Part shown: positions 1-64,000 of the stretch, in pieces
Position numbering within the stretch: the first letter of the stretch is position 1
Layout of the letters: each line of letters begins with the position of its first letter
Source: Lampropedia puyangensis
Lineage (GTDB): Bacteria > Pseudomonadota > Gammaproteobacteria > Burkholderiales > Burkholderiaceae_C
DNA: 64,000 nt
NCBI RefSeq assembly: GCF_004833285.1
Contig: NZ_STFG01000004.1
Coordinates: 1-64,000, forward strand
Direction: 5' to 3'
Notes under the pieces: generated by a model
Told to the model about the DNA's origin: nothing
The model's input: the letters and a program-made list of their open reading frames with translations, nothing else
Databases searched by the model: none
Program-made: the position numbers and the translations under genes

Positions 1-84
1 ACATGGGCTTTGGCGGCACTGGCACTGCTGATGGCCTGTGCGGCTAGCGCACGGCCTTGGCGCCGCGCTAAGGTGGGAGGGTAA
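1..84 (+). CDS. C-terminal end of an unidentified protein (5' truncated by window)
   Basis: The first 84 bases read open in frame 1 and end in TAA at 82-84. They encode a hydrophobic alanine/leucine-rich stretch followed by an Arg/Lys-rich tail, as at the last membrane helix and cytoplasmic end of an inner-membrane protein. It has the same orientation as mnmA, with about 110 bases between them. Too little is present to name a family, and a non-coding reading cannot be excluded. Confidence 0.35.
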   Translation, partial: TWALAALALLMACAASARPWRRAKVGG

Positions 85-193
85 GGGGGAGTTGAGGGGC
101 TACTACACCTTTGATCGCCTATCGCGCAGGGCGGCAGGGTTTGCAACGCCCTACACCAGCAAACCCCTGCGCCAGGGCGCATAATTTCGCCCC

Positions 194-1333
194 ATGACAC
201 AGAAACAGCGCATCGTAGTAGGGTTGAGTGGCGGCGTGGACTCCGCCGTCAGTGCTTGGCTTTTGAAACAAGCCGGGCATGAGGTCGTGGGTATCTTCAT
301 GAAGAACTGGGAAGATGACGACGACAGCGAATTTTGTTCCAGTCGGCAAGACTTTCTTGATGCCGCAGCCGTGGCTGACGTGATTGGCATTGAGATTGAG
401 CATGTCAACTTCGCAGCCGAATACAAAGACCGTGTGTTCGCTGAATTTCTACGCGAATACCAAGCAGGTCGCACCCCCAACCCTGATGTGCTGTGCAATG
501 CAGAGATCAAGTTCAAGGCGTTTTTAGACCATGCCATGCGCTTGGGTGCAGAGCGCATTGCCACAGGCCACTACGCGCGTGCGCGCCTGAATGCCACAAC
601 AGGCCTGCATGAACTGCTAAAGGGCGTTGACCCAAGCAAAGACCAGAGCTATTTTTTGCACCGCCTCTCGCAAGCGCAATTGGCCAAAACCTTGTTCCCT
701 GTGGGCGAAATCCACAAGATTGAAGTGCGGCGCATTGCCGAAGAGATTGGTTTACCCAATGCCACAAAGAAAGATTCGACCGGTATTTGCTTTATTGGCG
801 AACGGCCTTTCCGCGAGTTCCTCAACCGCTATATCGCGCATCAACCCGGGGCGATCGTGGATGAACAAGGCCGAAAAATCGGCAAACATGTTGGCCTGTC
901 GTTCTATACGCTTGGCCAACGTCAAGGCTTAGGCATTGGTGGCGTGAAAGAAAAAGGCGCGCCACGCGGCAGCGGCGAGCACCAGCCTTGGTTTGTGGCC
1001 AGCAAAGATTTGAAGCGCAATACCTTGCAAGTGGTGCAAGGCCACGACCACCCCGCCCTACTGTCCCCCACATTAGAGGCAGGACAAGCGAGCTGGATTG
1101 CGGGCCACGCACCAGCGTCAGGCGCGTATGCTGCCAAAACCCGCTACCGCCAAAGTGATTCGGCCTGTACCTTGGTGGCGGCGGATGAGGCGGCACGTTT
1201 TGCACTGTCATTCAGCGAATCGCAATGGGCCGTCACACCCGGACAATCGGCTGTGTTGTACGACGGGGAGGTGTGTTTAGGAGGCGGCATTATTGAGCAT
1301 GCAGCGCCATTGGCTGTCGTTGGCAAGCCCTAA
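194..1333 (+). CDS. mnmA: tRNA-specific 2-thiouridylase MnmA
   Basis: 379 residues, the usual length for the family. MnmA adenylates U34 of tRNA-Lys, tRNA-Glu and tRNA-Gln and inserts sulfur delivered by the IscS/Tus relay, giving the s2U of mnm5s2U. The PP-loop SGGVDS lies at residues 13-18. The two catalytic cysteines are visible in [10 protein letters not shown] (near residue 101) and [10 protein letters not shown] (near residue 200). The C-terminal beta-barrel tRNA-binding region is complete. The protein acts in the cytoplasm. It is followed by a non-coding stretch with a palindromic repeat, so it appears to be the last gene of its unit. Identification is secure from the motifs; the ATG at 194 is the first start in frame. 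Confidence 0.96.
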
Positions 1334-1566
1334 ATATGTTGGATCACCACGCAGACTGCGTTGGAGTCCAAAAGGATGCGATGCGGGGCAAAGACCGCGG
1401 TCGGGCTATCTACCAGGCGAGAATTTGTAACGCAGCAGCCGCCTTTTGAGTGCCAACCCAAAGGGCAATGCCTCAGAAAGAGCGCATTGCGGGTTGTCTG
1501 TTTAGCGCTTGTACGTAGGCGTACGCCAGTACCATCCCGGGAAAAACATCCAGAATGTGTTTGCTA
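1334..1566. other. non-coding stretch between mnmA and the palindromic repeat
   Basis: No convincing gene. Short open frames cross it but lack ribosome binding sites and recognisable proteins. A small inverted repeat of the type TACGTAGGCGTA is visible near 1511-1524. Together with the adjoining repeat element it makes up the gap of about 395 bases between the convergent mnmA and lysR genes. Confidence 0.5.
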
Positions 1567-1728
1567 GGAAAGGTCTGTAAAACTCCCTGTTGTGGTCTGA
1601 GCGCGGTCTAAAGCGATCCGCTGCGTTGTCTTTTTCGTCCATAGCTGCGGCTATGGCCTTCAAAAGACGCCTTGCGGCTCATCCTGATACCTCACTCATT
1701 CCTGCAACGAGGGTTTTGCAGACCTTCC
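1567..1728. repeat. palindromic repeat element (MITE/REP-like), about 162 bp
   Basis: The two ends are imperfect inverted copies of about 25 bases: the left arm begins GGAAAGGTCTGTAAAAC (1567) and the right arm, read in reverse complement from 1728, begins GGAAGGTCTGCAAAAC. The symmetry continues inward with interruptions (GTCTTTT against AAAAGAC) to a perfect central hairpin, CCATAGC-TGCG-GCTATGG, near 1640-1657. The whole element can therefore fold as one long imperfect hairpin. It ends directly at the stop codon of the lysR gene (1729). No coding capacity is seen. It may be a non-autonomous mobile repeat or a structured transcript end between convergent genes. Confidence 0.6.
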
Positions 1729-2631
1729 CTAGGTGTTGCAACCTATCTCTGGGTTGAGCTGTTCCTGCGCCAGCGCAAGCCACTTTTGGGCTGCAGGTGA
1801 GAGTTGGCGCTTCTTGGGCCACACCAGCGCCAACTGCCACACCGTACCTTCAGCCGGGGCCAAGGGCACAAAACGTGTTTGGGGCTGTACACGGCCCTGC
1901 ACCATGATTTCTGGCAAAAAAGCCACGCCATAACCGGCAGCCACTAAAGCCATTACAAAATCAATTTGGCCGCTGTGGGTGGCTTCCTGGGGTTCGAACC
2001 CCTGCAACCGGCACGCCTGCTGCAATTGCGCATTGAGGGCAAAACCAGCTTCGAAAAAAATAAACGGTGTGTCTGCCAGTTCTGCCAAGGCAATTTGTGC
2101 ACGGTGCGCCAGCGGGTGGTCTACAGCCAGCACGGCCATTAAACGGCTTTGGAACACAAACTGCGATTGCAAGACCTCAGAAACAGGCAGCAAGGTTGCG
2201 GCCAACTCAATCTCACCAGCCAACAGCAGTTGTTCTAAATGGCGGCTGCCATGTTCTTCCAAATGGATCTCAATGTGCGCAAAGCGCTTGCGGTACGTCA
2301 CAAACAAGGGGGCGAACAGGCGCGCACTGCCAATAGGCGGCAGGCCCAAGCGCAGCACACCACGTTGCAGCCCTTGCAATTGGGCCAGTTCTTCATCCAT
2401 GCGTTTGAGATCCTCCAGCACGCTATGCGCATGGGCCAACACAATCTCACCAGCAGCCGTAGGCCGCAATGGGGCCACACTGCGCTCGAGCAGTTGCGCC
2501 CCTACTTCCTGCTCCAACTGCTGAATGGCCTTACTCACCGTGGATTGGGTGGCGTGGGTGGCTTGCGCAGCAGCAGTAAAACTGCCAGTTCGAACCACCT
2601 GCACCAGCATTTCCAGTAAGCGCGTGCGCAT
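1729..2631 (-). CDS. LysR-family transcriptional regulator, divergent from cidAB
   Basis: 300 residues with an N-terminal winged helix-turn-helix (MLVQVVRTGSFTAAAQATHATQ...VSKAIQQLE, residues about 7-45) and a C-terminal periplasmic-binding-like effector domain, the standard LysR layout. The ATG at 2631 is chosen over a longer open frame because the HTH starts right there and GGAG precedes it (GGAGCTGTCATG). It is divergent from cidA with 87 bases between the starts. This is the arrangement of CidR, which activates cid genes in Gram-positive bacteria in response to acetate-linked metabolism. Control of cidAB and of itself is inferred from position; the ligand is unknown. Confidence 0.85.
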   Translation of the reverse strand: MRTRLLEMLVQVVRTGSFTAAAQATHATQSTVSKAIQQLEQEVGAQLLERSVAPLRPTAAGEIVLAHAHSVLEDLKRMDEELAQLQGLQRGVLRLGLPPIGSARLFAPLFVTYRKRFAHIEIHLEEHGSRHLEQLLLAGEIELAATLLPVSEVLQSQFVFQSRLMAVLAVDHPLAHRAQIALAELADTPFIFFEAGFALNAQLQQACRLQGFEPQEATHSGQIDFVMALVAAGYGVAFLPEIMVQGRVQPQTRFVPLAPAEGTVWQLALVWPKKRQLSPAAQKWLALAQEQLNPEIGCNT

Positions 2632-2656
2632 GACAGCTCCTTGTGTATTCAAATAT

Positions 2657-2682
2657 GGAATAAATAACATGAATATTATTCC
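2657..2682. promoter_or_regulatory. candidate LysR operator between lysR and cidA
   Basis: An imperfect palindrome with arms GGAATAA (2657-2663) and TTATTCC (2676-2682) and a 12-base AT-rich spacer lies in the short divergent intergenic region. Size and position suit a LysR recognition/activation site. No binding evidence is available. Confidence 0.4.
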
Positions 2683-2718
2683 CTTTGAGAATTCGACACA
2701 AAGTCTTATCTTTGTGCA

Positions 2719-3240
2719 ATGCAACATTTTTCTTCGCTGGCCAGCCGCTTCACGTTGGCCAGTTTGCGGCAATCTCTCCTGCGCGTGCGGCAGCTAAGCC
2801 TGCCTGAACTGGGGCAGTCCATTGCACAGACAGCGGCGTTTCAAATCGCACTGCTCATCGGCGTGTGGTGGCTGGCTGCGCGCGCAGCCGGCTGGTTTGG
2901 TCTTGCTCAGTTGGGCAATGTCGTTGGCATGCTGGCTCTGTGGCTGCTGCTGATTAACAACCGTTTGCGCCTGGCTCGGGTGCAGGCGGGTGCGCATTGG
3001 TTGATCAAACACATGCTGCTGTTTTTCATTCCTGCTGTGCTGGTGGTGTTGGACCATCAAGAACTGCTGGGCTGGGTAGGCGTGAAGTTGTTTTTCATCA
3101 TAGTGCTGGGCACGCTGGTGGTCATGGCGTGCACGGCGTTGAGCATTGAGTGGTACTTGCGACTGGTGCGCCATCGCAAAGCTTTGCGCCGATTACGCAC
3201 GCGCCAGTTGCGCCCTCATGCAGAGAACAGGCAGGCATGA
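2719..3240 (+). CDS. cidA: CidA/LrgA family holin-like membrane protein
   Basis: 173 residues with about four hydrophobic segments. The order matches CidA/LrgA: a first helix, the GNVVGMLALWLLL segment (residues about 73-85), and the conserved LLFFIPAVLVVLDH loop (near 101-114). The N-terminus is about 40 residues longer than in typical family members and is basic. CidA/LrgA proteins form small membrane pores or transporters linked to murein hydrolase control and, in some bacteria, pyruvate or metabolite export. The stop codon overlaps the start of cidB (ATGA), so the two are translationally coupled. The start is uncertain because no good ribosome binding site precedes the ATG at 2719. Confidence 0.82.
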   Translation: MQHFSSLASRFTLASLRQSLLRVRQLSLPELGQSIAQTAAFQIALLIGVWWLAARAAGWFGLAQLGNVVGMLALWLLLINNRLRLARVQAGAHWLIKHMLLFFIPAVLVVLDHQELLGWVGVKLFFIIVLGTLVVMACTALSIEWYLRLVRHRKALRRLRTRQLRPHAENRQA

Positions 3241-3935
3241 ACATGGTCATCAATACCTTGGTTTGGTCGGCATTGACGCTCGCCGTATACGCAGTAGCAC
3301 GGCACTTTTACTTAAAAACCAAGCGCTGGTACTGCTCACCACTGCTGCTGGCGCCCGTTGTACTGATGGTGGTCATGCTGGGCCTGCACGTCAGCTACCG
3401 CCAATACATTCAAGGCACGCATTGGCTGATGCTGATGCTGGGGCCAGTCACCGTTGCTTTTGCCGTGCCCATTTATGAGCACCGCGCTTTGCTTCGCCAA
3501 TACTGGCCCGTGATGGTCTTGGGTGCGTTTGTGGGCAGTGTGGTGTCGCTGTTGAGTGCGTGGTTGTTGGCACGTGAATTGAATCTCTCGGCGGCCTTGC
3601 AGCTGAGCTTGATGCCACGCTCGGTCACCACGCCGTTTGCGGTCACCGTCTCCGACAAACTGGGTGGCTTGCCTGACTTGACGTCCGCCTTCGTGATCGT
3701 CACCGGCCTGTGTGGCGCCGCCTTGGGCAACGGTTTGCTGCGCTACTTGCATGTGCATTCTGGGGTGGCCCGAGGCGCCTTGTTTGGCATGGGCGCCCAC
3801 GGTGCAGGTGTAGCCAAAGCGCAAGAGCTGGGCCAGGAAGAAGGCACAGTTGCAGGCTTGGTGATGATTTTGGCGGGCCTGATGAACCTGGCACTACTGC
3901 CCTTGGTGCAGGCTGCTTTACAGGCCGTACATTAA
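3237..3935 (+). CDS. cidB: CidB/LrgB family membrane protein
   Basis: 232 residues, typical for LrgB/CidB. Several transmembrane helices surround the family hallmark PRSVTTPFAVTVSDKLGG (residues about 124-141) and the glycine-rich GMGAHGAGVAKAQELGQ segment (about 185-201). The start is taken at 3237, where ATGA overlaps the cidA stop; the frame is open further upstream, but that part is antisense-like sequence inside cidA. It partners CidA as a two-component membrane system for carboxylate/metabolite transport or programmed lysis. Regulation by the adjacent LysR protein is inferred. Confidence 0.88.
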   Translation: MNMVINTLVWSALTLAVYAVARHFYLKTKRWYCSPLLLAPVVLMVVMLGLHVSYRQYIQGTHWLMLMLGPVTVAFAVPIYEHRALLRQYWPVMVLGAFVGSVVSLLSAWLLARELNLSAALQLSLMPRSVTTPFAVTVSDKLGGLPDLTSAFVIVTGLCGAALGNGLLRYLHVHSGVARGALFGMGAHGAGVAKAQELGQEEGTVAGLVMILAGLMNLALLPLVQAALQAVH

Positions 3936-4105
3936 GCCCCGGCTACCTGCATGCCAACCCACCCGGCGTTGACGGCTGAGGCCAGACGCACAGCCCCAAG
4001 TACCAGACAAAACACTCGCAACGAATGCGACGCACGCAGCATGCCGCACAGCAAAGGCGTAGCCTATATACATAACACCTGAAGCGACAACACCTGCGCC
4101 GGTTT

Positions 4106-5725
4106 TCACCACCCCAACGCCGCCCCATCGCTGCGCGGATCGTTGCCGCCTTCGAGCGTGCCGTTGGGGTGCCGGACAATCGCACCGGCATGGCCCATGG
4201 TTTCGTCATACGCGTTCAGCACGTCCACCTCATGGCCCATTTGGCGCAAGGCCTCGATGGTTTCTGCGGGAAAGCGCGACTCCAATTTCAATGATTCGCT
4301 GGTCTGCCCCCATGTGCGGCCCAACAGCCAGCGCGGCGCGGCAATAGCTGCTTGCGGATTCATGCCAAAGTAAGCGATACGGCTAAATACGGCACTTTGC
4401 GATTGCGGCTGACCATCACCGCCCATATTGCCGTATACCATGCAGCGCCCATCGTCGAACTGCGCCATGGCTGGGTTGAGCGTATGAAACGGTTTACGCC
4501 CTGGCATCAATGGGTTGAGCGCATTGGCATCGAGCGAGAAGCTGCAACCGCGGTTTTGCCAGTTCACGCCTGATTCTGGCAACACAAGGCCACTGCCAAA
4601 CTCATGGTAGATGCTTTGGATGAAGCTCACGGCAACCCCTTGGTGATCGATCACGCCCATCCAGACCGTATCAGCCGGCCCTTTGCCATTGCCCCACGGC
4701 TGGGCTTGGTGTGGGTCAATACCAGCGGCGAGTTGGTCCAACGCATCGGTTTGAAGGAAGTTAGCAGGGTTCACGGCCATGTAGGCAGGGTCGGTGATAT
4801 AGCGATCACGTACGGCAAAGGCTTGCTTGGTGGCCTCGACGCAAGCATGCACATAGCTGGCAGAGGTGGGCGTCATCTTCTTAACATCAACAAGACGGTC
4901 GAGCTGGCCCAAAATCATCAGCGAGACCAAGCCTTGTGTAGGGGGCGGCATGTTGTAGATGCGACCCAAAGAGTGCTGCAGCACTAGCGCTTCTGTCACC
5001 ACCGCGTGGTGCGCAGCCAAATCGGCTTGCGAGAGGGGACTGCCCAAGCCTTGCAGGTCACGCGCCATGCTGGCGGCCAAATCGCCCCGGTAAAAATCAT
5101 CCAAGCCCGCTTGCGCCAGCCGCTCCAGCGTCGCCGCCAAACGGGGCTGGCGAAAGATGCTGCCAGCTGCCGGAACGTGGCCGTCAGCGGTCAGAAATGT
5201 CTCGGAAAAACCGGCAATGTGTTGCAAACCATCGAGCTTTTGCGCGGTGCAGTTGGCTTGGCTTTGCGTGACAGGAATACCATCGCGCGCATAGGCAATG
5301 GCATCGGCCAGCAAACGCTCTAATGGCAGCTTGGCACCCAACTCCTGACGGGCATAACTGAGCGCGGCATCCCATCCGGAGATAGTGCCAGCCACCGTAT
5401 TGGCCGCCACCCCACCACGAAAAGGAATGCTGGCAAGCCCTTGGCTGCGCAGTGCCTCGGCGTTGACTGCTTGCGCTGCTGCGCCACAGGCATCAATGCC
5501 AATGGGTGCCTGACCTGGTTTGGCAATCAGCCAGAAGCCATCGCCACCAATACTGTTCATGTGTGGGTAAACCACCGCAATGGTAGAGGCAGCAGCAACC
5601 ATGGCCTCCACAGCATTGCCACCTTCGCGCAGCACGGCCAGCGCGCTTTGGCTGGCCAGCGCATTGGGGGCGGTAACCATGCCGCGAACTCCGCGCGCGG
5701 GGTTGGGGGTGAAAGAAGTAGACAC
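4106..5725 (-). CDS. ggt: gamma-glutamyltransferase family protein (Ntn hydrolase)
   Basis: 539 residues. The family makes a proenzyme that cleaves itself, exposing an N-terminal threonine that breaks gamma-glutamyl bonds. The large-subunit signature GMVTAPNALASQSALAVLREGGNAVEA (first part, residues 16-35) and the small-subunit motif DTVWMGVIDHQG (near residue 377) are present. The nucleophile Thr is retained, but the following residues are VWMG where E. coli GGT has THYS. No signal peptide is seen, so it is probably cytoplasmic, like the YwrD-type branch. The GTG start at 5725 is chosen because AGGAG stands 7 bases upstream. It is the last gene of the transporter/monooxygenase group, so its substrate may be a gamma-glutamylated or N-acylated compound; this is inference. 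Confidence 0.88.
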   Translation of the reverse strand: MSTSFTPNPARGVRGMVTAPNALASQSALAVLREGGNAVEAMVAAASTIAVVYPHMNSIGGDGFWLIAKPGQAPIGIDACGAAAQAVNAEALRSQGLASIPFRGGVAANTVAGTISGWDAALSYARQELGAKLPLERLLADAIAYARDGIPVTQSQANCTAQKLDGLQHIAGFSETFLTADGHVPAAGSIFRQPRLAATLERLAQAGLDDFYRGDLAASMARDLQGLGSPLSQADLAAHHAVVTEALVLQHSLGRIYNMPPPTQGLVSLMILGQLDRLVDVKKMTPTSASYVHACVEATKQAFAVRDRYITDPAYMAVNPANFLQTDALDQLAAGIDPHQAQPWGNGKGPADTVWMGVIDHQGVAVSFIQSIYHEFGSGLVLPESGVNWQNRGCSFSLDANALNPLMPGRKPFHTLNPAMAQFDDGRCMVYGNMGGDGQPQSQSAVFSRIAYFGMNPQAAIAAPRWLLGRTWGQTSESLKLESRFPAETIEALRQMGHEVDVLNAYDETMGHAGAIVRHPNGTLEGGNDPRSDGAALGW

Positions 5726-5960
5726 TTGATTTCTCCTGATAGAGCAATGGCGTGAGCCATCAACTACGCACGTGTAATGCAAAGTCCGCACGACCCAGCA
5801 CGCCAGGCATCAGACATGTTGTTAGCGCCGCTAACACAGCCCTTGATATGCCGCGACACCACTTGGCGTACCACCCGAACTGCCTTAGGTTTTGCATCTT
5901 GGGTTTTGCGCCTAGTCTTCAGCCGCACACTTTCGGTTTTTCGGGTTGCGTTAACCGCCA

Positions 5961-6470
5961 TTAATGCGACGCTGGAATGGGTTCAAGAGTGGCAAATTGC
6001 CCTTCCAACCAGCCAAGCGGCGCTGCGCCACCATCGCGGCCAACTACAGCCTCCACCTCGCCAATAAAAAGCGTATGCGATCCGAACGGAACAGTCTGGC
6101 GAACGGTACAGAAAATCGCAGCGCAGGCAGATGGAAGAAAAGGCATGCCGTCTTGCGTGCTCCAATCATTGGTGCTAAAGCGCTCATGACGGCGGGCACT
6201 GTCGGCAAACGGAGCGACCAGATCGGATTGGTCTACGGCCAGCAGGTTGATGCAAAATCGCCCCGCTTGTGCGATGGGGCCACAAGCGCTGGCTGTGTTG
6301 TTGATCGAAATCAGCATGGAGGGCGGATCCATTGATACCGGGATTACCGCCGAAGCGGCCATACCCATTGGCTGCTGCGTTTGCGCGTCGAGCGTGGTGA
6401 TCAAGGAGATGGGCCCTGGCATGCGGCGCATGGCAGATTTCAGCAGGTCTTTGTGCGTGGTGATAGTCAT
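5961..6470 (-). CDS. flavin reductase family protein (NAD(P)H:FMN/FAD oxidoreductase)
   Basis: 169 residues matching the HpaC/RutF-like split-barrel flavin reductases. Visible features are the N-terminal MRRMPGPISLITTLD, GMAASAVIPVSMDPPSMLISI (flavin-binding loop) and GRFCINLLAVDQ segments. Such proteins supply reduced flavin to a partner monooxygenase. The gene lies 76 bases downstream of an LLM-class monooxygenase on the same strand, so the two very likely form a two-component monooxygenase. The choice between FMN and FAD and between NADH and NADPH cannot be read from the sequence. Confidence 0.9.
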   Translation of the reverse strand: MTITTHKDLLKSAMRRMPGPISLITTLDAQTQQPMGMAASAVIPVSMDPPSMLISINNTASACGPIAQAGRFCINLLAVDQSDLVAPFADSARRHERFSTNDWSTQDGMPFLPSACAAIFCTVRQTVPFGSHTLFIGEVEAVVGRDGGAAPLGWLEGQFATLEPIPASH

Positions 6471-6546
6471 CTTGGTGTCTCAATCGTAGCCTTGAGCACG
6501 GTAGCGGGCCATTGACAGCGCCGCCACCGTGGCCGAGTGGGAGGAT

Positions 6547-7866
6547 TTAGAACGTTTCAACGCCCAGGTTTTCGCGCAGTGTGTTGCCGGTGTACTCTTT
6601 GCGGAAGATGCCACGCGCTTGCAACTCTGGCACCACGCGCTGCACAAAGGCTTCGACCCCGACTGGAAAGTGTGTGGGCACGGCTAAGAAGCCGTCGCAG
6701 GCGTCGTTGTCCAGCCACTCTTGCATGGTGTCAGCAATGGTGGTGGGTGTACCCACCAACTTCATGTAACTGCCTTCGGCAAAGCGCCGTGCTGTTTGCA
6801 AGATGGAGAGGTTCTCGCTGCGCGCCAGATTGACGATGGCTTCGCGGTGGGATTTGCCGGCATTGGTTTCTGGCAAATCAGGCATCGGGCCGTTCAGGTC
6901 GTAATCGCGGAAGTTCAGGCCACCTGAATGCGGCATCAAGTGGGTGATAGCCAAATCTTCGGGGATCAAATCGCGCATCTTCTCGCGGAAGGCTTGCGCT
7001 TCTGCCACCGTATCGCCCACGATCGGGGTGATGCCGGGCAGCACCTTGATTTTGTTCGGGTCACGGCCAAAACGGGCCGCACGTTGGCGAATGTCTTCGC
7101 GGAAGGCGCGACTGGCGGCCATGTCGGTTTGCAAGGTGAAGACCACATCAGCCGTGCGTGCTGCCAGCTCGCGGCCTGGTTCGGATGAACCTGCTTGGAA
7201 AATCACAGGCCGACCTTGCGGGCTCTTGCCCATCGTCAATGGCCCGCGCACTTTGAAGAACTTGCCTTCGTGCTGCAAAAAGTGCATTTTTTTGACGTCA
7301 AAGTACAGGCCTTTTTCTTTGTCGCGCAGGACGGCACCATCCTCCCAACTGTCCCACAGGCCGGTCACCACATCGACAAACTCACTGGCGCGCTCGTAAC
7401 GATCAGCATGCCCTGCGTGCGCATCCATGCCAAAGTTTTGGGCTTCACTTTCGTTGAAGGAGGTTACAAGGTTCCAGCCTGCACGCCCTTTGCTGATGAA
7501 GTCGATGGAGGCAAAACGGCGTGCCACGTTGTAGGGCTCGTTATAGCTGGCAGTTGATGTCGCAGCCAGCCCCAGATGTTTGGTCGCCATGGCCAAGGCG
7601 GGCAACAGCATCATGGGGTCAAAGTGGATCGAGCGGGGGTTGGCCGCGCCATAGGTATCGCCTTTCATGATGTCGTTGCTGCGGGGGATCGCGGCTTGGT
7701 CTTCAAAGAAGATCGCGTCCAGCTTGGCCGCTTCGGCAAGCTGCGCGGCGCGCACGTAGTGGTCGATGCCAACGTCCACTTCAGGGATGGCGTCGGGCAG
7801 GCGCCAAGCGCCCAGATGTTGACCGGGGAACAGAAAGAGCGCCAAGCTCATCATTTTGTTGCTCAT
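6547..7866 (-). CDS. LLM-class FMNH2-dependent monooxygenase (NtaA/SnaA/DszA type)
   Basis: 439 residues, the length of nitrilotriacetate monooxygenase NtaA and dibenzothiophene-sulfone monooxygenase DszA. The family pattern is clear: FFEDQAAIPRSND, ATSTASYNEPYNVARRFASID, KGRAGWNLVTSFNESEAQNFG and the C-terminal DGFLAVPTHFPVGVEAFVQRVVPELQARG. These TIM-barrel enzymes oxidise C-N, C-S or related bonds with FMNH2 and oxygen. The partner reductase is probably the next gene (5961-6470). It sits 123 bases downstream of the ABC importer genes, suggesting that the imported compound, or a product of it, is the substrate. Ribosome binding: AAGGA upstream of ATG 7866. Confidence 0.92.
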   Translation of the reverse strand: MSNKMMSLALFLFPGQHLGAWRLPDAIPEVDVGIDHYVRAAQLAEAAKLDAIFFEDQAAIPRSNDIMKGDTYGAANPRSIHFDPMMLLPALAMATKHLGLAATSTASYNEPYNVARRFASIDFISKGRAGWNLVTSFNESEAQNFGMDAHAGHADRYERASEFVDVVTGLWDSWEDGAVLRDKEKGLYFDVKKMHFLQHEGKFFKVRGPLTMGKSPQGRPVIFQAGSSEPGRELAARTADVVFTLQTDMAASRAFREDIRQRAARFGRDPNKIKVLPGITPIVGDTVAEAQAFREKMRDLIPEDLAITHLMPHSGGLNFRDYDLNGPMPDLPETNAGKSHREAIVNLARSENLSILQTARRFAEGSYMKLVGTPTTIADTMQEWLDNDACDGFLAVPTHFPVGVEAFVQRVVPELQARGIFRKEYTGNTLRENLGVETF

Positions 7867-7989
7867 GGTTGCGTCCTTGTTAATGTGAAAAGTGAAATGG
7901 ATAGGCCCGCTGCTGCGGTATTGCCGCTGTCGGTTTTTCTACAAGAGGAGATGCGCTGCGAAGTGGAAATAGAGGTCTGCATGGCATTG

Positions 7990-8694
7990 CTAGCCCCCCA
8001 GATAGGCTTTTCGAATGTCTTGATTAGCAAGCATTTGAGCGGCACTGCCGTGGGTAACGATGCGGCCGTTCTCCAGCAGATACGCCCGGTCGCACATCTC
8101 CAACGCGGCATAAGCGTTTTGCTCGACCAACAAGACCGTCACGCCTTCGGTGCGTATTTCAGTGATGAGCGAGAAAATCTGCTCGACAATATTTGGCGCT
8201 AGCCCCAATGAAGGCTCATCAAACATCACCAGCCGAGGTCTAGCCATCAGGGCCCGTGCAATGGCCAGCATTTGCTGCTCACCGCCCGAGAGCGTTCCAG
8301 CCACTTGCTGGTGGCGTTCGCGCAGGCGAGGAAAGCGGTCAAACATGTGCTCCATGTCGCGTTTGACACGCTGGCGGTCCTGGCGCCTGTAGGCACCCAT
8401 TTCCAGGTTCTCGCGCACAGTCAGAAGTGGAAAGACACGGCGCCCTTCTGGGCAGTGGGAAATTCCGCTTTCAATCACTTGCGCAGGCGATACGCCCGAA
8501 ATCACATCCCCATTGAAAACAATACGGCCGTTAGCCAGTGGCTCCAATCCATTGATCGCCCGCAGCGTGGTGGATTTCCCCGCCCCATTGGCCCCAATCA
8601 AGGTCACCAATTCGCCTTCATGCACTTCCAAGCTGATCTGTGCAACGCCACAGGTCGCGCCGTAATTCACTGAAACCTGTTCAAGCTTGAGCAT
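7990..8694 (-). CDS. livF: HAAT-type ABC transporter ATPase LivF
   Basis: 234 residues, typical LivF. Walker A GANGAGKST (near residue 39), signature LSGGEQQMLAIARAL, Walker B RLVMFDEPSLGLAP and the switch region VTVLLVEQNAY are all visible. The ATG at 8694 lies inside the end of livG (14-base overlap), giving translational coupling. With LivG it forms the ATPase pair of a hydrophobic-amino-acid-type importer. The family also imports amides, urea, aromatic acids and hydantoin-like compounds, so branched-chain amino acids should not be assumed as substrate. Confidence 0.93.
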   Translation of the reverse strand: MLKLEQVSVNYGATCGVAQISLEVHEGELVTLIGANGAGKSTTLRAINGLEPLANGRIVFNGDVISGVSPAQVIESGISHCPEGRRVFPLLTVRENLEMGAYRRQDRQRVKRDMEHMFDRFPRLRERHQQVAGTLSGGEQQMLAIARALMARPRLVMFDEPSLGLAPNIVEQIFSLITEIRTEGVTVLLVEQNAYAALEMCDRAYLLENGRIVTHGSAAQMLANQDIRKAYLGG

Positions 8695-9463
8695 TTTTGA
8701 TCCCCGATCCCAAGTACGCACGTATGACTTCCGAATTACTCTGAATGTCTGCTGGGGTGCCCGTGGCAATCAAACGGCCATGGTTAAGCACCACGATGGT
8801 GTCTGAAATGCTCATGACCATATGCATGTCGTGCTCGACCAACAGCACCGTGACACCGCTGGAGCGGATACGCCCAATCATGTGCTTGAAGTCCTCCGTC
8901 TCAGAAGGATTCAAGCCGGCTGCAGGCTCATCGAGCAACAACACACGCGGCTTGGCGGCAAGCGCCAGCCCCACGCCCAGAATGCGTTGTTCGCCATACG
9001 ACAAGTTGCTGGCCAATTCATCTGCACGGTGCGCCAACCCCAAAAACTCCAACAGCGCTTGCGCGTCTTGCCGCAGTTGCGCTTCTTGCACACGAAAGGC
9101 AGGGGTGCGCAGCAAGGCTTGCCAGAACCCGGTCGTGCCTTGCAGGTGTAAAGCTGTCAGCAAGTTGTCGCGCACGGTGCAGGCGGGAAACACACTGGTG
9201 CGCTGAAAGCTGCGAATCAAACCACTCTTGGCCACTTGCTCTGGAGTTTGGTTTGTCACGCCCTCACCAAACAGACTGACTTGCCCTGTAGTGGGCCGCA
9301 TGTAGCCGGAAATCACATTGAAAGTGGTGGTCTTGCCCGCACCGTTGGGGCCAATCAAACTCACAATCTGGCCCGCAGGCACATCAAAGCTGATGCCATC
9401 GACTGCCTTCAAGCCTGCGATGTGCATGCTGATGTTGTCTAAACGCAATGCAACAGCACTCAT
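8681..9463 (-). CDS. livG: HAAT-type ABC transporter ATPase LivG
   Basis: 260 residues. Walker A GPNGAGKTT (near residue 38), LivG-type QRTSVFPACTVRDNLLTA (Q-loop region), signature LSYGEQRILGVGLAL, Walker B RVLLLDEPAAGLNPSE and LLVEHDMHMVMSISD are in order. The start at 9463 overlaps the livM stop as ATGA and is preceded by AAGGAGG within livM, so the longer open frame is rejected. It is the LivG partner of the downstream LivF. Confidence 0.94.
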   Translation of the reverse strand: MSAVALRLDNISMHIAGLKAVDGISFDVPAGQIVSLIGPNGAGKTTTFNVISGYMRPTTGQVSLFGEGVTNQTPEQVAKSGLIRSFQRTSVFPACTVRDNLLTALHLQGTTGFWQALLRTPAFRVQEAQLRQDAQALLEFLGLAHRADELASNLSYGEQRILGVGLALAAKPRVLLLDEPAAGLNPSETEDFKHMIGRIRSSGVTVLLVEHDMHMVMSISDTIVVLNHGRLIATGTPADIQSNSEVIRAYLGSGIKNAQA

Positions 9464-10512
9464 ACTGCCTCCTTGTGTTGTACAGCTGGCTTGGCCGGGG
9501 CCGCAGCGCGAGCTGGAAGCAATCGACGCACCAACGATGCAACAGCGGGCACAATGCCTTGGGGCATGAAGGTCAGCACCACAATCATGAGTACGCCATA
9601 AATGATCCACTGCACCTCTGGTGCAACGGTGCCGCGCAACAGCTCTGGCAGCATGCCAAACAGCAGCCCCCCCACGACTGGCCCGGCCAACGTACCTTTG
9701 CCACCGATGATGACCATGATGATCATCGTCACGGTGAACATGAACATGAACACATCCGGATCGATGATGCGCACGGTATGGGCATACAGCGCCCCTGCCG
9801 CACCAGCAATGGCAGCGGCCACAATCGTGGCGATGATGAGGTAGTGTGTGACCTTGATGCCTACAGAACGCGCCAGTGTTTCGTTCTCACGAAAAGCCAC
9901 CATGGCACGTCCAAGCCGGCTGTGCACCATTGCTGCTACCACCAGGTATGCCAACGTGGCCACTACCAAGATCAGGTAATAAGTGGACTTTTTGCTCACC
10001 AGATTGACCAGACCATCGGGCGTCCACAACGTGAGCGCCGGGATGCTGTTGAGAGCCATAGGCCCTTCGGTCAAGTCCACCCAATTGATGGCGACCATGC
10101 GCATGACCTGCGCAAAGCAAATGGTCACAATCACAAAATAAGCGCCGCGCACTTTGAAGGCCAGTTTTCCAATCAACCAGCCAGCCAAGCCTGCTGCCAC
10201 AATGGCGCTCGCAAAGGCGACCCACACCGGTTTGGGCTGCACCACCCAGGGCTGCTGTAGCCAGGGCAAATGCAAGTCGAATCCCAACGACAACAAAGCC
10301 GACGTGTAAGCCCCGATACCGAAAAAGGCAACATGCCCCAGGCTCAACTGCCCCGTAAAACCCAGCAACAAATTCAAACTGATGGCAGCCACAATAAAGA
10401 TGCCTGTCGAGGCCAGAATCGACAGCAGATAGGGATCTGGCATGGCCACCGGCAGTAAAGCCAGCAGCAGCACGCTGCCCAAAAACAAGCTTGCATGGAG
10501 TTTTCGCATCAT
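9460..10512 (-). CDS. livM: HAAT-type ABC transporter permease LivM
   Basis: 350 residues, about ten hydrophobic segments. The LivM hallmark LGFTGQLSLGHVAFFGIGAYTSALL is near residue 50, and the permease-ATPase coupling region with AFRENETLARSVGIKVTHY is near residue 208. The start is the first of two consecutive ATG codons one base after the livH stop, which makes coupled translation likely. It pairs with LivH in the inner membrane to form the translocation pore. Confidence 0.93.
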   Translation of the reverse strand: MMRKLHASLFLGSVLLLALLPVAMPDPYLLSILASTGIFIVAAISLNLLLGFTGQLSLGHVAFFGIGAYTSALLSLGFDLHLPWLQQPWVVQPKPVWVAFASAIVAAGLAGWLIGKLAFKVRGAYFVIVTICFAQVMRMVAINWVDLTEGPMALNSIPALTLWTPDGLVNLVSKKSTYYLILVVATLAYLVVAAMVHSRLGRAMVAFRENETLARSVGIKVTHYLIIATIVAAAIAGAAGALYAHTVRIIDPDVFMFMFTVTMIIMVIIGGKGTLAGPVVGGLLFGMLPELLRGTVAPEVQWIIYGVLMIVVLTFMPQGIVPAVASLVRRLLPARAAAPAKPAVQHKEAV

Positions 10513-10513
10513 G

Positions 10514-11386
10514 TCACCCCACCCGTTGTTTAGTGGCAAACAAACCCTGCGGGCGTAGCACCATGATGGCCAGAATGATCAAAAAGCCAAAGGCGTCGCG
10601 ATACGCGGTTGAGATGTAGCCAGCACCAAACTCCTCGACAAAAGCCAGCACAAATCCCCCAATGGCAGCGCCACTGATACTGCCCAAGCCCCCCAAAATA
10701 ACGATGGCAAAGGCTTTGAGATTGACCAGATCACCCATGGTCGGACTCACCACGAATACGGGCGCCAGCAATGCACCAGCCACTGACGCCATGCTCGAAC
10801 CCAAGGCGAAGGTGAACATGTAGATGCGTGAGACGTTCACGCCCACAATCTTGGCGGCATCCTTGTCTTGAAATGTCGAGCGCATGGCCAGGCCAATGCG
10901 TGACTTCTCAATCATGAAATAAAACACCACCAGCAAAAAGATGGCTGTGCAGAGCACAAAAATGCGAATGGGCGAAATGGACACGCCTGCCCACTGCAAA
11001 GATTGCGTGCCAAACGGCGATTGCACGGCCTTAGCCACACCACCCCACAGCCACAGCTCGGTGTTTTGCATGATCAGCATCAACGCAATCATGATGAGCA
11101 TGATTTCGTCCATCGCCTCTAGCTTGCGTCTGCGCAGCAGAAAGAACTCCACCAATGCACCGAACGCAAAGCCAATAATGCCGGCCAGCACCAAAGTGCC
11201 AAAAAAATTCAGCCCCATTAAGGAAACGAATCCATAGGTAACATAGGCGCCGAGCGCATAGAACTCTCCATGCGCAAAATTCACGACCTTCATGATCCCG
11301 AAAATCAAGGTCAAGCCAATCCCAAGCAAGGCATAGGTTGACCCCATGACCATGCCATTGGCAGTGTGTTGAAAAAACTGTTCCAT
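10514..11386 (-). CDS. livH: HAAT-type ABC transporter permease LivH
   Basis: 290 residues, the normal LivH length, with about eight membrane helices. Visible hallmarks: GMVMGSTYALLGIGLTLIFGIMKVVNFAHGEFYALGAY (start of it, residues 11-30) and AMRSTFQDKDAAKIVGVNVSRIY, the ATPase-contacting loop. The ATG at 11386 follows an upstream AGGAGATTGC ribosome binding site and replaces a slightly longer open frame. It is the first permease gene after the binding protein. Confidence 0.94.
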   Translation of the reverse strand: MEQFFQHTANGMVMGSTYALLGIGLTLIFGIMKVVNFAHGEFYALGAYVTYGFVSLMGLNFFGTLVLAGIIGFAFGALVEFFLLRRRKLEAMDEIMLIMIALMLIMQNTELWLWGGVAKAVQSPFGTQSLQWAGVSISPIRIFVLCTAIFLLVVFYFMIEKSRIGLAMRSTFQDKDAAKIVGVNVSRIYMFTFALGSSMASVAGALLAPVFVVSPTMGDLVNLKAFAIVILGGLGSISGAAIGGFVLAFVEEFGAGYISTAYRDAFGFLIILAIMVLRPQGLFATKQRVG

Positions 11387-11539
11387 CGTGCAATCTCCTG
11401 GCAAAGGCGCCCTTGCGACTCTGTCGGTTCATCGTGCTGTTGGTGGCGGGGCTCAGCGCACAGGCCAAGCACCCAAGAGAGGTGTGCTGGAGCCAAGCGA
11501 ATGCCCGCAACAACTCCAGCCAGAGCCCCCGTGTCTGAT

Positions 11540-12697
11540 TTACTTCACCGATGGCTCACCATCTTTGAGTTCGACCACATACACATTCGGCGTGGCCTGA
11601 CCGCTTTCCTTGCCCTCAGGACCTACTTTGGAGAACGCGATATCCCCATTGACCCCCGGTATGCTGACTTTCCACAGTGCTTGCCGGATCGCCTCAGGCT
11701 CTGCCTTGCCCGCTAAGCGAATGCCTTCGGCAATGGCCAGAATGCCGTCATAGCCGCGAAAGCCTTCTGTCTGCCCCGCAAAATCAAGGCCCTTGGCCTT
11801 CCAGCCATCCATGAATTCCTTGGCGACTTCTGGATGCTTGGCTTTTTCAACAGCCCATGGCGCGAAAAACAGCAAGTGCTGGCTGGCATAGCCTTTGGCA
11901 GCCGGCGCTTTGAGCAGCAGCTCAGGAAATGAGCCGCCAGTGGTGATAACCCGTTGCGGCAAATTTTGCTCACTAGCCTGGCGAATAGCCAAGGTCAGTT
12001 GCTCAATGCCCGAAGTCACGATCAAGGTGTCAGAGCCTGTGCCTTTGAGTGTGGCCAATTGGGCGGACAGATCGGTCGCATCGGCCGTCATGGTTTCCAT
12101 ACGACCAACGGCAATCCCCTTGCTCTCGAACATCTTCTTGAATTCAGCTGCCGCGCCCAAACCCCAGTCGTTGTTGACCGAGAGGAAATCGACCTTTTTG
12201 ATAGCTGGCGAGTATGAATCAACCAATGTGGCAAAGGCCTTGGCTTCCATTTCTGAGGTTGGGCTGGTGCGGAAAATCCATGGATTGCCTGCGGCTGTAA
12301 TCTTGCCCGAAGAGGCTGTCTCTACCACCATCGGAACACCGTACTCTTCCAGCTTAGGCATCACAGCAAGCGTGTAGGTCGAGCTCCATGCGCCCATCAG
12401 CACGGGCACTTTGTCGCGCAAAATCAATTTTTCGACCGAATTCACAGCTTCACGCGGGTTGGACTTGTTGTCCTCAATCACCAATTCCAACGGCTTACCG
12501 AGCACGCCCCCTTTTTTATTGATGACTTCGGCGGCAATTTTTGCGCCCTCAGTCACATAGTTACCAGAAGCGGCAACCGCACCGGTCAAGGGTTCGGAAA
12601 TCCCAATCTTGACTGTGTCTTGCGCATGTGCGGCAACAGCAGTCACCAACAGGGCCCCCGACAAGGCCTTTTTCATGAGGGGAAAATGCTTTTTCAT
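11540..12697 (-). CDS. periplasmic substrate-binding protein of the HAAT importer (LivJ-like)
   Basis: 385 residues beginning with a signal peptide (MKKHFPLMKKALSGALLVTA...AHA, cleavage before QDTVKIG). The mature part is a type I periplasmic-binding fold: VKIGISEPLTGAVAASGNYVTEGAKIAAEVINKKGG (first part), VLMGAWSSTYTLAVMPKLEEYGVPMV and a C-terminal region with FRGYDGILAIAEGIRLAG. The ATG at 12697 is chosen because it opens the signal peptide. The gene heads the importer operon; a copy of the GGTAYACCACWTAT motif lies about 140 bases upstream. The ligand is not predictable from sequence alone. Confidence 0.93.
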   Translation of the reverse strand: MKKHFPLMKKALSGALLVTAVAAHAQDTVKIGISEPLTGAVAASGNYVTEGAKIAAEVINKKGGVLGKPLELVIEDNKSNPREAVNSVEKLILRDKVPVLMGAWSSTYTLAVMPKLEEYGVPMVVETASSGKITAAGNPWIFRTSPTSEMEAKAFATLVDSYSPAIKKVDFLSVNNDWGLGAAAEFKKMFESKGIAVGRMETMTADATDLSAQLATLKGTGSDTLIVTSGIEQLTLAIRQASEQNLPQRVITTGGSFPELLLKAPAAKGYASQHLLFFAPWAVEKAKHPEVAKEFMDGWKAKGLDFAGQTEGFRGYDGILAIAEGIRLAGKAEPEAIRQALWKVSIPGVNGDIAFSKVGPEGKESGQATPNVYVVELKDGEPSVK

Positions 12698-13018
12698 GGC
12701 TCGCAATCCTTCTAAACGTGTAGGAACAACTTGGCATTGATGGAGTGGCACACCGCCCCTTGGCTTCCTTGCACCGCAAGCGGCGAAAGGTTGGCATGCG
12801 CTGGGTAAATAACCATCCGCATGCACCAAAGTAAGTGGTACACCACATATGCAATATCCGGGCCAATCTTGGATACAAGATTGGCGGCGCCAATCACACT
12901 TGCTCAACCGTTGAAGAACCGTCTTAGTGCATTGCTGCACTGTTTATGGTGCATGCGAATCCAAAAATGGGCATTGCCCTGCTGCGTTATTTGGCCGCGA
13001 AGCACTTTCGAACACGCT
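12698..13018. other. intergenic region upstream of the importer operon
   Basis: No gene is supported in these 321 bases. The region holds the first copy of the repeated motif GGTACACCACATAT (12837-12850), and the remaining sequence shows no clear terminator for the upstream amidohydrolase gene. It probably carries the promoter for the importer operon. Confidence 0.55.
12837..12850 (+). promoter_or_regulatory. motif copy 1, GGTACACCACATAT
   Basis: First of three similar sites (others at 14344 and 14405). Together with two upstream bases it includes GTGGT-AC-ACCAC, a perfect 5-base inverted repeat. It lies about 140 bases upstream of the binding-protein gene. The candidate binding protein is the neighbouring MarR regulator; this is inference from position. 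Confidence 0.45.
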
Positions 13019-14305
13019 TTATGCCGCCTCCAACTCAACCTGGGTGCGCAGTGTGGGCAAAATCGGCGCATCGGCCTCAAAACGCTCTCCTGCGCGATAG
13101 CAGAACAAGGGTTTGAGCTGACGGTCAATAGCCACCTGCGTGCCCTCGTTATCTTGGATGATCCATTTGCCACGCATGTCTTCCAGCACGGATACATCTG
13201 CAACACCACCGACTTTGAGGGTTCCGATTTCCCCCTCCATCCCCGCCAAGCGGGCCGCATTGCTGGTCACCATGGCCACCACATGGTTCAAAGGCAGGCC
13301 CAAAGCCAGCATACTGGTCATCGCAGAGACCAGACCAAAGCGTTCGTTGCCTTTGAAAATATGCACACTTTCATCAGGATGCCAGTCGGGCGTTCCTGGT
13401 GGCGGAGGAACGATGGTGTTGTAGCCATGCATATCAGCACCCAATGTGTCGGGAATGATCCCCGCATCCAATACAATCCGAGCGGTATTGAAGCTGAAAT
13501 GCGAACCATGGCCCACATCAATTTTCAGTCCTCTTGCGATCGCTTCTTTGACCATCGGGTGGATGCTGCCATTGAGCTCCACAAACCCGCCTGGATGCCG
13601 ACTAAATGGATGCGCAAGTATGTCCCCCGCTTTAAGCAAATCAACCACTTGGTTGAAGATGCTGTCCGGGTTGACGTCTCTGGCCCCACTCTCTGGCTTG
13701 GGCCACAATTGCCCGAAGTGGATATACACCGGCAAGTTGGACTCTTGACCAATTTGGGCTGCCATCTTCATCACATCCAAGCCCCAACGGGCAAAGCCGC
13801 CAATTTCGGCATGGGCCTTGAGCCCTTTGACCAGGTCCTTATTAGTTTGCGCCGACTTCACAGTGGCCTCAACATCCAGACAGGCCGGACGGTACAACTC
13901 TGGATAGTAATGTCCTTCAAGCCCCCCCACCAAATAGGCAGACAGGTACGACAAAATCCGCGTTTTTGAAGGCTGCGCAATGTAGCGACGAAACCCAGGC
14001 AAGGTAATGCAACTGGCACCACCTTGGTCCACCATGGTGGTCACACCTGAATGCACACCGCACATATCAGGATTCAAACCAAAGCGCCCTGTCACGCCTT
14101 GATAGATGTGACCATGCGTGTCGATCAAGCCAGGCAACACGAGCTTGCCACGACAATCCACGACTGTCACGTCAGACTCTGCAGCGCTATCCAGACACTC
14201 ACCAATGGCGCTGATGTTGCTCCCATCGATCAGAACATCGCGTACAGCATCGAGATTGGCTGCTGGGTCAATCACCCGCCCCCCTTTGAGTAATACCTTC
14301 TTCAT
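13019..14305 (-). CDS. amidohydrolase/deacetylase family metallohydrolase
   Basis: 428 residues of the amidohydrolase superfamily (dihydroorotase/deacetylase-like branch). The first metal-binding motif VLPGLIDTHGHIYQG (HxH within THGHI, near residue 60), a further histidine in LPVYIHFGQ, and DVGHGSHFSFN are visible, with a C-terminal composite beta-domain strand GTLKVGGVADVSVLED. It hydrolyses C-N bonds of cyclic or acyl amides in the cytoplasm; the substrate is unknown. ATG 14305 is used rather than an upstream in-frame start because it opens the first beta strand and AGGATG stands upstream. It is first on the minus strand, upstream of the importer, and has a motif copy 39 bases before its start. 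Confidence 0.88.
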   Translation of the reverse strand: MKKVLLKGGRVIDPAANLDAVRDVLIDGSNISAIGECLDSAAESDVTVVDCRGKLVLPGLIDTHGHIYQGVTGRFGLNPDMCGVHSGVTTMVDQGGASCITLPGFRRYIAQPSKTRILSYLSAYLVGGLEGHYYPELYRPACLDVEATVKSAQTNKDLVKGLKAHAEIGGFARWGLDVMKMAAQIGQESNLPVYIHFGQLWPKPESGARDVNPDSIFNQVVDLLKAGDILAHPFSRHPGGFVELNGSIHPMVKEAIARGLKIDVGHGSHFSFNTARIVLDAGIIPDTLGADMHGYNTIVPPPPGTPDWHPDESVHIFKGNERFGLVSAMTSMLALGLPLNHVVAMVTSNAARLAGMEGEIGTLKVGGVADVSVLEDMRGKWIIQDNEGTQVAIDRQLKPLFCYRAGERFEADAPILPTLRTQVELEAA

Positions 14306-14343
14306 GGTCACATCCTTTCGTGGTTTAAATGAAATATATGAGA

Positions 14344-14357
14344 GGTATACCACATAT
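14344..14357 (+). promoter_or_regulatory. motif copy 2, GGTATACCACATAT
   Basis: Second copy, about 39 bases upstream of the amidohydrolase start. It is embedded in a wider near-palindrome flanked by ATATATG and CATATAT with GGTATACC close to the centre, which looks like an operator for a dimeric regulator. Confidence 0.5.
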
Positions 14358-14404
14358 ATACATCAATACACCATCTCCAAAACTGCTCCGATGCAGTTTT
14401 CTTA

Positions 14405-14418
14405 GGTACACCACTTAT
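14405..14418 (+). promoter_or_regulatory. motif copy 3, GGTACACCACTTAT
   Basis: Third copy, between the divergent amidohydrolase and marR genes and 61 bases from copy 2. Its position allows control of the MarR gene itself. Only the repeated sequence supports it. Confidence 0.45.
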
Positions 14419-14520
14419 TCCGTCAGATTTGCGCTATAGCACCCACTCTCTCGATACACTTGTGTGTCTCACGTGGTAAGCCATTGTTTTCCGTTAGCAA
14501 ACCGTTGTGACAAGCCTTCT

Positions 14521-15123
14521 ATGAACATGCCGAGCGCTTCCATGCCCCAATCCAGCAAACGCAACACCCCATCGCCCGCAAAAACCGTGGCAAAAACGGC
14601 AATACAAGTAAAGCCAACTGACAAGATGCCCCCCGCGTCAAAGGCCACTGCCAAAAAGTCAAAAAAAACCAGTACCGCGCTATGGAATCGACCTGGCTTT
14701 CTGATTCGCAGGCTGCACCAAATTCACTGCGCGCTGTTTGCAGAAGAGACTCCTGACGCCAACATTACTCCTGTGCAATACAGCTTGCTGTCAACGCTGC
14801 AAGAACACGGCGAGCTGGATCAAAACTCTCTGTCTCATCGCATTGGGCTTGAGCGCACCAGCGTGGCCGAAGTCTTACCTCGCCTTGAAGACCGTAAGCT
14901 CATCGAACGCAAACGCAGCGAACTTGATGGACGCATTCGACTGGTCGCACTAACAACCGAAGGCCAAACCTTGCTCGACGCCATGTCTGCAGCTGTTGCG
15001 CGTGCACACGCACGCACGGTCGAAGCACTATCGCCAGCCGAACGCAAGGAACTGATTCGAATGATGACGCTTTTGGTCCAGGCCGATACCAGTGAGCGAG
15101 CGCCCCTTCTGAAACAGCGATAA
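14521..15123 (+). CDS. MarR-family transcriptional regulator
   Basis: About 200 residues. After a roughly 60-residue Lys/Ala/Pro-rich low-complexity N-terminal extension comes a MarR winged helix domain: ITPVQYSLLSTLQEHGELDQ, LSHRIGLERTSVAEVLPRLEDRKLIERK (HTH; first part) and the wing ELDGRIRLVALTTEGQTLLD. Typical MarR proteins are 140-160 residues, so the basic tail is unusual. The start is uncertain; a GTG at 14464 and an ATG at 14542 are alternatives. It is divergent from the amidohydrolase and importer genes and is the likely local regulator responding to the imported compound. Confidence 0.85.
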   Translation: MNMPSASMPQSSKRNTPSPAKTVAKTAIQVKPTDKMPPASKATAKKSKKTSTALWNRPGFLIRRLHQIHCALFAEETPDANITPVQYSLLSTLQEHGELDQNSLSHRIGLERTSVAEVLPRLEDRKLIERKRSELDGRIRLVALTTEGQTLLDAMSAAVARAHARTVEALSPAERKELIRMMTLLVQADTSERAPLLKQR

Positions 15124-15231
15124 GCATCAGTTCAGAATTGCATAGAGAACGGTCTCACAGGCTCAAAACACAAGGATAAAACGCATTACACGACGGCATA
15201 TACAGCGCGACCGGGCTCTACAATCGCATCC

Positions 15232-16047
15232 ATGTCACCAGCCTCCGCCTCATCTTTGCATCGTATCTGGGCCGTTATCCCTGCCGCAGGCATTGGCCAG
15301 CGTGCGGTGGCGCATTCAACAGCAGCCGCCACTACACAACCGCCACTACCAAAACAGTACCACCGCCTACTAGGCCGCAGTTTGCTGGCCCATACCTTGC
15401 ATGCATTTGCACAGGTGCCCACCATCTGCCACACCGTTGTGGTGATTGCCCCAGACGACACGGTATTTGCCAGTCAAACCGAGCATGCCTTTGCACGCAC
15501 ACAAGCTTGGCCAGTGGGCGGCGCCAGCAGAGCCGCCTCAGTGCGCAATGGCTTGGCGGTGTTGGCAACGCATTACCAGGCACAACCAGAGGATTGGGTG
15601 TTGGTACACGACGCAGCGCGTTGTTTGATTACGCCAGAGTGGATTGAACGGCTGATTCAGGCATGCCAAAACGATGCGATTGGTGGCTTACTGGCCTTGC
15701 CGCTGCCTGACACCTTGAAAGAAGAGCAACCACGCAGCGCATCAAGTGGCCTGGATGAAGGGGGGAAACCTGCACGCGTAGCCCAAACCGTGCCACGCAG
15801 CGGAAAATGGTTGGCACACACCCCACAAATGTTCCGTTTGGGCCTGCTTCAGGCTGCGCTAGATGGCAACAACCTGCCTTCCATCACCGATGAGGCCAGT
15901 GCGATCGAACTGGCTGGGCACGCGCCACAATTGGTGCCATCAAGTGCACAGAACTTCAAAGTCACCTACCCCGAAGATTTCGCTTTGGCCGAAGCGGTGT
16001 TACGCGCTCGGAACGAAGTGGCCTCCCCAATGAAAGACGTTTTATGA
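15232..16047 (+). CDS. ispD: 2-C-methyl-D-erythritol 4-phosphate cytidylyltransferase IspD
   Basis: 271 residues, longer than the usual 230. It catalyses CTP + MEP to CDP-ME in the MEP isoprenoid pathway. The nucleotide-binding start [12 protein letters not shown] and [13 protein letters not shown] are split by a roughly 13-residue insertion; [31 protein letters not shown] and ITDEASAIE follow, all family hallmarks. A second insertion lies near residues 165-180. Its stop overlaps the ispF start (ATGA), so the two are coupled as in many proteobacteria. Confidence 0.93.
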
Positions 16048-16562
16048 ACCAGCCCTCTAGCAACGCCGCTCCCCTTGCTTTTCGTATTGGCGAAGGTTGG
16101 GACACGCACGCTCTTGTGCCAGGTCGCCCCCTGATTCTGGGGGGAGTCACCATTGCCCACTCGGCAGGCCTGCTTGGCCACTCCGATGCAGATGTACTGC
16201 TGCACGCCATCACCGATGCGTTGCTTGGCGCTGCTGGATTGGGCGATATTGGCAGACATTTCCCCGACACAGATTCCGCCTTCAAGGGTGCAGACTCAAC
16301 CGTGCTATTGCAAGAAGCGTATCGGCGTGTGCAAGGCGCTGGCTGGGTGATTGGCAATATCGACAGCACCATCATCGCCCAAGCCCCCAAGTTGGCGCCA
16401 CATATGCCAGCCATGCACGCCCACGTTGCGGCAGCTTTGCAGTTGCCTGTGGCACACGTCAATATCAAAGCCAAAACGGCAGAAAAACTCGGCCCTGTAG
16501 GGCGTGGCGAATCAATGGAAGCACGCGCAATAGTGGTGCTGTTCGCAGCACCCCAAACGTAA
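16044..16562 (+). CDS. ispF: 2-C-methyl-D-erythritol 2,4-cyclodiphosphate synthase IspF
   Basis: 172 residues. It cyclises CDP-ME-2-phosphate to MEcPP. The metal ligands and motifs are visible: [19 protein letters not shown] (D, H), [30 protein letters not shown] and the C-terminal [18 protein letters not shown]-type segment (here [18 protein letters not shown]). It is translationally coupled to ispD by ATGA overlap. The length is slightly above the usual 157-160 because of a short N-terminal extension. Confidence 0.96.
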
Positions 16563-16606
16563 TATTCGTCCTCAAAGCGTTTTTACGCTCTCATGGAGCA
16601 CCCACC

Positions 16607-17530
16607 ATGCTGTCCTACATCCTCCCTATCTTTTTAATCATCGCACTGGGTGTATGGATTAAACGCACGCCCCATGCCCCCAAAGAGCTGTTCCCCGCGC
16701 TGGAGTGGTTTAGCTTTTACGTCGCCTTTCCGGCCCTGCTGTTCTTGCGTACGGCACAACTGCACATGGATGCCCGTGCTGTGCAATCCCTGGCTTTGCT
16801 GGTGGTTGTTCCGATGGCAGCCATCTTGCTGCTGTGTTTGATTGGCCTGCGCCTTGCACACCAACTGCCCGATCCGGCGCGCTCATCCATCATCCAGGGG
16901 GCCACAAGGCCCAGCACCTACTTTGGCTTGGCCGTAGCAGGCCTTGTTTTTCCCGACAATGTGGCTGCACTGATTATGTTGACCTTGGCCATTGCCTTGC
17001 CTCTTGTCAATGTTGTGGCGGTAGTGGCTTTAGCCTGGTGGAGCGGCAAGCGCGTAACGGCCCGTTCCATCCTTAGAAATTTGGTGCGCAACCCCATCAT
17101 TTTGGCCACCGTAGCCGGCGCTGTTTACAACATGACCGACTGGCCGCTATGGGGTCCATTGACATCGGCGCTGGAAATTTTAGGCAGTGTGGCGCTAGGT
17201 TTGGGTTTGGTGTGCGTTGGGGGTGGCTTGGTCTTTCGCCTTGAGGGCGCAATGCCGCTGGTCACCCTGATCACCAATAGCCTCAAGCTGATGGCTCTGC
17301 CAGGTTTGACTCTGTTGATGTGCAGCGCCTTGGGTGTTGATCAAGCTACACAAATGGCCGTATGCTTTTATGCCAGCTTACCCACGGCCCCCAACGCTTA
17401 CATCATGGCGCGGCAAATGGGGGGCGATGCCCGCTTGATGGCCACCATGATCACGACACAAACGCTGCTCACTATCGTGACCTTGCCACTGTGGATGTTG
17501 TGGTTAGGGGTCGACTTCTCAGGACGCTGA
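16607..17530 (+). CDS. AEC (auxin efflux carrier) family transporter
   Basis: 307 residues with about ten hydrophobic segments. It opens with MLSYILPIFLIIALGVWIKR, typical of the bacterial AEC family, followed by FPALLFLRTA and the central RPSTYFGLAVAGLVFP region; the end has CFYASLPTAPNAYIMARQMGGD, the conserved AEC C-terminal signature with SxPTAxNAY. AEC proteins export or import organic acids (malonate, malate) or related anions; the substrate here is unknown. ATG 16607 has GGAG 9 bases upstream, so the much longer open frame is rejected. It lies 44 bases after ispF. Confidence 0.9.
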   Translation: MLSYILPIFLIIALGVWIKRTPHAPKELFPALEWFSFYVAFPALLFLRTAQLHMDARAVQSLALLVVVPMAAILLLCLIGLRLAHQLPDPARSSIIQGATRPSTYFGLAVAGLVFPDNVAALIMLTLAIALPLVNVVAVVALAWWSGKRVTARSILRNLVRNPIILATVAGAVYNMTDWPLWGPLTSALEILGSVALGLGLVCVGGGLVFRLEGAMPLVTLITNSLKLMALPGLTLLMCSALGVDQATQMAVCFYASLPTAPNAYIMARQMGGDARLMATMITTQTLLTIVTLPLWMLWLGVDFSGR

Positions 17531-17563
17531 CCTGTCAACGGCGATCAAAGCCTGTTCAAGGCC

Positions 17564-18061
17564 TCATCCATAAAAATCTGCCTTTAAAAAGAAAGCGCCG
17601 GGATGAGGATTGAAGTAGTACGGAGCCACTTCGTAAAAACCTAAATCCTCATATAGCGCGCGCGCCGCATCCATTTCATCAAGGGTATCGAGCAGAATGC
17701 AGGAGTAGCCGGCCAGTTGAGCCCCTTCCATGATGGCATGGGCCAATGTCCGGCCCAAACCAAAACCACGAAATGATTTGCGCACATACAAACGTTTCAT
17801 TTCACTGGCGTTGGAGTAATCTGAGGTATTCAAGGGACGCAAGGCGCAGCAACCTGCCAGCTGTTCGTCCACAAATGCCAGCATCACGCAACCGCTGGGC
17901 TGCGCATATTCGCCAGGCAAGTTGGCCAATTCCTCATCAAAGCCCTGAAAGTCCAGATCCACGGGCAAATTGCGCGCATATTCTTCAAATAACTCACGCA
18001 CCAGTGCCATATCTTCTGGCTCTTGTGCTGCGCGAATCACGATATTGGGAGAAGACTCCAT
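17564..18061 (-). CDS. GNAT-family N-acetyltransferase
   Basis: 165 residues. The acetyl-CoA-binding motif is visible as MKRLYVRKSFRGFGLGRTLAHAI (RxxGxG/A form RGFGLG, near residue 98), preceded by GCCALRPL strands and followed by DTLDEMDAARALYEDLGFYEV. It transfers an acetyl group to an amine; the substrate is unknown. It is convergent with the AEC transporter gene and 75 bases downstream of the TlpA-like gene. Confidence 0.9.
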   Translation of the reverse strand: MESSPNIVIRAAQEPEDMALVRELFEEYARNLPVDLDFQGFDEELANLPGEYAQPSGCVMLAFVDEQLAGCCALRPLNTSDYSNASEMKRLYVRKSFRGFGLGRTLAHAIMEGAQLAGYSCILLDTLDEMDAARALYEDLGFYEVAPYYFNPHPGAFFLKADFYG

Positions 18062-18136
18062 GACAAGATCAATCCATTAAAACAACGCAGTCATCACCGC
18101 AGTGATGGCTGTGAATACCGCAAAAACCGTGCCCAA

Positions 18137-18646
18137 TCATACGGTTTGCTGCGCCAGCAAGCGCTCAATCAAACCATGCAACTCGTCAAAGTCTGGGGCG
18201 CCGACATAGGTTTTCACAATAGTGCCCTGCTTGTCTACCACGTAGGTTGTGGGCGTCAATTGCACATCGCCCCATGCTTTAGCAATCTCGCCAGTGTTAT
18301 CGATGGCGACCTTGAAAGGCAATTGCCGCGACTGGGCAAAGTTCACCACATACGCGGGTGGGTCATAAGCCATTGCTACCGCCATAAGCTCGAACCCTTG
18401 GCTTTTGAAACGGTTGTAGGTATTGGCCAAATCGGGCATTTCAGCCACGCACGGTGCGCAACTGGTGGCCCAAAAATTCACCAGTGTGACCTGACCGCGA
18501 AGGTCCGCCATACGTTGACGAGAACCATCAATAAGCACGAACTCAGAAGCGGGCGCAGGTTGACGCCCTGTAGTGAACCACAAGGTCAGGGCAACCGCCA
18601 GCACGCCAACAGCAGCCAGCACAAAACGTAAAGTGCGATGGTTCAT
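18137..18646 (-). CDS. TlpA-like membrane-anchored thioredoxin-fold protein
   Basis: 169 residues with an N-terminal membrane anchor or signal (MNHRTLRFVLAAVGVLAVAL) and a periplasmic thioredoxin fold. The active site is in NFWATSCAPCVAEMPDL (CAPC), followed by GFELMAVAMAYDPP and the cis-proline strand VQLTPTTYVVDKQG. Relatives (TlpA/ResA/CcmG) reduce disulfides in cytochrome c or cytochrome oxidase assembly. There is no neighbouring ccm or cox gene, so the partner is unknown. ATG 18646 opens the hydrophobic segment. Confidence 0.9.
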   Translation of the reverse strand: MNHRTLRFVLAAVGVLAVALTLWFTTGRQPAPASEFVLIDGSRQRMADLRGQVTLVNFWATSCAPCVAEMPDLANTYNRFKSQGFELMAVAMAYDPPAYVVNFAQSRQLPFKVAIDNTGEIAKAWGDVQLTPTTYVVDKQGTIVKTYVGAPDFDELHGLIERLLAQQTV

Positions 18647-18830
18647 TCCCAGCAAGCCAATTTCAACACACAGACAGCGCAAGCCCTACACCTGGAGCCT
18701 TCGCGCTTATGGACAGGTTCAACACCCCCCACAGATGGCGTGTTATACCACTTGCATACAATTGAGAACCATTGAACCCCGATCTTGGCGACTTTCACCA
18801 ACGCGCTATAGCGCATTCAGGCACGAATTC

Positions 18831-19889
18831 ATGCACCCTTTTTTCAGTCAACTCGGCCTCCGTTACCCACTCATTCAAGCGCCTATGGCTGGTGTCCAAG
18901 ACTACCAATTGGCATTGGCTGCTGCGCACGCTGGCGCACTGGGCTCCTTGCCATGCGCCATGCTTACTCCGGAGGCTTTGCAGACCAATTTGCAGGCTTT
19001 GCATGATGCACTGGGCACGAACGCGGCCTTTAACGTGAATTTTTTCTGCCACCAAGAGCCCAGCGTTTCATCCGACGCACAGGCGCGTTGGCATGCCGCA
19101 CTTGCGCCTGAATACCAACGCATGGGTCTAGACAGCCAACAAATCCCACCACTGCAAGCGGGCCGCCAACCTTTTTCTGCCGAATGGGCACAGCGCCTTG
19201 CCCCCTTCAAACCGAAGGTCGTGAGTTTTCACTTTGGTTTGCCTGCTGCCGAGTTGATTGACACCGTCAAAGCCTGGGGAGCCAAGGTCATCGCCAGCGC
19301 CACAACAGTGGAAGAAGGCTTGTGGCTCCAAGCACATGGTGCCGATGCCGTCATCGCACAAGGGTTAGAAGCAGGTGGGCACCGTGGCCACTTCCTCAGC
19401 ACAGATACCAGCTTGCAGATGGGGACGTTCGCGCTGGTTCCGCAATTGGCCGATGTGCTGTCCATTCCCGTCATTGCCGCTGGCGGGATTGTTGACACCC
19501 GCACTGTGCGTGCAGCCATGGCATTGGGCGCCGCAGGCGTACAGGTTGGCACGGCATTCTTGCTCTGCCCGCAAGCATTAACCAGCCCATTGCATCGACA
19601 GGCCCTACAGTCTGCTGCAGCAACACACACAGCGTTAACGCGTGCATTCACCGGAGGCGCAGCCCGGGGCATCGTCAACCATGCCATGCAACGCTTGCAA
19701 CCCCATGAAGCAAAGATCCCGGCTTTTCCCTTAGCCAGTAGCAGCATCGGTCCTTTGCGCAGCCATGCAGAGGCACAAGGGCTGGCGGATTTCACGCCTC
19801 TATGGTCTGGGCAAAATAACAGGCAATTGCCAACCCAATCAGCGGCCTGGATTGTCGAGCAATTAGGCCAAGCGGCGCTGTCTATCTAG
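18831..19889 (+). CDS. nitronate monooxygenase family FMN enzyme
   Basis: 352 residues, TIM-barrel fold. Typical NMO/2-nitropropane dioxygenase motifs: LIQAPMAGVQDYQLALAAAHAGALGSLP (first part near residue 13), VVSFHFGLP, GADAVIAQGLEAGGHRGHF (FMN phosphate site, catalytic His region) and IPVIAAGGIVDTRTVRAAMALGAAGVQVGTAFL (first part). It oxidises alkyl nitronates such as propionate 3-nitronate. A single gene divergent from tlpA-like. ATG 18831 is placed at the first TIM-barrel strand; the upstream open frame is not supported. Confidence 0.9.
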   Translation: MHPFFSQLGLRYPLIQAPMAGVQDYQLALAAAHAGALGSLPCAMLTPEALQTNLQALHDALGTNAAFNVNFFCHQEPSVSSDAQARWHAALAPEYQRMGLDSQQIPPLQAGRQPFSAEWAQRLAPFKPKVVSFHFGLPAAELIDTVKAWGAKVIASATTVEEGLWLQAHGADAVIAQGLEAGGHRGHFLSTDTSLQMGTFALVPQLADVLSIPVIAAGGIVDTRTVRAAMALGAAGVQVGTAFLLCPQALTSPLHRQALQSAAATHTALTRAFTGGAARGIVNHAMQRLQPHEAKIPAFPLASSSIGPLRSHAEAQGLADFTPLWSGQNNRQLPTQSAAWIVEQLGQAALSI

Positions 19890-19962
19890 CAACCTACGCT
19901 GCTGGAATAAACAGCAGCGGCATGCCTGCCACACAGCCTAGTCAGTTCGCACTCGGCGCGCT

Positions 19963-20331
19963 TTACTGCTCAACAGCTGCCACCACAACCACTTCGATAC
20001 GGTACGCAGGATTGGCCAAAAGCGCTTGAACGGTGGCCCGCGGAGGCGTATGCCCTGGCACCACCCAAGCATCCCACACGGTATTCATGGCGCCAATCTC
20101 ACTGACATCAGACAGATAAATCTGGCACTGCAAGATACTTTGCTTGCTTGATCCTACTTCTGCCAGCAAACGGTCAATATGGCCCAACACCTCTTGTGTT
20201 TGGGTAGTGATGTCCGCACCGGGGCTGTTTTCTGGAATTTGCCCAGCCAAATACACCACGCCATTGAAAACAGCTGTTTCAGACAAACGCGCGCCCACAT
20301 GGCGACGATCAATTGCAGAGGAAGGGATCAT
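19963..20331 (-). CDS. RidA (YjgF/YER057c/UK114) family protein
   Basis: 122 residues. Contains the RidA signature around GHTPPRATVQALLANPAYRIEVVVVA, with the conserved Arg (PPRATV) that binds imine/enamine carboxyl groups, plus VYLAGQIPENSPGADITTQT near the N-terminus. RidA proteins hydrolyse reactive enamines/imines such as 2-aminoacrylate. AAGGA stands before ATG 20331, which is preferred to an in-frame TTG nine bases upstream. It is a single gene next to tRNA-Gly. Confidence 0.88.
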   Translation of the reverse strand: MIPSSAIDRRHVGARLSETAVFNGVVYLAGQIPENSPGADITTQTQEVLGHIDRLLAEVGSSKQSILQCQIYLSDVSEIGAMNTVWDAWVVPGHTPPRATVQALLANPAYRIEVVVVAAVEQ

Positions 20332-20388
20332 TGCTGGCAATCCTTAGAGTAAAACCTCAACAGTACATGCAAGCAAAGTGCACAGACG

Positions 20389-20416
20389 AAAAAAAAGCCG
20401 CTTATAAGCGACTTTT
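20389..20416 (-). terminator. rho-independent terminator after tRNA-Gly
   Basis: Reading on the minus strand, AAGTCGCTT and AAGCGGCTT form a hairpin with one G-U pair followed by a run of at least seven T. It lies directly downstream of the tRNA-Gly 3' end and upstream of ridA. Confidence 0.75.
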
Positions 20417-20423
20417 TAAAATA

Positions 20424-20499
20424 TGGAGCGGGAAAACGGGTTCGAACCGTCGACCTATACCTTGGCAAGGTATCGCTCTACCAACTGAGCTATTCCCGC
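20424..20499 (-). tRNA. tRNA-Gly, anticodon GCC
   Basis: 76-base cloverleaf on the minus strand. The acceptor stem GCGGGAA pairs with TTCCCGC, and CCA is encoded. The D-arm contains AGCTCAGTTGGTAGAGC, the anticodon stem-loop is ATACC-TTGCCAA-GGTAT (anticodon GCC), and the T-arm contains GGTTCGAACCC. All stems close. Confidence 0.97.
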
Positions 20500-20632
20500 A
20501 TGTGCTAATCAGTCATTGATCAGCAGCAAGGCTCGCATTGTATGCCAAAAATCGGGCATTTCAGCGAAAAACGCGATTTTTTTCAAATTTTCATTCATTC
20601 GTTAAAAGTACCGGGCCAAAACGCTGCATGGA

Positions 20633-23074
20633 TCAATGCGACACCACATCCACCATGCCCGATCCTTTGCTCGCATCAGCCTGTGGCACTGCCGCAGCCG
20701 TAGCAGCAATCACATCGTCTTCTGACAAAGGCACGGGCTGGCGCACCAGTGCATGCTTGAGTACCTGGTCAAACCATTTCACAGGGATGATCTCCAGACC
20801 ATTGCGCACTACATCAGGCAATTCCTGTAAGTCCTTGACGTTTTCTTCGGGAATCAAGGCGGTCTTGATGCCGCCGCGCAAAGCCGCCAGCAGTTTTTCT
20901 TTCAGCCCACCAATTGCCGTGATTTCACCGCGCAAAGTGATTTCCCCGGTCATCGCCACATCAGCACGCACAGGAATACCTGTCAGGGCTGAGACAAAGG
21001 CCGTGGCCATGGCTGCACCTGCGCTTGGACCATCTTTGGGGGTGGCACCATCAGGGACGTGGATGTGCACGTCTTTCTTGTCAAAATCAACTGGCTGAAT
21101 ACCCAGCTGTAAAGCACGACTGCGCACCACAGTGCGTGCCGCTTCAACCGACTCCTTCATCACATCGCCCAAAGAGCCTGTGCGGGTGACCAAGCCTTTG
21201 CCAGGCATGGTCACGGCTTCGATGGTCAGCAAATCGCCGCCCACTTCAGTCCATGCCAGTCCTACGACCTGGCCAATCTGGTCGTCTTTCTCAGCGCGGC
21301 CGTAATTGAATTTCCGCACGCCAAGAAACTCCGCCAAATTATCAGCATTCACTTGCACCGGTGCTTTCATTTGCTTGAGCTGAATGCCTTTGACGGCTTT
21401 GCGGCAAATGCGCGAGATTTCACGCTCTAACGAGCGTACACCGGCTTCGCGGGTGTAATAGCGCACGATGTCGCGAATAGCGTCTTCACTCACATCCAGC
21501 TCTTTGGCCTTAACCCCATTGTTGGCAATTTGTTTGGGCAGCAAGTACCGCTTAGCGATGTTGAGCTTTTCATCTTCGGTGTAGCCCGAAAGACGGATCA
21601 CCTCCATCCGATCCAGCAAGGCTGGCGGAATGTTCATGCTGTTGGAGGTTGCCACAAACATCACATCAGAGAGATCAAAATCGACTTCTGCGTAATGGTC
21701 AGCAAAGCTGCTGTTTTGCTCGGGGTCGAGCACCTCCAGCAAAGCGCTGGATGGGTCACCACGGAAATCAGCACCCAGCTTGTCAATCTCGTCAAGCAGG
21801 AACAAAGGATTGCGTGTTCCCACCTTGCTGAGGTTTTGCAGGATCTTGCCGGGCATCGCACCGATGTAGGTGCGGCGATGGCCACGAATTTCCGCCTCAT
21901 CGCGCATGCCACCAAGCGCCATGCGCACGTACTTGCGGCCTGTGGCCTTGGCGATGGACTGCCCCAGCGATGTTTTACCCACCCCAGGAGGCCCAACCAA
22001 ACACAGGATAGGTGACTTGACTTTGTCCACACGCTGCTGCACTGCGAGGTGCTCCAGAATGCGTTCTTTGACTTTGTCCAAACCGTAATGGTCCTCGTTG
22101 AGAATTTTCTCAGCCGCTTCCAGATTTTTCTTGATCTTGGTTTTCTTCGCCCAAGGCAAGCCCACCAACACATCCAAGTAATTGCGCACGACTGAAGCTT
22201 CGGCCGACATCGGCGACATCATTTTGAGTTTCTTGACTTCGCTGTCGGCCTTTTTACGGGCATCAGCCGTCATCTTGGCATCGGTGATTTTTTTCTCAAG
22301 CTCTTCAATATCTGCGCCCTCTTCACCCTCGCCAAGTTCTTTCTGAATGGCTTTAACTTGCTCATTCAAATAAAAGTCGCGCTGGTTTTTCTCCATTTGC
22401 CTTTTGACTCGGCCACGGATGCGCTTGTCGATTTGCAAAATATCAACTTCAGAGGTCAACTGCTCCAGCAATGCTTCAAGCCTCTGTGCAGGGTCAATGG
22501 TTTGAAGCAACTCCTGCTTGACTTCAAGCTTGGCAGGTAAATGCGCCATGATGGTGTCGGCCAAACGGCCCGCATCGTCAATACCCGCAATGGAGGTCGC
22601 AATGTCCTGAGGAATTTTTTTGTTCAGCTTGGCATACTGCTCAAACTGCTGCATCACCGCACGGCGCATGGCTTCAAGCTCTGAAACTTCGCCAGAAGCC
22701 TCACCCAAAGCCATGGGCGCCACGCTGGCTTCAAAATGCGTTTCCGTCTCCACCACGCTGTGAAGCAAAGCACGCTCTTGCCCTTCCACCAGCACCTTGA
22801 CAGTGCCATCCGGCAATTTCAGCATTTGCACAATGGTGGCAATACAACCAATCTCAAAGAGATCTTCGGTTTTGGGATCGTCTTGAGAGGCAGACTTCTG
22901 CGAAACCAGCACAATGCGGCGCTCTTGGTCCATCGCCATTTCAAGCGCTTTGATGCTTTTGGCGCGGCCCACAAACAATGGCACCACCATGCTGGGGAAC
23001 ACCACCACGTCCCGCAGTGGCAAGAGCGGCAAGGTCATGGTTGAGCCTGCCTGGGCTTGGTATTGGTCTGTCAT
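20633..23074 (-). CDS. lon: ATP-dependent protease Lon
   Basis: 813 residues, standard LonA. The order is: N-terminal substrate-recognition domain (TLPLLPLRDVVVFPSMVVPL), coiled-coil, AAA+ module with Walker A GPPGVGKTSLG and Walker B LFLLDEIDKLG, then the serine-lysine protease domain with the catalytic Ser in KDGPSAGAAM (near residue 711) and Lys in IGGLKEKLLAALRGG. It degrades misfolded and regulatory proteins in the cytoplasm. ATG 23074 (MTDQYQAQAG) is chosen over an upstream extension because it precedes the conserved domain closely. It is a single gene. Confidence 0.97.
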   Translation of the reverse strand: MTDQYQAQAGSTMTLPLLPLRDVVVFPSMVVPLFVGRAKSIKALEMAMDQERRIVLVSQKSASQDDPKTEDLFEIGCIATIVQMLKLPDGTVKVLVEGQERALLHSVVETETHFEASVAPMALGEASGEVSELEAMRRAVMQQFEQYAKLNKKIPQDIATSIAGIDDAGRLADTIMAHLPAKLEVKQELLQTIDPAQRLEALLEQLTSEVDILQIDKRIRGRVKRQMEKNQRDFYLNEQVKAIQKELGEGEEGADIEELEKKITDAKMTADARKKADSEVKKLKMMSPMSAEASVVRNYLDVLVGLPWAKKTKIKKNLEAAEKILNEDHYGLDKVKERILEHLAVQQRVDKVKSPILCLVGPPGVGKTSLGQSIAKATGRKYVRMALGGMRDEAEIRGHRRTYIGAMPGKILQNLSKVGTRNPLFLLDEIDKLGADFRGDPSSALLEVLDPEQNSSFADHYAEVDFDLSDVMFVATSNSMNIPPALLDRMEVIRLSGYTEDEKLNIAKRYLLPKQIANNGVKAKELDVSEDAIRDIVRYYTREAGVRSLEREISRICRKAVKGIQLKQMKAPVQVNADNLAEFLGVRKFNYGRAEKDDQIGQVVGLAWTEVGGDLLTIEAVTMPGKGLVTRTGSLGDVMKESVEAARTVVRSRALQLGIQPVDFDKKDVHIHVPDGATPKDGPSAGAAMATAFVSALTGIPVRADVAMTGEITLRGEITAIGGLKEKLLAALRGGIKTALIPEENVKDLQELPDVVRNGLEIIPVKWFDQVLKHALVRQPVPLSEDDVIAATAAAVPQADASKGSGMVDVVSH

Positions 23075-23333
23075 AGAGAAGATCACCTGTAAATATGTGG
23101 GAGCAATTAGGGGCTGATTTGTAAAATTCAAGGGGCTTCGAAACGTGTTCGACGCTCCCGCGTCACCCTACCTTTATGCGCCTATCAACTCGCAAAGCAC
23201 AAGGTATCAGAACACAAGAGCTCGCATTGTGCTCAGCGCCCCAACAGCAACCTTGGAGCATGTGTGCACTATGAAAAGCAAATTGAGCGCATGTCTATCA
23301 CTCACACTCACGCGCGCAACAACTTAACCCGGC

Positions 23334-24179
23334 TTAACCCGGTGTTTGGGCGGCCTCGCACTTGACCTGAATAATCTCGCGTGATGCCAACGTCCCATCC
23401 AAACGCAGAGCACTCAAACAACCTCCCCATACACACCCTGTATCCAAGGCAATCAGGTAGCGGCTGTTTTGCAAGCCCAATGTTGACCAATGTCCAAATG
23501 CGATGGCCTCGTGGCCACTGCTGCGGCCCGGAACATCAAACCAAGGCATTAATCCTTCAGGCGCCTGATCTGCGCTTTCGCTACTGTCGAAATCCATACG
23601 CCCTTCAACTGTGCAAAAGCGCAAGCGGGTACATGCATTCACGATCACGCGTAAACGGTCCATCCCTTGCAGGGAGTCACTCCATACATCCGGTAAGTTG
23701 CCATACATCTCACGCATGAATGCAAGACAAGCATGTTCATCAGCCAACACAGCATGCACCTCTGCAGCCAAGGCCAATGCCTGCGTCACACTCCATTGCG
23801 GCAAGAGCCCTGCATGCACCAACAGCAGTGCCTCATCGGCGAGCGGTACCTGCCTTACCAACGGCTGTTGACGCAACCATGCCATTAATTTATGCACATC
23901 CGGAGCCTCCAACACCTCTTCCATGGTGTCACGTTTACCTGCCTTGCGCACGCCGTAATAGCGTGCCAGCAGGTGCAAATCATGGTTGCCCAAAATCACA
24001 GAAATACTGCTCTGGTTGCTGACGCAACGCCGCAAAACCGCCAATGACTCAGGCCCACGATTAACCAAATCACCCACCAAATAAAGATGGTCTCTGCTGG
24101 GCGAGAAATCAACCTTGTCCAATAATCGCTGCAAAGCACTATTACAGCCTTGTACATCACCCACTACATACTTTGCCAT
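23334..24179 (-). CDS. apaH: symmetrical bis(5'-nucleosyl)-tetraphosphatase ApaH
   Basis: 281 residues, the normal length. Metallophosphatase motifs are intact: VVGDVQGCNSAL (GDxxG), LVGDLVNRGPESL (GDxVxRG), ILGNHDLHLLA (GNHD) and FGHWSTLGL (GHW). It hydrolyses Ap4A to ADP and controls alarmone levels and RNA capping by Np4N. The start at ATG 24179 with GAGG upstream is chosen over a TTG nine bases earlier. Upstream lies an AT-rich gap. Confidence 0.94.
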   Translation of the reverse strand: MAKYVVGDVQGCNSALQRLLDKVDFSPSRDHLYLVGDLVNRGPESLAVLRRCVSNQSSISVILGNHDLHLLARYYGVRKAGKRDTMEEVLEAPDVHKLMAWLRQQPLVRQVPLADEALLLVHAGLLPQWSVTQALALAAEVHAVLADEHACLAFMREMYGNLPDVWSDSLQGMDRLRVIVNACTRLRFCTVEGRMDFDSSESADQAPEGLMPWFDVPGRSSGHEAIAFGHWSTLGLQNSRYLIALDTGCVWGGCLSALRLDGTLASREIIQVKCEAAQTPG

Positions 24180-24646
24180 TATGTTCAACCTCGACAGACA
24201 GCAAAACGCACACCATCATCAATATAAAAACCACTAATACGCTAAACCAACACTAGGCAGCCTAGCTTAAGCCGATGCTGCTTTTTCAATTACCGAGGCA
24301 CAAGCCTCCAAAGTCAATCAAAAAAGCCATCTGAATACGTTTTAAAACGTATATATTTTCCTTGAAGAGTATTGAGTCTAGCCCATAGTAAAACCACTCA
24401 GCCATGCCTGCACAAGCTCACGAAAATCGCCTCAAAACGTCAACCTAGAAACACGCCTTGCTCCTCCAATCAGAATCTGATGGTGTCCCGCTCGCGCATG
24501 TTCCATTCAAATGAAATCGATACTAACAAATAAGAGCAAGGGCTTTATCCACCCCATTAAGATCGAAAAATAAATCCATATCACTTTCTATTTTAGTTAT
24601 TAGCTATAATAAAATCACATCAACACATTCAACGAAAAAGAAAGCC
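24180..24646. other. AT-rich intergenic region between apaH and the H-NS-like gene
   Basis: 467 bases without a supported gene. It is clearly richer in A and T than its neighbours and contains several short A/T tracts. A good -10 candidate TATAAT lies at 24605-24610, 37 bases before the H-NS-like start; the -35 is weak. AT-rich, possibly curved DNA upstream of an H-NS homologue fits autoregulation, which is inference. Confidence 0.5.
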
Positions 24647-24940
24647 ATGTCGCAATTAGACGCCCTCATTCAACAACGTGAAGCATTAGATCAGCAAATT
24701 AACGCGATGCGCCAGCAAGCACGCGCTGATGCCCTTGCACAAATTCATGCCCTCGTTCAACAATTTGAACTCAGCCCTGCAGATATTTTTGGCGGTCCTA
24801 AAAACAGCAGGTCATCAGCAACAGCAGGCAAAAAAGTTGCAGCAAAATATCTGAACAAAGAAACCGGTGAGACTTGGACAGGCCGTGGAAAGCCCCCGCG
24901 CTGGATTCAAGGCCAGGACCGTGAGGCATTCAAGATTTAA
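24647..24940 (+). CDS. H-NS family histone-like nucleoid protein (short betaproteobacterial type)
   Basis: 97 residues. The N-terminal half is a coiled coil (LIQQREALDQQINAMRQQAR), and the C-terminal DNA-binding motif YLNKETGETWTGRGKPPRWI is the H-NS/BpH3-type signature, with the GRGKPP minor-groove loop. Such proteins bind curved AT-rich DNA and silence acquired genes. The gene is monocistronic with a good terminator downstream and AAGAAAGCC before ATG 24647. Confidence 0.93.
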   Translation: MSQLDALIQQREALDQQINAMRQQARADALAQIHALVQQFELSPADIFGGPKNSRSSATAGKKVAAKYLNKETGETWTGRGKPPRWIQGQDREAFKI

Positions 24941-24994
24941 GCAAGCCCTGAATTCAGGCCGCATCGTATTGCCATTACGTTGCAATACTTCAAA

Positions 24995-25019
24995 AGCAGC
25001 ACCGAAAGTGCTGCTTTTT
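24995..25019 (+). terminator. rho-independent terminator after the H-NS-like gene
   Basis: A perfect 8-bp hairpin, AGCAGCAC and GTGCTGCT with loop CGAAA, is followed by TTTTG. It stands about 55 bases after the stop codon. Confidence 0.85.
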
Positions 25020-25160
25020 GCTTTGTAGCAAGGTGTTAGGACTTTGCAGGGCAAAAGCCAGCGTACGATAAGCAAACATCACAACAGGCCCCGCTTGACT
25101 CTTGGCATCGCCTGATGTCGTCACCCCCCTCTTTCTTTGGCATTCACTGCATTGCTTCGT

Positions 25161-26351
25161 ATGGTTTCATCGCCCCTTGCAAGCCCATCCATTCTGCGGG
25201 ACTTCTCGCTCTCCGCCGTTATTGCTGGCTTTATTACAGTGCTGGTTGGGTATACCAGTTCTGCAGCCATTGTTTTCCAGGCTGCACAGGCATTGGGAGC
25301 CAATCAAGCTGAAATTGCGTCATGGATGTGGGCTTTGGGTATTGGCATGGGGATTACTTGCTTTGTGCCCTCCCTGTGGTTACGCATTCCCGTCGTGACC
25401 GCATGGTCCACACCAGGAGCAGCGATGCTGGCAGGTAGTGCCTTGGGCTTGCCCATGTCCGAAGTAATCGGTGCGTTCATGGTTTCTGCTGCGCTGATCA
25501 TTCTGTGCGGCTTTACCGGATGGTTCGAGAAAGCCATGAGCCGCATTCCCATGGCCTTGGCCTCTGGCATGCTTGCGGGTGTTTTGTTGCGATTTGGCAT
25601 GGATGCGTTTGGCGCCATTCAAACCCAACCTTGGATGGTTACTGCCATGTTGGCAACCTATTTAGCTGGGCGCGTTTGGTTTACCCGTTACGCTGTGATT
25701 GCCACTCTCGCCATCGGCATTGCGATTGCGGCAACTGCAGGCATGCTGCACACAGAGGACATTCAGTGGGCTTGGCCGCAGCCTATTTTGACTGCCCCCA
25801 GTCTGTCAATCAGCGCTTTTTTCAGCATTGCGTTGCCACTATTCATCGTGACCATGGCCTCACAGAACATCCCGGGAGTTGTCGTCGCCAAAGGCTCAGG
25901 CTATGCCCTGCCTGTCTCCCCCGTCATTGGCTTTATTGGGGTTGTGAATATGGTGCTGGCCCCTTTTGGTGGCTATGCCTTGAACCTAGCCGCCATTACT
26001 GCGGCCATTTGCATGGGACGCGAAGCGCACGAAGACCCAAAACGCCGATACATTGCAGCCATGGCTGCTGGTGTGTTTTATCTGTTGGCCGGATTAATGG
26101 GCGCAGCCGTAGTCGCTTTGTTTGCAGCCTTTCCCAAGGAGCTGATCATGGCCATCGCAGGGATTGCCTTGCTGGGCACCATTGCCAGCAGCCTACTGAC
26201 CGCCTTGAACGATGAAAGAAGCCGCGAACCTGCACTGATTGCATTTCTGGTCACAGCATCAGGCTTAACACTGGCAGGTGTGGGTTCTGCTTTTTGGGGG
26301 TTGGTTGCCGGTGGATTGGCCCTGTTGGTGCTGCGTTGCAAAAAAGGTTGA
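25161..26351 (+). CDS. benE: BenE-type benzoate/H+ symporter family transporter
   Basis: 396 residues with about eleven to twelve hydrophobic segments. The BenE pattern is evident: FSLSAVIAGFITVLVGYTSSAAIVFQAA (first part, near residue 14), a central RIPMALASGMLAGVLLRFG and FIVTMASQNIPGVVVAKGSGY, then APFGGYALNLAAITAAICMG. E. coli YdcO and Acinetobacter BenE belong here. Substrate prediction as benzoate or a related aromatic acid is by family only; no aromatic catabolic genes are adjacent. ATG 25161 is preferred to an upstream TTG. Confidence 0.88.
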   Translation: MVSSPLASPSILRDFSLSAVIAGFITVLVGYTSSAAIVFQAAQALGANQAEIASWMWALGIGMGITCFVPSLWLRIPVVTAWSTPGAAMLAGSALGLPMSEVIGAFMVSAALIILCGFTGWFEKAMSRIPMALASGMLAGVLLRFGMDAFGAIQTQPWMVTAMLATYLAGRVWFTRYAVIATLAIGIAIAATAGMLHTEDIQWAWPQPILTAPSLSISAFFSIALPLFIVTMASQNIPGVVVAKGSGYALPVSPVIGFIGVVNMVLAPFGGYALNLAAITAAICMGREAHEDPKRRYIAAMAAGVFYLLAGLMGAAVVALFAAFPKELIMAIAGIALLGTIASSLLTALNDERSREPALIAFLVTASGLTLAGVGSAFWGLVAGGLALLVLRCKKG

Positions 26352-26394
26352 TGCACAGCAGCCAAGGCCAATCACACCTTCCGCGGAAAGCCCG

Positions 26395-27732
26395 CTAGGG
26401 CAGCAACCCCATCAGATCAACGGGCAAGCCATTGATGGTGCTGTAGCCCCCACGGTACTGCAGCGTCGCTTGCACGTCTGAACCATCGCGAGCGAGCAAG
26501 CCCTGCGCAATGTGTAATGTCGCGGCCTGCGGGCCTAACCATGCCGCAAGACTGGACTCTGGCATACGCACATGCACTTGGGCATTGAGCTTGGAGGCCA
26601 AACTCATAGGGAAAAAGGCCACATCTGTCGCATTCAGAGTTGGTGCATCAAGTTGTGCATCGACCTCCACCACACCTTCTGGCGTACGGAAACTGAAACG
26701 ATCCACTTCCACGCGCAAGCCCTGCTGAAACAACAACGCCACCTGACTCTGCGCCTGTTGTAATTGTGCGAGTGTCACACCTGCATCTGCGGCAAGGGAA
26801 ACACGCCCTTCTCGCACCAAAGCAGGCAACATGGGCCAAACCGCTTCAACTGTTGAGGTATGGATTTGTCGCAATGACACCGCCACCTGCGCGGGCCCAG
26901 CCTCTTGCTCATCCATCCGCAAAGAGGGGGCCGAAAGCGCGCTCTTGATGTCTAAAAATGCATTTTTTACAGCCGTATCCAATGTCCACTCCAGGTCCGA
27001 TGCCCGCCATGTATAGGGTTTTCTGTCGGCCAACGGCACACCATCGGCAAACACATTGACCACATCGAGTTGCGACACCGCATAACGGCTTTGGCCTTCA
27101 TACACATGCTGCATGTCTGTAGGCACATGGTATTCGTCACGGGCTGTCACTTCCCCAATCTGCAGGGAACTGCCCTCTGAATTTTTCCACTGCAGCCCCT
27201 CCCACCCAAGGTTAGAGGTCACGCTATGCATGGCTGCTGCAAATTGAAAATCCCACCGCAGCGGGGCAATATCCCATTGACCGCCATCGCCATCTTGGAG
27301 ATGAAATGCATCGCCTCGTATTTCCCAGCTGCCGCTGCGATCAAAATGCAAAAGTGCCCTCCCATTCAGCGGTGGTATTGCTTCTGAAACAGATCTATCT
27401 CTCACCGCATTGGGCAACATAAACGCCGCCTCGCTATGCACAGCGACAACACCGATGCGCAGCCCCAGCAGTGGACCATGATCGATACGATGTTGCACAA
27501 CCATGACCGGAGCATTCAATGCATCATCCCATCGCACCTGGCTTGTTGCAACTGCACTGAACCAGCCACGCTGGTAGCTTTGCAACTCCAAGGGCAAGCC
27601 CATCCGTTCACGCAGCTGCGCATGCCCTGAGCGCCACTGCATCTCAATTTCGCGCCCCAACCACCAGCTGCTCACGGCGTAAGCTAAAGCCACTAGCACC
27701 ACCAAGCCTAGCCACCACCGTCTTTTACCCAC
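26395..27732 (-). CDS. YdgA-like (DUF945) family protein
   Basis: 445 residues with a single N-terminal membrane segment (RRWWLGLVVLVALAYAVSSWW) and a long beta-rich periplasmic region. The start matches the DUF945/YdgA pattern: a short helix, then LGREIEMQWRSGHAQL and ELQSYQRGWFSAVATSQV, with Asp/Gly-rich strands and GRVSLAADAG-type repeats later. Function is unknown; relatives are distantly AsmA-like envelope proteins. Single gene, convergent with benE. Confidence 0.78.
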   Translation of the reverse strand: MGKRRWWLGLVVLVALAYAVSSWWLGREIEMQWRSGHAQLRERMGLPLELQSYQRGWFSAVATSQVRWDDALNAPVMVVQHRIDHGPLLGLRIGVVAVHSEAAFMLPNAVRDRSVSEAIPPLNGRALLHFDRSGSWEIRGDAFHLQDGDGGQWDIAPLRWDFQFAAAMHSVTSNLGWEGLQWKNSEGSSLQIGEVTARDEYHVPTDMQHVYEGQSRYAVSQLDVVNVFADGVPLADRKPYTWRASDLEWTLDTAVKNAFLDIKSALSAPSLRMDEQEAGPAQVAVSLRQIHTSTVEAVWPMLPALVREGRVSLAADAGVTLAQLQQAQSQVALLFQQGLRVEVDRFSFRTPEGVVEVDAQLDAPTLNATDVAFFPMSLASKLNAQVHVRMPESSLAAWLGPQAATLHIAQGLLARDGSDVQATLQYRGGYSTINGLPVDLMGLLP

Positions 27733-27860
27733 AGCAACTCCTTTGCGCTTTTACCTCTGCATACCGCATGCAATGCATGCATTGTTTCACAAGGCCATGG
27801 ATTGCGGCCTATCATGGACAGCCTCTGTAGTCTTAAGCTAAACCACAAAAGGGAAACGGC

Positions 27861-28487
27861 ATGTTCACCGGCATCATCACCGCCATTGGCCAGATCACAC
27901 ACATTGAAAACTTGGGCACCAGCGCTGCGCATGGCAAACGCCTAACCATTCAAACTCCAGAAGGATACCTAGATGATGTGGCACTTGGCGACAGCATTGC
28001 ACTGAACGGCGCCTGCATGACCGTCACCGCACTCAGCCTCGACAACAGCGCCTTCACCATTGAAATCTCTGCCGAGTCGCTGCGGCTCACCACCGGCTTA
28101 GACCAGCTCCAGCAAGTGAATTTAGAAAAAGCACTGCGCGCGGCTGACCGCTTAGGCGGCCATATCGTCTCAGGTCACGTTGACGGCATTGGTACCGTCA
28201 GCCACTTTTCCCCTGTCGGAGAAAGCCATGAGCTGCGCATTCAAGCCCCGAAAGCACTGGCGCAGTACCTCGCCTACAAAGGCTCCATCACAGTGCAAGG
28301 CGTGAGCCTGACGGTCAACGCCGTCACTGATTTAACCGATAGCTGCGAATTCAGCATCAACCTCATCGCTCATACCGTAGAACACACCACCTTCAAGCAC
28401 TTACGCGTTGGCAGCCACGTCAATTTGGAAATTGATGTGATTGCACGCTATGTGGCACGGATGCTGGCAATGCCCCAAATAGATTAA
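27861..28487 (+). CDS. ribE: riboflavin synthase alpha subunit
   Basis: 208 residues, two similar lumazine-binding barrels. The canonical start MFTGIITAIGQI, the first-half motif SIALNGACMTVTALSLDNSAFTIEISAESL (first part) and the second-half GHVDGIGTV and GSITVQGVSLTVNAV are present. It dismutates two 6,7-dimethyl-8-ribityllumazines to riboflavin. No FMN riboswitch is seen in the short upstream region. Confidence 0.96.
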   Translation: MFTGIITAIGQITHIENLGTSAAHGKRLTIQTPEGYLDDVALGDSIALNGACMTVTALSLDNSAFTIEISAESLRLTTGLDQLQQVNLEKALRAADRLGGHIVSGHVDGIGTVSHFSPVGESHELRIQAPKALAQYLAYKGSITVQGVSLTVNAVTDLTDSCEFSINLIAHTVEHTTFKHLRVGSHVNLEIDVIARYVARMLAMPQID

Positions 28488-28662
28488 GTTCTCATTTGAC
28501 TTGAAAGAGCAAGAAAATGCTTCTTGCGAGTTAGAGCAGCTCTTACAGGTCTTACTGAAGTACCAAGCTAACACCGCCAAACAACTGAACATGCCATGCT
28601 TTGCATATCAATCATGTTTCACCGATGAAGCGGGCAAATTTTGAGAACAATGCAAAGCTTAT

Positions 28663-31617
28663 TCACGGCGCCTCTCTGAGTCTTTTGAGTTCTGCTGCTA
28701 CGAATTGCGCATGTGTGCTCTCCAGTAATTGAGCTCCATGCCACTGCAACTGTGTCTTGTAAGGGCAATGCATCACCACACGTAAACGACCTGGCTCGTG
28801 TGGGCGCAAAGCACCATTGGCATGAATATATGCTGTTTGCCGAGTATTACTGGCCACCAAAGGCAAGCGATAGGAAGGCAACACAATCTCGCCATTTGAT
28901 TTTTGCCAAGCAATCTCAGCCGCACAGCGCTTGCCTGCAGGTAATTTAAGTGTGTAGCTAAAAGACCAGAGCGCATTGAACGGCGACCTATTCTTAAGAG
29001 CGGCTAAGTCGTCTGAATCGACCTCAATCCCGACCATAGCAGGCACGGCTGTTGACTCCCATGTATTTTCCGCATGCGGCTCTAACCCATGTGTGGATAT
29101 TGTTGGCAGCGCCACAATTTCATCGGTCACACTTGGGTTGTCAATATAGACCATGTCGAAACGACGCGCCTGATTGAATAAAACGATTGCCACAATCACA
29201 GGCAATAACACCACGGCTAATGCACTAACAAGTGCCTGTCCTCTTTCTGCACGAATTCCAAACTCTTGCCTGTTAACAACGAAGCGCAACGGGCGCGCCA
29301 AGTAACTGAATGCATAAGCCGTCAAAAGGATCAGCCAAGGATCCAATATAGCTGAGCTGTAACGATTGTTATAAAGAATCGGAAGCAACTGAACGAACAT
29401 GCCTATAAAGCCCACCAAGAGCAAGAAGAAAAATAGGCCTCGTTTAAATCGATTCGCCTCAAGAAGTGGATTGTTCTCCAGCGCTGGCGTACGGCGCCAT
29501 TGGTACCAAGCCATAAGCGCCAATGCCGTCAAGAGAGTACACAACTCAAACAACCGCACTTTACGCAAAGCACTGCCTAGCGCATCAACAGCAAATGGAT
29601 GATGCGCAAGCAGCCACCAGGTCTTACGCAAGAAAAACTGCACAGGCTCGACCATGTGGGTGATGTGCCAAACTCCTGCCGCGCGGACAATGGGATCTGA
29701 AACCAAAGTAAGTTGGTCGCCTGCGGCCGCTCCAGCAACGCCAACGCCAATCATGCCGACATCAAAATCAAATCCTAAATAAACAGGTTCTGCACCTTGA
29801 AACAACGGGTGTGTGCCAAGGTAAAGCCCAACTCCAGAGCCTGTTCCCAAACCCCACAGGCCAAATGTTAAGCCGTTCTTGAGCACTAGCATGATTGGGA
29901 TCATTAAACCAATCAATAAACTCCAACTGGTCACCGCTAACGCGGTTGAATCAATATAACGGTTATTTTTATTTCGCTGAATCAGTAACAGCAACAAACA
30001 TAAGAGCAAAGCTAAGGGAGCCATTAATTGCAATACAGGCCGCGACAGCAAAGTCACAGTTAACGCCAATCCAGTCCATGCAACCACCCATCGCGATTGG
30101 GCCCCATCAATCCAAATTCGCGCGAGTCCAAAAAACCAAGCGAATATTCCAAATAGGAAAAGAGGCTCAGTCAATTCTGTTGGGAAATACTGTAATAAAT
30201 CACGATGGCTGGTTAGCAGCAGAGTCGCCAACATCCCTGCAACCACTCCACCTAACTTTCTTGCGGTGCTCCACAACAAAAAAACGCATGCAATCCAAAC
30301 ACCGCAATGAGCCAGCCGAATCAAGGTCGGCTCCGCTTGCCAAAGAGCTGGCCATAGATACGCCAAAGGCACGACACGATAGCTTTCCTCCGTCAACAGA
30401 AAAGACCAGCCGTTTTCAAGGAAACTTCGCGCAGCAGGCAAATAAGTATGCACGGCATCATATGAGACCGGCCCATCAAACCCTTGAGCAATGCGGCGAA
30501 GCCCTACTACGCAGCAAACAGCAGGCCACAGCACCCAGCCATCCCACTGAATACCACGTCCAGAAAACGAGCGCACCTTTGCCAGGCTTGTGATCAACGA
30601 TGCGTCTTTGGCTGGTTTAAAGCGCAACGCTTGCTTCTCAATAAAATGCCAAGAGGCGTAAGCCAAAACAACCGTGATCACACTCGCGAGTGCCATAGAG
30701 GACCAGAATCCCCATTCAGGCCACAGATAAAAAATCACCGTTTGTTGAACAGGGAACGCGAACAGATAGATACCGTAAGATGGATCACCCCAACGCCCAA
30801 TTCGATTGATTAAGGGGAAACTGCGTGTGCCAAACCAGATGACAAGCAAAGGCAGCAATACCCAACAGGCAAGATACCGCCACCCAAAAAACCACAGTAC
30901 ACCGGCAGTACAAGTGGATACAGCAAACCACGCGACCGGATTGCGCTCCCAATATTTTTTTAGCAAAAACAAACATGAGCCCGCTAAAAAAAAGGCGCTC
31001 AACTCACGTCCATAATCAACCCGCCCGTATAAATCGGCACTACTACGTGAAACGAACCACACCATATAAGCAAGAATCAGCACAAAAAATATGCTTCTTT
31101 TGCGTAATAAACCGAATATCCCGGCAATACCCAAGTATACATAGCAGCGAACTTCCAGTGGGATAGTCCATAACGATCCATTCACGCCACGTGCATACGG
31201 ATTATTCTCAAAAACACCCGGCAAAACGTAATGCACCTTCATGAGCAAGGTGTTCAAATAATCAAACGTCGCACGATGAGTTAGGTACTCTGCCACAGGT
31301 AAGCTACTAACCACAGGCCCCAAGCCGTATGCAACAAAAACCACAACAACGGTTAAAGCAGGCCAGATGCGCAACACACGTCGCCAAGCAAAACGAACAA
31401 CATTTGGATCGTTGTACCAACTCATTGAAACCAAATAACCACTTATCACAAAAAACACTAAAACAGCGAGCCCACCAAGACTATGCAAGCCTATAAATGA
31501 CGGCTCCATCTGACCTGTCAAAGAAAAGTGGTGACTATATAAAACTGTAAATGCCGCAACAATCCGAAGGAAGTCAAAATTATTATGATGAGGAATTCGA
31601 AAAGATTCTTTAATCAT
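28663..31617 (-). CDS. acyltransferase-3 domain fused to a large polytopic membrane module (glycosyltransferase-like)
   Basis: 984 residues. Residues 1 to about 335 are a complete acyltransferase-3 unit (R and H of FDFLRIVAAFTVLYSHHF, then FFVISGYLVSMSW and the late HFIEKQ). From about 350 a second polytopic region follows, starting near GPVSYDAVHTYLPAARSFLENG, which resembles the first periplasmic loop of GT-C/PMT-type glycosyltransferases, with some ten more helices. The last roughly 115 residues are soluble and beta-rich. It probably acts on O-antigen, exopolysaccharide or another envelope glycan: one part O-acylates, the other may transfer a sugar from a lipid carrier. The GT-C reading is tentative. 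Composition is AT-richer than the neighbours, suggesting transfer. Confidence 0.75.
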   Translation of the reverse strand: MIKESFRIPHHNNFDFLRIVAAFTVLYSHHFSLTGQMEPSFIGLHSLGGLAVLVFFVISGYLVSMSWYNDPNVVRFAWRRVLRIWPALTVVVVFVAYGLGPVVSSLPVAEYLTHRATFDYLNTLLMKVHYVLPGVFENNPYARGVNGSLWTIPLEVRCYVYLGIAGIFGLLRKRSIFFVLILAYMVWFVSRSSADLYGRVDYGRELSAFFLAGSCLFLLKKYWERNPVAWFAVSTCTAGVLWFFGWRYLACWVLLPLLVIWFGTRSFPLINRIGRWGDPSYGIYLFAFPVQQTVIFYLWPEWGFWSSMALASVITVVLAYASWHFIEKQALRFKPAKDASLITSLAKVRSFSGRGIQWDGWVLWPAVCCVVGLRRIAQGFDGPVSYDAVHTYLPAARSFLENGWSFLLTEESYRVVPLAYLWPALWQAEPTLIRLAHCGVWIACVFLLWSTARKLGGVVAGMLATLLLTSHRDLLQYFPTELTEPLFLFGIFAWFFGLARIWIDGAQSRWVVAWTGLALTVTLLSRPVLQLMAPLALLLCLLLLLIQRNKNNRYIDSTALAVTSWSLLIGLMIPIMLVLKNGLTFGLWGLGTGSGVGLYLGTHPLFQGAEPVYLGFDFDVGMIGVGVAGAAAGDQLTLVSDPIVRAAGVWHITHMVEPVQFFLRKTWWLLAHHPFAVDALGSALRKVRLFELCTLLTALALMAWYQWRRTPALENNPLLEANRFKRGLFFFLLLVGFIGMFVQLLPILYNNRYSSAILDPWLILLTAYAFSYLARPLRFVVNRQEFGIRAERGQALVSALAVVLLPVIVAIVLFNQARRFDMVYIDNPSVTDEIVALPTISTHGLEPHAENTWESTAVPAMVGIEVDSDDLAALKNRSPFNALWSFSYTLKLPAGKRCAAEIAWQKSNGEIVLPSYRLPLVASNTRQTAYIHANGALRPHEPGRLRVVMHCPYKTQLQWHGAQLLESTHAQFVAAELKRLREAP

Positions 31618-31821
31618 TAGATTTTATTAATTTAAATTCAAGGAATTTTTCTCACAACCCATTCAATAAGCACTAAATACTATTTAGTGATTCGCCAATC
31701 AAAATATTTATAACCCAGCGTCACGAATGATCTTTAGCAAAATGATGCGATGACCCAAAATTCAAACATGAATTGAGATATCTTCACCAAAACCCCTTCA
31801 GCCAAGAAAAATATTTCATCG

Positions 31822-33087
31822 TTAAAATACAATTTTCTGTGCCTGTCGTGCATACGCAGCGACCAAACAAAGTCCCAACGCACAAAAGGCCAAAAATCGC
31901 AGAGGATGTTTCTGAACAGTCGAATCAGCAGTTGCCACTGTTGCATGTCGAACCTGAAGGAAATATCGTTCAATCAAAAAATACGACAAAGTCGATATAA
32001 CAAAAATCGCCGGCCATGTATAAACAAAGATGGCCCATGATTTCTCCGCACTGGTTGGACCTGTGACAGTATTGGTTTGCATAAATAAATCCAATACAAC
32101 GGTGTGCCACAAATAAACACTGTAGCTGATCGTACCAATAAATGCCATCCATGCATTACCGAAGAGTAGCTTAGCCAGTTTACTAGGCGAACTGGCCGCA
32201 TAAATGAGCAAGCCTGTAACAAAGGCAACTATAGTCTGATGCACAAAATAAATCGAATCGCGATTCTCAAACATATTCCCTCTGCGATCAATGAAGCCTA
32301 TTAATGCAAGGAACAATACAATACTCACAAGCAGCAAATATGTTCCCTGTCGGGCAGACAAAGGCCGCTTGAAATGTATATAAGCCATCAATGATCCAAC
32401 AACAAACTGGTCGACACGTCCAAAAAATGAGAAAAGATACAAACCCTTGTTCTCCACCATAGGAGAAAAAAGCACAAAAGCTCTGAACGCAATAGTCCCC
32501 ACAATCAAACCTAACATTACCGTGGAGAAGGATCGCACTCGGATCGCCAGCAGCAAAATAAGCGGTAAAAACAGATAAAAATATGCCTCAACGGGAAGAG
32601 ACCAAAATGCCCCCTGCAAAGGCATATTGCCCAGCCAAGGATTAATAAATAATGCATGCTGAAAAACTTGTGCGGCTGTAGGCACTGGCCCAAAGCCATA
32701 CAGTCGCATGAATATCAACACCAAAAGGACGAAGTAAAACGCAGGCAAAATGCGCAGCAATCGCCTTCTGTAGAACTCCAAACTTTGATGAATTGTTGGT
32801 GGCTCTAGACCATTCCGAATCCACGGCATAGTCAGTAAAAATCCCGACAACACAAAAAAAATATCCACACCCCATTCACCAAACCTAACCAGGCGGGTGA
32901 GACCAATTTCCATATCAAACCAAGGCAGACTCACGCCCAAACTAACAGGTGAAAACGCCCAAGTGTGCATCACCAAAACCCATAGCACAGCCAATGCTCG
33001 CACACCTGTCAAATTTTCAGCATAAAACCCAGAGCTGGTTTTTTTTTCCAAATCCAAATAGCTTGCGCGATGGGGAGGATGACTCAT
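31822..33087 (-). CDS. acyltransferase-3 (OafA/YrhL-like) family protein
   Basis: 421 residues. AT3 signature with catalytic-region Arg and His in LTGVRALAVLWVLVMHTW (residues about 27-44), GVDIFFVLSGFLLTMPW, FYRRRLLRILPAFYFVLL, and LWHTVVLDLFM near residue 350. It has about ten membrane segments and transfers acetyl or other acyl groups across the inner membrane to extracytoplasmic glycans. It lies 18 bases downstream of prfC and 204 bases upstream of the AT3 fusion gene on the same strand. No SGNH domain is attached. Confidence 0.9.
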   Translation of the reverse strand: MSHPPHRASYLDLEKKTSSGFYAENLTGVRALAVLWVLVMHTWAFSPVSLGVSLPWFDMEIGLTRLVRFGEWGVDIFFVLSGFLLTMPWIRNGLEPPTIHQSLEFYRRRLLRILPAFYFVLLVLIFMRLYGFGPVPTAAQVFQHALFINPWLGNMPLQGAFWSLPVEAYFYLFLPLILLLAIRVRSFSTVMLGLIVGTIAFRAFVLFSPMVENKGLYLFSFFGRVDQFVVGSLMAYIHFKRPLSARQGTYLLLVSIVLFLALIGFIDRRGNMFENRDSIYFVHQTIVAFVTGLLIYAASSPSKLAKLLFGNAWMAFIGTISYSVYLWHTVVLDLFMQTNTVTGPTSAEKSWAIFVYTWPAIFVISTLSYFLIERYFLQVRHATVATADSTVQKHPLRFLAFCALGLCLVAAYARQAQKIVF

Positions 33088-33104
33088 ATGCTTGTTCTTT
33101 CGCC

Positions 33105-34733
33105 TTAACCGGCCTGCAATTCCAACCCTGCATGCTCACGCAGCGGATGGAATGTGATTTTTGGAAAACGCTCTTGCGCCAATCGCACGTCATAAGGCGA
33201 AGTGCACATATAAGCCAAAGCGTTCGCAGCATCATGCGCCATGCGCAGGGGATACGCTATTTCGAACTTGCGCAGTTCATCCGGAGTTTCGGCGCTGATC
33301 CAGCGGGCGCTGGTGTATTGACTGGGCTCTAGGCGAACCTCTGCGTCGTACTCGGTTTTCAAACGGTGCTGCACAACCTCGAACTGCAGCTGCCCCACAG
33401 CACCCAGCAACATATTGCCACCCGCATCGGGCTTGAATACCTGAATCGCGCCCTCCTCACCCAACTGCATCAGGCCTTGTTGCAGCTGCTTGGTGCGCAG
33501 CGGGTTTTTCAGCACGACAGTCGCGAACATTTCTGGGGCAAAAAATGGTAGGCCTGTGAATTGCAGGTTGGCGCCATCGGTGATGGTATCGCCCAATTGC
33601 ACGCCGCCATGGGTGGTGAAACCAATGATGTCGCCAGCAAATGCCTCTTCCACTGCTTCGCGGCGCTGGCTCATGAAGGTCACCACACTGGTTGGCCTGA
33701 GCTCCTTGGTGGTGCGCTGCACTTTAAGCTTCATACCGGGCATGTATTTGCCTGAGGCGATACGCACAAAAGCAATGCGATCACGGTGGTTGGCATCCAT
33801 ATTGGCCTGCACTTTGAACACCACGCCAGAAAAGGCTTTGTCTTCTGGATGGATGGTGGTTTCTGTGACGTCGCCGCTCTTGGCGATCAAGCGACTGGTG
33901 CGCTTGCCTGGTGGAGGGGACATATCCACCACCGCATCTAATACTTCCATCACCCCGAAATTATTGACACCAGAGCCAAAAAACACCGGTGTCAATTTGC
34001 CCTCTAAGAAGGCTTGGTGATCCCACTCTGCAGATGCGCCTTGCGCCAATTCCATGCTTTCGAGTGCATCGTCAAAGGCACGGCCAAAACGGGCACGCAG
34101 TTTGTCGCCCTCACTCAGGGGGATGACCTCAAAATCCTGCGGACGCTTATCGCTGCCGGCCTGAAAAACGGTCATGCTCTGGGTCTGCATGTTGATGATG
34201 CCACCGAAACTTTTACCCTGCCCGACCGGCCAGGTGATAGGGCAGCATGGCATTTTCAGCTCACGCTCGACTTCATCCAAAATATCAAGCGGATCGCGCA
34301 CTTCACGGTCCATCTTGTTGACGAAGGTAATGATGGGTGTATCACGCTGGCGGCACACTTCAATCAGCCTACGAGTCTGAGACTCCACACCATTGGCCGC
34401 ATCGATCACCATCAATGCCGAATCAACCGCTGTCAACACACGGTAGGTATCTTCAGAAAAGTCTTTGTGGCCAGGGGTGTCAAGCAGATTGACCACATGG
34501 TCGCGGTAACTCATCTGCATGACAGACGAGGCTACCGAAATACCACGTTGCTTCTCAATCTCCATCCAGTCAGAAGTAGCGTGACGACTGGCTTTGCGGC
34601 CCTTGACCGCTCCGGCGATCTGAATCGCACCGGAGAACAACAATAGTTTTTCTGTCAGGGTGGTTTTACCAGCATCAGGGTGAGAGATGATGGCAAAGGT
34701 GCGGCGGCGGCGGGTTTCTTTTTCGTAGGTCAC
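33105..34733 (-). CDS. prfC: peptide chain release factor 3 (RF3)
   Basis: 542 residues. GTPase motifs: G1 ISHPDAGKTTLTEKLL, G2 region RGISVASSVMQM, G3 LDTPGHKDFSEDTYR and G4 FVNKMDREVRDPLD. RF3-type domains II and III follow, with GDIIGFTTHGGVQLGDTI near residue 385. RF3 recycles RF1/RF2 from the ribosome after termination. The start at 34733 lacks a strong ribosome binding site but is at the conserved position. Confidence 0.96.
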   Translation of the reverse strand: MTYEKETRRRRTFAIISHPDAGKTTLTEKLLLFSGAIQIAGAVKGRKASRHATSDWMEIEKQRGISVASSVMQMSYRDHVVNLLDTPGHKDFSEDTYRVLTAVDSALMVIDAANGVESQTRRLIEVCRQRDTPIITFVNKMDREVRDPLDILDEVERELKMPCCPITWPVGQGKSFGGIINMQTQSMTVFQAGSDKRPQDFEVIPLSEGDKLRARFGRAFDDALESMELAQGASAEWDHQAFLEGKLTPVFFGSGVNNFGVMEVLDAVVDMSPPPGKRTSRLIAKSGDVTETTIHPEDKAFSGVVFKVQANMDANHRDRIAFVRIASGKYMPGMKLKVQRTTKELRPTSVVTFMSQRREAVEEAFAGDIIGFTTHGGVQLGDTITDGANLQFTGLPFFAPEMFATVVLKNPLRTKQLQQGLMQLGEEGAIQVFKPDAGGNMLLGAVGQLQFEVVQHRLKTEYDAEVRLEPSQYTSARWISAETPDELRKFEIAYPLRMAHDAANALAYMCTSPYDVRLAQERFPKITFHPLREHAGLELQAG

Positions 34734-35193
34734 AAGCAGGACGCTGATTCAGCGCAAGAGGTTCAAGCAAACGCCGCATTCTAATGAACATGCACCACGG
34801 TGGCGACTATTGCCGTTTGCATGGTTTGATGCAGATGCGCGGGATGCTGGCGAAAGAGGCATGTGTGCCCTAACAACCGAAAAGGTTAATCGCTGCATTT
34901 TGCATAATGTCACTGCGCACCTTTTTTGGGCGACAATGTCACCAGCAAAGACATGCCATGCCCAATGGAGTATTGGCACATGTTTTGCGTGCAAGTGCAA
35001 TCACGTGATCGACAACGATTCGCTAGCAGTTGTTGTGTATCGTGCTGCTGACTTGCTCTATCGAGTTCGTTCCCCCTAGAACAAGCCATTGATCCATCAA
35101 CCAATAGCGTTTGCCATAATGCCAAGCATGCGCAAATCGTGTACAAACGGTTTGTTCCATCTTGGTGCAGCGACAAATACAAGGAGTTATTCA
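34734..35193. other. divergent intergenic region between prfC and gltI
   Basis: 460 bases with no supported gene or RNA. Short open frames appear random. It must hold the prfC and gltI promoters. No strong hairpin or operator stood out. The last part holds AAGGAG, 8 bases before the gltI start. Confidence 0.5.
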
Positions 35194-36084
35194 ATGAAAA
35201 AACATCTTTTCGCCATTACTTTGCTGGCTGCAGCCTCTGCAGCTTTTGCACAATCGAACACGCTGGAAAAAATTGCCAATTCTGGTGAAATCACTCTGGG
35301 TGTACGCGAGTCCTCTGGCTTGGGCTACACATTGGGTAACGGCAAATATGTTGGTTTCCATACCGAGATGGCAGAAAACATTGTCAAAGACCTCGAGAAA
35401 GACACTGGCAAAACGATTACCATTAAGTACCAGCCTGTCACTTCCCAAAACCGAATTCCTTTGGTAACTAACGGCACCGTAGATCTGGAATGTGGCTCCA
35501 CCACAAACAACTTGGCGCGTCAAAAAGAAGTGGACTTTGCTTACACCACCTACGTGGAAGAAGTGCGCATGGCTGCCAAGAAAGACTCTGGCATCAAATC
35601 GGTTGCTGACCTGAACGGTAAAACAGTTGCTGTGACAACAGGCACCACTTCGGTGCAAACACTGCGTAAGCACAAACGCGCTGAAGGTGTGAACTTCAAA
35701 GAAACCATGGGCAAAGACCATGCTGACAGCTTCTTGCTGTTGGAAACGGGTCGCGCTGATGTGTTCGTGATGGATGGCTCCATCTTGGCAGCCAACATTT
35801 CCAAGTCTCGCAATCCTGGTGACTACCATATTGTTGGCGAAGTGCTCAACGTTGAACCGATTGCCTGCATGCTGCGCAAAGATGATGACGCATTCAAAGC
35901 TGCTGTTGACAAGAGCATTGAGCGCCAAATGAAAGACGGCACTCTGTTGGCACTGTGGGACAAATGGTTCCTCAAACCCATTCCACCAGCCAACACGACT
36001 GTGGGCTTGGAATTGTCGGAAAGCACTAAACAAGCTTGGGCAAATCCTAACAACAAGCCTATGGAAGATTACAAAGTGGAATAA
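35194..36084 (+). CDS. gltI: glutamate/aspartate ABC transporter substrate-binding protein GltI
   Basis: 296 residues beginning with a signal peptide (MKKHLFAITLLAAASAAFA, then QSNTLEK). The mature protein is a type II periplasmic-binding fold of the polar amino acid family: ITLGVRESSGLGYTLGNGKYVGFHTEMAENI (first part), QNRIPLVTNGTVDLECGSTTNN (Arg that binds the alpha-carboxylate) and FVMDGSILAANI. ATG 35194 follows AAGGAG. A terminator-like hairpin separates it from gltJKL, which usually gives an excess of binding protein over membrane parts. Confidence 0.94.
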   Translation: MKKHLFAITLLAAASAAFAQSNTLEKIANSGEITLGVRESSGLGYTLGNGKYVGFHTEMAENIVKDLEKDTGKTITIKYQPVTSQNRIPLVTNGTVDLECGSTTNNLARQKEVDFAYTTYVEEVRMAAKKDSGIKSVADLNGKTVAVTTGTTSVQTLRKHKRAEGVNFKETMGKDHADSFLLLETGRADVFVMDGSILAANISKSRNPGDYHIVGEVLNVEPIACMLRKDDDAFKAAVDKSIERQMKDGTLLALWDKWFLKPIPPANTTVGLELSESTKQAWANPNNKPMEDYKVE

Positions 36085-36161
36085 TCTTCCCGATGAGTCA
36101 GCCGCAAATAGAGGCACCGTGACATAAAACTCACAAGTCTCTAGCCACGCGGCAGCAACAC

Positions 36162-36206
36162 ACGCTCCGATGGGCAGACCCTATGTCCAACCACGGAGCG
36201 TTTTTT
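36162..36206 (+). terminator. intercistronic terminator/attenuator between gltI and gltJ
   Basis: ACGCTCCG (36162-36169) pairs with CGGAGCGT (36194-36201) around a 24-base loop, followed by six T. It can end part of the transcripts after gltI, consistent with high binding-protein expression. Confidence 0.6.
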
Positions 36207-36241
36207 AATCATTCCAATACTCCAGTAGTGAGGAGAAAACA

Positions 36242-36994
36242 ATGGATTGGGACTGGCAAGTTTTTTGCCAAGACAACATCACCGGAGAAGTAGCGAGTGG
36301 TTGTTTTGGCAAAGGTGGCGATGTCACCTACCTCGATTGGATGTTATCCGCATGGGGATGGACTGTCTCCGTGTCTGTTCTGGCATTAATTTTGGCTTTG
36401 GTCGTTGGTTCAATCATTGGCACGATCAGAACCTTGCCCAACAGCCCTTGGCTGGTTCGCTTAGGCAATGCGTGGGTGGAGTTGTTTCGCAACATCCCGT
36501 TGCTGGTACAAATTTTTCTTTGGTACCACGTTGTTCCATCGCTGTTCCCAGTCATGCGCGGCGTCTCAGGGTTCGTTCTAGTGGTCATTGCTCTAGGCTT
36601 TTTCACCTCCGCACGTATTGCTGAACAGGTTCGAGCCGGCATTCAGGCACTGCCAAAAGGCCAACGCTATGCAGGCATGGCATTGGGATTCACCACTCCG
36701 CAGTACTACCGTTATGTACTGCTGCCCATGGCGTACCGGATCATCATCCCTCCATTGACAAGCGAGTCGATGAACATTTTCAAGAACTCTTCTGTTGCGT
36801 TTGCAGTTTCCATCGCAGAATTGACAATGTTCGCCATGCAAGCACAGGAAGAAACGTCACGCGGCGTGGAAATTTACCTTGCGGTCTCGGGGCTTTATAT
36901 GATTTCAGCGCTGATGATCAACCGCATCATGGCCTTCATTGAAAAGCGTACACGCGTTCCAGGCTTCATTGCCAGCGCAGGGGGGGGGCACTGA
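36242..36994 (+). CDS. gltJ: glutamate/aspartate ABC transporter permease GltJ
   Basis: 250 residues with about five helices. HisMQ-type permease motifs: TVSVSVLALILALVVGSIIG, ELFRNIPLLVQIFLWYHVVP and the EAA loop EQVRAGIQALPKGQRYAGMALGF (first part). Ribosome binding site GGAG before ATG 36242. The 3' end contains nine consecutive G (36980-36988) just before the stop and the gltK start, so slippage there would alter the GltJ tail. Confidence 0.94.
   Translation: MDWDWQVFCQDNITGEVASGCFGKGGDVTYLDWMLSAWGWTVSVSVLALILALVVGSIIGTIRTLPNSPWLVRLGNAWVELFRNIPLLVQIFLWYHVVPSLFPVMRGVSGFVLVVIALGFFTSARIAEQVRAGIQALPKGQRYAGMALGFTTPQYYRYVLLPMAYRIIIPPLTSESMNIFKNSSVAFAVSIAELTMFAMQAQEETSRGVEIYLAVSGLYMISALMINRIMAFIEKRTRVPGFIASAGGGH
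36980..36988 (+). repeat. homopolymer tract of nine G at the gltJ/gltK junction
   Basis: Nine consecutive G occupy the last codons of gltJ, ending 7 bases before the gltK ATG. The tract may serve as a ribosome binding site for gltK and is a potential replication or transcription slippage site. Confidence 0.6.
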
Positions 36995-36995
36995 T

Positions 36996-37661
36996 ATGTC
37001 ACTAGACTGGACGTTCTTCAACTGGGGCATCATCCAAGACTATGTCCTCAAAGGGCTGTACTTCAGCATCTACCTCACCGTCATCGCGACGATCGGCGGC
37101 ATCATTTTTGGAACCTTGCTGGCCATGATGCGCCTGTCTGGCAATAAATGGCTGGAAATTCCTGCGACCATTTATGTCAATGGCATGCGTAGTGTTCCAC
37201 TGGTGATGGTGATCTTATGGTTCTTCCTGCTGGTTCCTTTAATCATTGGCAGATCTGTGGGTGCAGAGTTTTCAGCCATCATCACCTTCATTGCCTTTGA
37301 GGCCGCTTACTTCAGCGAAATTATGCGCGCCGGTATCCAATCCATCCCGCGTGGTCAAGTCTTCGCGGGCCAGGCTGTGGGGATGACATACGGGCAGAAT
37401 ATGCGCTTGGTGATCTTGCCTCAAGCCTTTCGCAACATGCTGCCCGTCTTACTGACGCAAACCATCATCCTGTTCCAAGATACCTCTTTGGTCTATGCCA
37501 TTGGCGCCTATGACATGCTCAAGGGCTTCGAGACTGCCGGTAAAAACTTCGGTCGCCCAATTGAAGCCTACATTGCCGCAGCTGTGATTTATTTTGTTAT
37601 TTGCTTTAGTCTGTCGTACCTTGTGAAACGACTGCACAAAAAGATTGCCATCATTCGTTAA
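36996..37661 (+). CDS. gltK: glutamate/aspartate ABC transporter permease GltK
   Basis: 221 residues with about five helices. Motifs: [45 protein letters not shown] and the EAA loop [23 protein letters not shown] (first part). The ATG at 36996 is one base after the gltJ stop, and the open frame extending further upstream lies inside gltJ and is rejected. Partner of GltJ in the heterodimeric channel. Confidence 0.94.
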
Positions 37662-37675
37662 AGGAGTGCTGCACC

Positions 37676-38413
37676 ATGATTGAATTGAAAAACGTCTCCA
37701 AATGGTATGGTGAAGTGCAAGTGCTCAATAACTGCACCACCACTATTCAAAAAGGGGAAGTCGTTGTTGTGGCGGGCCCATCTGGTTCAGGCAAGTCCAC
37801 TTTAATTAAAACCATCAATGCACTGGAGCCCTTCCAAAAAGGCGAGATTTGGGTTGATGGCGTAGCAGTACACGACAAAAACACCAACCTGCCCAAATTG
37901 CGTAGCCGCGTTGGCATGGTGTTTCAGCACTTTGAGCTGTTCCCTCACCTTTCGGTCACCGAAAACCTCACCATTGCGCAAGTGAAAGTGTTAGGCCGTA
38001 ACGCCACTGATGCCAAAGCGCACGGCTTGAAATATCTTGAACGCGTGGGACTGATGGCGCACAAAGACAAATTTCCCGGCCAGCTCTCAGGCGGTCAACA
38101 ACAACGCGTGGCGATTGCACGCGCCCTGTCCATGGACCCGATTGTGATGTTGTTTGACGAGCCGACCTCTGCGCTTGACCCAGAAATGGTGGGTGAAGTG
38201 CTGGATGTCATGGTCGGCTTGGCCAACGAAGGTATGACCATGATGTGTGTAACCCATGAAATGGGGTTCGCACGCAAGGTTGGCAGCCGCGTGATTTTCA
38301 TGGATGTGGGCGGAAAAATTCTGGAAGACTGCACAACACAAGAATTCTTCGGCAATCCCGATGCTCGCCAGCCCCGCACAAAAGATTTTCTGCATAAAAT
38401 TCTGCAGCATTAA
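37676..38413 (+). CDS. gltL: glutamate/aspartate ABC transporter ATPase GltL
   Basis: 245 residues. Walker [11 protein letters not shown] (near 35), Q-loop [13 protein letters not shown], signature [15 protein letters not shown], Walker [18 protein letters not shown] and H-loop [10 protein letters not shown]. Complete polar amino acid ABC ATPase with AAGGAG before the ATG. Last gene of the operon, followed by a strong terminator. Confidence 0.95.
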
Positions 38414-38439
38414 TCTGTGTGCCGTGCAGCAACATACTA

Positions 38440-38468
38440 AAAAGGGCCTTCAAAAGAAGGCCCTTTTT
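38440..38468. terminator. bidirectional rho-independent terminator between gltL and a convergent small gene
   Basis: AAAAAGGGCCTTC and GAAGGCCCTTTTT form a 13-bp hairpin with loop AAAA. T runs are present on both strands, so it can terminate both gltL and the convergent gene at 38487-38792. Confidence 0.9.
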
Positions 38469-38486
38469 CTTAGCCCATAGCATTCA

Positions 38487-38792
38487 TCAGAAGCTAACCG
38501 ACATGGCTGGTATGTCAATTTTGACCACAGGCTTTCCAAAAGCAGCTAAGGTCGAAGCAGCAAATTGCTGCGCCCATGCTTCATCAGCCCACAAGGACGA
38601 ACTCGCAGTAGCCGCAATGGCCAGCACCTTATCAGCAATCAACACTTTCCCACTTGCGCGTAAGGGTTCACAGTCCAACGCAACAAATTGCTCATCCAGC
38701 CATTGTCTAGCCTCTAGTGGACTGGGGTTTGAATGCGCGAGCAACTGTAGCTCTTGATCAGCAGATAACTGCACGACGACGATATTTTGCAC
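38487..38792 (-). CDS. small protein of unknown function
   Basis: 101 residues, no signal peptide or membrane segment. The sequence starts MQNIVVVQLSADQELQLLAH and is moderately acidic. I recognise no family. Support for a real gene: normal codon use, an open frame of this size placed exactly against a bidirectional terminator, and an alternating hydrophobic beginning like a beta strand. No neighbours suggest a role; expression unproven. Confidence 0.55.
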   Translation of the reverse strand: MQNIVVVQLSADQELQLLAHSNPSPLEARQWLDEQFVALDCEPLRASGKVLIADKVLAIAATASSSLWADEAWAQQFAASTLAAFGKPVVKIDIPAMSVSF

Positions 38793-39051
38793 TGATGGAC
38801 TCCTTGCCCTGCAAGCATCAACTAGTCAGGGATATGAACGGACTGTTTATCACTACACATACCCTATGCATCAAATGCATAGGCAACTCGTATAAAGCTT
38901 ATCGCATCTGCACGGGTTTGTGCATGCCGACTTTCCCGATGCCAAGTCACCCCAGCGTCAACCCGAAAGCGATACAAAACCAGTGCCTATTTAGCAGAAT
39001 AGCGTAAGCGCACTCCGTCATACCTGAGCCAGTAAGGCCTCCACTTCAGTC

Positions 39052-40176
39052 TTATTTTTTAAGCCTGCGTGTTGTCACCGCCTGCGACAGGAGGGCCAGA
39101 ATATCCTCTGACTCATCCCATCCAACGCATGCATCGGTGATGCTCTTTCCATATTCCAACGCTTGCGGGTCATCAACTCCTGGCGAGAATTTTTGTGCTC
39201 CTGCCTTCAAATGGCTCTCTACCATCACACCAAAAATCTGGTGTGAACCTGCCGCCAATTGATCTGCAATGTCTTGTGCAACCGCTTTTTGTAGCTCGTG
39301 CTTTTTGCTGCTGTTAGCGTGCGAGCAGTCCACCATCAAGCTCGGGGGTAAATTGGCTTTTTCTAAATCGCTGCAAGCAGCCTGCACAAACTCCGCTTGG
39401 TAATTGGGTGTCTTACCCCCGCGCAAGATCACATGGCAATCCTCGTTGCCTTCAGTCACGATGATGGCCACCTGCCCTGTTTTATGCACCGATAAAAAGT
39501 GGTGCGAGCGCCCTGCGGACATGATGGCGTCCGTAGCAATACGGATATTGCCATCAGTGCCATTTTTAAAGCCAATGGGGGATGACAGGCCTGACGCCAG
39601 CTCTCGGTGCACCTGGCTCTCTGTGGTCCGCGCCCCAATCGCCCCCCATGCGATCAAGTCTCCAATGTACTGCGGAGAGATCACATCCAGAAACTCGCTA
39701 CCCGCAGGCACGCCAATGCGATTGATATCAATCAGCAGTTGGCGAGCAATGCGCAAGCCTTCATCAATGCGGTAGCTTTGGTCCATGTAAGGATCATTAA
39801 TCAAGCCCTTCCAACCTACCGTGGTACGCGGTTTTTCAAAGTACACACGCATCACTACTTCAAGCGTGTCTTTGTATTGTTCTCTTAGCACTTTAAGCTT
39901 GCGAGCATACTCGAGTGCCGCGGCCGGATCATGGATGCTGCATGGCCCAATGACCACCAGCAACCGGTCATCTTGACCATGCATGATGGAGCGAATGCGC
40001 TGGCGTGTCTCCAACACCAAGCGTTCCGTACGCGTGCCCTTGATCGGGAAAAAACGAATCAAATGTTCTGGCGGTGGCAACACGGCAATATCCTGAATGC
40101 GTTGGTTATCTGTCTGGCTGGTTTTTTCGACAGGGTCTTGCCAATAGGGCTGCTGATTCGTCTGGATCGCGTTCAT
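39052..40176 (-). CDS. aroG: 3-deoxy-7-phosphoheptulonate (DAHP) synthase, class I AroG type
   Basis: 374 residues. It condenses PEP and erythrose 4-phosphate, the first step of the shikimate pathway. Class I motifs: LLVVIGPCSIHDPAAALEYA (first part, near residue 75), MRVYFEKPRTTVGWKGLIND, PAGSEFLDVISPQYI, GFKNGTDGN, VILRGGKTPNY and MVDCSHANSSKKH. The ATG at 40176 with GAGG six bases upstream is preferred to an in-frame GTG at 40188. It is preceded by an aromatic-rich leader peptide and a terminator, so transcription is probably controlled by attenuation (see separate entries). Which aromatic amino acid inhibits the enzyme cannot be read by eye. Confidence 0.95.
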   Translation of the reverse strand: MNAIQTNQQPYWQDPVEKTSQTDNQRIQDIAVLPPPEHLIRFFPIKGTRTERLVLETRQRIRSIMHGQDDRLLVVIGPCSIHDPAAALEYARKLKVLREQYKDTLEVVMRVYFEKPRTTVGWKGLINDPYMDQSYRIDEGLRIARQLLIDINRIGVPAGSEFLDVISPQYIGDLIAWGAIGARTTESQVHRELASGLSSPIGFKNGTDGNIRIATDAIMSAGRSHHFLSVHKTGQVAIIVTEGNEDCHVILRGGKTPNYQAEFVQAACSDLEKANLPPSLMVDCSHANSSKKHELQKAVAQDIADQLAAGSHQIFGVMVESHLKAGAQKFSPGVDDPQALEYGKSITDACVGWDESEDILALLSQAVTTRRLKK

Positions 40177-40204
40177 CTGGGTCCTCACGTTTAAAAAAAC
40201 AAAA

Positions 40205-40245
40205 AAGACAAAAAAACCGCCGAGCTTTTGAGGCTTCGGCGGTTT
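40205..40245 (-). terminator. attenuator terminator in the aroG leader
   Basis: On the minus strand AAACCGCCGA pairs with TCGGCGGTTT in a 10-bp hairpin followed by seven T, then more T after GTC. It lies between the leader peptide and aroG and would abort transcription before aroG. CCGCC of its first arm can alternatively pair with GGCGG inside the end of the leader-peptide coding sequence, which would be the antiterminator. Confidence 0.85.
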
Positions 40246-40284
40246 GGTATCGGTTGATGCTTTGCGCTTGCAGGCTATCCCCTC

Positions 40285-40344
40285 TCATCCGCCATGGACA
40301 GAGAAGTAAAACCAAAAAAAGTATGCGCGGACAAAACTAAGCAT
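40285..40344 (-). CDS. aroG leader peptide (transcription attenuation)
   Basis: A 19-residue open frame, MLSFVRAYFFWFYFSVHGG, starts at ATG 40344 and ends at TGA 40285. It has seven aromatic codons in a row (Tyr-Phe-Phe-Trp-Phe-Tyr-Phe), the hallmark of attenuator leader peptides such as PheL. The GGCGG of its last codons can pair with CCGCC of the downstream terminator arm. Ribosome stalling on the aromatic codons would leave GGCGG free and form the antiterminator; normal translation would cover it and allow termination. The leader's ribosome binding site is weak. Confidence 0.82.
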   Translation of the reverse strand: MLSFVRAYFFWFYFSVHGG

Positions 40345-40390
40345 GTTTTCAATGTAACACAGTTTTTCTTGCGATTGAAAAATCGCTGAA

Positions 40391-40419
40391 ATGTTATGAA
40401 GCCAGAATTCCTTGTGCAA
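40391..40419 (-). promoter_or_regulatory. candidate sigma-70 promoter of the aroG leader transcript
   Basis: Minus strand -35 TTGCAC (40419-40414), 17-base spacer, -10 TAACAT (40396-40391). Transcription would start near 40384, giving about 40 bases before the leader ATG. Sequence-based only. Confidence 0.5.
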
Positions 40420-40428
40420 CCACAGCAC

Positions 40429-41100
40429 TCATTTGCGTTTAGGCGCCGTGACACTCTTGGCAATGACATCCACGAAAAACCGACGGTCAAGCCACAACCA
40501 GATCAGTATCGGTAACAGCGTCGGAACAACCAGTGTGCCAAACTGAAATCCATACACAATTCCCTCAACCTGCCATGCATTCAAACGCAGCTGCGCCAAA
40601 TCAATATTGGTAGACACTACAATTTGAAGCAGAATGAAGAAAGCCAGTGTAAAAGCTTGAAATGGCAACAGCAGCAGGTAGCCTGCTATGGCTTTGCCCA
40701 ACATTTTTTTCTGTCTTGCAGCCAGCAACAGCGCCAAGAAAATTGGCAGGCCATACGCGTAACGAGACGGATCACCATCGAGCACCATTTCCGCTCTATG
40801 CCCCCCTGAGCCAGGAACGGGCACATCAACACGGGTATCCACTTCCAAATGGCCAGCAGGGACATCCTCCGTAGCGTCGGCCGAACCAATCATCTTGGTT
40901 TCACGAATCCAAGTTGGCGCCCCCACTTCTAAGGCTGCTCCAGCTATGACACCTGCAGGATAAGACGTCCACTGGTTAACAAACATCCAAATCGTCACAA
41001 GGATCGCCATCCAGGCAAACGCCGACACAGCAAAGACGGGGACACTCACTTCTCTGGATCGAGGCACTTTCGTTACTGGCTTAACAGAGACTTCAGACAT
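40429..41100 (-). CDS. exosortase H-associated membrane protein
   Basis: 223 residues with about four to five membrane segments: one near residues 20-45 (VFAVSAFAWMAILVTIWMFV), then a periplasmic section, then several helices (YGLPIFLALLLAA, AGYLLLLPFQAFTLAFFILLQIVV). Its position directly after the exosortase gene with an 8-base overlap (ATGTCTGA) fits the exosortase H-associated protein family known beside XrtH. Role presumed in the processing or anchoring of PEP-CTERM-like proteins. The start at 41100 is inside the end of the exosortase gene; a longer upstream open frame is rejected. Confidence 0.72.
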   Translation of the reverse strand: MSEVSVKPVTKVPRSREVSVPVFAVSAFAWMAILVTIWMFVNQWTSYPAGVIAGAALEVGAPTWIRETKMIGSADATEDVPAGHLEVDTRVDVPVPGSGGHRAEMVLDGDPSRYAYGLPIFLALLLAARQKKMLGKAIAGYLLLLPFQAFTLAFFILLQIVVSTNIDLAQLRLNAWQVEGIVYGFQFGTLVVPTLLPILIWLWLDRRFFVDVIAKSVTAPKRK

Positions 41101-41656
41101 GCGCCAACTCTCCAGCAGGTTCGTTGGAAGATTGCCCCACGCCGCCTTCTGGAGGATCCTCAGATCCATGGTCGTCCGCTCCTCGAATACTGCGCACCCA
41201 GAGCAACCACACGATCAGTACATCAATCATGATCAAGGCTTGCCAGAGATATTCGTGGGCGAATTTAAAAGCAGTGTCATTCCACTGACCAAGATAAAAC
41301 AGGCTAATGACCCGAACGACATTGACAGCCTGAATGGCAAAAAAGCCAATCACAATTCCAGCGCCCTTTGCACGCCAACTCGATGGATAGGCCATGATTG
41401 CTGAGAACAACACAATACATGCCTCAACACCATTGCAACCGGGTTCAATCGATACGCCAAAACCATTGGAAGGATTCCATAAAACCTTGCCGGCAGCCAT
41501 AGCGGTCGCATCAAAGGTTGTGACCAAATAGGCACAGATTTTGGCCAACAATGCCGTCCACGGCAGCACCACCGTCTCTTGAACGACGTTCAGCATATTG
41601 AGACCGAAAAGTCCCAATTGCAAAGCAAGAAAAACGAGAAAGAAACGCAACATGAC
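41093..41656 (-). CDS. xrtH: exosortase H (IPTLxxWG-CTERM-type sorting enzyme)
   Basis: 187 residues, polytopic membrane protein. Exosortase catalytic residues are visible: Cys in IEPGCNGVEACI (Cys73), Arg in NVVRVISLFY (Arg114) and His in FAHEYLWQAL (His133). The GCNGVEA form and short length match exosortase H, which cleaves proteins with an IPTLxxWG-CTERM tail. No protein with that tail was seen in this window, so substrates must be encoded elsewhere. It lies 185 bases downstream of a Roadblock gene on the same strand. Confidence 0.85.
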   Translation of the reverse strand, partial: VMLRFFLVFLALQLGLFGLNMLNVVQETVVLPWTALLAKICAYLVTTFDATAMAAGKVLWNPSNGFGVSIEPGCNGVEACIVLFSAIMAYPSSWRAKGAGIVIGFFAIQAVNVVRVISLFYLGQWNDTAFKFAHEYLWQALIMIDVLIVWLLWVRSIRGADDHGSEDPPEGGVGQSSNEPAGELAHV

Positions 41657-41841
41657 GAGACCTGAGAATTGAAATGCCAAAAATACATACCTCGAGGAAG
41701 AGGCATGGTCCTGCGCACAAGGATTTAAGCGAATGCTAACTCAAGTGTATGAAAAAGTATCGTCATCAGTAATTTGAAGTTCATGTCGAAATAGACACTC
41801 CCTACCCAATATTGACAATAGATACTTGTATCGTGGTCAAG

Positions 41842-42231
41842 TCACAACATCAGCCCAGCTAGCTGCTGCGACGATTTTTTGGCATCCAGCAATACACGCC
41901 CCAAATTAGCGCCACTTTCTGCAGACAATGTCAATGCACGCCCTGCTCCAGCCTCTGTCAGCAGCATGATTCCCGAGCTGCCCCCGAGAATGACTTGCCG
42001 TAGCTCCCCCACCTCGACCTCTTTGGCAGCACGTCTTGAAAGCGCCAATAATGAAGCGCACATGGCCCCGATGCGATCAGCATTGACATGGGCATCCGTG
42101 GCGGAAGCCAAAACAAAGCCATCAAAGGAAACCCATGCCGCTAATTCAATTTGTGTAGAGCTTGCACGCAACTCACGCAAAATGCTTCGGGCTTTCGATT
42201 GTTCTGCAGGAGGCAGCATGGTGTCAGTCAC
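41842..42231 (-). CDS. Roadblock/LC7-like domain protein (second copy in the cassette)
   Basis: 129 residues. Roadblock/LC7-like pattern: an alpha-beta unit with ELAAWVSFDGFVLASATD (first strand pair), a helix rich in Ala/Ser/Leu (ADRIGAMCASLLALSRRAAKEV), and GELRQVILGGSSGIMLLTEAGAG then ANLGRVLLDAK. Bacterial Roadblock proteins such as MglB bind small GTPases and act as their GAPs, or bind nucleotide-related ligands. Last of five minus-strand genes with a Ras-like GTPase. Confidence 0.85.
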   Translation of the reverse strand: MTDTMLPPAEQSKARSILRELRASSTQIELAAWVSFDGFVLASATDAHVNADRIGAMCASLLALSRRAAKEVEVGELRQVILGGSSGIMLLTEAGAGRALTLSAESGANLGRVLLDAKKSSQQLAGLML

Positions 42232-42278
42232 GCGAATTCGATCGTTTTAAGGGCCGATGTAACGACCAAATGAATGAT

Positions 42279-42680
42279 TTAGAGAGCACTCTCAATCGCT
42301 GGCATGGCCATACGCGATTTGGTCAATACCATGCCCAAATTCGCCCCTTTGCGGCATACAAACGTAGCCACCTGAGCTTGGTTCTTTCCTCGCAAGAAAA
42401 TGTGCAGCAAATTGTCACTGTTCACGATAATTTCCTGAAAGTAATGGCGACCATCTTCCTGAACACCGCGCACGCGGCGGAAAATCTTTTCAATGGCTTG
42501 CACATTTGGACCTTGGAACAAGTCGGCAGTCGCAGCTGAAAGCAAATCGATGACCTCTTGCGCATGCGAATCTACTGTCTTGATAGCCAGCAGCATTCCT
42601 GATTCAAGATCTACGTAACCAGCGGCAACGCAATCAGGAATAGTGGCAACGGCTTTCTCTAAGCTGGAATCGAGTGACAT
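42279..42680 (-). CDS. Roadblock/LC7-like protein (first copy in the cassette)
   Basis: 133 residues. Similar alpha-beta plan with CVAAGYVDLESGMLLAIKTVD, a helix (AQEVIDLLSAATADLFQGP), EIIVNSDNLLHIFLRGK strands and ANLGMVLTKSR at the end, matching the equivalent NLGRVLL region of its neighbour. Only moderate resemblance to classic Roadblock proteins, so it may be a divergent pair member. It lies 47 bases upstream of the second Roadblock gene. Confidence 0.7.
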   Translation of the reverse strand: MSLDSSLEKAVATIPDCVAAGYVDLESGMLLAIKTVDSHAQEVIDLLSAATADLFQGPNVQAIEKIFRRVRGVQEDGRHYFQEIIVNSDNLLHIFLRGKNQAQVATFVCRKGANLGMVLTKSRMAMPAIESAL

Positions 42681-42765
42681 CGTGGAACCTTTCTAATCTA
42701 AGCACAATTTGTTACTAACGCAATTTAATCACACATAGATTCTATTGAATTTTCAATCCCTGTGC

Positions 42766-44091
42766 TCATTCCGTAAATGTCACATTATTCACAATAAATT
42801 GTTGGAATTCACCAAGAAACAGCAATTGTCTTTCTGATTGAATCCAGCCTGAATCAATCCGGCGCATTGCAGCAATGGCTTGCGCAGCAGTCCAAGCCCC
42901 TTTGCTGCGCCACATCAAATACAGCGCCAACACTGTCCCTGTCCGGCCTTGCCCAGCTTTGCAATGCACAGCCAAGTGCGCCTGCTGTGCCAATTGCACA
43001 TCCAGCAATTCACAAAGCCCAAGCGCCTGCTCGACAGAGGGAGCCTCCATATCAGGAATAGGCACAAAAAGTCCTTTGATGCCATATTGCGCCAACAGTG
43101 CACCATCAAAAGGGACCTCCGTCAGGTTTAAAAGAGTATCGATTCCGACTCCTTGCAAACCTTGTAGGTCTTGGTGCGCATCGTTGAGCAGCCCTGGAAT
43201 TGATACGCCCGCCAATCGATCTGCCACCACCCATCTGAAACGAGAGGGCAGCAATGGATGCAATACCCCTGCACGAGGAATGCGCCCTGCAGTCAACTCT
43301 GCCAACGCGGATGCAAACAAATCACTAGTGCACGCGCTCTCGCGAGGGACAACCTGACTGCGCTCTTCGGCTAACGTGCCAAATTGCAAGAAATGGCGAA
43401 CAACATCGGAACTTGGAGTATCAAAAAAAAGCGTCGCAGGATGGGACGCCAAGACACGTCCATTGCCAATCAAGACCACCTGTTCGGCCAATGCGCGCGC
43501 ATGACCCAAATGGTGGGTAATGAATACTACGCTGCGTATTTGCGAAAGCATCTTGATCAATGCTTGCATACGCACCACCTCCGCCTGATCCAAATCTGCG
43601 GTAGGCTCATCGAGCAGCACCATGGCTTGCCCCAGGTAAGCCGCCCGCAAAACATTGAAGAGCGCCCACTCTCCGTCTGAAACAGCAGAAGCCTCCCGCA
43701 GCAGTAACGGCAACAGATCAGCCATATGCAGCGCATTAAACAGCTCTCGTAGTGACTGCATGACCTGACCTGCCGAGTTCAATTGCTCTTGGCAAAAGAA
43801 CTGCAGCACAGTCCCATCCGGACGCATTTGCTTCTGCTGCGCTATTGCTACCGAAATCGGCGCAGTGACATCCCAAGAAGTTAGCCGCGCCAACCAGTCG
43901 CCATCACTTAACTGCGTCTGCGATGTGCGGCTGAAGGAATCGACACATTGCAACAAGGTTGACTTGCCCGTCCCACACGGCCCCACAAGCGCAGTACAGC
44001 CATACAAAGGCAAGGACATACTCACATCAAACAAAACTTGTTTAGGGCCATACCATGCATTGAGCCCATGCAACGTCAATAACGCACCCAC
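42766..44091 (-). CDS. ABC-type ATPase fused to dual-specificity/tyrosine phosphatase domain
   Basis: 441 residues. Residues 1-235 form an ABC ATPase: Walker A GPCGTGKST (37-45), Walker B AMVLLDEPTADLD (156-168), H-loop FITHHLGHA. The signature is degenerate (AVSDGEWALF where LSGGQ is expected), although a D-loop is kept. There is no membrane segment and no permease gene nearby. Residues about 280-430 are a phosphatase of the cysteine-dependent type: general-acid Asp in PIPDMEAPS (Asp347) and P-loop VHCKAGQGRTGT (HCxxGxxRT, Cys377). The start of the next gene's partner, the GTPase, ends 4 bases before. Together with the GTPase and Roadblock genes it probably belongs to a signalling rather than a transport system. 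Confidence 0.85.
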   Translation of the reverse strand: MGALLTLHGLNAWYGPKQVLFDVSMSLPLYGCTALVGPCGTGKSTLLQCVDSFSRTSQTQLSDGDWLARLTSWDVTAPISVAIAQQKQMRPDGTVLQFFCQEQLNSAGQVMQSLRELFNALHMADLLPLLLREASAVSDGEWALFNVLRAAYLGQAMVLLDEPTADLDQAEVVRMQALIKMLSQIRSVVFITHHLGHARALAEQVVLIGNGRVLASHPATLFFDTPSSDVVRHFLQFGTLAEERSQVVPRESACTSDLFASALAELTAGRIPRAGVLHPLLPSRFRWVVADRLAGVSIPGLLNDAHQDLQGLQGVGIDTLLNLTEVPFDGALLAQYGIKGLFVPIPDMEAPSVEQALGLCELLDVQLAQQAHLAVHCKAGQGRTGTVLALYLMWRSKGAWTAAQAIAAMRRIDSGWIQSERQLLFLGEFQQFIVNNVTFTE

Positions 44092-44095
44092 ACCA

Positions 44096-44713
44096 TTACT
44101 CCTGAGTAGCCAAAGACGCCATTCTCTCGTGAAGCAAGGAGTCGGGATGCAATTGAAAAGACTCCAGCAATGCAGTCATCACCACCAAAACCACTGCAAC
44201 ATCACGTGGTTCGCGGGCGTCACACCACAGCACGGGTGGCTGGCAAAGACTGCAGGTGCACAGACTTTGCTGCTGGAAGTATTGCTGGTAAACAGCCAGA
44301 TCGCGTTGCGCATCATCTTCTGCATGCGTCACGGCAATGACAACGGGAAATCCATGTTGTACCTGCTCCGCCTGTTTAACCTTAACGGTTTGCAAGTACA
44401 CACCGAGATCAGCCAAACGCTCTGCACGACTATGGTCAACAAAGATAACGACTCCTTTGGCCTGTTCAAGCAAGATTTCCCACATGAAATCAAAGCGGTC
44501 CTGCCCTGGCGCTCCATGCAAGCGTAGCTTGTCACCATTGCCAAGCTCCATCACCCCCATATCCATCGCCACTGTCGTCGTCTCTTTCAAGGCAATGGTT
44601 TGCGCATCCGTTGCCACCACATCGGTGTCCACCACATCGATATCACTGATAGTTCGAATAGCTGTCGTTTTCCCTGACCCGACAGACCCCAAGACAGCAA
44701 TATTCCAATCCAT
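44096..44713 (-). CDS. Ras-like small GTPase-type protein
   Basis: 205 residues. P-loop AVLGSVGSGKTTAIRTISD (GSVGSGKTT near residues 9-17), switch-like TTTVAMDMGVMEL, G3 LHGAPGQDRFDFMWEILL (APGQ in place of DxxGQ) and a G4-like VTHAED in place of NKxD, all of which resemble the ATP/GTP-binding proteins paired with Roadblock genes in actinobacterial conservons and in Betaproteobacteria. Nucleotide specificity is therefore uncertain. ATG 44713 is preferred to an upstream start because it opens the first strand. It precedes the ABC-phosphatase gene by 4 bases and follows the unknown gene by 82 bases. Confidence 0.85.
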   Translation of the reverse strand: MDWNIAVLGSVGSGKTTAIRTISDIDVVDTDVVATDAQTIALKETTTVAMDMGVMELGNGDKLRLHGAPGQDRFDFMWEILLEQAKGVVIFVDHSRAERLADLGVYLQTVKVKQAEQVQHGFPVVIAVTHAEDDAQRDLAVYQQYFQQQSLCTCSLCQPPVLWCDAREPRDVAVVLVVMTALLESFQLHPDSLLHERMASLATQE

Positions 44714-44795
44714 AAGCGTCTCACCCCAATCGCAATGCAAAAAATATATTTTTATCTATCCCAAAATGTATGCCAATAGTCGCAAAGAACCAAAA

Positions 44796-45248
44796 CTACT
44801 GCTTATGCGTCAGCAACTTGCCCCACAATTTTTTGAGAAACGACTGCACCGGTGTTCCCGAAGTCAATGCTGCTTTGTTGGTCGATTCAGGCTCTACTGG
44901 GATTTCCTCTTGCGCCAAGCTCACAGCACCCGCCTCGGAAACTGCACCTGAGGCCTGAGCAAGATCCTCCTCCAGCGGCGACACAGAAGCCCCAACCTGA
45001 AAAAGACCAATACATTGCGCCGCGAACAATTGCTCAAGCATCGGCTCAACTTCATAACTTGGCAAATCGACCGAACGGTAAACCAAGAAGCCTACCGTAG
45101 GTTTGCGCGACAGGAGCGCACAAATACGTGCCAAGTCACCAACACGCGATCCATCGTATTCGCTGGAAAAATCAGGCCATTGCCTAAGGTACAGCAGCCT
45201 AGACCGTATATCTTGCTTGACTGCGTTCGTCTCTGTGAGGGTATCCAT
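44796..45248 (-). CDS. protein of unknown function, first gene of the Roadblock/GTPase cassette
   Basis: 150 residues. The N-terminal about 90 residues look globular, with ICALLSRKPTVGFLVYRSVDL and EPMLEQLFAAQCIGLFQVG forming a small winged-helix-like or effector-like pattern. The remainder is Ala/Glu/Ser-rich and probably disordered, ending in a basic helix (FLKKLWGKLL). No family recognised. The gene is upstream of the GTPase on the same strand, and the weakly DUF4388-like feel is only an impression. The start could be 45281 instead of 45248. Confidence 0.65.
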   Translation of the reverse strand: MDTLTETNAVKQDIRSRLLYLRQWPDFSSEYDGSRVGDLARICALLSRKPTVGFLVYRSVDLPSYEVEPMLEQLFAAQCIGLFQVGASVSPLEEDLAQASGAVSEAGAVSLAQEEIPVEPESTNKAALTSGTPVQSFLKKLWGKLLTHKQ

Positions 45249-45427
45249 TCCTGCCTTTCCCGAATAAAAGACATCGACCAAACTTTCGGCATCGTAGGGC
45301 CAAAGGCCTATCTCCGTCTAGGAATAAGGTGATTCCTTTAAAGCGCGAAACGAGCACGTCACGCAGCGAACTTCTGCTTCAAAAAGTATTCAGCAGAACG
45401 CGTTTGAACGCTTATTCGCGCAATACA

Positions 45428-46777
45428 TCACCCCACAGCTTGCAATGCTTCACCCAACGCCTCAACCAGACGATCAATCTCTGCGCGCTCAGCAATAAAT
45501 GGCGGAGCCAGCTGGATCGTATCTGCTCCATAACGGACATAAAAGCCCGCCTCCCAACACTTCATGGCTACCTCAAAAGGCCTGCGGGCAGGCTCGCCAG
45601 GATAGGCCTCCAAAGTCAAGCCAGCCGCCAAGCCAAAATTGCGAATATCTGCCACATGCCGCAGCCCCTTCAAACTATGAACGGCTGATTCAAAATAAGG
45701 ACTTAGTGCCTGAACTCGCTCAACCATTTGTTCCGACGCCAGCACATTCAGTGCCGCCAACGCTGCAGCACAGGCCACAGGGTGCGCAGAGTAGGTATAA
45801 CCGTGCGAAAACTCCACCATGTAATCGGGCCCGCCCGCATCCATGAACGCCTCATGGATCGCATGCTTAGCCACCACAGCGCCCAAAGGCTGCGCTCCAT
45901 TGGTCACTTGCTTGGCCAAAGTCAATATATCAGGCGTCACTCCAAAGACCTCAGAAGCCGTCATGCCGCCAGCACGGCCAAACCCGGTGATAACCTCATC
46001 AAAAATCAACAGGATGTGGTGCTGATCACAAATCTCACGCAACCGCTGCAAGTAACCGACAGGAGGAATCACCACCCCTGCAGAGCCAGAAAATGGCTCA
46101 ACGATCACCGCAGCAATGTTTGATGCGTCATGCAGCGCAATCAAATCAAGCAAACGGTCTGCCAACGCAGCACCCCCCTCTTGCGGCATCCCTTTGCAAA
46201 AGGATCCCGATTTTGGTTGTGTATGAGGCAAGTGGTCAGCCTCCACACCTTGGCCAAACAGTTTGCGGTTGCCTCCGATACCTCCAACCGAGATGCCACC
46301 GAAATTCACCCCGTGATAGCCTTTTTCGCGCCCAATCAGGCGCGTTTTACTCGATTGCCCCTTGAGCCGCCAATACGCACGTGCCATCTTCAACGCAGTA
46401 TCTGCGGCCTCCGAGCCAGAGCCAGTAAAAAACACATGGTCCAACCCCGCAGGCATCAAGCTTTTGATGCGGTGTGCCAGTTCAAACGAAAGTGGGTGTC
46501 CAAACTGAAAAGCAGGCGAATAATCTAACTGCTGCGCTTGCTGCCCAATCGCCTGCGCAATCTCCGGCCGACCATGCCCAAGGCCGCTACACCACAAACC
46601 AGACAATCCATCAAAGATCTTCCTTCCTTGTGCATCCGTATAGTACGCGCCCTGCCCCTGCACAATCACTCGCGGATTACGCTTGAATTCACGGTTGCCC
46701 GTAAAAGGCATCCAGTGGGCATCCATCCAATCAGGATTGATGGCATTGGGCGTATGGTTTGCATCGGTTAACGGCAT
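45428..46777 (-). CDS. class III aminotransferase (omega-amino acid:pyruvate type)
   Basis: 449 residues, fold type I PLP enzyme. Motifs: FDGLSGLWCSGLGHGRPEIA, FFTGSGSEAADTALKMARAYW (first part), GREKGYHGVNFGG, the Asp of LLIFDEVITGFGRAGG, and the PLP Lys in LTLAKQVTNGAQPLG (near residue 290). It matches beta-alanine/omega-amino acid transaminases of Burkholderiales. Substrate preference is by similarity only. AAGGAG precedes ATG 46777, so the longer open frame is rejected. Single gene, divergent from nudJ. Confidence 0.9.
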   Translation of the reverse strand: MPLTDANHTPNAINPDWMDAHWMPFTGNREFKRNPRVIVQGQGAYYTDAQGRKIFDGLSGLWCSGLGHGRPEIAQAIGQQAQQLDYSPAFQFGHPLSFELAHRIKSLMPAGLDHVFFTGSGSEAADTALKMARAYWRLKGQSSKTRLIGREKGYHGVNFGGISVGGIGGNRKLFGQGVEADHLPHTQPKSGSFCKGMPQEGGAALADRLLDLIALHDASNIAAVIVEPFSGSAGVVIPPVGYLQRLREICDQHHILLIFDEVITGFGRAGGMTASEVFGVTPDILTLAKQVTNGAQPLGAVVAKHAIHEAFMDAGGPDYMVEFSHGYTYSAHPVACAAALAALNVLASEQMVERVQALSPYFESAVHSLKGLRHVADIRNFGLAAGLTLEAYPGEPARRPFEVAMKCWEAGFYVRYGADTIQLAPPFIAERAEIDRLVEALGEALQAVG

Positions 46778-46987
46778 CGCGACTCCTTGGTCATCAAAAA
46801 AGAAAGAACGATGGGGTAGTACCACAGCATCATTCGCAACCACCCATTTTGCGCGCACAATGCCTCTTTGTATCTCTCTGTACCCACGCCCTTTGTCAAC
46901 AGGGGTGAACTTGGGCTTAGAACATGTTTACGTTCTAAGAGAATGGTGCACAAATTTTTGTCATAACCACAGCACAACAATAGTCGC

Positions 46988-47494
46988 ATGCAAAAGAGAT
47001 GGAAACCGAACGTGACGGTTGCAGCCGTCATTGAACGCGAGGGGCGCTTTCTTCTGGTTGAGGAAGATACACGCGATGGCTTGCGCCTCAACACTCCTGC
47101 TGGCCACCTGGACCCAGGCGAAGATCCCGTTCAAGCCTGCCGCAGAGAAACTCTGGAGGAGTCGGCCCACGATTTCACCCCAACGGCTCTGGTTGGCATT
47201 TACCTCAACCGCTTCATGCCCTCCAGCGCAACGCAGGACATCACTTATCTGCGCTTTACGTTCTGCGGTACTTTGGGCCAACACCACCCTGACCGTGCGC
47301 TGGACTATGGCATTGTTCGCGCCGTGTGGATGACGCCTGAAGAAATTCGCGCAGCCCAAGCACGCCACCGCTCCCCCATCGTCATGCAATGCATAGACGA
47401 CTATCTGGCCGGAAAGCGCTTCCCCATCGACATCTTGAACGTGGACCCCAGCGTTTACCTCCAACCCCGTTCGGCCACTGAAAACGTCGCGTAA
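46988..47494 (+). CDS. nudJ: NUDIX hydrolase NudJ (phosphatase)
   Basis: 168 residues. NUDIX box GHLDPGEDPVQACRRETLEES (first part; Gx5Ex7RE..EE form, residues about 39-58) with the NudJ start WKPNVTVAAVIEREGRFLLVEE and end SPIVMQCIDDYLAGKRFPIDIL. NudJ hydrolyses HMP-PP, thiamin diphosphate and nucleoside phosphates. 45 bases before pepP on the same strand. Confidence 0.92.
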   Translation: MQKRWKPNVTVAAVIEREGRFLLVEEDTRDGLRLNTPAGHLDPGEDPVQACRRETLEESAHDFTPTALVGIYLNRFMPSSATQDITYLRFTFCGTLGQHHPDRALDYGIVRAVWMTPEEIRAAQARHRSPIVMQCIDDYLAGKRFPIDILNVDPSVYLQPRSATENVA

Positions 47495-47539
47495 AACAGC
47501 AGTCAACGTCACAGCCAGCCCCCTAAGCGTTTAGCCTCC

Positions 47540-48943
47540 ATGCACCACACCGAAACCTTCAACCCCGCAATCTACGCCAGTCGTCGCCAACGTGTGGCGC
47601 AACGCATGCAACCAGGCAGCATCGCACTGATACCGACTGCAATCGAAGCCATCCGCAACCGCGACTCCCATTTCCCGTATCGACCAGACAGCTACTTTTA
47701 CTACTTGACCGGATTCACTGAACCGAACGCCTGGTTGGTGCTGACTGCAGAAGGCCATAGCACCTTGCTGTGCCAACCCAAGGATTTGCAACGTGAAATC
47801 TGGGATGGGTACCGCCTTGGCCCGGAGGCAGCCATTGCCACACTGGGCGTACAAGATGCCGATTCCTTTGACCACTTAATGCAACGCCTGCCGCGCCTGC
47901 TCGAAAACACCACTGCGGTGTACTACCCCTTTGCAACCCATACCGGCATGGCGCAGCAGGTAGAACAATTGCTGGAGAAAGTTCGGGCCCGCGCACGTTT
48001 TGGCGCCAATACGCCAACTGCACAACTGGATTTGTGTGCCATTCTCGATGAAATGCGGCTCATCAAAGATGCTCATGAAATCGATACTATGCGCCGGGCA
48101 GGCATCATCAGTGCCCAAGCCCATGTACGTGCCATGCAGCGCTCGGCACACATGTTGGCAACAGGGCAAGACACACGTGAATACCATCTCGAAGCGGAAC
48201 TGCTGTACATTTTTCGCGAACACGGTGCGCAAGCCCCCGCCTATAACAGCATCGTCGCCGCAGGCCACAACGCCTGCGTACTCCACTACCGCGCCAGCGA
48301 TGCGCCTGTGCGGGCAGGCGATTTGGTACTGATTGATGCCGCCTGCGAACTCGACGGCTATGCCAGCGACATCACACGAACCTTCCCTGCCAATGGTCGT
48401 TTTACAGCCGCGCAACGGGATTTATACGATGTAGTTTTAGCCAGCGAAGAAGCCGCCATTGCCGCCACCAAGCCAGGCGCGCGTTTTAATGACCCGCATG
48501 ATGCGGCCGTACGCATCCTCACCCAAGGTATGCTCGATTTTGGCCTCCTCAACGCCAACCGCGTAGGCACGCTGGATGACGCCATTGCCCAACGCGCCTA
48601 TTTTCCGTTCTACATGCATCGCACCAGCCACTGGCTGGGCATGGATGTGCACGATTGCGGCAGCTATAACGAACCGACCGAAAGTGGTCAGATGCAAGAA
48701 CGGCAAGACCCCCTTTCAGGTGAAACCATTCGCAACCGCCCCTCACGCATTCTGGCTCCAGGCATGATGCTGACGATTGAGCCCGGCCTCTATGTCCGCC
48801 CGGGGCCAGACATTCCTGAGGCCTTCCACCATATCGGCATTCGCATTGAAGACAATGCACTGGTTACCGAGACTGGCAACGAACTCTTGACGCGCGATGT
48901 GCCTGTCAAAGCAGACGCCATAGAAAACCTCATGCGCGTCTGA
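47540..48943 (+). CDS. pepP: Xaa-Pro aminopeptidase PepP
   Basis: 467 residues, the usual aminopeptidase P length. N-terminal creatinase-like domain (RVAQRMQPGSIALIPTA, YRPDSYFYYLTGFTEP) and C-terminal pita-bread domain. Dinuclear metal ligands: Asp in LVLIDAACELDGYASDITRTF (first part), His in MHRTSHWLGMDVHDCG, Glu in LTIEPGLYV and Glu in GIRIEDNALVT. It removes N-terminal residues preceding proline. ATG 47540 opens the N-domain; the pair nudJ-pepP may be co-transcribed. Confidence 0.95.
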   Translation: MHHTETFNPAIYASRRQRVAQRMQPGSIALIPTAIEAIRNRDSHFPYRPDSYFYYLTGFTEPNAWLVLTAEGHSTLLCQPKDLQREIWDGYRLGPEAAIATLGVQDADSFDHLMQRLPRLLENTTAVYYPFATHTGMAQQVEQLLEKVRARARFGANTPTAQLDLCAILDEMRLIKDAHEIDTMRRAGIISAQAHVRAMQRSAHMLATGQDTREYHLEAELLYIFREHGAQAPAYNSIVAAGHNACVLHYRASDAPVRAGDLVLIDAACELDGYASDITRTFPANGRFTAAQRDLYDVVLASEEAAIAATKPGARFNDPHDAAVRILTQGMLDFGLLNANRVGTLDDAIAQRAYFPFYMHRTSHWLGMDVHDCGSYNEPTESGQMQERQDPLSGETIRNRPSRILAPGMMLTIEPGLYVRPGPDIPEAFHHIGIRIEDNALVTETGNELLTRDVPVKADAIENLMRV

Positions 48944-49072
48944 AATGCCCCTCAGCCAGCAATGTGAGAATGAAAATATTTACAGTATTTTCAGTATTTA
49001 TATTGCGTTGGCTGCACATATTCACTTAAATTCTTGAATATCTTTACCCCCATTCACAGAGGAACTTCTGAC

Positions 49073-49633
49073 ATGGCACAAACTGGCTTCTTTGGTAAGC
49101 GCTCCGATACCCCAAAACCTGAATCCACAACCACACCGGCCGCAGCAACACCTGCATCGCCTTTGTCTTCAAGCGCTTCGACCGCAGCCAGCTCAACTGC
49201 TAAACCTGCCGGTTTTTTTGGCGGCACACCTGCAACAAACACGCCCGCCCCTTCTTTTGCCAGCGCCAACGCCAGTGCAGACAAGGCCAGCAACACCAGC
49301 GAACCTGAAACCAAAGAAAGCAAGCTCACAGTCGGCCCAAACATCAAGCTCAAAGGCGTTGAAATCACTGACTGCGATGTGCTGTTCATTGAAGGGGTTG
49401 TGGAAGCCACGCTTGACTCCAAAGTCATCCAGATTTCTGAAAAAGGCTCTTTCAACGGTACAGCCAATATTGACGTAGCTGAAATTCACGGCACGTTCGA
49501 TGGTGACCTGACCGTTCGCGAAAAATTAACTGTATTTGCTACAGGCAAAGTCACCGGAAAGATTCGCTACGGAAAACTCGTTGTGGAAGAAGGCGGCAAC
49601 CTGAGCGGCGAAATCAGCTCCACAGGCAACTGA
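49073..49633 (+). CDS. bactofilin (polymer-forming cytoskeletal protein)
   Basis: 186 residues. An N-terminal disordered Ala/Ser/Thr/Pro-rich tail with two phenylalanine-glycine patches (TGFFGKR and AGFFGGT) precedes a right-handed beta-helix: LTVGPNIKLKGVEITDCDVLFIEGVVEATLDSKVIQ (first part), VAEIHGTFDGDLTVREKLTVFATGKV. Bactofilins polymerise without nucleotide and scaffold cell-shape and polar structures. GAGG before ATG 49073, hence the start; a longer upstream frame is rejected. Monocistronic, terminator downstream. Confidence 0.9.
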   Translation: MAQTGFFGKRSDTPKPESTTTPAAATPASPLSSSASTAASSTAKPAGFFGGTPATNTPAPSFASANASADKASNTSEPETKESKLTVGPNIKLKGVEITDCDVLFIEGVVEATLDSKVIQISEKGSFNGTANIDVAEIHGTFDGDLTVREKLTVFATGKVTGKIRYGKLVVEEGGNLSGEISSTGN

Positions 49634-49653
49634 TCGCAGTAACTGAATCAACA

Positions 49654-49678
49654 AAAGCCACCTGATTGGTGGCTTTTT
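49654..49678 (+). terminator. rho-independent terminator after the bactofilin gene
   Basis: AAAGCCACC and GGTGGCTTT form a 9-bp hairpin with loop TGATT followed by T residues, about 20 bases after the stop. Confidence 0.85.
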
Positions 49679-49776
49679 GCTTTATTTTTTGCTTCATCGA
49701 TCAGCACACAAAATCGCTCAGCAATCAGGGCTCCGGTGTCTCTGTATATCCCAAGAGCCTGGTACTGACCACCCGC

Positions 49777-50829
49777 TCAAGGTAATTTATTCAGCCATTC
49801 TTGCGATAGGAATTTGGTGCGCGCCAACTCCTGTGCTGCAGCATATTCTTCTGGTGTGATAACGCCGGTTGTGCCGCCATACATCTGCACGAAGGTGTCG
49901 CGCATGCGTTCGATCACCTGCTCGCGGAGCAAGCCGGTCTGGCTGCGCAGAGGATCTACCCGCTTCACAGCACTGGTCGTACCTTTATCGCTGAGCTTCT
50001 CGCGCCCGATGCGCAGAATCTGCGTCATCTTTTGGGCATCCATGTCATACGACATCGTCACATGGTGCAGCACCGTAGCCCCTTGTGTGAAACGCTTTTG
50101 CGCAGCGCCCCCAATTTTTCCTTGGGGACTGGCAATGTCGTTTAGCGGCTTGTAAAACGCATCGATCCCCAGCGATTTGAGCGCATGCAAGACCCAGTCA
50201 TCTAAGAATGCATATGAATCGGCAATCGTGAGCTCGCTAACCAACTCCATAGGCGCATAGATCGAATACGTAATGGCACTGCCAGGCTCGACAAACATCG
50301 CCCCACCCCCAGTAATGCGCCGCACCACCGTAACGCCGTGGGCGTGCGCTTGCGCCATATCGACTTCATTGCGCACGGACTGGAACACCCCAAGAATAAC
50401 CGCAGGGGACTCCCACTCCCAAAACCGCAGCGTTGGCGGTCTGCGCCCTGCTGCCACCTCCAGGCTCAGCACCTCATCCAAAGCCGTATGCATTGCAGGC
50501 GATGTGGCGGGCTCATGCAGAATTTGCCACTCATAGTCACGCCATGTTTTGGCCACACCCAAAGCACGCCGCACCGCAATAGCCACCGCTTCAGGGCTAA
50601 AACCAAATAGCATAGCTCCTTCTGGCAATGCTGTGCGGATGGCTTGGGCCAGTTGCACAGTATCGGCTGCGGCAGATTGGCCTTCCAGCGCTTGACTAAT
50701 GGCATCCAAGGCCTCTTCGGGCTCTAAGAAAAAATCACCTGCCACTTGGACATTGCGCAACAACCCCTCTTGCACATCAACATCCACTACAACCAACTTG
50801 CCACCAGGCACTTTGTATTCCCCATGCAT
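49777..50829 (-). CDS. lipoate-protein ligase A-like protein with N-terminal accessory domain
   Basis: 350 residues. Residues about 95-340 are a biotin/lipoate ligase fold: RFWEWESPAVILGVFQS, VVRRITGGGAMFVEPGSAITYSI (first part; RRxxGGG, near residue 177), and the lysine loop SPQGKIGGAAQKR. Residues 1-85 (MHGEYKVPGGKLVVVDVDVQ...) resemble the accessory domain that in E. coli LplA is C-terminal and in archaea a separate protein. Function is either lipoylation of E2/GcvH or a related octanoyl transfer. ATG 50829 lies 9 bases after AAGGAG; a start 27 bases upstream is possible. Confidence 0.8.
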   Translation of the reverse strand: MHGEYKVPGGKLVVVDVDVQEGLLRNVQVAGDFFLEPEEALDAISQALEGQSAAADTVQLAQAIRTALPEGAMLFGFSPEAVAIAVRRALGVAKTWRDYEWQILHEPATSPAMHTALDEVLSLEVAAGRRPPTLRFWEWESPAVILGVFQSVRNEVDMAQAHAHGVTVVRRITGGGAMFVEPGSAITYSIYAPMELVSELTIADSYAFLDDWVLHALKSLGIDAFYKPLNDIASPQGKIGGAAQKRFTQGATVLHHVTMSYDMDAQKMTQILRIGREKLSDKGTTSAVKRVDPLRSQTGLLREQVIERMRDTFVQMYGGTTGVITPEEYAAAQELARTKFLSQEWLNKLP

Positions 50830-51022
50830 CTTGCATATCTCCTTCTTATGTCGCACTAGCGTGCCTTCACGGCCTGTTTCTTACGATTCAATATAGAGAA
50901 ACAGCCGAGCACTCCTTGAGTCAACGCGCATTGTGCACGCCCTCGAACGCATATCCAAGCCTCTGCACGCCACGAACACTCTGTGTGCAATGGCCATGCA
51001 TTCATTGCCCGCACAACAATTA

Positions 51023-51061
51023 CACATGTAATGCGATTAATTGCATTGACATCACATGTAA
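51023..51061 (+). promoter_or_regulatory. repeat-flanked palindrome in the promoter of the PspA/flotillin locus
   Basis: CACATGTAA occurs at 51023-51031 and 51053-51061, exactly 30 bases apart. Between them lies a palindrome AATGC-(8)-GCATT (51030-51047). The second arm overlaps a candidate -35 TTGACA (51046-51051). This looks like an operator for a regulator acting on the promoter of the DUF2170-PspA-flotillin genes. Confidence 0.5.
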
Positions 51062-51074
51062 ACACAATTAAATT
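51046..51074 (+). promoter_or_regulatory. candidate sigma-70 promoter of the DUF2170-PspA locus
   Basis: -35 TTGACA (51046-51051), 17-base spacer, -10 TAAATT (51069-51074). The expected transcription start is about 51081, which coincides with the first possible ATG of the DUF2170 gene; so translation would be leaderless from there or begin at the internal start 51255. Confidence 0.6.
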
Positions 51075-51080
51075 CATCAC

Positions 51081-51701
51081 ATGGAAAGAAAATCATCCGC
51101 CTATTACCAACGATTGCATCGCCAACGCTTGCGCGACAAAGGCCTCATCAAAAAAGAATTGTGGGTTCTGCCGGAATACACGGACGACCTGCTCGCGGTG
51201 GAAAAGCAAATGCGCCAGCCGCGTGGCGCACAACCATTCACACAGGAGGGCAGCATGAACACCAACGCACCGTGGACCATCGAGACTTTGTACCAAGCAC
51301 TGCAAGGCGCCACCCTTTTCAACAGTGGCGAGGCCACACTGGAGCTACTCAATGGCACCGATGCCAGCTTACTCATCACCATGCGCGAGTATGGCGAACT
51401 ACCCCTATTCTTGGCAGTCGCAGGTGGGCAAATTGTGGTGGAAGCTTACCTCTGGCCTGTCAGTTACATTCAAGACCGGGTCGCATTCAACGAACAGGTG
51501 CTGCGCGCGCAAAAGGTATTCCCACTGGCCACCGTCGGCATTGAATCTTTCGCCAATGGCGAGGCCGCCTACATTGTGTTTGGCGCCTTGAGTGCTACGT
51601 CCACACTCGCCAATGTGGTGTATGAAATCGAAACGCTGTCTGACAACGTCATTCAAATGACCGAGGCGTTTGAAAGCGCCCTGCACAACGCTGCCGCTTG
51701 A
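51081..51701 (+). CDS. yjfI: DUF2170 (YjfI-like) protein
   Basis: 206 residues from ATG 51081. Residues 1-58 are basic (YYQRLHRQRLRDKGLIKKELWV) and look like a small DNA- or protein-binding extension. From Met59 (ATG 51255), preceded by an AGGAGG ribosome binding site at 6 bases, the frame encodes a DUF2170 domain of about 148 residues. E. coli YjfI, about 133 residues, corresponds to the second part. Both forms may be made. Neighbour of a PspA-type gene as in the E. coli yjfIJ operon. Function unknown; presumed envelope stress. Confidence 0.78.
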   Translation: MERKSSAYYQRLHRQRLRDKGLIKKELWVLPEYTDDLLAVEKQMRQPRGAQPFTQEGSMNTNAPWTIETLYQALQGATLFNSGEATLELLNGTDASLLITMREYGELPLFLAVAGGQIVVEAYLWPVSYIQDRVAFNEQVLRAQKVFPLATVGIESFANGEAAYIVFGALSATSTLANVVYEIETLSDNVIQMTEAFESALHNAAA

Positions 51702-51788
51702 ACCCCGGTAGCCGGACGAAATGGACACCACCGGACAGCATCCACTGCATGACCGTACCCACCGACTGAAACGACAAAGGAGAGCACC

Positions 51789-52514
51789 ATGACCGTTTGG
51801 AACAAACTCATCACCGCGCTACGTGGCGGCGCTCACGAAGCAGGCGAAGCCATTGTGGACAGCCAAGCGCTGCGCATTCTCGATCAGGAAATTCGCGATG
51901 CCGACGCAGACCTGCGCAAAAGCAAGGAAGCATTGGCTGAAATCATCGCAAAAGAAAAACTGGCCCGCAGCAAACTAGACAAATCTGTGGGAAAAATCCA
52001 AGAATACGAAGGCTACGCAGTCAAAGCACTCGATGCCAATGACGAAGCCTTGGCGCTGGACGTGGCAAACAAAATCGCCATGCTCGAAAACAACCGCACA
52101 GAAGAGCAGGCCCAGGCAGAGCAATTCGCACAAAGCGCCAACCAGTTGCGCCAAGCCATTGCCCAAGCCGAGTCCCATATCAAGCGTCTCAAGCAACAAG
52201 CGGACACCGTCAAAGCCACAGAAAACGTCCAGCGCGCCCAAGCCACCGTGGCCGAGCGCTACAGCGGGGCGGAATCACGCGTGCAAACGGCCTTGGATTC
52301 ACTTGAGCGCATCAAACAAAAGCAAGCTGAGCGAGGTGCACGCCTGCAAGCGGCCACCGAGCTGGCCCAAGAAGGCAGTGAGGACGCATTGGATGCGCGC
52401 TTGCGCTCAGCAGGCATTACCCCTGATACGCATAGTGCCAATGCAGTGCTCGCGCGCCTCAAAGCCAGCCGCACCGCATCCGCAGCAGACTCCTCCAAGC
52501 CCGCTGGCGAATAA
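51789..52514 (+). CDS. yjfJ: PspA/IM30 family protein (YjfJ-like)
   Basis: 241 residues, nearly all predicted alpha-helix and coiled coil. Typical PspA/IM30 start (VWNKLITALRGGAHEAGEAI), DSQALRILDQEIRDADADLRK (first part), then long Ala/Gln/Glu-rich helices and a variable Ala/Ser-rich tail. PspA proteins oligomerise on membranes and protect or remodel them as ESCRT-III relatives. AAGGAG upstream of ATG 51789. Second gene of the locus. Confidence 0.9.
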   Translation: MTVWNKLITALRGGAHEAGEAIVDSQALRILDQEIRDADADLRKSKEALAEIIAKEKLARSKLDKSVGKIQEYEGYAVKALDANDEALALDVANKIAMLENNRTEEQAQAEQFAQSANQLRQAIAQAESHIKRLKQQADTVKATENVQRAQATVAERYSGAESRVQTALDSLERIKQKQAERGARLQAATELAQEGSEDALDARLRSAGITPDTHSANAVLARLKASRTASAADSSKPAGE

Positions 52515-52686
52515 CATCAGCTCACCAGCGTGGCTGCTGTACTGTCAACGGTTGCAAACTGACATAAGCCTGCAACCCGTTGCCCTACAGTGCCAGTCAA
52601 GCTCTCTACAATCGCGATGAGCTCTCAAACTCCATGTTGATTTTGAGTGCGAATTCACAACAAAAAACCGTCCAAGGGAGGCCAGC

Positions 52687-53322
52687 ATGCACCAATTCCT
52701 GAACATCATCGTGAGCTTCCCCACCGTGGTCTTCACCATTTTGCTGGCCTTTTCGCTGCTGTACTGGATGGTCGTCCTACTAGGGCTGATTGACACCGAA
52801 GTGCTCGACAGCCTTTTTTTTGATGCAGACGGCGTGGATGCAGGCGCCCTCGCTGGACTGCTCACTCGGCTCGGGCTCAATGGTGTGCCCGTTACCGTGA
52901 TCATCAGCCTTATCGTGCTATTCGCATGGCTGAGCAGCTACTTTGCAACCTTGTTGCTATGGCCCTTGCTGAGCAATCAAGTGGCCCATTTGTTGTTAGG
53001 CGCTGGTATTTTTATCGCCGCCCTTTTAGCCGCTGTTGTCTTGACGGCCATCGCGTTGCGCCCAGTGCGTGCACTGCTGAAAAAAATTCCACAAGAAACA
53101 CCCAAAGTGGTTTTAGGCCGTATCGGTGTAGTGCGCAGCGCCACTGTATCGGCCACACAGGGTTATGCGCTCGTGGAAGACGGTGGTGCCGGTTTGGTAC
53201 TGCAAATTCGCACCGTTGACGAAACACTACCGCGTGGAACACGCGTCGTGCTGATTGAACATATCGCCGCCAACAACACTTGGCGTGTTGTGTCTGAAGA
53301 GGAGTTCACAGGCGCCGTGTGA
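52687..53322 (+). CDS. yqiJ: YqiJ-like inner membrane protein (NfeD-type OB-fold)
   Basis: 211 residues with three to four N-terminal membrane segments (VVFTILLAFSLLYWMVVLLG, VTVIISLIVLFAWLSSYFA, LLGAGIFIAALLAAVVL) and a C-terminal beta-rich OB-fold (VVLGRIGVVRSATVSATQGYA, LQIRTVDETLPRGTRVVLIE). In E. coli YqiJ is encoded with the flotillin YqiK, as here (61 bases before yqiK). Role presumed membrane microdomain organisation. Confidence 0.88.
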   Translation: MHQFLNIIVSFPTVVFTILLAFSLLYWMVVLLGLIDTEVLDSLFFDADGVDAGALAGLLTRLGLNGVPVTVIISLIVLFAWLSSYFATLLLWPLLSNQVAHLLLGAGIFIAALLAAVVLTAIALRPVRALLKKIPQETPKVVLGRIGVVRSATVSATQGYALVEDGGAGLVLQIRTVDETLPRGTRVVLIEHIAANNTWRVVSEEEFTGAV

Positions 53323-53383
53323 AGCACCTGTTGAGCCCACAAATCGTTTGAATGTGTGACTATTGGATATAGGGGAAATTGCA

Positions 53384-55453
53384 ATGAATCTGGAATGGAT
53401 CTTGCCCATCGTAGTGGGTGTAGGCTTTATTGTCGCGCTCGTGTTCGCACTGCTGGTGATGTTCAAGGCGTTCTACGTCAAAGTGCCACAAGGCACTGCG
53501 CTCATCATCAACGACATGAGTTCAACGCCCAAAGTGCGTTTTACAGGCGGCATGGTCTTGCCCGTTATCCACAAAAAAGAATTCATGAAAATCTCCCTGA
53601 TCACGCTGGAAATTGACCGCCGTGGCAAAGAGGGATTGATCTGCCGCGACAACATGCGCGCGGACATCACCGTTGCGTTCTACCTGCGCGTAAACGAAAC
53701 CGCCGACGATGTGCTCAAAGTCGCCAAATCCATTGGGGTCGATCGCGCCTCCGACAAGAGTGCCGTCAACGAACTGTTCAATGCCAAGTTCTCAGAAGCG
53801 CTGAAAACCGTCGGAAAGCAAATCGACTTCGTCAAACTGTTTGAGAACCGCCAGGACTTCCGTGACCGCATCATCGAAGTCATTGGTGAAGACCTCAACG
53901 GCTACGCCCTCGAAGATGTAGCCATTGACTACCTGGAGCAAACGCCCAAAGTCTCTCTGGATCCCAACAACATCCTTGATGCCGAAGGCATCCGAAAAAT
54001 CACCGAATTGACAGCCGCGCAAAATGTGGTGACCAACGAACTCGAACGCAACGAGGAAATGGCCATCACCAAAAAGAACGTGGAAACCAAAGAAGCCCTG
54101 CTGGCTCTGCAGCGCCAGCAAGCCGATGCCGAAGCACGCCAAAAACGTGAGATTGCCACCATCCAGGCGCGTGAAGAAGCTGAGACCAAGAAGGTGCAGG
54201 AAGAAGAGCGCCTCAAAGCCGAAAATGCCCGTATCGCCACGCAAGAGCAAGTTGATATCCGTGAAGAAAACCGCCTGCGTGAAGTGGAAGTCGCACAGCA
54301 AAACCGCCAACGCGCCGTTGTTATTGAAGTAGAAAAAGTCACCCGTGCCAAAGACCTGGAGGTTGTCTCGCGCGAACGTGAAGTGGAGCTGCAACGCATC
54401 GAAAAAGAAAAAGCGCTGGAAGTTGAGAAAGCCAATATCGCCAACGTCATTCGCGAGCGTGTGGCAGTAGAGAAAACCGTTGCGCAGGAAGAAGAGCGCA
54501 TCAAAGAAGTGCGCGCCGTCTCCGAAGCCGACCGCCTCAAACAAGTCACCGTCTTGCAAGCCCAGGCCGAAGCCGAAGAGGCCTTGGTCAAGCAGGTGAA
54601 AAAAGCTGAAGCTGATGAGTCCGCATCGCGCCACAAAGCCGTTGAAATCACCGTCGTGGCACAAGCTGAATTGGAAGCAGCTACTCAACAGGCTGAAGCA
54701 AAAAAACGCTTGGCAGAAGGCATTCAGGCCGAGCGCGCCGCACCGGGTCTGGCCGATGCACGCGTGCGCGAGGTCTCTGCAGCAGCGCTGGAAAAAGAAG
54801 GACTGGCACAAGCCAAGGTCGCCGCCGAAAAACTCATTGCTGAAGCCAAAGGTCTGGAAGAACAAGGTCTGGCCGAAGCCCGCGTGATTGATGCCAAGGC
54901 CGACGCCATCGAAAAACAAGGTTTGGCTGAGGCCAAGGTTGAGGCAGAAAAACTCATTGCCGTGGCCAAAGGCACGCAAGAGCAAGGCTTGGCCCAAGCC
55001 AAAGTCACCAGCGAAGTGGGCAATGCAGAAGCGGCCATCCTGCTGGAAAAGCTCATGGCAGAAGCCAAAGGTTTGGCCGAAAAATTCGCAACACTGGGAA
55101 GCCTCAACGACACTGCACGCGGTCACGAAGAATTCCGCATGCAATTGGAGAAAAACTTCGAACGCGCCATTGCCAGCATCGACGCAAGCAAGGACATTGC
55201 CCGCGAGCAAGCCGAAGTGTTGTCGTCTGCCCTGTCTAAAGCCAACATCGACATCGTCGGTGGGGAAGGCGCATTCTTTGACAAGTTTGCCAAAGGCCTG
55301 TCAGTGGGTAAATTCATTGAAGGCGCAGCAGACAAGAGTCCCATCATCGATAGCCTGCTGCAACGCTTTACAGGCGGCAGCACCAAGCCAGAGGACATGC
55401 TCAAGGCATTGGAAAACTTCACCTCACCTCAACGCGATGACAATCGCTCTTGA
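53384..55453 (+). CDS. yqiK: flotillin-like SPFH protein YqiK
   Basis: 689 residues, longer than E. coli YqiK. An N-terminal membrane anchor (LEWILPIVVGVGFIVALVFALLV), then an SPFH/band-7 domain (KVPQGTALIINDMSSTPKV, DNMRADITVAFYLRVNET, SAVNELFNAKFSEALKTVG), then a very long Glu/Ala/Lys-rich coiled coil (about residues 220-560) and a C-terminal region with SPIIDSLLQRFTG. Within the coil the element EKQGLAEAKVEAEKLIA and its variants repeats several times. AGGGGA precedes ATG 53384. It scaffolds membrane microdomains with YqiJ. Confidence 0.93.
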   Translation: MNLEWILPIVVGVGFIVALVFALLVMFKAFYVKVPQGTALIINDMSSTPKVRFTGGMVLPVIHKKEFMKISLITLEIDRRGKEGLICRDNMRADITVAFYLRVNETADDVLKVAKSIGVDRASDKSAVNELFNAKFSEALKTVGKQIDFVKLFENRQDFRDRIIEVIGEDLNGYALEDVAIDYLEQTPKVSLDPNNILDAEGIRKITELTAAQNVVTNELERNEEMAITKKNVETKEALLALQRQQADAEARQKREIATIQAREEAETKKVQEEERLKAENARIATQEQVDIREENRLREVEVAQQNRQRAVVIEVEKVTRAKDLEVVSREREVELQRIEKEKALEVEKANIANVIRERVAVEKTVAQEEERIKEVRAVSEADRLKQVTVLQAQAEAEEALVKQVKKAEADESASRHKAVEITVVAQAELEAATQQAEAKKRLAEGIQAERAAPGLADARVREVSAAALEKEGLAQAKVAAEKLIAEAKGLEEQGLAEARVIDAKADAIEKQGLAEAKVEAEKLIAVAKGTQEQGLAQAKVTSEVGNAEAAILLEKLMAEAKGLAEKFATLGSLNDTARGHEEFRMQLEKNFERAIASIDASKDIAREQAEVLSSALSKANIDIVGGEGAFFDKFAKGLSVGKFIEGAADKSPIIDSLLQRFTGGSTKPEDMLKALENFTSPQRDDNRS
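54790..55100 (+). repeat. imperfect tandem repeats inside yqiK
   Basis: A unit like EKxGLAxAKVxAEKLIAxAKG recurs four times or so (about 54790, 54850, 54910, 54970, 55060) with near-identical nucleotide blocks such as AAACTCATTGC. It may arise by internal duplication and is a site for length variation. Confidence 0.55.
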
Positions 55454-55468
55454 GTAGTTGAGTTGCAC

Positions 55469-55501
55469 GCAGTAAGCCAGCTCTGCTTACTGCGCTTTTT
55501 T
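55469..55501 (+). terminator. rho-independent terminator between yqiK and the giant ATPase gene
   Basis: CGCAGTAAGC-type arms (GCAGTAAGC and GCTTACTGC) form a stem of about 10 bp followed by six T. It may separate the flotillin transcript from the ATPase gene or reduce read-through. Confidence 0.75.
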
Positions 55502-55664
55502 GCGTGCGGGACGCACCAAAAGTGGCTCCCACGCGCACATGATCCATCACGGCTTCAACGTGATTCAACGAAGAAGTCGGATTCACACTAAGTGCACAGC
55601 ACTTCGCTTTGATCTTTCAAGACGATGCATGCACCGCGCTATTGCCTTCAAGGAATGACCGCCC

Positions 55665-58600
55665 ATGTCCGAGATCCGCACAGACCAAGCCAGTGAGCAA
55701 GTCGACCATGCCGTCGCCACCGGCGGTGCTTATGAAGTCCTGCAAAAACGCTTATCCGATCAAGGACAATCGCTGCGCACCATTGCAGCGCAGTTGAACA
55801 GCCAGCGCCTGGAGGAATTTGGCGCCAGCCACATGACACTGTTGGGACGTGTACGGGTGCGCACCGAGAACAATTGTGTAGGTCGGGACATCGTACAAGT
55901 CGGTGACCTGACCGTGTTTGGCTACAACGTCTTCTTGGGCATCAAGCAAGAAACGCGCATTGAAGACGTATTTTCCGTCTACCGCTTGCAAGCCACCACC
56001 GCGGATGCCGCAGACGAAGGCAGTGGCGCACAGGGTTATGACATCGTCCCCGTCGATGTGCGACAAACATTCTTGGGACACCAGAGTTTTGTGCAGGACT
56101 TTCGCGAGCTTTACACCTACTACAAAGGGGCTCGCTTACTGCAACTGGTCATCAAAGAAGGCAAGCTGTTGGCCGCATTTCAGATCGGTGAACGCCTCTC
56201 GGATGTGCGCGTATTTCGCTGGTCAATCACACCCAGCGATCAGCCTGGCAATCAAAGTGTGCAGTACATCGACAACCGGGGCGAGCGCGATATTGCACTG
56301 CCCGCACCGAACGATTTTGAATGGCTGAGCGCAGGTCGCAATGATGTCGTGCAGGGTCGCCACCCGCACATCAATATTCTCGATACGGTCTTCATCGACA
56401 CGATTGGCGGCGACCTGACCATCAAGATTGAGGACAACACCAACGATGGTTTGGGTATTTGGCGCGAAGCTGTGCAAGACGCCACCCAATCGCTCGATGA
56501 CGCAAAAATTGAATACGCCCAAGTCGGCAGTTTGATCCTGCTCAAAGTGCTGCCTTACCGTGAAGAGCAATGGCGTTATCTGGTCTACAACACGCTGACG
56601 CAAAAAGTACAGCGCATTGATGCCATTGGCTTGGCCTGCATCCAATTGCCAGAAGACCACGGCATCATTTTCCCCGGTGGATACTACCTGCAAAGTGGCG
56701 AACACCGCAGCTTCAGCCAAGACATGGCAGGCATGCGCTTCAAGCGCAGCTACCGTTCGCCCAACGGCGAAGATGTGATGTACATCTTCTACGAGCCAGG
56801 AAGCGGCCGCATGGCCTTGTTCACTTACAACATGATTGCGCGGGAACTGCAACCACCCATCATGGGCCACGGCTATGCACGGCTTGAAGATGGCCGCATG
56901 GTAATTTTCAGCACCGAATCCGACGAGCCCACGCGCATTCATCCGATGCAAATCTGGCGCACGCCATTTGCCACGGAAGAATTTGCTGCACGCCAACCTG
57001 CGCGCAATACACCCATGGGGCGCATCGGCAATGCCGAATTGGTACGCGGTATCTCCGAACTCTACAGCCTGGTACGGGAGATTGATGCGGAAGAAGTCTC
57101 CAGCAGCCGCTACGAGCGGCTGATCGACACCACACGTAGGCTGTTTGAGCGCTACCACTGGATGGAAGACGGCCTGCTCCCCAGCCTGCCCACAGTGCTG
57201 CGCGACATCACCGCCAGCGGGGAAGCCGTGCTCGACGAATACGAAAAAGTCGAGAGCATACGCAGCGATACCAACCGCCAGATGACAGAGACGCAAACAC
57301 GCCAACGTGCACTGGTTGCAGAAATGCGCCGAGGAGATTGGAGCCAAGCACGCGATTTTGTACAGGCTCTGGGCCAGATTACCCAGCAGCGTGGCCGCTT
57401 GATGACTGTGCGCGAACTGCGCTATGTCGACACCACTGCGGTCGACGCCATGCAAGCTGAGTTAGAAGCTGCCAACGAGGAAGTTGCCGCCCGCACAGCC
57501 AGCTTTCTAGCTACAGACCATGCCCTGAAACCATATGTGGAGGGTCTCAAAGCGCTGGATGTGCAGGTACAAAAAGCCGAAACCACACCGCAAATCCAAG
57601 AACCTTTGCAAGCCATGCACGCTATGTCTGGCGAGCTCGATACGCTATCGGAATTGATGGCGGTACTGCACATTGAAGACCCGCTCCAGCGCACCCGAAT
57701 CGTGGAGGCCATTTCTGAGATTTACGCAGCCCTAAACCAAAGCCGTGCCCGTGCCGAGCAACGCAAGCGTGGTATGGGAGCGGCAGAGCAAGTCGCGCAA
57801 TTCGGCGCCCAATTTGCGCTGTACAACCAAAGTATTGCCAGCAGCTTGGCACTGGCCAATGACCCAGAAAAGTGCGATGAACAACTTGCACGCCTGCTGG
57901 TGCAATTGGAAGAACTGGAAAGCCAGTTCGGTGAGCACGAGCAGTTTCTGAGCGACATCATCACCAAACGCGAAGAGTTGCTAGAGACCTTCGAGAGCCA
58001 TAAACAAACCCTGCTGGACGAGCGTCAACGCAGCGCACAAGCTGTGTTCGATGCTGCATTGCGCATTCTGGAGAGCCTGCCTCGCCGCACCGAGCGCATG
58101 CAGGACATGGACGCGCTCAATGCCTTCTTTGCTGGCGATGCCTTGATTGTGAAACTGCGCGAACTCGCTGAACGTTTGCGCACCCTGCACGACAGCGTGA
58201 AAGCCGATGACATCCAGTCGCGCTTGACAGGCATTCGCGATCAGGCCGTACGCGCGCTACGCGACCGCAGCGACCTATTTGAAGGCAGTGGCACTATCAT
58301 CCGCCTTGGTAAACACCGCTTTTCCGTCAACACGCAAACACTCGATCTGACGCTGATGCCTCGCGGCGATCAGCTCAACCTGCACTTGGTGGGCACCGAT
58401 TTCATGGAGCCTTTAAACCGCCAAGAATTGGCCGAGCTGCGCCCCTTTTGGGATGTGTCGCTAGAGTCCGAATCACCCCAGTTCTATCGCGCTGAATACC
58501 TGGCCTTGCAGATGCTTGAAGCAGCGCGCCAACCCGCCCAACTTGGCGACCACCATGCCACCGAAGCATCGCCTGTGCGCACACGGGACCAGTGGATGGC

Positions 58601-61190
58601 CTTGCTGCCGCAGCCCGAAGCCTTGGTGCGCGCAGTACGCGACTTTGCCGCTCCACGTTACCGCGAAGGCTATGAGCGTGGCATCCACGACCATGATGCC
58701 GCGCTGATCTTGCAAGCACTGCTGCCCCTGCAAGAGCAAGCTGGGGTATTGGCACACGATGCGCAAGCACGTGCGTTGGCCGTGCTGCTATGGAGCGAAC
58801 TGCGCGCAGGCAGTGAAAACACCTTCAAAATTGCAACCCAAGCACGCCATTGGGCCGCCCGCGCCCAAAGCGCCGCCACCATGCAGCGTTTGTTGGGCAG
58901 CCTCGACGCACGCCAGGCTCTGGAACGTGAAATAGCCTATGCATTGCACACCTTTGCCAAAGGCAACCAACTCGTCTATTTCACCGATGCGCCAACCCTG
59001 CTGGAAGCACTGGCGGCGCAAGGGGCGGCGTATTTGGTTGATGAACTCGATGACCCGGCTCCACGAATCCACTTCTCCAGCTACGCCGCTGATTTACTAG
59101 CCGCGTGGCAAAATCAACTTGAAGCTGAAGGCGCCTGGAGCGAGATGCTCGCCTCGCTGCACGATGCCTCGCAACCCTTGGTGGTGCGCGTCGAGCGTGC
59201 ATTGCACTGGCTCTACGCCATTGCGCGCCGCAAAGCTCCTGCCGGTCAGGCCGTGGTCACGACTTATGTCGTCGAAGCCGCCGCTCTGGCGCTGCTCAAC
59301 AGCGCTGTGCAATACGACATACAACAGGTGCAGCTACGCGCCCAGGTCAGCGGCCTATTGGGCACACATCCTCGCATCCATGAAGGGGTGCTGGAATTGG
59401 GTGTGGACGATTTCTCCCGCCGTGCACATACCCACACCAGCAGCTTTGTGCCAGCACTGCGCCGCTACCAACAATTGCGGCATGACATTCTGGCCGAGCA
59501 ACGCCAAAGTATGCGGCTCGAAGAATTCAAGCCACGACCGCTCTCCAGCTTTGTGCGTAACAAGCTCATCAATGATGTGTACCTCAGCGTGATTGGCGAC
59601 AACCTGGCCAAGCAAATGGGCACCGTGGGCGAGAACAAGCGCACCGACTTGATGGGCCTGTTGATGATGATCTCGCCCCCCGGTTACGGCAAAACCACGC
59701 TGATGGAATACGTGGCCAACCGCTTGGGTTTGATTTTCATGAAAATCAACGGCCCCGCGCTAGGGCACGAAGTGCGCAGCATAGACCCTGCTCAAGCACC
59801 AGATGCAACCAGCCGCCAAGAGTTGGAAAAGCTCAACCTTGCACTGGAAATGGGCTCCAACGTGATGCTGTATATCGACGATATTCAGCACACGCATCCC
59901 GAGTTCTTGCAGCGCTTCATTTCACTCTCAGACGGAACCCGTCGCATAGAAGGTGTATGGCGCGGCCGCACCAAAACCTACGACATGCGCGGCAAAAAAT
60001 TCTGCATAGTGATGGCCGGCAACCCCTACACGGAATCGGGCGAAGTCTTCAAAATCCCCGACATGCTGGCCAACCGCGCCGATGTGTACAACTTAGGCGA
60101 TGTGCTGGGCGGTTTGGAAGACACCTTCAAGCTCAGCTACGTCGAAAACAGCCTCACCAGCAACCCCGTGCTGGCACCACTGGCTACGCGCGATTTGAAA
60201 GACTTGTACCTGCTCGTGGGCAAAGCCCAAGGCAAGGAATTTTCGAGTAACGAACTCAGCCACGACTACAGCGCCGCCGAGCTACGCGAGATAGATGCGG
60301 TGCTCGAGCGCATGCTGCAAGTGCGCGAAATCGTCTACAAAGTCAACCAACAATACATTGCCAGCGCAGGCCAGGCCGATGCCTACCGCACCGAGCCGCC
60401 ATTCAAGCTACAAGGCTCTTACCGCAACATGAACAAGCTGGCAGAGAAAATCACCAGCGTGATGAATGGGCAGGAAATGCAGCAACTGCTTGACGACCAC
60501 TATTTGGGCGAGTCGCAACTGCTCACTACCGGCGCAGAGGAAAACCTGCTCAAACTCGCAGAACTACGCGGACATATGAGCGATGCGCAACAAGCGCGCT
60601 GGAGCGAGATCAAGCACAACTTCATGCGCAGCCAAGCCATTGGCGGCGCTGATACCGATACCGGTGGCAAAATCGTGGCCCAGCTCATTGATTTGGTTCA
60701 GGCCACCAAACAAAGTGCGCAGCAACATGCGCAGTGGGCAGCAGAGCAAACCGATGCCCAGCGGCAACAGCCTACAGCGCCATGGGAAGAGATTCTCAAC
60801 AGTCTGCAGCAATTGGCCCTGGCACAACAACAATCGGGGCAAACCACCGCACAAGCACTGCAACACGCGCTAGAGAACGCGCTGACAAGCCACGCCCCAC
60901 GCGATGGCATACCTAGCGCAACCCAAGCCGATCAAACCGCCCGCTTACTGGCCGCCCGTGAATTGGGCAATTTAGTTGCCAGCGCCTTGCAACCCGTGCA
61001 AGAGCACCTAGCCAACAACCGCCGCCAGCAATTGGGTCTGCACCGCGTGCTACTGCAAATTGCTACCGCCATTCAAGAGCAGCTCGATATCCTCAGTCGT
61101 ATGCAAGGCCACAACACCAACAGCGAACGTGTGCGGCACACCGAAGTGGTGGGCAAAGCGTTCGAGAGGATGGGAGAAGAGGGGCAGTAA
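55665..61190 (+). CDS. giant AAA+ ATPase of the DUF3686 ('DNA repair ATPase') type
   Basis: 1841 residues. The N-terminal about 500 residues are beta-rich and match the DUF3686 region (VGDLTVFGYNVFLGIKQET, GVYRLQ-type repeats, YRSPNGEDVMYIFYEPGSGRMAL). Residues about 500-880 are helical/coiled coil. The AAA+ module lies at about 1310-1560: Walker A SPPGYGKTT (1337-1345), Walker B VMLYIDDIQ (1400-1408), sensor-1 MAGNP (1450-1454). It resembles MoxR-type cores, with large helical C-terminus to 1841. The family is called DNA repair ATPase in databases without firm evidence. Neighbour genes suggest envelope or membrane-stress duty. Start 55665 has AAGGAATG upstream. Confidence 0.85.
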   Translation: MSEIRTDQASEQVDHAVATGGAYEVLQKRLSDQGQSLRTIAAQLNSQRLEEFGASHMTLLGRVRVRTENNCVGRDIVQVGDLTVFGYNVFLGIKQETRIEDVFSVYRLQATTADAADEGSGAQGYDIVPVDVRQTFLGHQSFVQDFRELYTYYKGARLLQLVIKEGKLLAAFQIGERLSDVRVFRWSITPSDQPGNQSVQYIDNRGERDIALPAPNDFEWLSAGRNDVVQGRHPHINILDTVFIDTIGGDLTIKIEDNTNDGLGIWREAVQDATQSLDDAKIEYAQVGSLILLKVLPYREEQWRYLVYNTLTQKVQRIDAIGLACIQLPEDHGIIFPGGYYLQSGEHRSFSQDMAGMRFKRSYRSPNGEDVMYIFYEPGSGRMALFTYNMIARELQPPIMGHGYARLEDGRMVIFSTESDEPTRIHPMQIWRTPFATEEFAARQPARNTPMGRIGNAELVRGISELYSLVREIDAEEVSSSRYERLIDTTRRLFERYHWMEDGLLPSLPTVLRDITASGEAVLDEYEKVESIRSDTNRQMTETQTRQRALVAEMRRGDWSQARDFVQALGQITQQRGRLMTVRELRYVDTTAVDAMQAELEAANEEVAARTASFLATDHALKPYVEGLKALDVQVQKAETTPQIQEPLQAMHAMSGELDTLSELMAVLHIEDPLQRTRIVEAISEIYAALNQSRARAEQRKRGMGAAEQVAQFGAQFALYNQSIASSLALANDPEKCDEQLARLLVQLEELESQFGEHEQFLSDIITKREELLETFESHKQTLLDERQRSAQAVFDAALRILESLPRRTERMQDMDALNAFFAGDALIVKLRELAERLRTLHDSVKADDIQSRLTGIRDQAVRALRDRSDLFEGSGTIIRLGKHRFSVNTQTLDLTLMPRGDQLNLHLVGTDFMEPLNRQELAELRPFWDVSLESESPQFYRAEYLALQMLEAARQPAQLGDHHATEASPVRTRDQWMALLPQPEALVRAVRDFAAPRYREGYERGIHDHDAALILQALLPLQEQAGVLAHDAQARALAVLLWSELRAGSENTFKIATQARHWAARAQSAATMQRLLGSLDARQALEREIAYALHTFAKGNQLVYFTDAPTLLEALAAQGAAYLVDELDDPAPRIHFSSYAADLLAAWQNQLEAEGAWSEMLASLHDASQPLVVRVERALHWLYAIARRKAPAGQAVVTTYVVEAAALALLNSAVQYDIQQVQLRAQVSGLLGTHPRIHEGVLELGVDDFSRRAHTHTSSFVPALRRYQQLRHDILAEQRQSMRLEEFKPRPLSSFVRNKLINDVYLSVIGDNLAKQMGTVGENKRTDLMGLLMMISPPGYGKTTLMEYVANRLGLIFMKINGPALGHEVRSIDPAQAPDATSRQELEKLNLALEMGSNVMLYIDDIQHTHPEFLQRFISLSDGTRRIEGVWRGRTKTYDMRGKKFCIVMAGNPYTESGEVFKIPDMLANRADVYNLGDVLGGLEDTFKLSYVENSLTSNPVLAPLATRDLKDLYLLVGKAQGKEFSSNELSHDYSAAELREIDAVLERMLQVREIVYKVNQQYIASAGQADAYRTEPPFKLQGSYRNMNKLAEKITSVMNGQEMQQLLDDHYLGESQLLTTGAEENLLKLAELRGHMSDAQQARWSEIKHNFMRSQAIGGADTDTGGKIVAQLIDLVQATKQSAQQHAQWAAEQTDAQRQQPTAPWEEILNSLQQLALAQQQSGQTTAQALQHALENALTSHAPRDGIPSATQADQTARLLAARELGNLVASALQPVQEHLANNRRQQLGLHRVLLQIATAIQEQLDILSRMQGHNTNSERVRHTEVVGKAFERMGEEGQ

Positions 61191-61269
61191 AGCGCCCCAA
61201 CATCGTTCAAAGCGCTGATGCCGAGCGCATTGCGCGCTTCATTGCGCAGCGCGTTCTCGCACCCATGAT

Positions 61270-62901
61270 TCAAGGCGAAGGGCTTGCCGTCTCAACCAGA
61301 AAGTGGCGAAAACCACTTTCCAGTGCGTCTTGCCAGACCATGGCATCGTGCCCGCCAAGGCTTTCGTGGTAGGTAAATGGGTAACCCTTAGCACGTAACA
61401 CATCGCGCAAGCGGCGGTTGTTATCAAGAATGCCAGCCTCCCCATCGACACCTGACTCAAGACGCCCAGCGTCGATATACAAGCGGATGGGTTTGCGTGG
61501 CGCGGCTGCTATTTGACGTGTGAGCCAATCATCATGGGGTTGCCCTGCATCAGGGTTGGACGGCCCAGACTCCTCCTCTTCAGGGACCCACCAATAAGAG
61601 CCCGATAGGCTCAAGACATTGCCAAAACGCTCTGGAAATCGAAAGGCCAACCATGTCGATGCCAAACCACCATAACTGACGCCACTGATGGTCCAATCCT
61701 GTGCCCGCCTTGAAGCAGCAGGGACTTGGGCTTGAATCCAAGCACCCAGTTCATGGGCCATGAATTGTGCAAATTTCTCATTGGGGGGCAATTCAGCACC
61801 GCGATCAACATTCCCAACTAGAACCGCTACTACGGATTGCTCAGGTTGCTCCGCATGCAAACGCTCAAGCGCACGCTGCACGCTCCACTGCGTCTCCCAT
61901 TGCTCCCCATCCAATACCACCCACACACGTGTGGCCTGCGATGGCGGCGCATTCTTGTTTTGCACATGATTGGCAAGCGCTGGCATCTGGTAGAGCCATA
62001 CATCCCGCGTATTACCGAGCACCTCACTCTTTATGCGGTGCCGACTCCACCGGCCAAGTGCTGTAACGGCACTGGCTTTTGCTGCTGGCTCAACAGTTGC
62101 ACTGCGCAATGGTTTTTCTGCTTCAGGCACTTGCAATACCGACAAAGGCCGCAACGCGGCATATGCTGGCAAACGCTGAAGCGACTCAACCGGTGCTGAC
62201 GGCCAGCTTGTCGGATTCAAGGGGTCAACGATGGTGTGTTCACGCATCCACGCGCGCAACGCCTGGCGATTGCCTTCTGCAGGCTGGGCGCCAGCTGCAT
62301 ATTGGTATGACATGCGGCTATCAGCGGGAAGCACCACGCTGTAATAGCGGATACCCGTACGCCCCAATGGGCTTAACACCTGCGTGTTGAATTGACGCAC
62401 AGGGGCCAACAACCGCACTTGCAACGGCTGCTCCGCGCCAGTGATTGCCCCGTTAAACGCCTGCGCAGTGCGTTGGTTGGTGAAGACTCCATCGCGCCAC
62501 AAGAAAGTGACATAAAACGATGCTGATGCGCTCGTTCCTGCCAAGAGCGCTGCACCTTGCCTGTGTGGAGCGACAGGAACCATTTCAACCAAAGGCCCTC
62601 CCCCACGTTGATGTTGTTCTTGCCAAAAGCGCTCTACACGCTGGCGTGCCAAATCAGCATCGCCGCGTTGCATAGCCGCTTGCCAATCAGCCCAAACCGC
62701 AGCCAATATCGGGCTTTTCAAGGTCGGTTCCTCCGCCGCTCGCGCCACGTCTATCGATGCATTTGACATGCTAACCACTCCCGTTTGGGCATGCGCCGAC
62801 GCTGCACCAAGGCACACAATACATGCAGCCACCACTGCAATATGTGCTTTTTGAAACGCCAGCCGCTTTAACGGACGCTGTACATATGAAAGCCATGCCA
62901 T
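61270..62901 (-). CDS. periplasmic enterochelin esterase-like hydrolase (Fes/IroE type)
   Basis: 543 residues with a signal peptide ending near AHAQTGV. The first part is a beta-rich N-terminal domain typical of Fes (FYVTFLWRDGV, GIRYYSVVLPADSRMSYQY) and the second an alpha/beta hydrolase: nucleophile in SGVSYGGLAS, catalytic His in LGGHDAMVWQDAL, oxyanion and Asp regions between. It would open triscatecholate siderophore rings to free iron. The signal peptide suggests periplasmic action, like IroE. Start ATG 62901 overlaps the receptor stop (TGATG). Confidence 0.9.
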   Translation of the reverse strand: MAWLSYVQRPLKRLAFQKAHIAVVAACIVCLGAASAHAQTGVVSMSNASIDVARAAEEPTLKSPILAAVWADWQAAMQRGDADLARQRVERFWQEQHQRGGGPLVEMVPVAPHRQGAALLAGTSASASFYVTFLWRDGVFTNQRTAQAFNGAITGAEQPLQVRLLAPVRQFNTQVLSPLGRTGIRYYSVVLPADSRMSYQYAAGAQPAEGNRQALRAWMREHTIVDPLNPTSWPSAPVESLQRLPAYAALRPLSVLQVPEAEKPLRSATVEPAAKASAVTALGRWSRHRIKSEVLGNTRDVWLYQMPALANHVQNKNAPPSQATRVWVVLDGEQWETQWSVQRALERLHAEQPEQSVVAVLVGNVDRGAELPPNEKFAQFMAHELGAWIQAQVPAASRRAQDWTISGVSYGGLASTWLAFRFPERFGNVLSLSGSYWWVPEEEESGPSNPDAGQPHDDWLTRQIAAAPRKPIRLYIDAGRLESGVDGEAGILDNNRRLRDVLRAKGYPFTYHESLGGHDAMVWQDALESGFRHFLVETASPSP

Positions 62902-64000
62902 CAAAAACGTGCCTCTAGGCTAAGGAAATAACGTCGCCCATCTTCAAGATAAGATAAGTCTGCATCGCGGGCGTCTTGTTTGTTCAACGCATTCAATACG
63001 CCGAACTTGATTGCCCACTGTGGAGCAATCTCCCAACCCACATTCAAATCCCAATTGCTATAGCTGCCTTTTTCCTGTTTGCTGTAGGCATTGGTCACTT
63101 GTCGTCCCGTGAATCGCCAATCGGCTCCAGCAGTCCATGGCCCGCGATGCCAGTTCATGGCAAGCGATGCACTGTGGCGTGGGCGATAGGTCAATGGCAT
63201 CGCCGTCGACCCGCTGGTGTCCTCTGCTTTGGTAAAGGTGTAATTCAGTCGAAAATCGAATGCATCGCTCCACTGTGTCTTCACGCTGGCTTCTACCCCC
63301 TGCGTTTGCACGCTGGCCACGTTTTCGTAGCTCAGCACCGGCCTGCCATCAGGCAGTAAACCAACAAAGTTGGGATACGTCTGCGCTTCAACCGGGTCAC
63401 GGGTACGGTTGTCGATGCTGATCATATTTTTCAAGCGCGTGCGAAACAGCGTCACATCAGCCTGAACTTTCTCCGTCAATGCCGCGCTAATACCCAGCTC
63501 CACACTGGTTCCGGTTTCTGGTTTCAGACTCTTGCTGCCCACGATGTAGCAACCTTCTGTGGCACTTCCGCAAGACACGGAGCCCCATTGAGGGCTGTTT
63601 TGCAGCAAAGTGGGGGCTCGAAATGATCGGGCTACGCCCCCCTTGACCCTCACATCAGGACTAGCACGCCAAACGACATAAGCACGGGGGCTATGGTTGA
63701 CGCCAAAATGCTCATGATGGTCGATGCGGTTGCCAAGCGTCAGTTGCCAGTCGTCGCCCAAATAGATTTCATCTTCAATGAAAAGCGCTTGCTGCCCCAC
63801 CGAAGCTTTACCATCACTGAGGCTTTGAGCTCCCGGCCAACCACCCAAGTTGGTACTGTCTTTGAGATTTTCATGGCGTACCTCTGCGCCAACAGTGATG
63901 CGCTGATTCCATTCAGACAACGGGATATTGAGTTTGCCATTGAGCGCATAGGTGTGCGCCGTGGCCGGGTTGGTTTGACCTGACACCACGCCAGTCTCGT
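62901..64000 (-). CDS. TonB-dependent siderophore receptor, C-terminal part (cut by window end)
   Basis: About 366 residues are visible, all of the beta-barrel, ending with the outer-membrane terminal phenylalanine (YFLSLEARF). Features: long aromatic-alternating strands, GGVARSFRAPTLLQNSPQ with the FRAP motif, and CGSATEGCYIVGS, a disulfide extracellular loop as in FepA/PfeA/BfrB-type catecholate receptors. The plug domain is beyond the window. Translationally coupled to the downstream esterase, so the pair likely uptakes and hydrolyses a catecholate siderophore. Confidence 0.9.
   Translation of the reverse strand, partial: ETGVVSGQTNPATAHTYALNGKLNIPLSEWNQRITVGAEVRHENLKDSTNLGGWPGAQSLSDGKASVGQQALFIEDEIYLGDDWQLTLGNRIDHHEHFGVNHSPRAYVVWRASPDVRVKGGVARSFRAPTLLQNSPQWGSVSCGSATEGCYIVGSKSLKPETGTSVELGISAALTEKVQADVTLFRTRLKNMISIDNRTRDPVEAQTYPNFVGLLPDGRPVLSYENVASVQTQGVEASVKTQWSDAFDFRLNYTFTKAEDTSGSTAMPLTYRPRHSASLAMNWHRGPWTAGADWRFTGRQVTNAYSKQEKGSYSNWDLNVGWEIAPQWAIKFGVLNALNKQDARDADLSYLEDGRRYFLSLEARF

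Follow-up and report, generated by a model that had tools for sequence, protein, structure and literature searches.

We know of few outputs for modules of MglA-type GTPases and roadblock proteins outside Myxococcus and Streptomyces. In the sections of PMC4316618 drawn on here, the Group 3 MglA proteins of beta- and gammaproteobacteria are described as having a G1 motif GxxxxGK[T/S], a Thr replacing the G2 Arg, a G3 motif GTPGQ, a G4 motif without Lys, and a DAR in G5. Besides MglA, their operons encode one or two MglBs and a conserved unknown protein made up of a receiver-like part and a winged helix, and the same sections give an Asp-Gly pair for the MglBs coupled to Groups 2 to 5. The Group 3 mgl locus of Snodgrassella has been linked to gut colonization, possibly via type IV pili (PMC11112851, in the part used here), and a globin–roadblock protein of Methylacidiphilum, HGbRL, is presented as a putative sensor in the excerpts used of PMC4476040.

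The window, a 64,000-nucleotide stretch of a Lampropedia puyangensis contig (NZ_STFG01000004.1, positions 1 to 64,000), contains a locus of this kind with one further gene, which encodes an ABC ATPase fused to a dual-specificity phosphatase (DSP) (Table 1). In the window and in five congeners the order is the 161-aa protein, the GTPase, the fusion, and the roadblock proteins RbA and RbB. The GTPase has G1 GSVGSGKT; KETTTV, with Thr for the G2 Arg; G3 GAPGQ, one residue off GTPGQ; G4 VTHAED, lacking Lys; and G5 CDAREP, with the DAR. Together with the MglB homologues of the operon (RbB by Pfam, RbA by fold), these are the features given for Group 3. The upstream protein is less easily placed: a profile of the Vandammella 161-aa protein was matched in none of 19 other stretches, and its one weak BLAST match (E = 0.002) is to the C-terminal part of a 384-aa protein upstream in L226, one of two such proteins of 383 to 384 aa (the other in L224) that resemble each other at 1.9e-38. 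Directly downstream in the window lie exosortase H and its associated protein, neither of which was matched among nine related stretches; we therefore do not count them as part of the module.

Table 1. Features of the fusion gene and its neighbours in the window
Feature	Coordinates	Strand	Remarks
161-aa protein	44796..45281	minus	TTG start as called; upstream of GTPase
MglA Group 3-type small GTPase	44096..44740	minus	214 aa from first start codon TTG; ATG at 44713 is a likelier start
ABC ATPase–DSP phosphatase fusion	42766..44091	minus	441 aa; GTG start four bases past GTPase stop; 39 distinct homologues
ABC nucleotide-binding domain, residues 2-240	43372..44088	minus	Pfam ABC_tran; VIA-align to PstB
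Walker A GPCGTGKST, residues 37-45	43957..43983	minus	G37, P38, G42, K43, S44 in 39/39
Degenerate ABC signature region AVSDGEW, residues 136-142	43666..43686	minus	LSGGQ in 0/39
Walker B VLLDEP, residues 158-163	43603..43620	minus	D161 and E162 in 39/39
Linker, residues 241-280	43252..43371	minus	mostly pLDDT about 50
DUSP23-like dual-specificity phosphatase domain, residues 281-437	42781..43251	minus	Pfam; structure and sequence matches
General acid Asp347 (predicted)	43051..43053	minus	39/39
Phosphatase loop HCKAGQGRTGT, residues 376-386	42934..42966	minus	H376, C377, G380, G382, R383, T384 in 39/39
RbA, roadblock/LC7-fold protein (predicted)	42279..42680	minus	133 aa; AlphaFold2 and Foldseek; constant partner of fusion
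RbB, Robl_LC7, MglB-like	41842..42231	minus	129 aa; Pfam PF03259, 3.5e-11; Asp-Gly pair (SFDGF)

A preliminary description of this DNA, which did not give the strand, had placed both domains in one frame. They do lie in a single ORF, part of a 469-codon open frame on the minus strand; read on the plus strand, the same span has 14 stops. The motifs it named (GPCGTGKST, VLLDEP, and HCKAGQGRT with Cys377 and the general acid Asp347) are all present, and the phosphatase loop, said to come some 210 residues after Walker B, begins 213 residues after the Walker B Pro. The description makes no mention of the roadblock partner, the Group 3-type MglA operon, or the linked ferredoxin–globin gene. That description had also allowed that a sequencing error might have joined two genes or that homologues elsewhere might prove to be split. 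Neither is what we find: the 39 distinct full-length homologues, from many genera, are single genes read in a single frame, and this excludes a sequencing error. A chance joining, for which the original absence of known examples was the only point in favour, thus has next to no probability.

The searches returned 41 full-length fusions, reduced to 39 by dropping two duplicates (L052 and L056, from the same genomes as L168 and L164) before any count was made. L047 is the same contig as L038, and four loci with RbA and no intact fusion (L165, L166, L169, and L173) stand outside the 39. A contig search with the single window protein found no relative; an alignment query did, and the best 80 of its 492 loci were kept. 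Because 16 of the 39 were reached only through RbA (L154 to L163, L170 to L172, L225, L227, and L228), results of fusion-first searches are given apart below. Full-length homologues occur in five of nine congeners (G001, G003, G005, G007, and G008) and, in the family, also in G012 (two copies), G017, and G027. The class sample has a full-length fusion in 5 of 274 genomes, at 475 to 637 bits, and the next match there is ABC-only at 164 bits. Among the matches listed, fusion bearers include Vandammella animalimorsus NML 03-0146, Comamonas sp. BIGb0152, C. testosteroni ATCC 11996, a Comamonas MAG, Delftia tsuruhatensis NBRC 16741, Stenotrophomonas ginsengisoli, and Acidocella aromatica, as well as MAGs labelled Burkholderiaceae, Methylotenera, and Deltaproteobacteria.

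The ABC domains of all 39 fusions form one clade, apart from 69 other ABC domains, with a support of 0.978. The tree of the DSP domains, with four outgroups, gives no clean clade (38 fusions cluster at 0.96 and 37 at 0.99, and the smallest group holding all 39 includes the outgroup L099), so it is the ABC tree that argues for a single origin. Judged from these sequences, the fusion is a real, conserved family of predicted enzymes. The preliminary description knew of no such fusions, and the literature searched on the fusion or its context, mostly sources other than subscription journals, yielded no description of one.

The phosphatase half is readily recognized. Its Pfam matches are Tc-R-P (1.7e-20) and PTP-SAK (3e-20), with their best stretches within residues 282 to 421, and DSPc (2e-8), all above the cut-offs; the names of the first two show that related phosphatase domains have already been noticed in multidomain proteins. 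In structure it matches human DUSP23 (2img; Z 22.6, rmsd 1.8, 148 residues aligned, 32% identity), and by sequence its nearest relative is 25xa, a "dual specificity protein phosphatase family protein" (1.5e-22), followed by DUSP23 (9.2e-14). A CX5R loop and a general-acid Asp within a DSP fold, here C377, R383, and D347, are found in all 39. The domain is by its sequence an intact Cys-based dual-specificity phosphatase with a predicted active site. Structure prediction, proposed with the preliminary description, gives two confident domains and a flexible linker: the AlphaFold2 model built with the 39 homologues has a mean pLDDT of 89.4 and a pTM of 0.61, and it leaves the mutual orientation of the nucleotide-binding domain (NBD) and the phosphatase undefined.

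What the phosphatase acts on is less easily read from its fold, since a DUSP23-like fold is no proof of a protein substrate. One can envision a nucleotide, an inositol phosphate, or a phospholipid head group as the substrate, sensed or presented by the ABC domain. The weaker matches do include PTPlike_phytase (below cut-off) and PTEN, whose loop has a Lys after the Cys, as do 13 of the 39 fusions. However, the others have Leu (20), Arg (5), or Asp (1) at this position, so that the Lys is no family rule, and the nearest matches are 25xa and DUSP23. We regard a nonprotein substrate as rather unlikely. Considerably less probable still is a role as effector or immunity part in a conflict or defence module. 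The Tc-R-P family is named for polymorphic toxin systems, and PADLOC reports a match to mad3 (1.2e-15), but the best stretch of that match, residues 131 to 211, falls inside the ABC domain, as do most of the PHROGs and PADLOC matches of the fusion. Above cut-off the fusion has only ABC/P-loop and DSP/PTP-type families; the neighbour proteins scanned with Pfam, three of them also with PADLOC, gave no defence or toxin family, and no toxin family was seen in six scanned neighbours. Moreover, the fusion was found on no plasmid at E 1e-25, and RbA is strongly conserved, with a mean column identity of 82% over eight sequences.

The ABC half combines conserved and lost elements. ABC_tran matches residues 22 to 165 above cut-off (2.7e-13), and no NCBIfam family passes its cut-off among the best 25 of 167 matches of the fusion. 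The nearest relatives are the importer ATPases PstB and ArtP; aligned with Escherichia coli PstB (9k3x) by VIA-align, the domain gives Z 25.1 and rmsd 2.3 over 227 residues. Of the canonical ABC elements, Walker A, Walker B, the Q-loop (Q86), and the H-loop (H193) are invariant in the 39 fusions and LSGGQ is absent. VSDGE (residues 137 to 141) stands in its place in the window protein, and across the family the Ser position has Ser in 14 and Pro in 17, with the second Gly kept in 6. The degenerate signature pointed out in the preliminary description is therefore a rule of the family. In ABC dimers, the signature half of one NBD closes on the ATP held by the other. The fusion thus keeps the catalytic Glu and the cis half of the site but has lost the half that closes on ATP across the dimer, and by analogy with such dimers this loss would make it a switch or a slow ATPase. 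It had been suggested earlier that the domain hydrolyzes ATP differently or acts only as a sensor; the loss of the signature fits this idea, but retention of the catalytic Glu in every one of the 39 speaks against a domain that is purely dead. It also seems improbable that the ABC domain serves RbA purely as a scaffold and carries a constitutive phosphatase in which nucleotide has no part. Although the signature is lost throughout, K43, S44, Q86, D161, E162, and H193 are all invariant, and a mere scaffold would not need them.

The relation to PstB and ArtP raises the question of transport. Many ABC ATPases carry a C-terminal regulatory domain, and the fusion might be an importer ATPase in which the phosphatase plays that role. 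The preliminary description had seen no permease neighbours; this holds for the window, where the gene is flanked by the GTPase and a roadblock-fold protein, but not for all relatives. At 3 of 37 loci (L044, L049, and L161), a gene for a BPD_transp_1 ABC permease (Pfam 1.9e-15, 1.2e-19, and 4.1e-15, respectively) comes immediately before the fusion in the upstream direction, on its strand and 254 to 642 bases away. These three permeases are 77 to 87% alike, and on the other side of each lies a divergently oriented gene for an LSGGQQQR ATPase (64 to 87% alike; two overlapping frames in L044), so this permease comes with its own canonical ATPase, although the fusion might still serve it and the three loci count in favour of a transport role. 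By a crude test for same-strand ORFs with four or more predicted membrane segments, 30 of the 37 loci have none within 4.5 kb, and in 4 of the remaining 7 (L051, L054, L154, and L164) the multispan ORF is 1.4 to 2.6 kb away. (L039 and L040 stand outside this test, the inspection for two-component genes, and the globin-profile scan of 55 stretches.) With LSGGQ lost in 39 of 39 and RbA rather than a permease as the constant neighbour, an importer ATPase is an improbable reading. Since LSGGQ was looked for and found in none, we file the fusion not with the transporter family but as a new component of roadblock/small-GTPase signalling systems. DegP/HtrA proteases are encoded near L053, L054, L161, L162, and L164, and genes resembling two-component systems were seen by eye near some loci; we take both for shared synteny.

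RbA gave no Pfam or NCBIfam match, and a PDB sequence search returned five matches, armadillo and NLR proteins among them, at E 0.0065 and worse, none of them a relative. The fold search settled the matter: the AlphaFold2 model (pLDDT 90.8) matches a Streptomyces roadblock protein (3kye; E 5.8e-8) and Thermus MglB (1j3w; TM 0.74, E 1.3e-7) in Foldseek. RbA thus has, as modelled, a roadblock/LC7 fold. By eye, the place of the Asp-Gly pair is occupied by VDLESG in RbA and by SFDGF in RbB. Without the pair, RbA would suit a role as the fusion's partner better than one as a GAP (GTPase-activating protein), and RbB is likely the better candidate GAP of the two.

The pairing of RbA with the fusion is very regular. 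The two genes are on the same strand at all 39 loci and within 135 bases at 38, the exception being L048 (2,669 bases); the fusion comes first in 33 and RbA in 6. The fusion-first searches tell the same story, with RbA at all 10 full-length loci (L047 to L056) among the 80 kept of 492 and in all 5 positive genomes of the 274 in the class sample. Searching from the side of RbA, we found it in 23 of the 299 family genomes, at 27 places in all, of which 23 adjoin an intact fusion. The other four have a remnant only (L146/L169) or no fusion within about 1.5 kb or in wider stretches (L149, L151, and L152). Of 369 genomes in the class sample, 8 have a strong RbA match (E below 1e-50) and 15 more a weak one; all six strong cases outside the family have the fusion. 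At the 18 weaker class-level loci there is no fusion within about 1.5 kb, and the same GTPase lies beside 12 of them. The phylum sample has 37 positive genomes of 398, five of them strong, and none of the 25 weak loci tested (L198 to L222) has a fusion within about 1.5 kb.

The fusion is frequently, but not necessarily, partnered by the GTPase. The GTPase profile (A3) has a match beside the fusion or RbA at 12 of the 39 loci, namely the window, five congeners, L172, and five of the six class-level loci outside the family. L172, a family locus in genome G239, has GTPase, fusion, RbA, and RbB together; RbB is also near three class-level fusion loci outside the family (L225, L226, and L227), and at L048 an Arf-like GTPase-domain protein is encoded between RbA and the fusion. 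Somewhere in the genome, the profile finds a match in 27 of 36 genomes searched, among them the fusionless congeners G002, G004, G006, and G009, where the GTPase is elsewhere in the genome. The nine without a match are seven fusion bearers (G012, G244, G167, G161, G168, G158, and G184) and two genomes with no intact fusion (G325 and G153).

A second possible input emerges from other genomes. At 5 of the 39 loci by profile (L048, L172, L224, L225, and L226), the module is adjoined by a gene whose product is a 2Fe-2S ferredoxin–(flavin reductase)–globin protein; the L226 gene encodes globin only and, counted from its first start codon, has a four-base overlap with the RbA stop. In the wider scan of 55 stretches with the globin profile, three of them also examined with Pfam, a ferredoxin domain was seen at the contig end of L043 and lower-scoring globin matches at two weak-RbA loci (L235 and L236). 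Within the family, the globin profile matches 9 of 299 genomes, and all 9 are among the 23 that are RbA positive (hypergeometric p = 1.8e-11 by genome and 1.0e-7 by genus, kinship ignored in both); by genus, all 7 globin genera fall among the 17 RbA genera of 141. The globin gene is elsewhere in the genome in seven of the nine and beside the module in G239, and in G017 globin and ferredoxin fragments at two contig ends may be one gene beside the module. All 15 strong globin matches in 36 chosen genomes are in genomes with an intact fusion, and the fusionless congeners (G002, G004, G006, and G009), with G325 and G153, have nothing beyond one match at 9.8e-4. Fourteen of the 23 RbA-positive family genomes, including that of the window, have no match to the globin profile.

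Taken together, these observations lead us to propose, with a probability of about 0.53, that the fusion is a Cys-phosphatase, regulated by ATP and recruited by a roadblock dimer, and that it forms the enzymatic arm of an MglA/MglB-like module. It probably acts as a cytoplasmic signalling enzyme in a small-GTPase pathway rather than in transport. We imagine that the fusion is bound by an RbA dimer and thereby taken to a site under GTPase or redox control. ATP binding at the noncanonical NBD, with hydrolysis slow or absent, would then switch or position the phosphatase, which would remove phosphate from a protein, most likely a substrate of the cell's Ser/Thr kinases or some component of the module itself. 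The timing may be set by MglA and by RbB, its likely GAP, in genomes having both, and the ferredoxin–globin protein may provide an O2, NO, or redox input in others. Here we infer the substrate and the direction of the signal and guess at the order of signalling.

Several lines of evidence favour such an ATP-regulated, roadblock-recruited phosphatase: the invariant phosphatase and Walker residues and lost signature of the 39 fusions, the single ABC clade, the tight pairing with RbA (also when searches start from the fusion), and the roadblock fold of RbA. The GTPase beside 12 of 39 fusions and 12 of 18 distant RbA homologues, and the confinement of the globin to RbA- or fusion-positive genomes, point the same way. 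Against it are the seven fusion genomes without a GTPase match, the 14 RbA-positive genomes without the ferredoxin–globin gene, the permease upstream at three loci, and the four family places at which RbA has no intact fusion. Pkinase domains occur in 24 of 25 genomes examined, three fusionless congeners included, and 8 of 14 control genomes have them as well. The window genome has one, on another contig, with counterparts in the fusionless congeners G002, G006, and G009. Given the matches in fusionless congeners and controls, domains as widespread as these do not single out the opposing kinase. A more elaborate scheme, in which the ferredoxin–globin sensor and the MglA-type GTPase converge on the RbA dimer and thereby control a phosphatase gated by the NBD as an ATP-bound switch, is possible and, in our view, still doubtful.

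If this scheme is true, it would be a bacterial signalling circuit of a new type, in which an NBD, once a motor for transport, has come to regulate the dephosphorylation of proteins. The simpler proposal, too, would make the fusion a case of an ABC domain controlling a Cys-phosphatase. A conserved enzyme with two intact predicted active sites is genetically tied to a roadblock protein, in C. testosteroni too among the matches listed, and the pair provides a direct and testable handle on what MglA/roadblock modules do.

Each part of the fusion has a familiar counterpart. The NBD has the fold of the PstB/ArtP-type importer ATPases (Z about 25), from which the window protein differs in lacking LSGGQ, in having no permease beside its gene, and in its C-terminal phosphatase. 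The phosphatase shares fold and active site with DUSP23 (VHZ) and the bacterial DSP 25xa, but these are chains of 150 to 162 residues that lack an ABC domain. Among ABC ATPases outside transport, PhnK/PhnL on C-P lyase and the A2 component of methyl-CoM reductase activation are likewise NBDs serving soluble enzyme complexes; to our knowledge, none of these is fused to a phosphatase. Among the seven proteins scanned between 40432 and 45281, there is no CvnA-type histidine kinase. The operon resembles the Group 3 MglA/MglB systems (Wuichet and Søgaard-Andersen, 2014, in the sections used) in having a protein encoded upstream of the GTPase, a DAR GTPase without the G4 Lys, and two roadblock proteins, all on one strand. 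It differs in its ABC–phosphatase gene, of which the sections used of PMC4316618 describe no example (the word "phosphatase" occurs 0 times in the main text), and in that RbA lacks the Asp-Gly pair that the sections used give for MglBs of Groups 2 to 5. As in HGbRL, a globin is linked to a roadblock domain, but by separate genes together with the ABC–DSP fusion rather than in one protein (PMC4476040, in the excerpts used). The actinobacterial conservons CvnABCD, with a Group 2 MglA, likewise combine roadblock protein, small GTPase, and a further signalling enzyme in one operon (PMC4316618, in the sections used); that enzyme is a histidine kinase in the conservons and an ABC ATPase–phosphatase here.

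The fusion and its roadblock partner RbA co-occur with ferredoxin–(reductase)–globin proteins, which carry C-terminal Cys pairs (five loci; see the table). Other genes were also seen around the module. At L053, L054, L161, L162, and L164, a gene close to it encodes a protease of the DegP/HtrA type, with Trypsin_2 and PDZ domains, and, as judged by eye, two-component-like genes recur around the module at some loci. Immediately 5′ of the fusion at three related loci (L044, L049, and L161) is a gene for an ABC permease, which is paired with a divergently encoded LSGGQ ATPase of its own. Chemoreceptor-like genes are found near the module as well: at L156, the immediate upstream neighbor of the fusion is a PAS–MCP protein by Pfam; read by eye, a PAS chemoreceptor-like gene adjoins RbA at L045, and at L169 the PAS-like part continues in frame into a fusion remnant, followed by RbA.

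In the window, the operon is followed immediately 3′ by genes for exosortase H and an XrtH-associated membrane protein, neither of which had a match in the nine related stretches tested. A second MglA-type GTPase is encoded elsewhere in the same genome (G000:C12:173491-174000).

Coordinates of genes near the module or RbA copies
Feature	Location	Strand	Basis
Exosortase H	window 41093-41680	-	TIGR04177, 3.8e-67
XrtH-associated membrane protein	window 40429-41169	-	NF041730, 2.1e-47
ABC permease with ATPase	L044 9675-11453	-	
ABC permease with ATPase	L049 5936-7570	+	
ABC permease with ATPase	L161 10701-12368	-	
Ferredoxin–(reductase)–globin	L224 5665-7257		
Ferredoxin–(reductase)–globin	L225 about 5387-6937		
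Ferredoxin–(reductase)–globin	L226 7922-8560		
Ferredoxin–(reductase)–globin	L172 8890-9999		
Ferredoxin–(reductase)–globin	L048 10659-12590		
PAS chemoreceptor-like	L169 7651-9093	+	by eye
PAS–MCP protein	L156 2497-4317	-	Pfam
PAS chemoreceptor-like	L045 10601-12247	+	by eye
Pkinase domain	G027:C1:3403496-3404254		

RbA relatives also occur away from the fusion. One fusion-less RbA copy (L165, G027:C1:3404000-3421000) and a Pkinase domain are separated by roughly 8 kb. A diverged roadblock clade without the fusion (L233 to L236 and further loci of the phylum sample) belongs mostly to one family outside the window's class and forms tandem pairs in several genomes. On the Ruegeria sp. B32 plasmid NZ_CP081107.1 (L299, 2705-14399), an RbA homologue sits amid four genes of the dynamin family, after which come genes for a Ser/Thr kinase and an FHA protein; the homologue is 39% identical to the RbA of L044, and homologues of this type are present on five Ruegeria plasmids.
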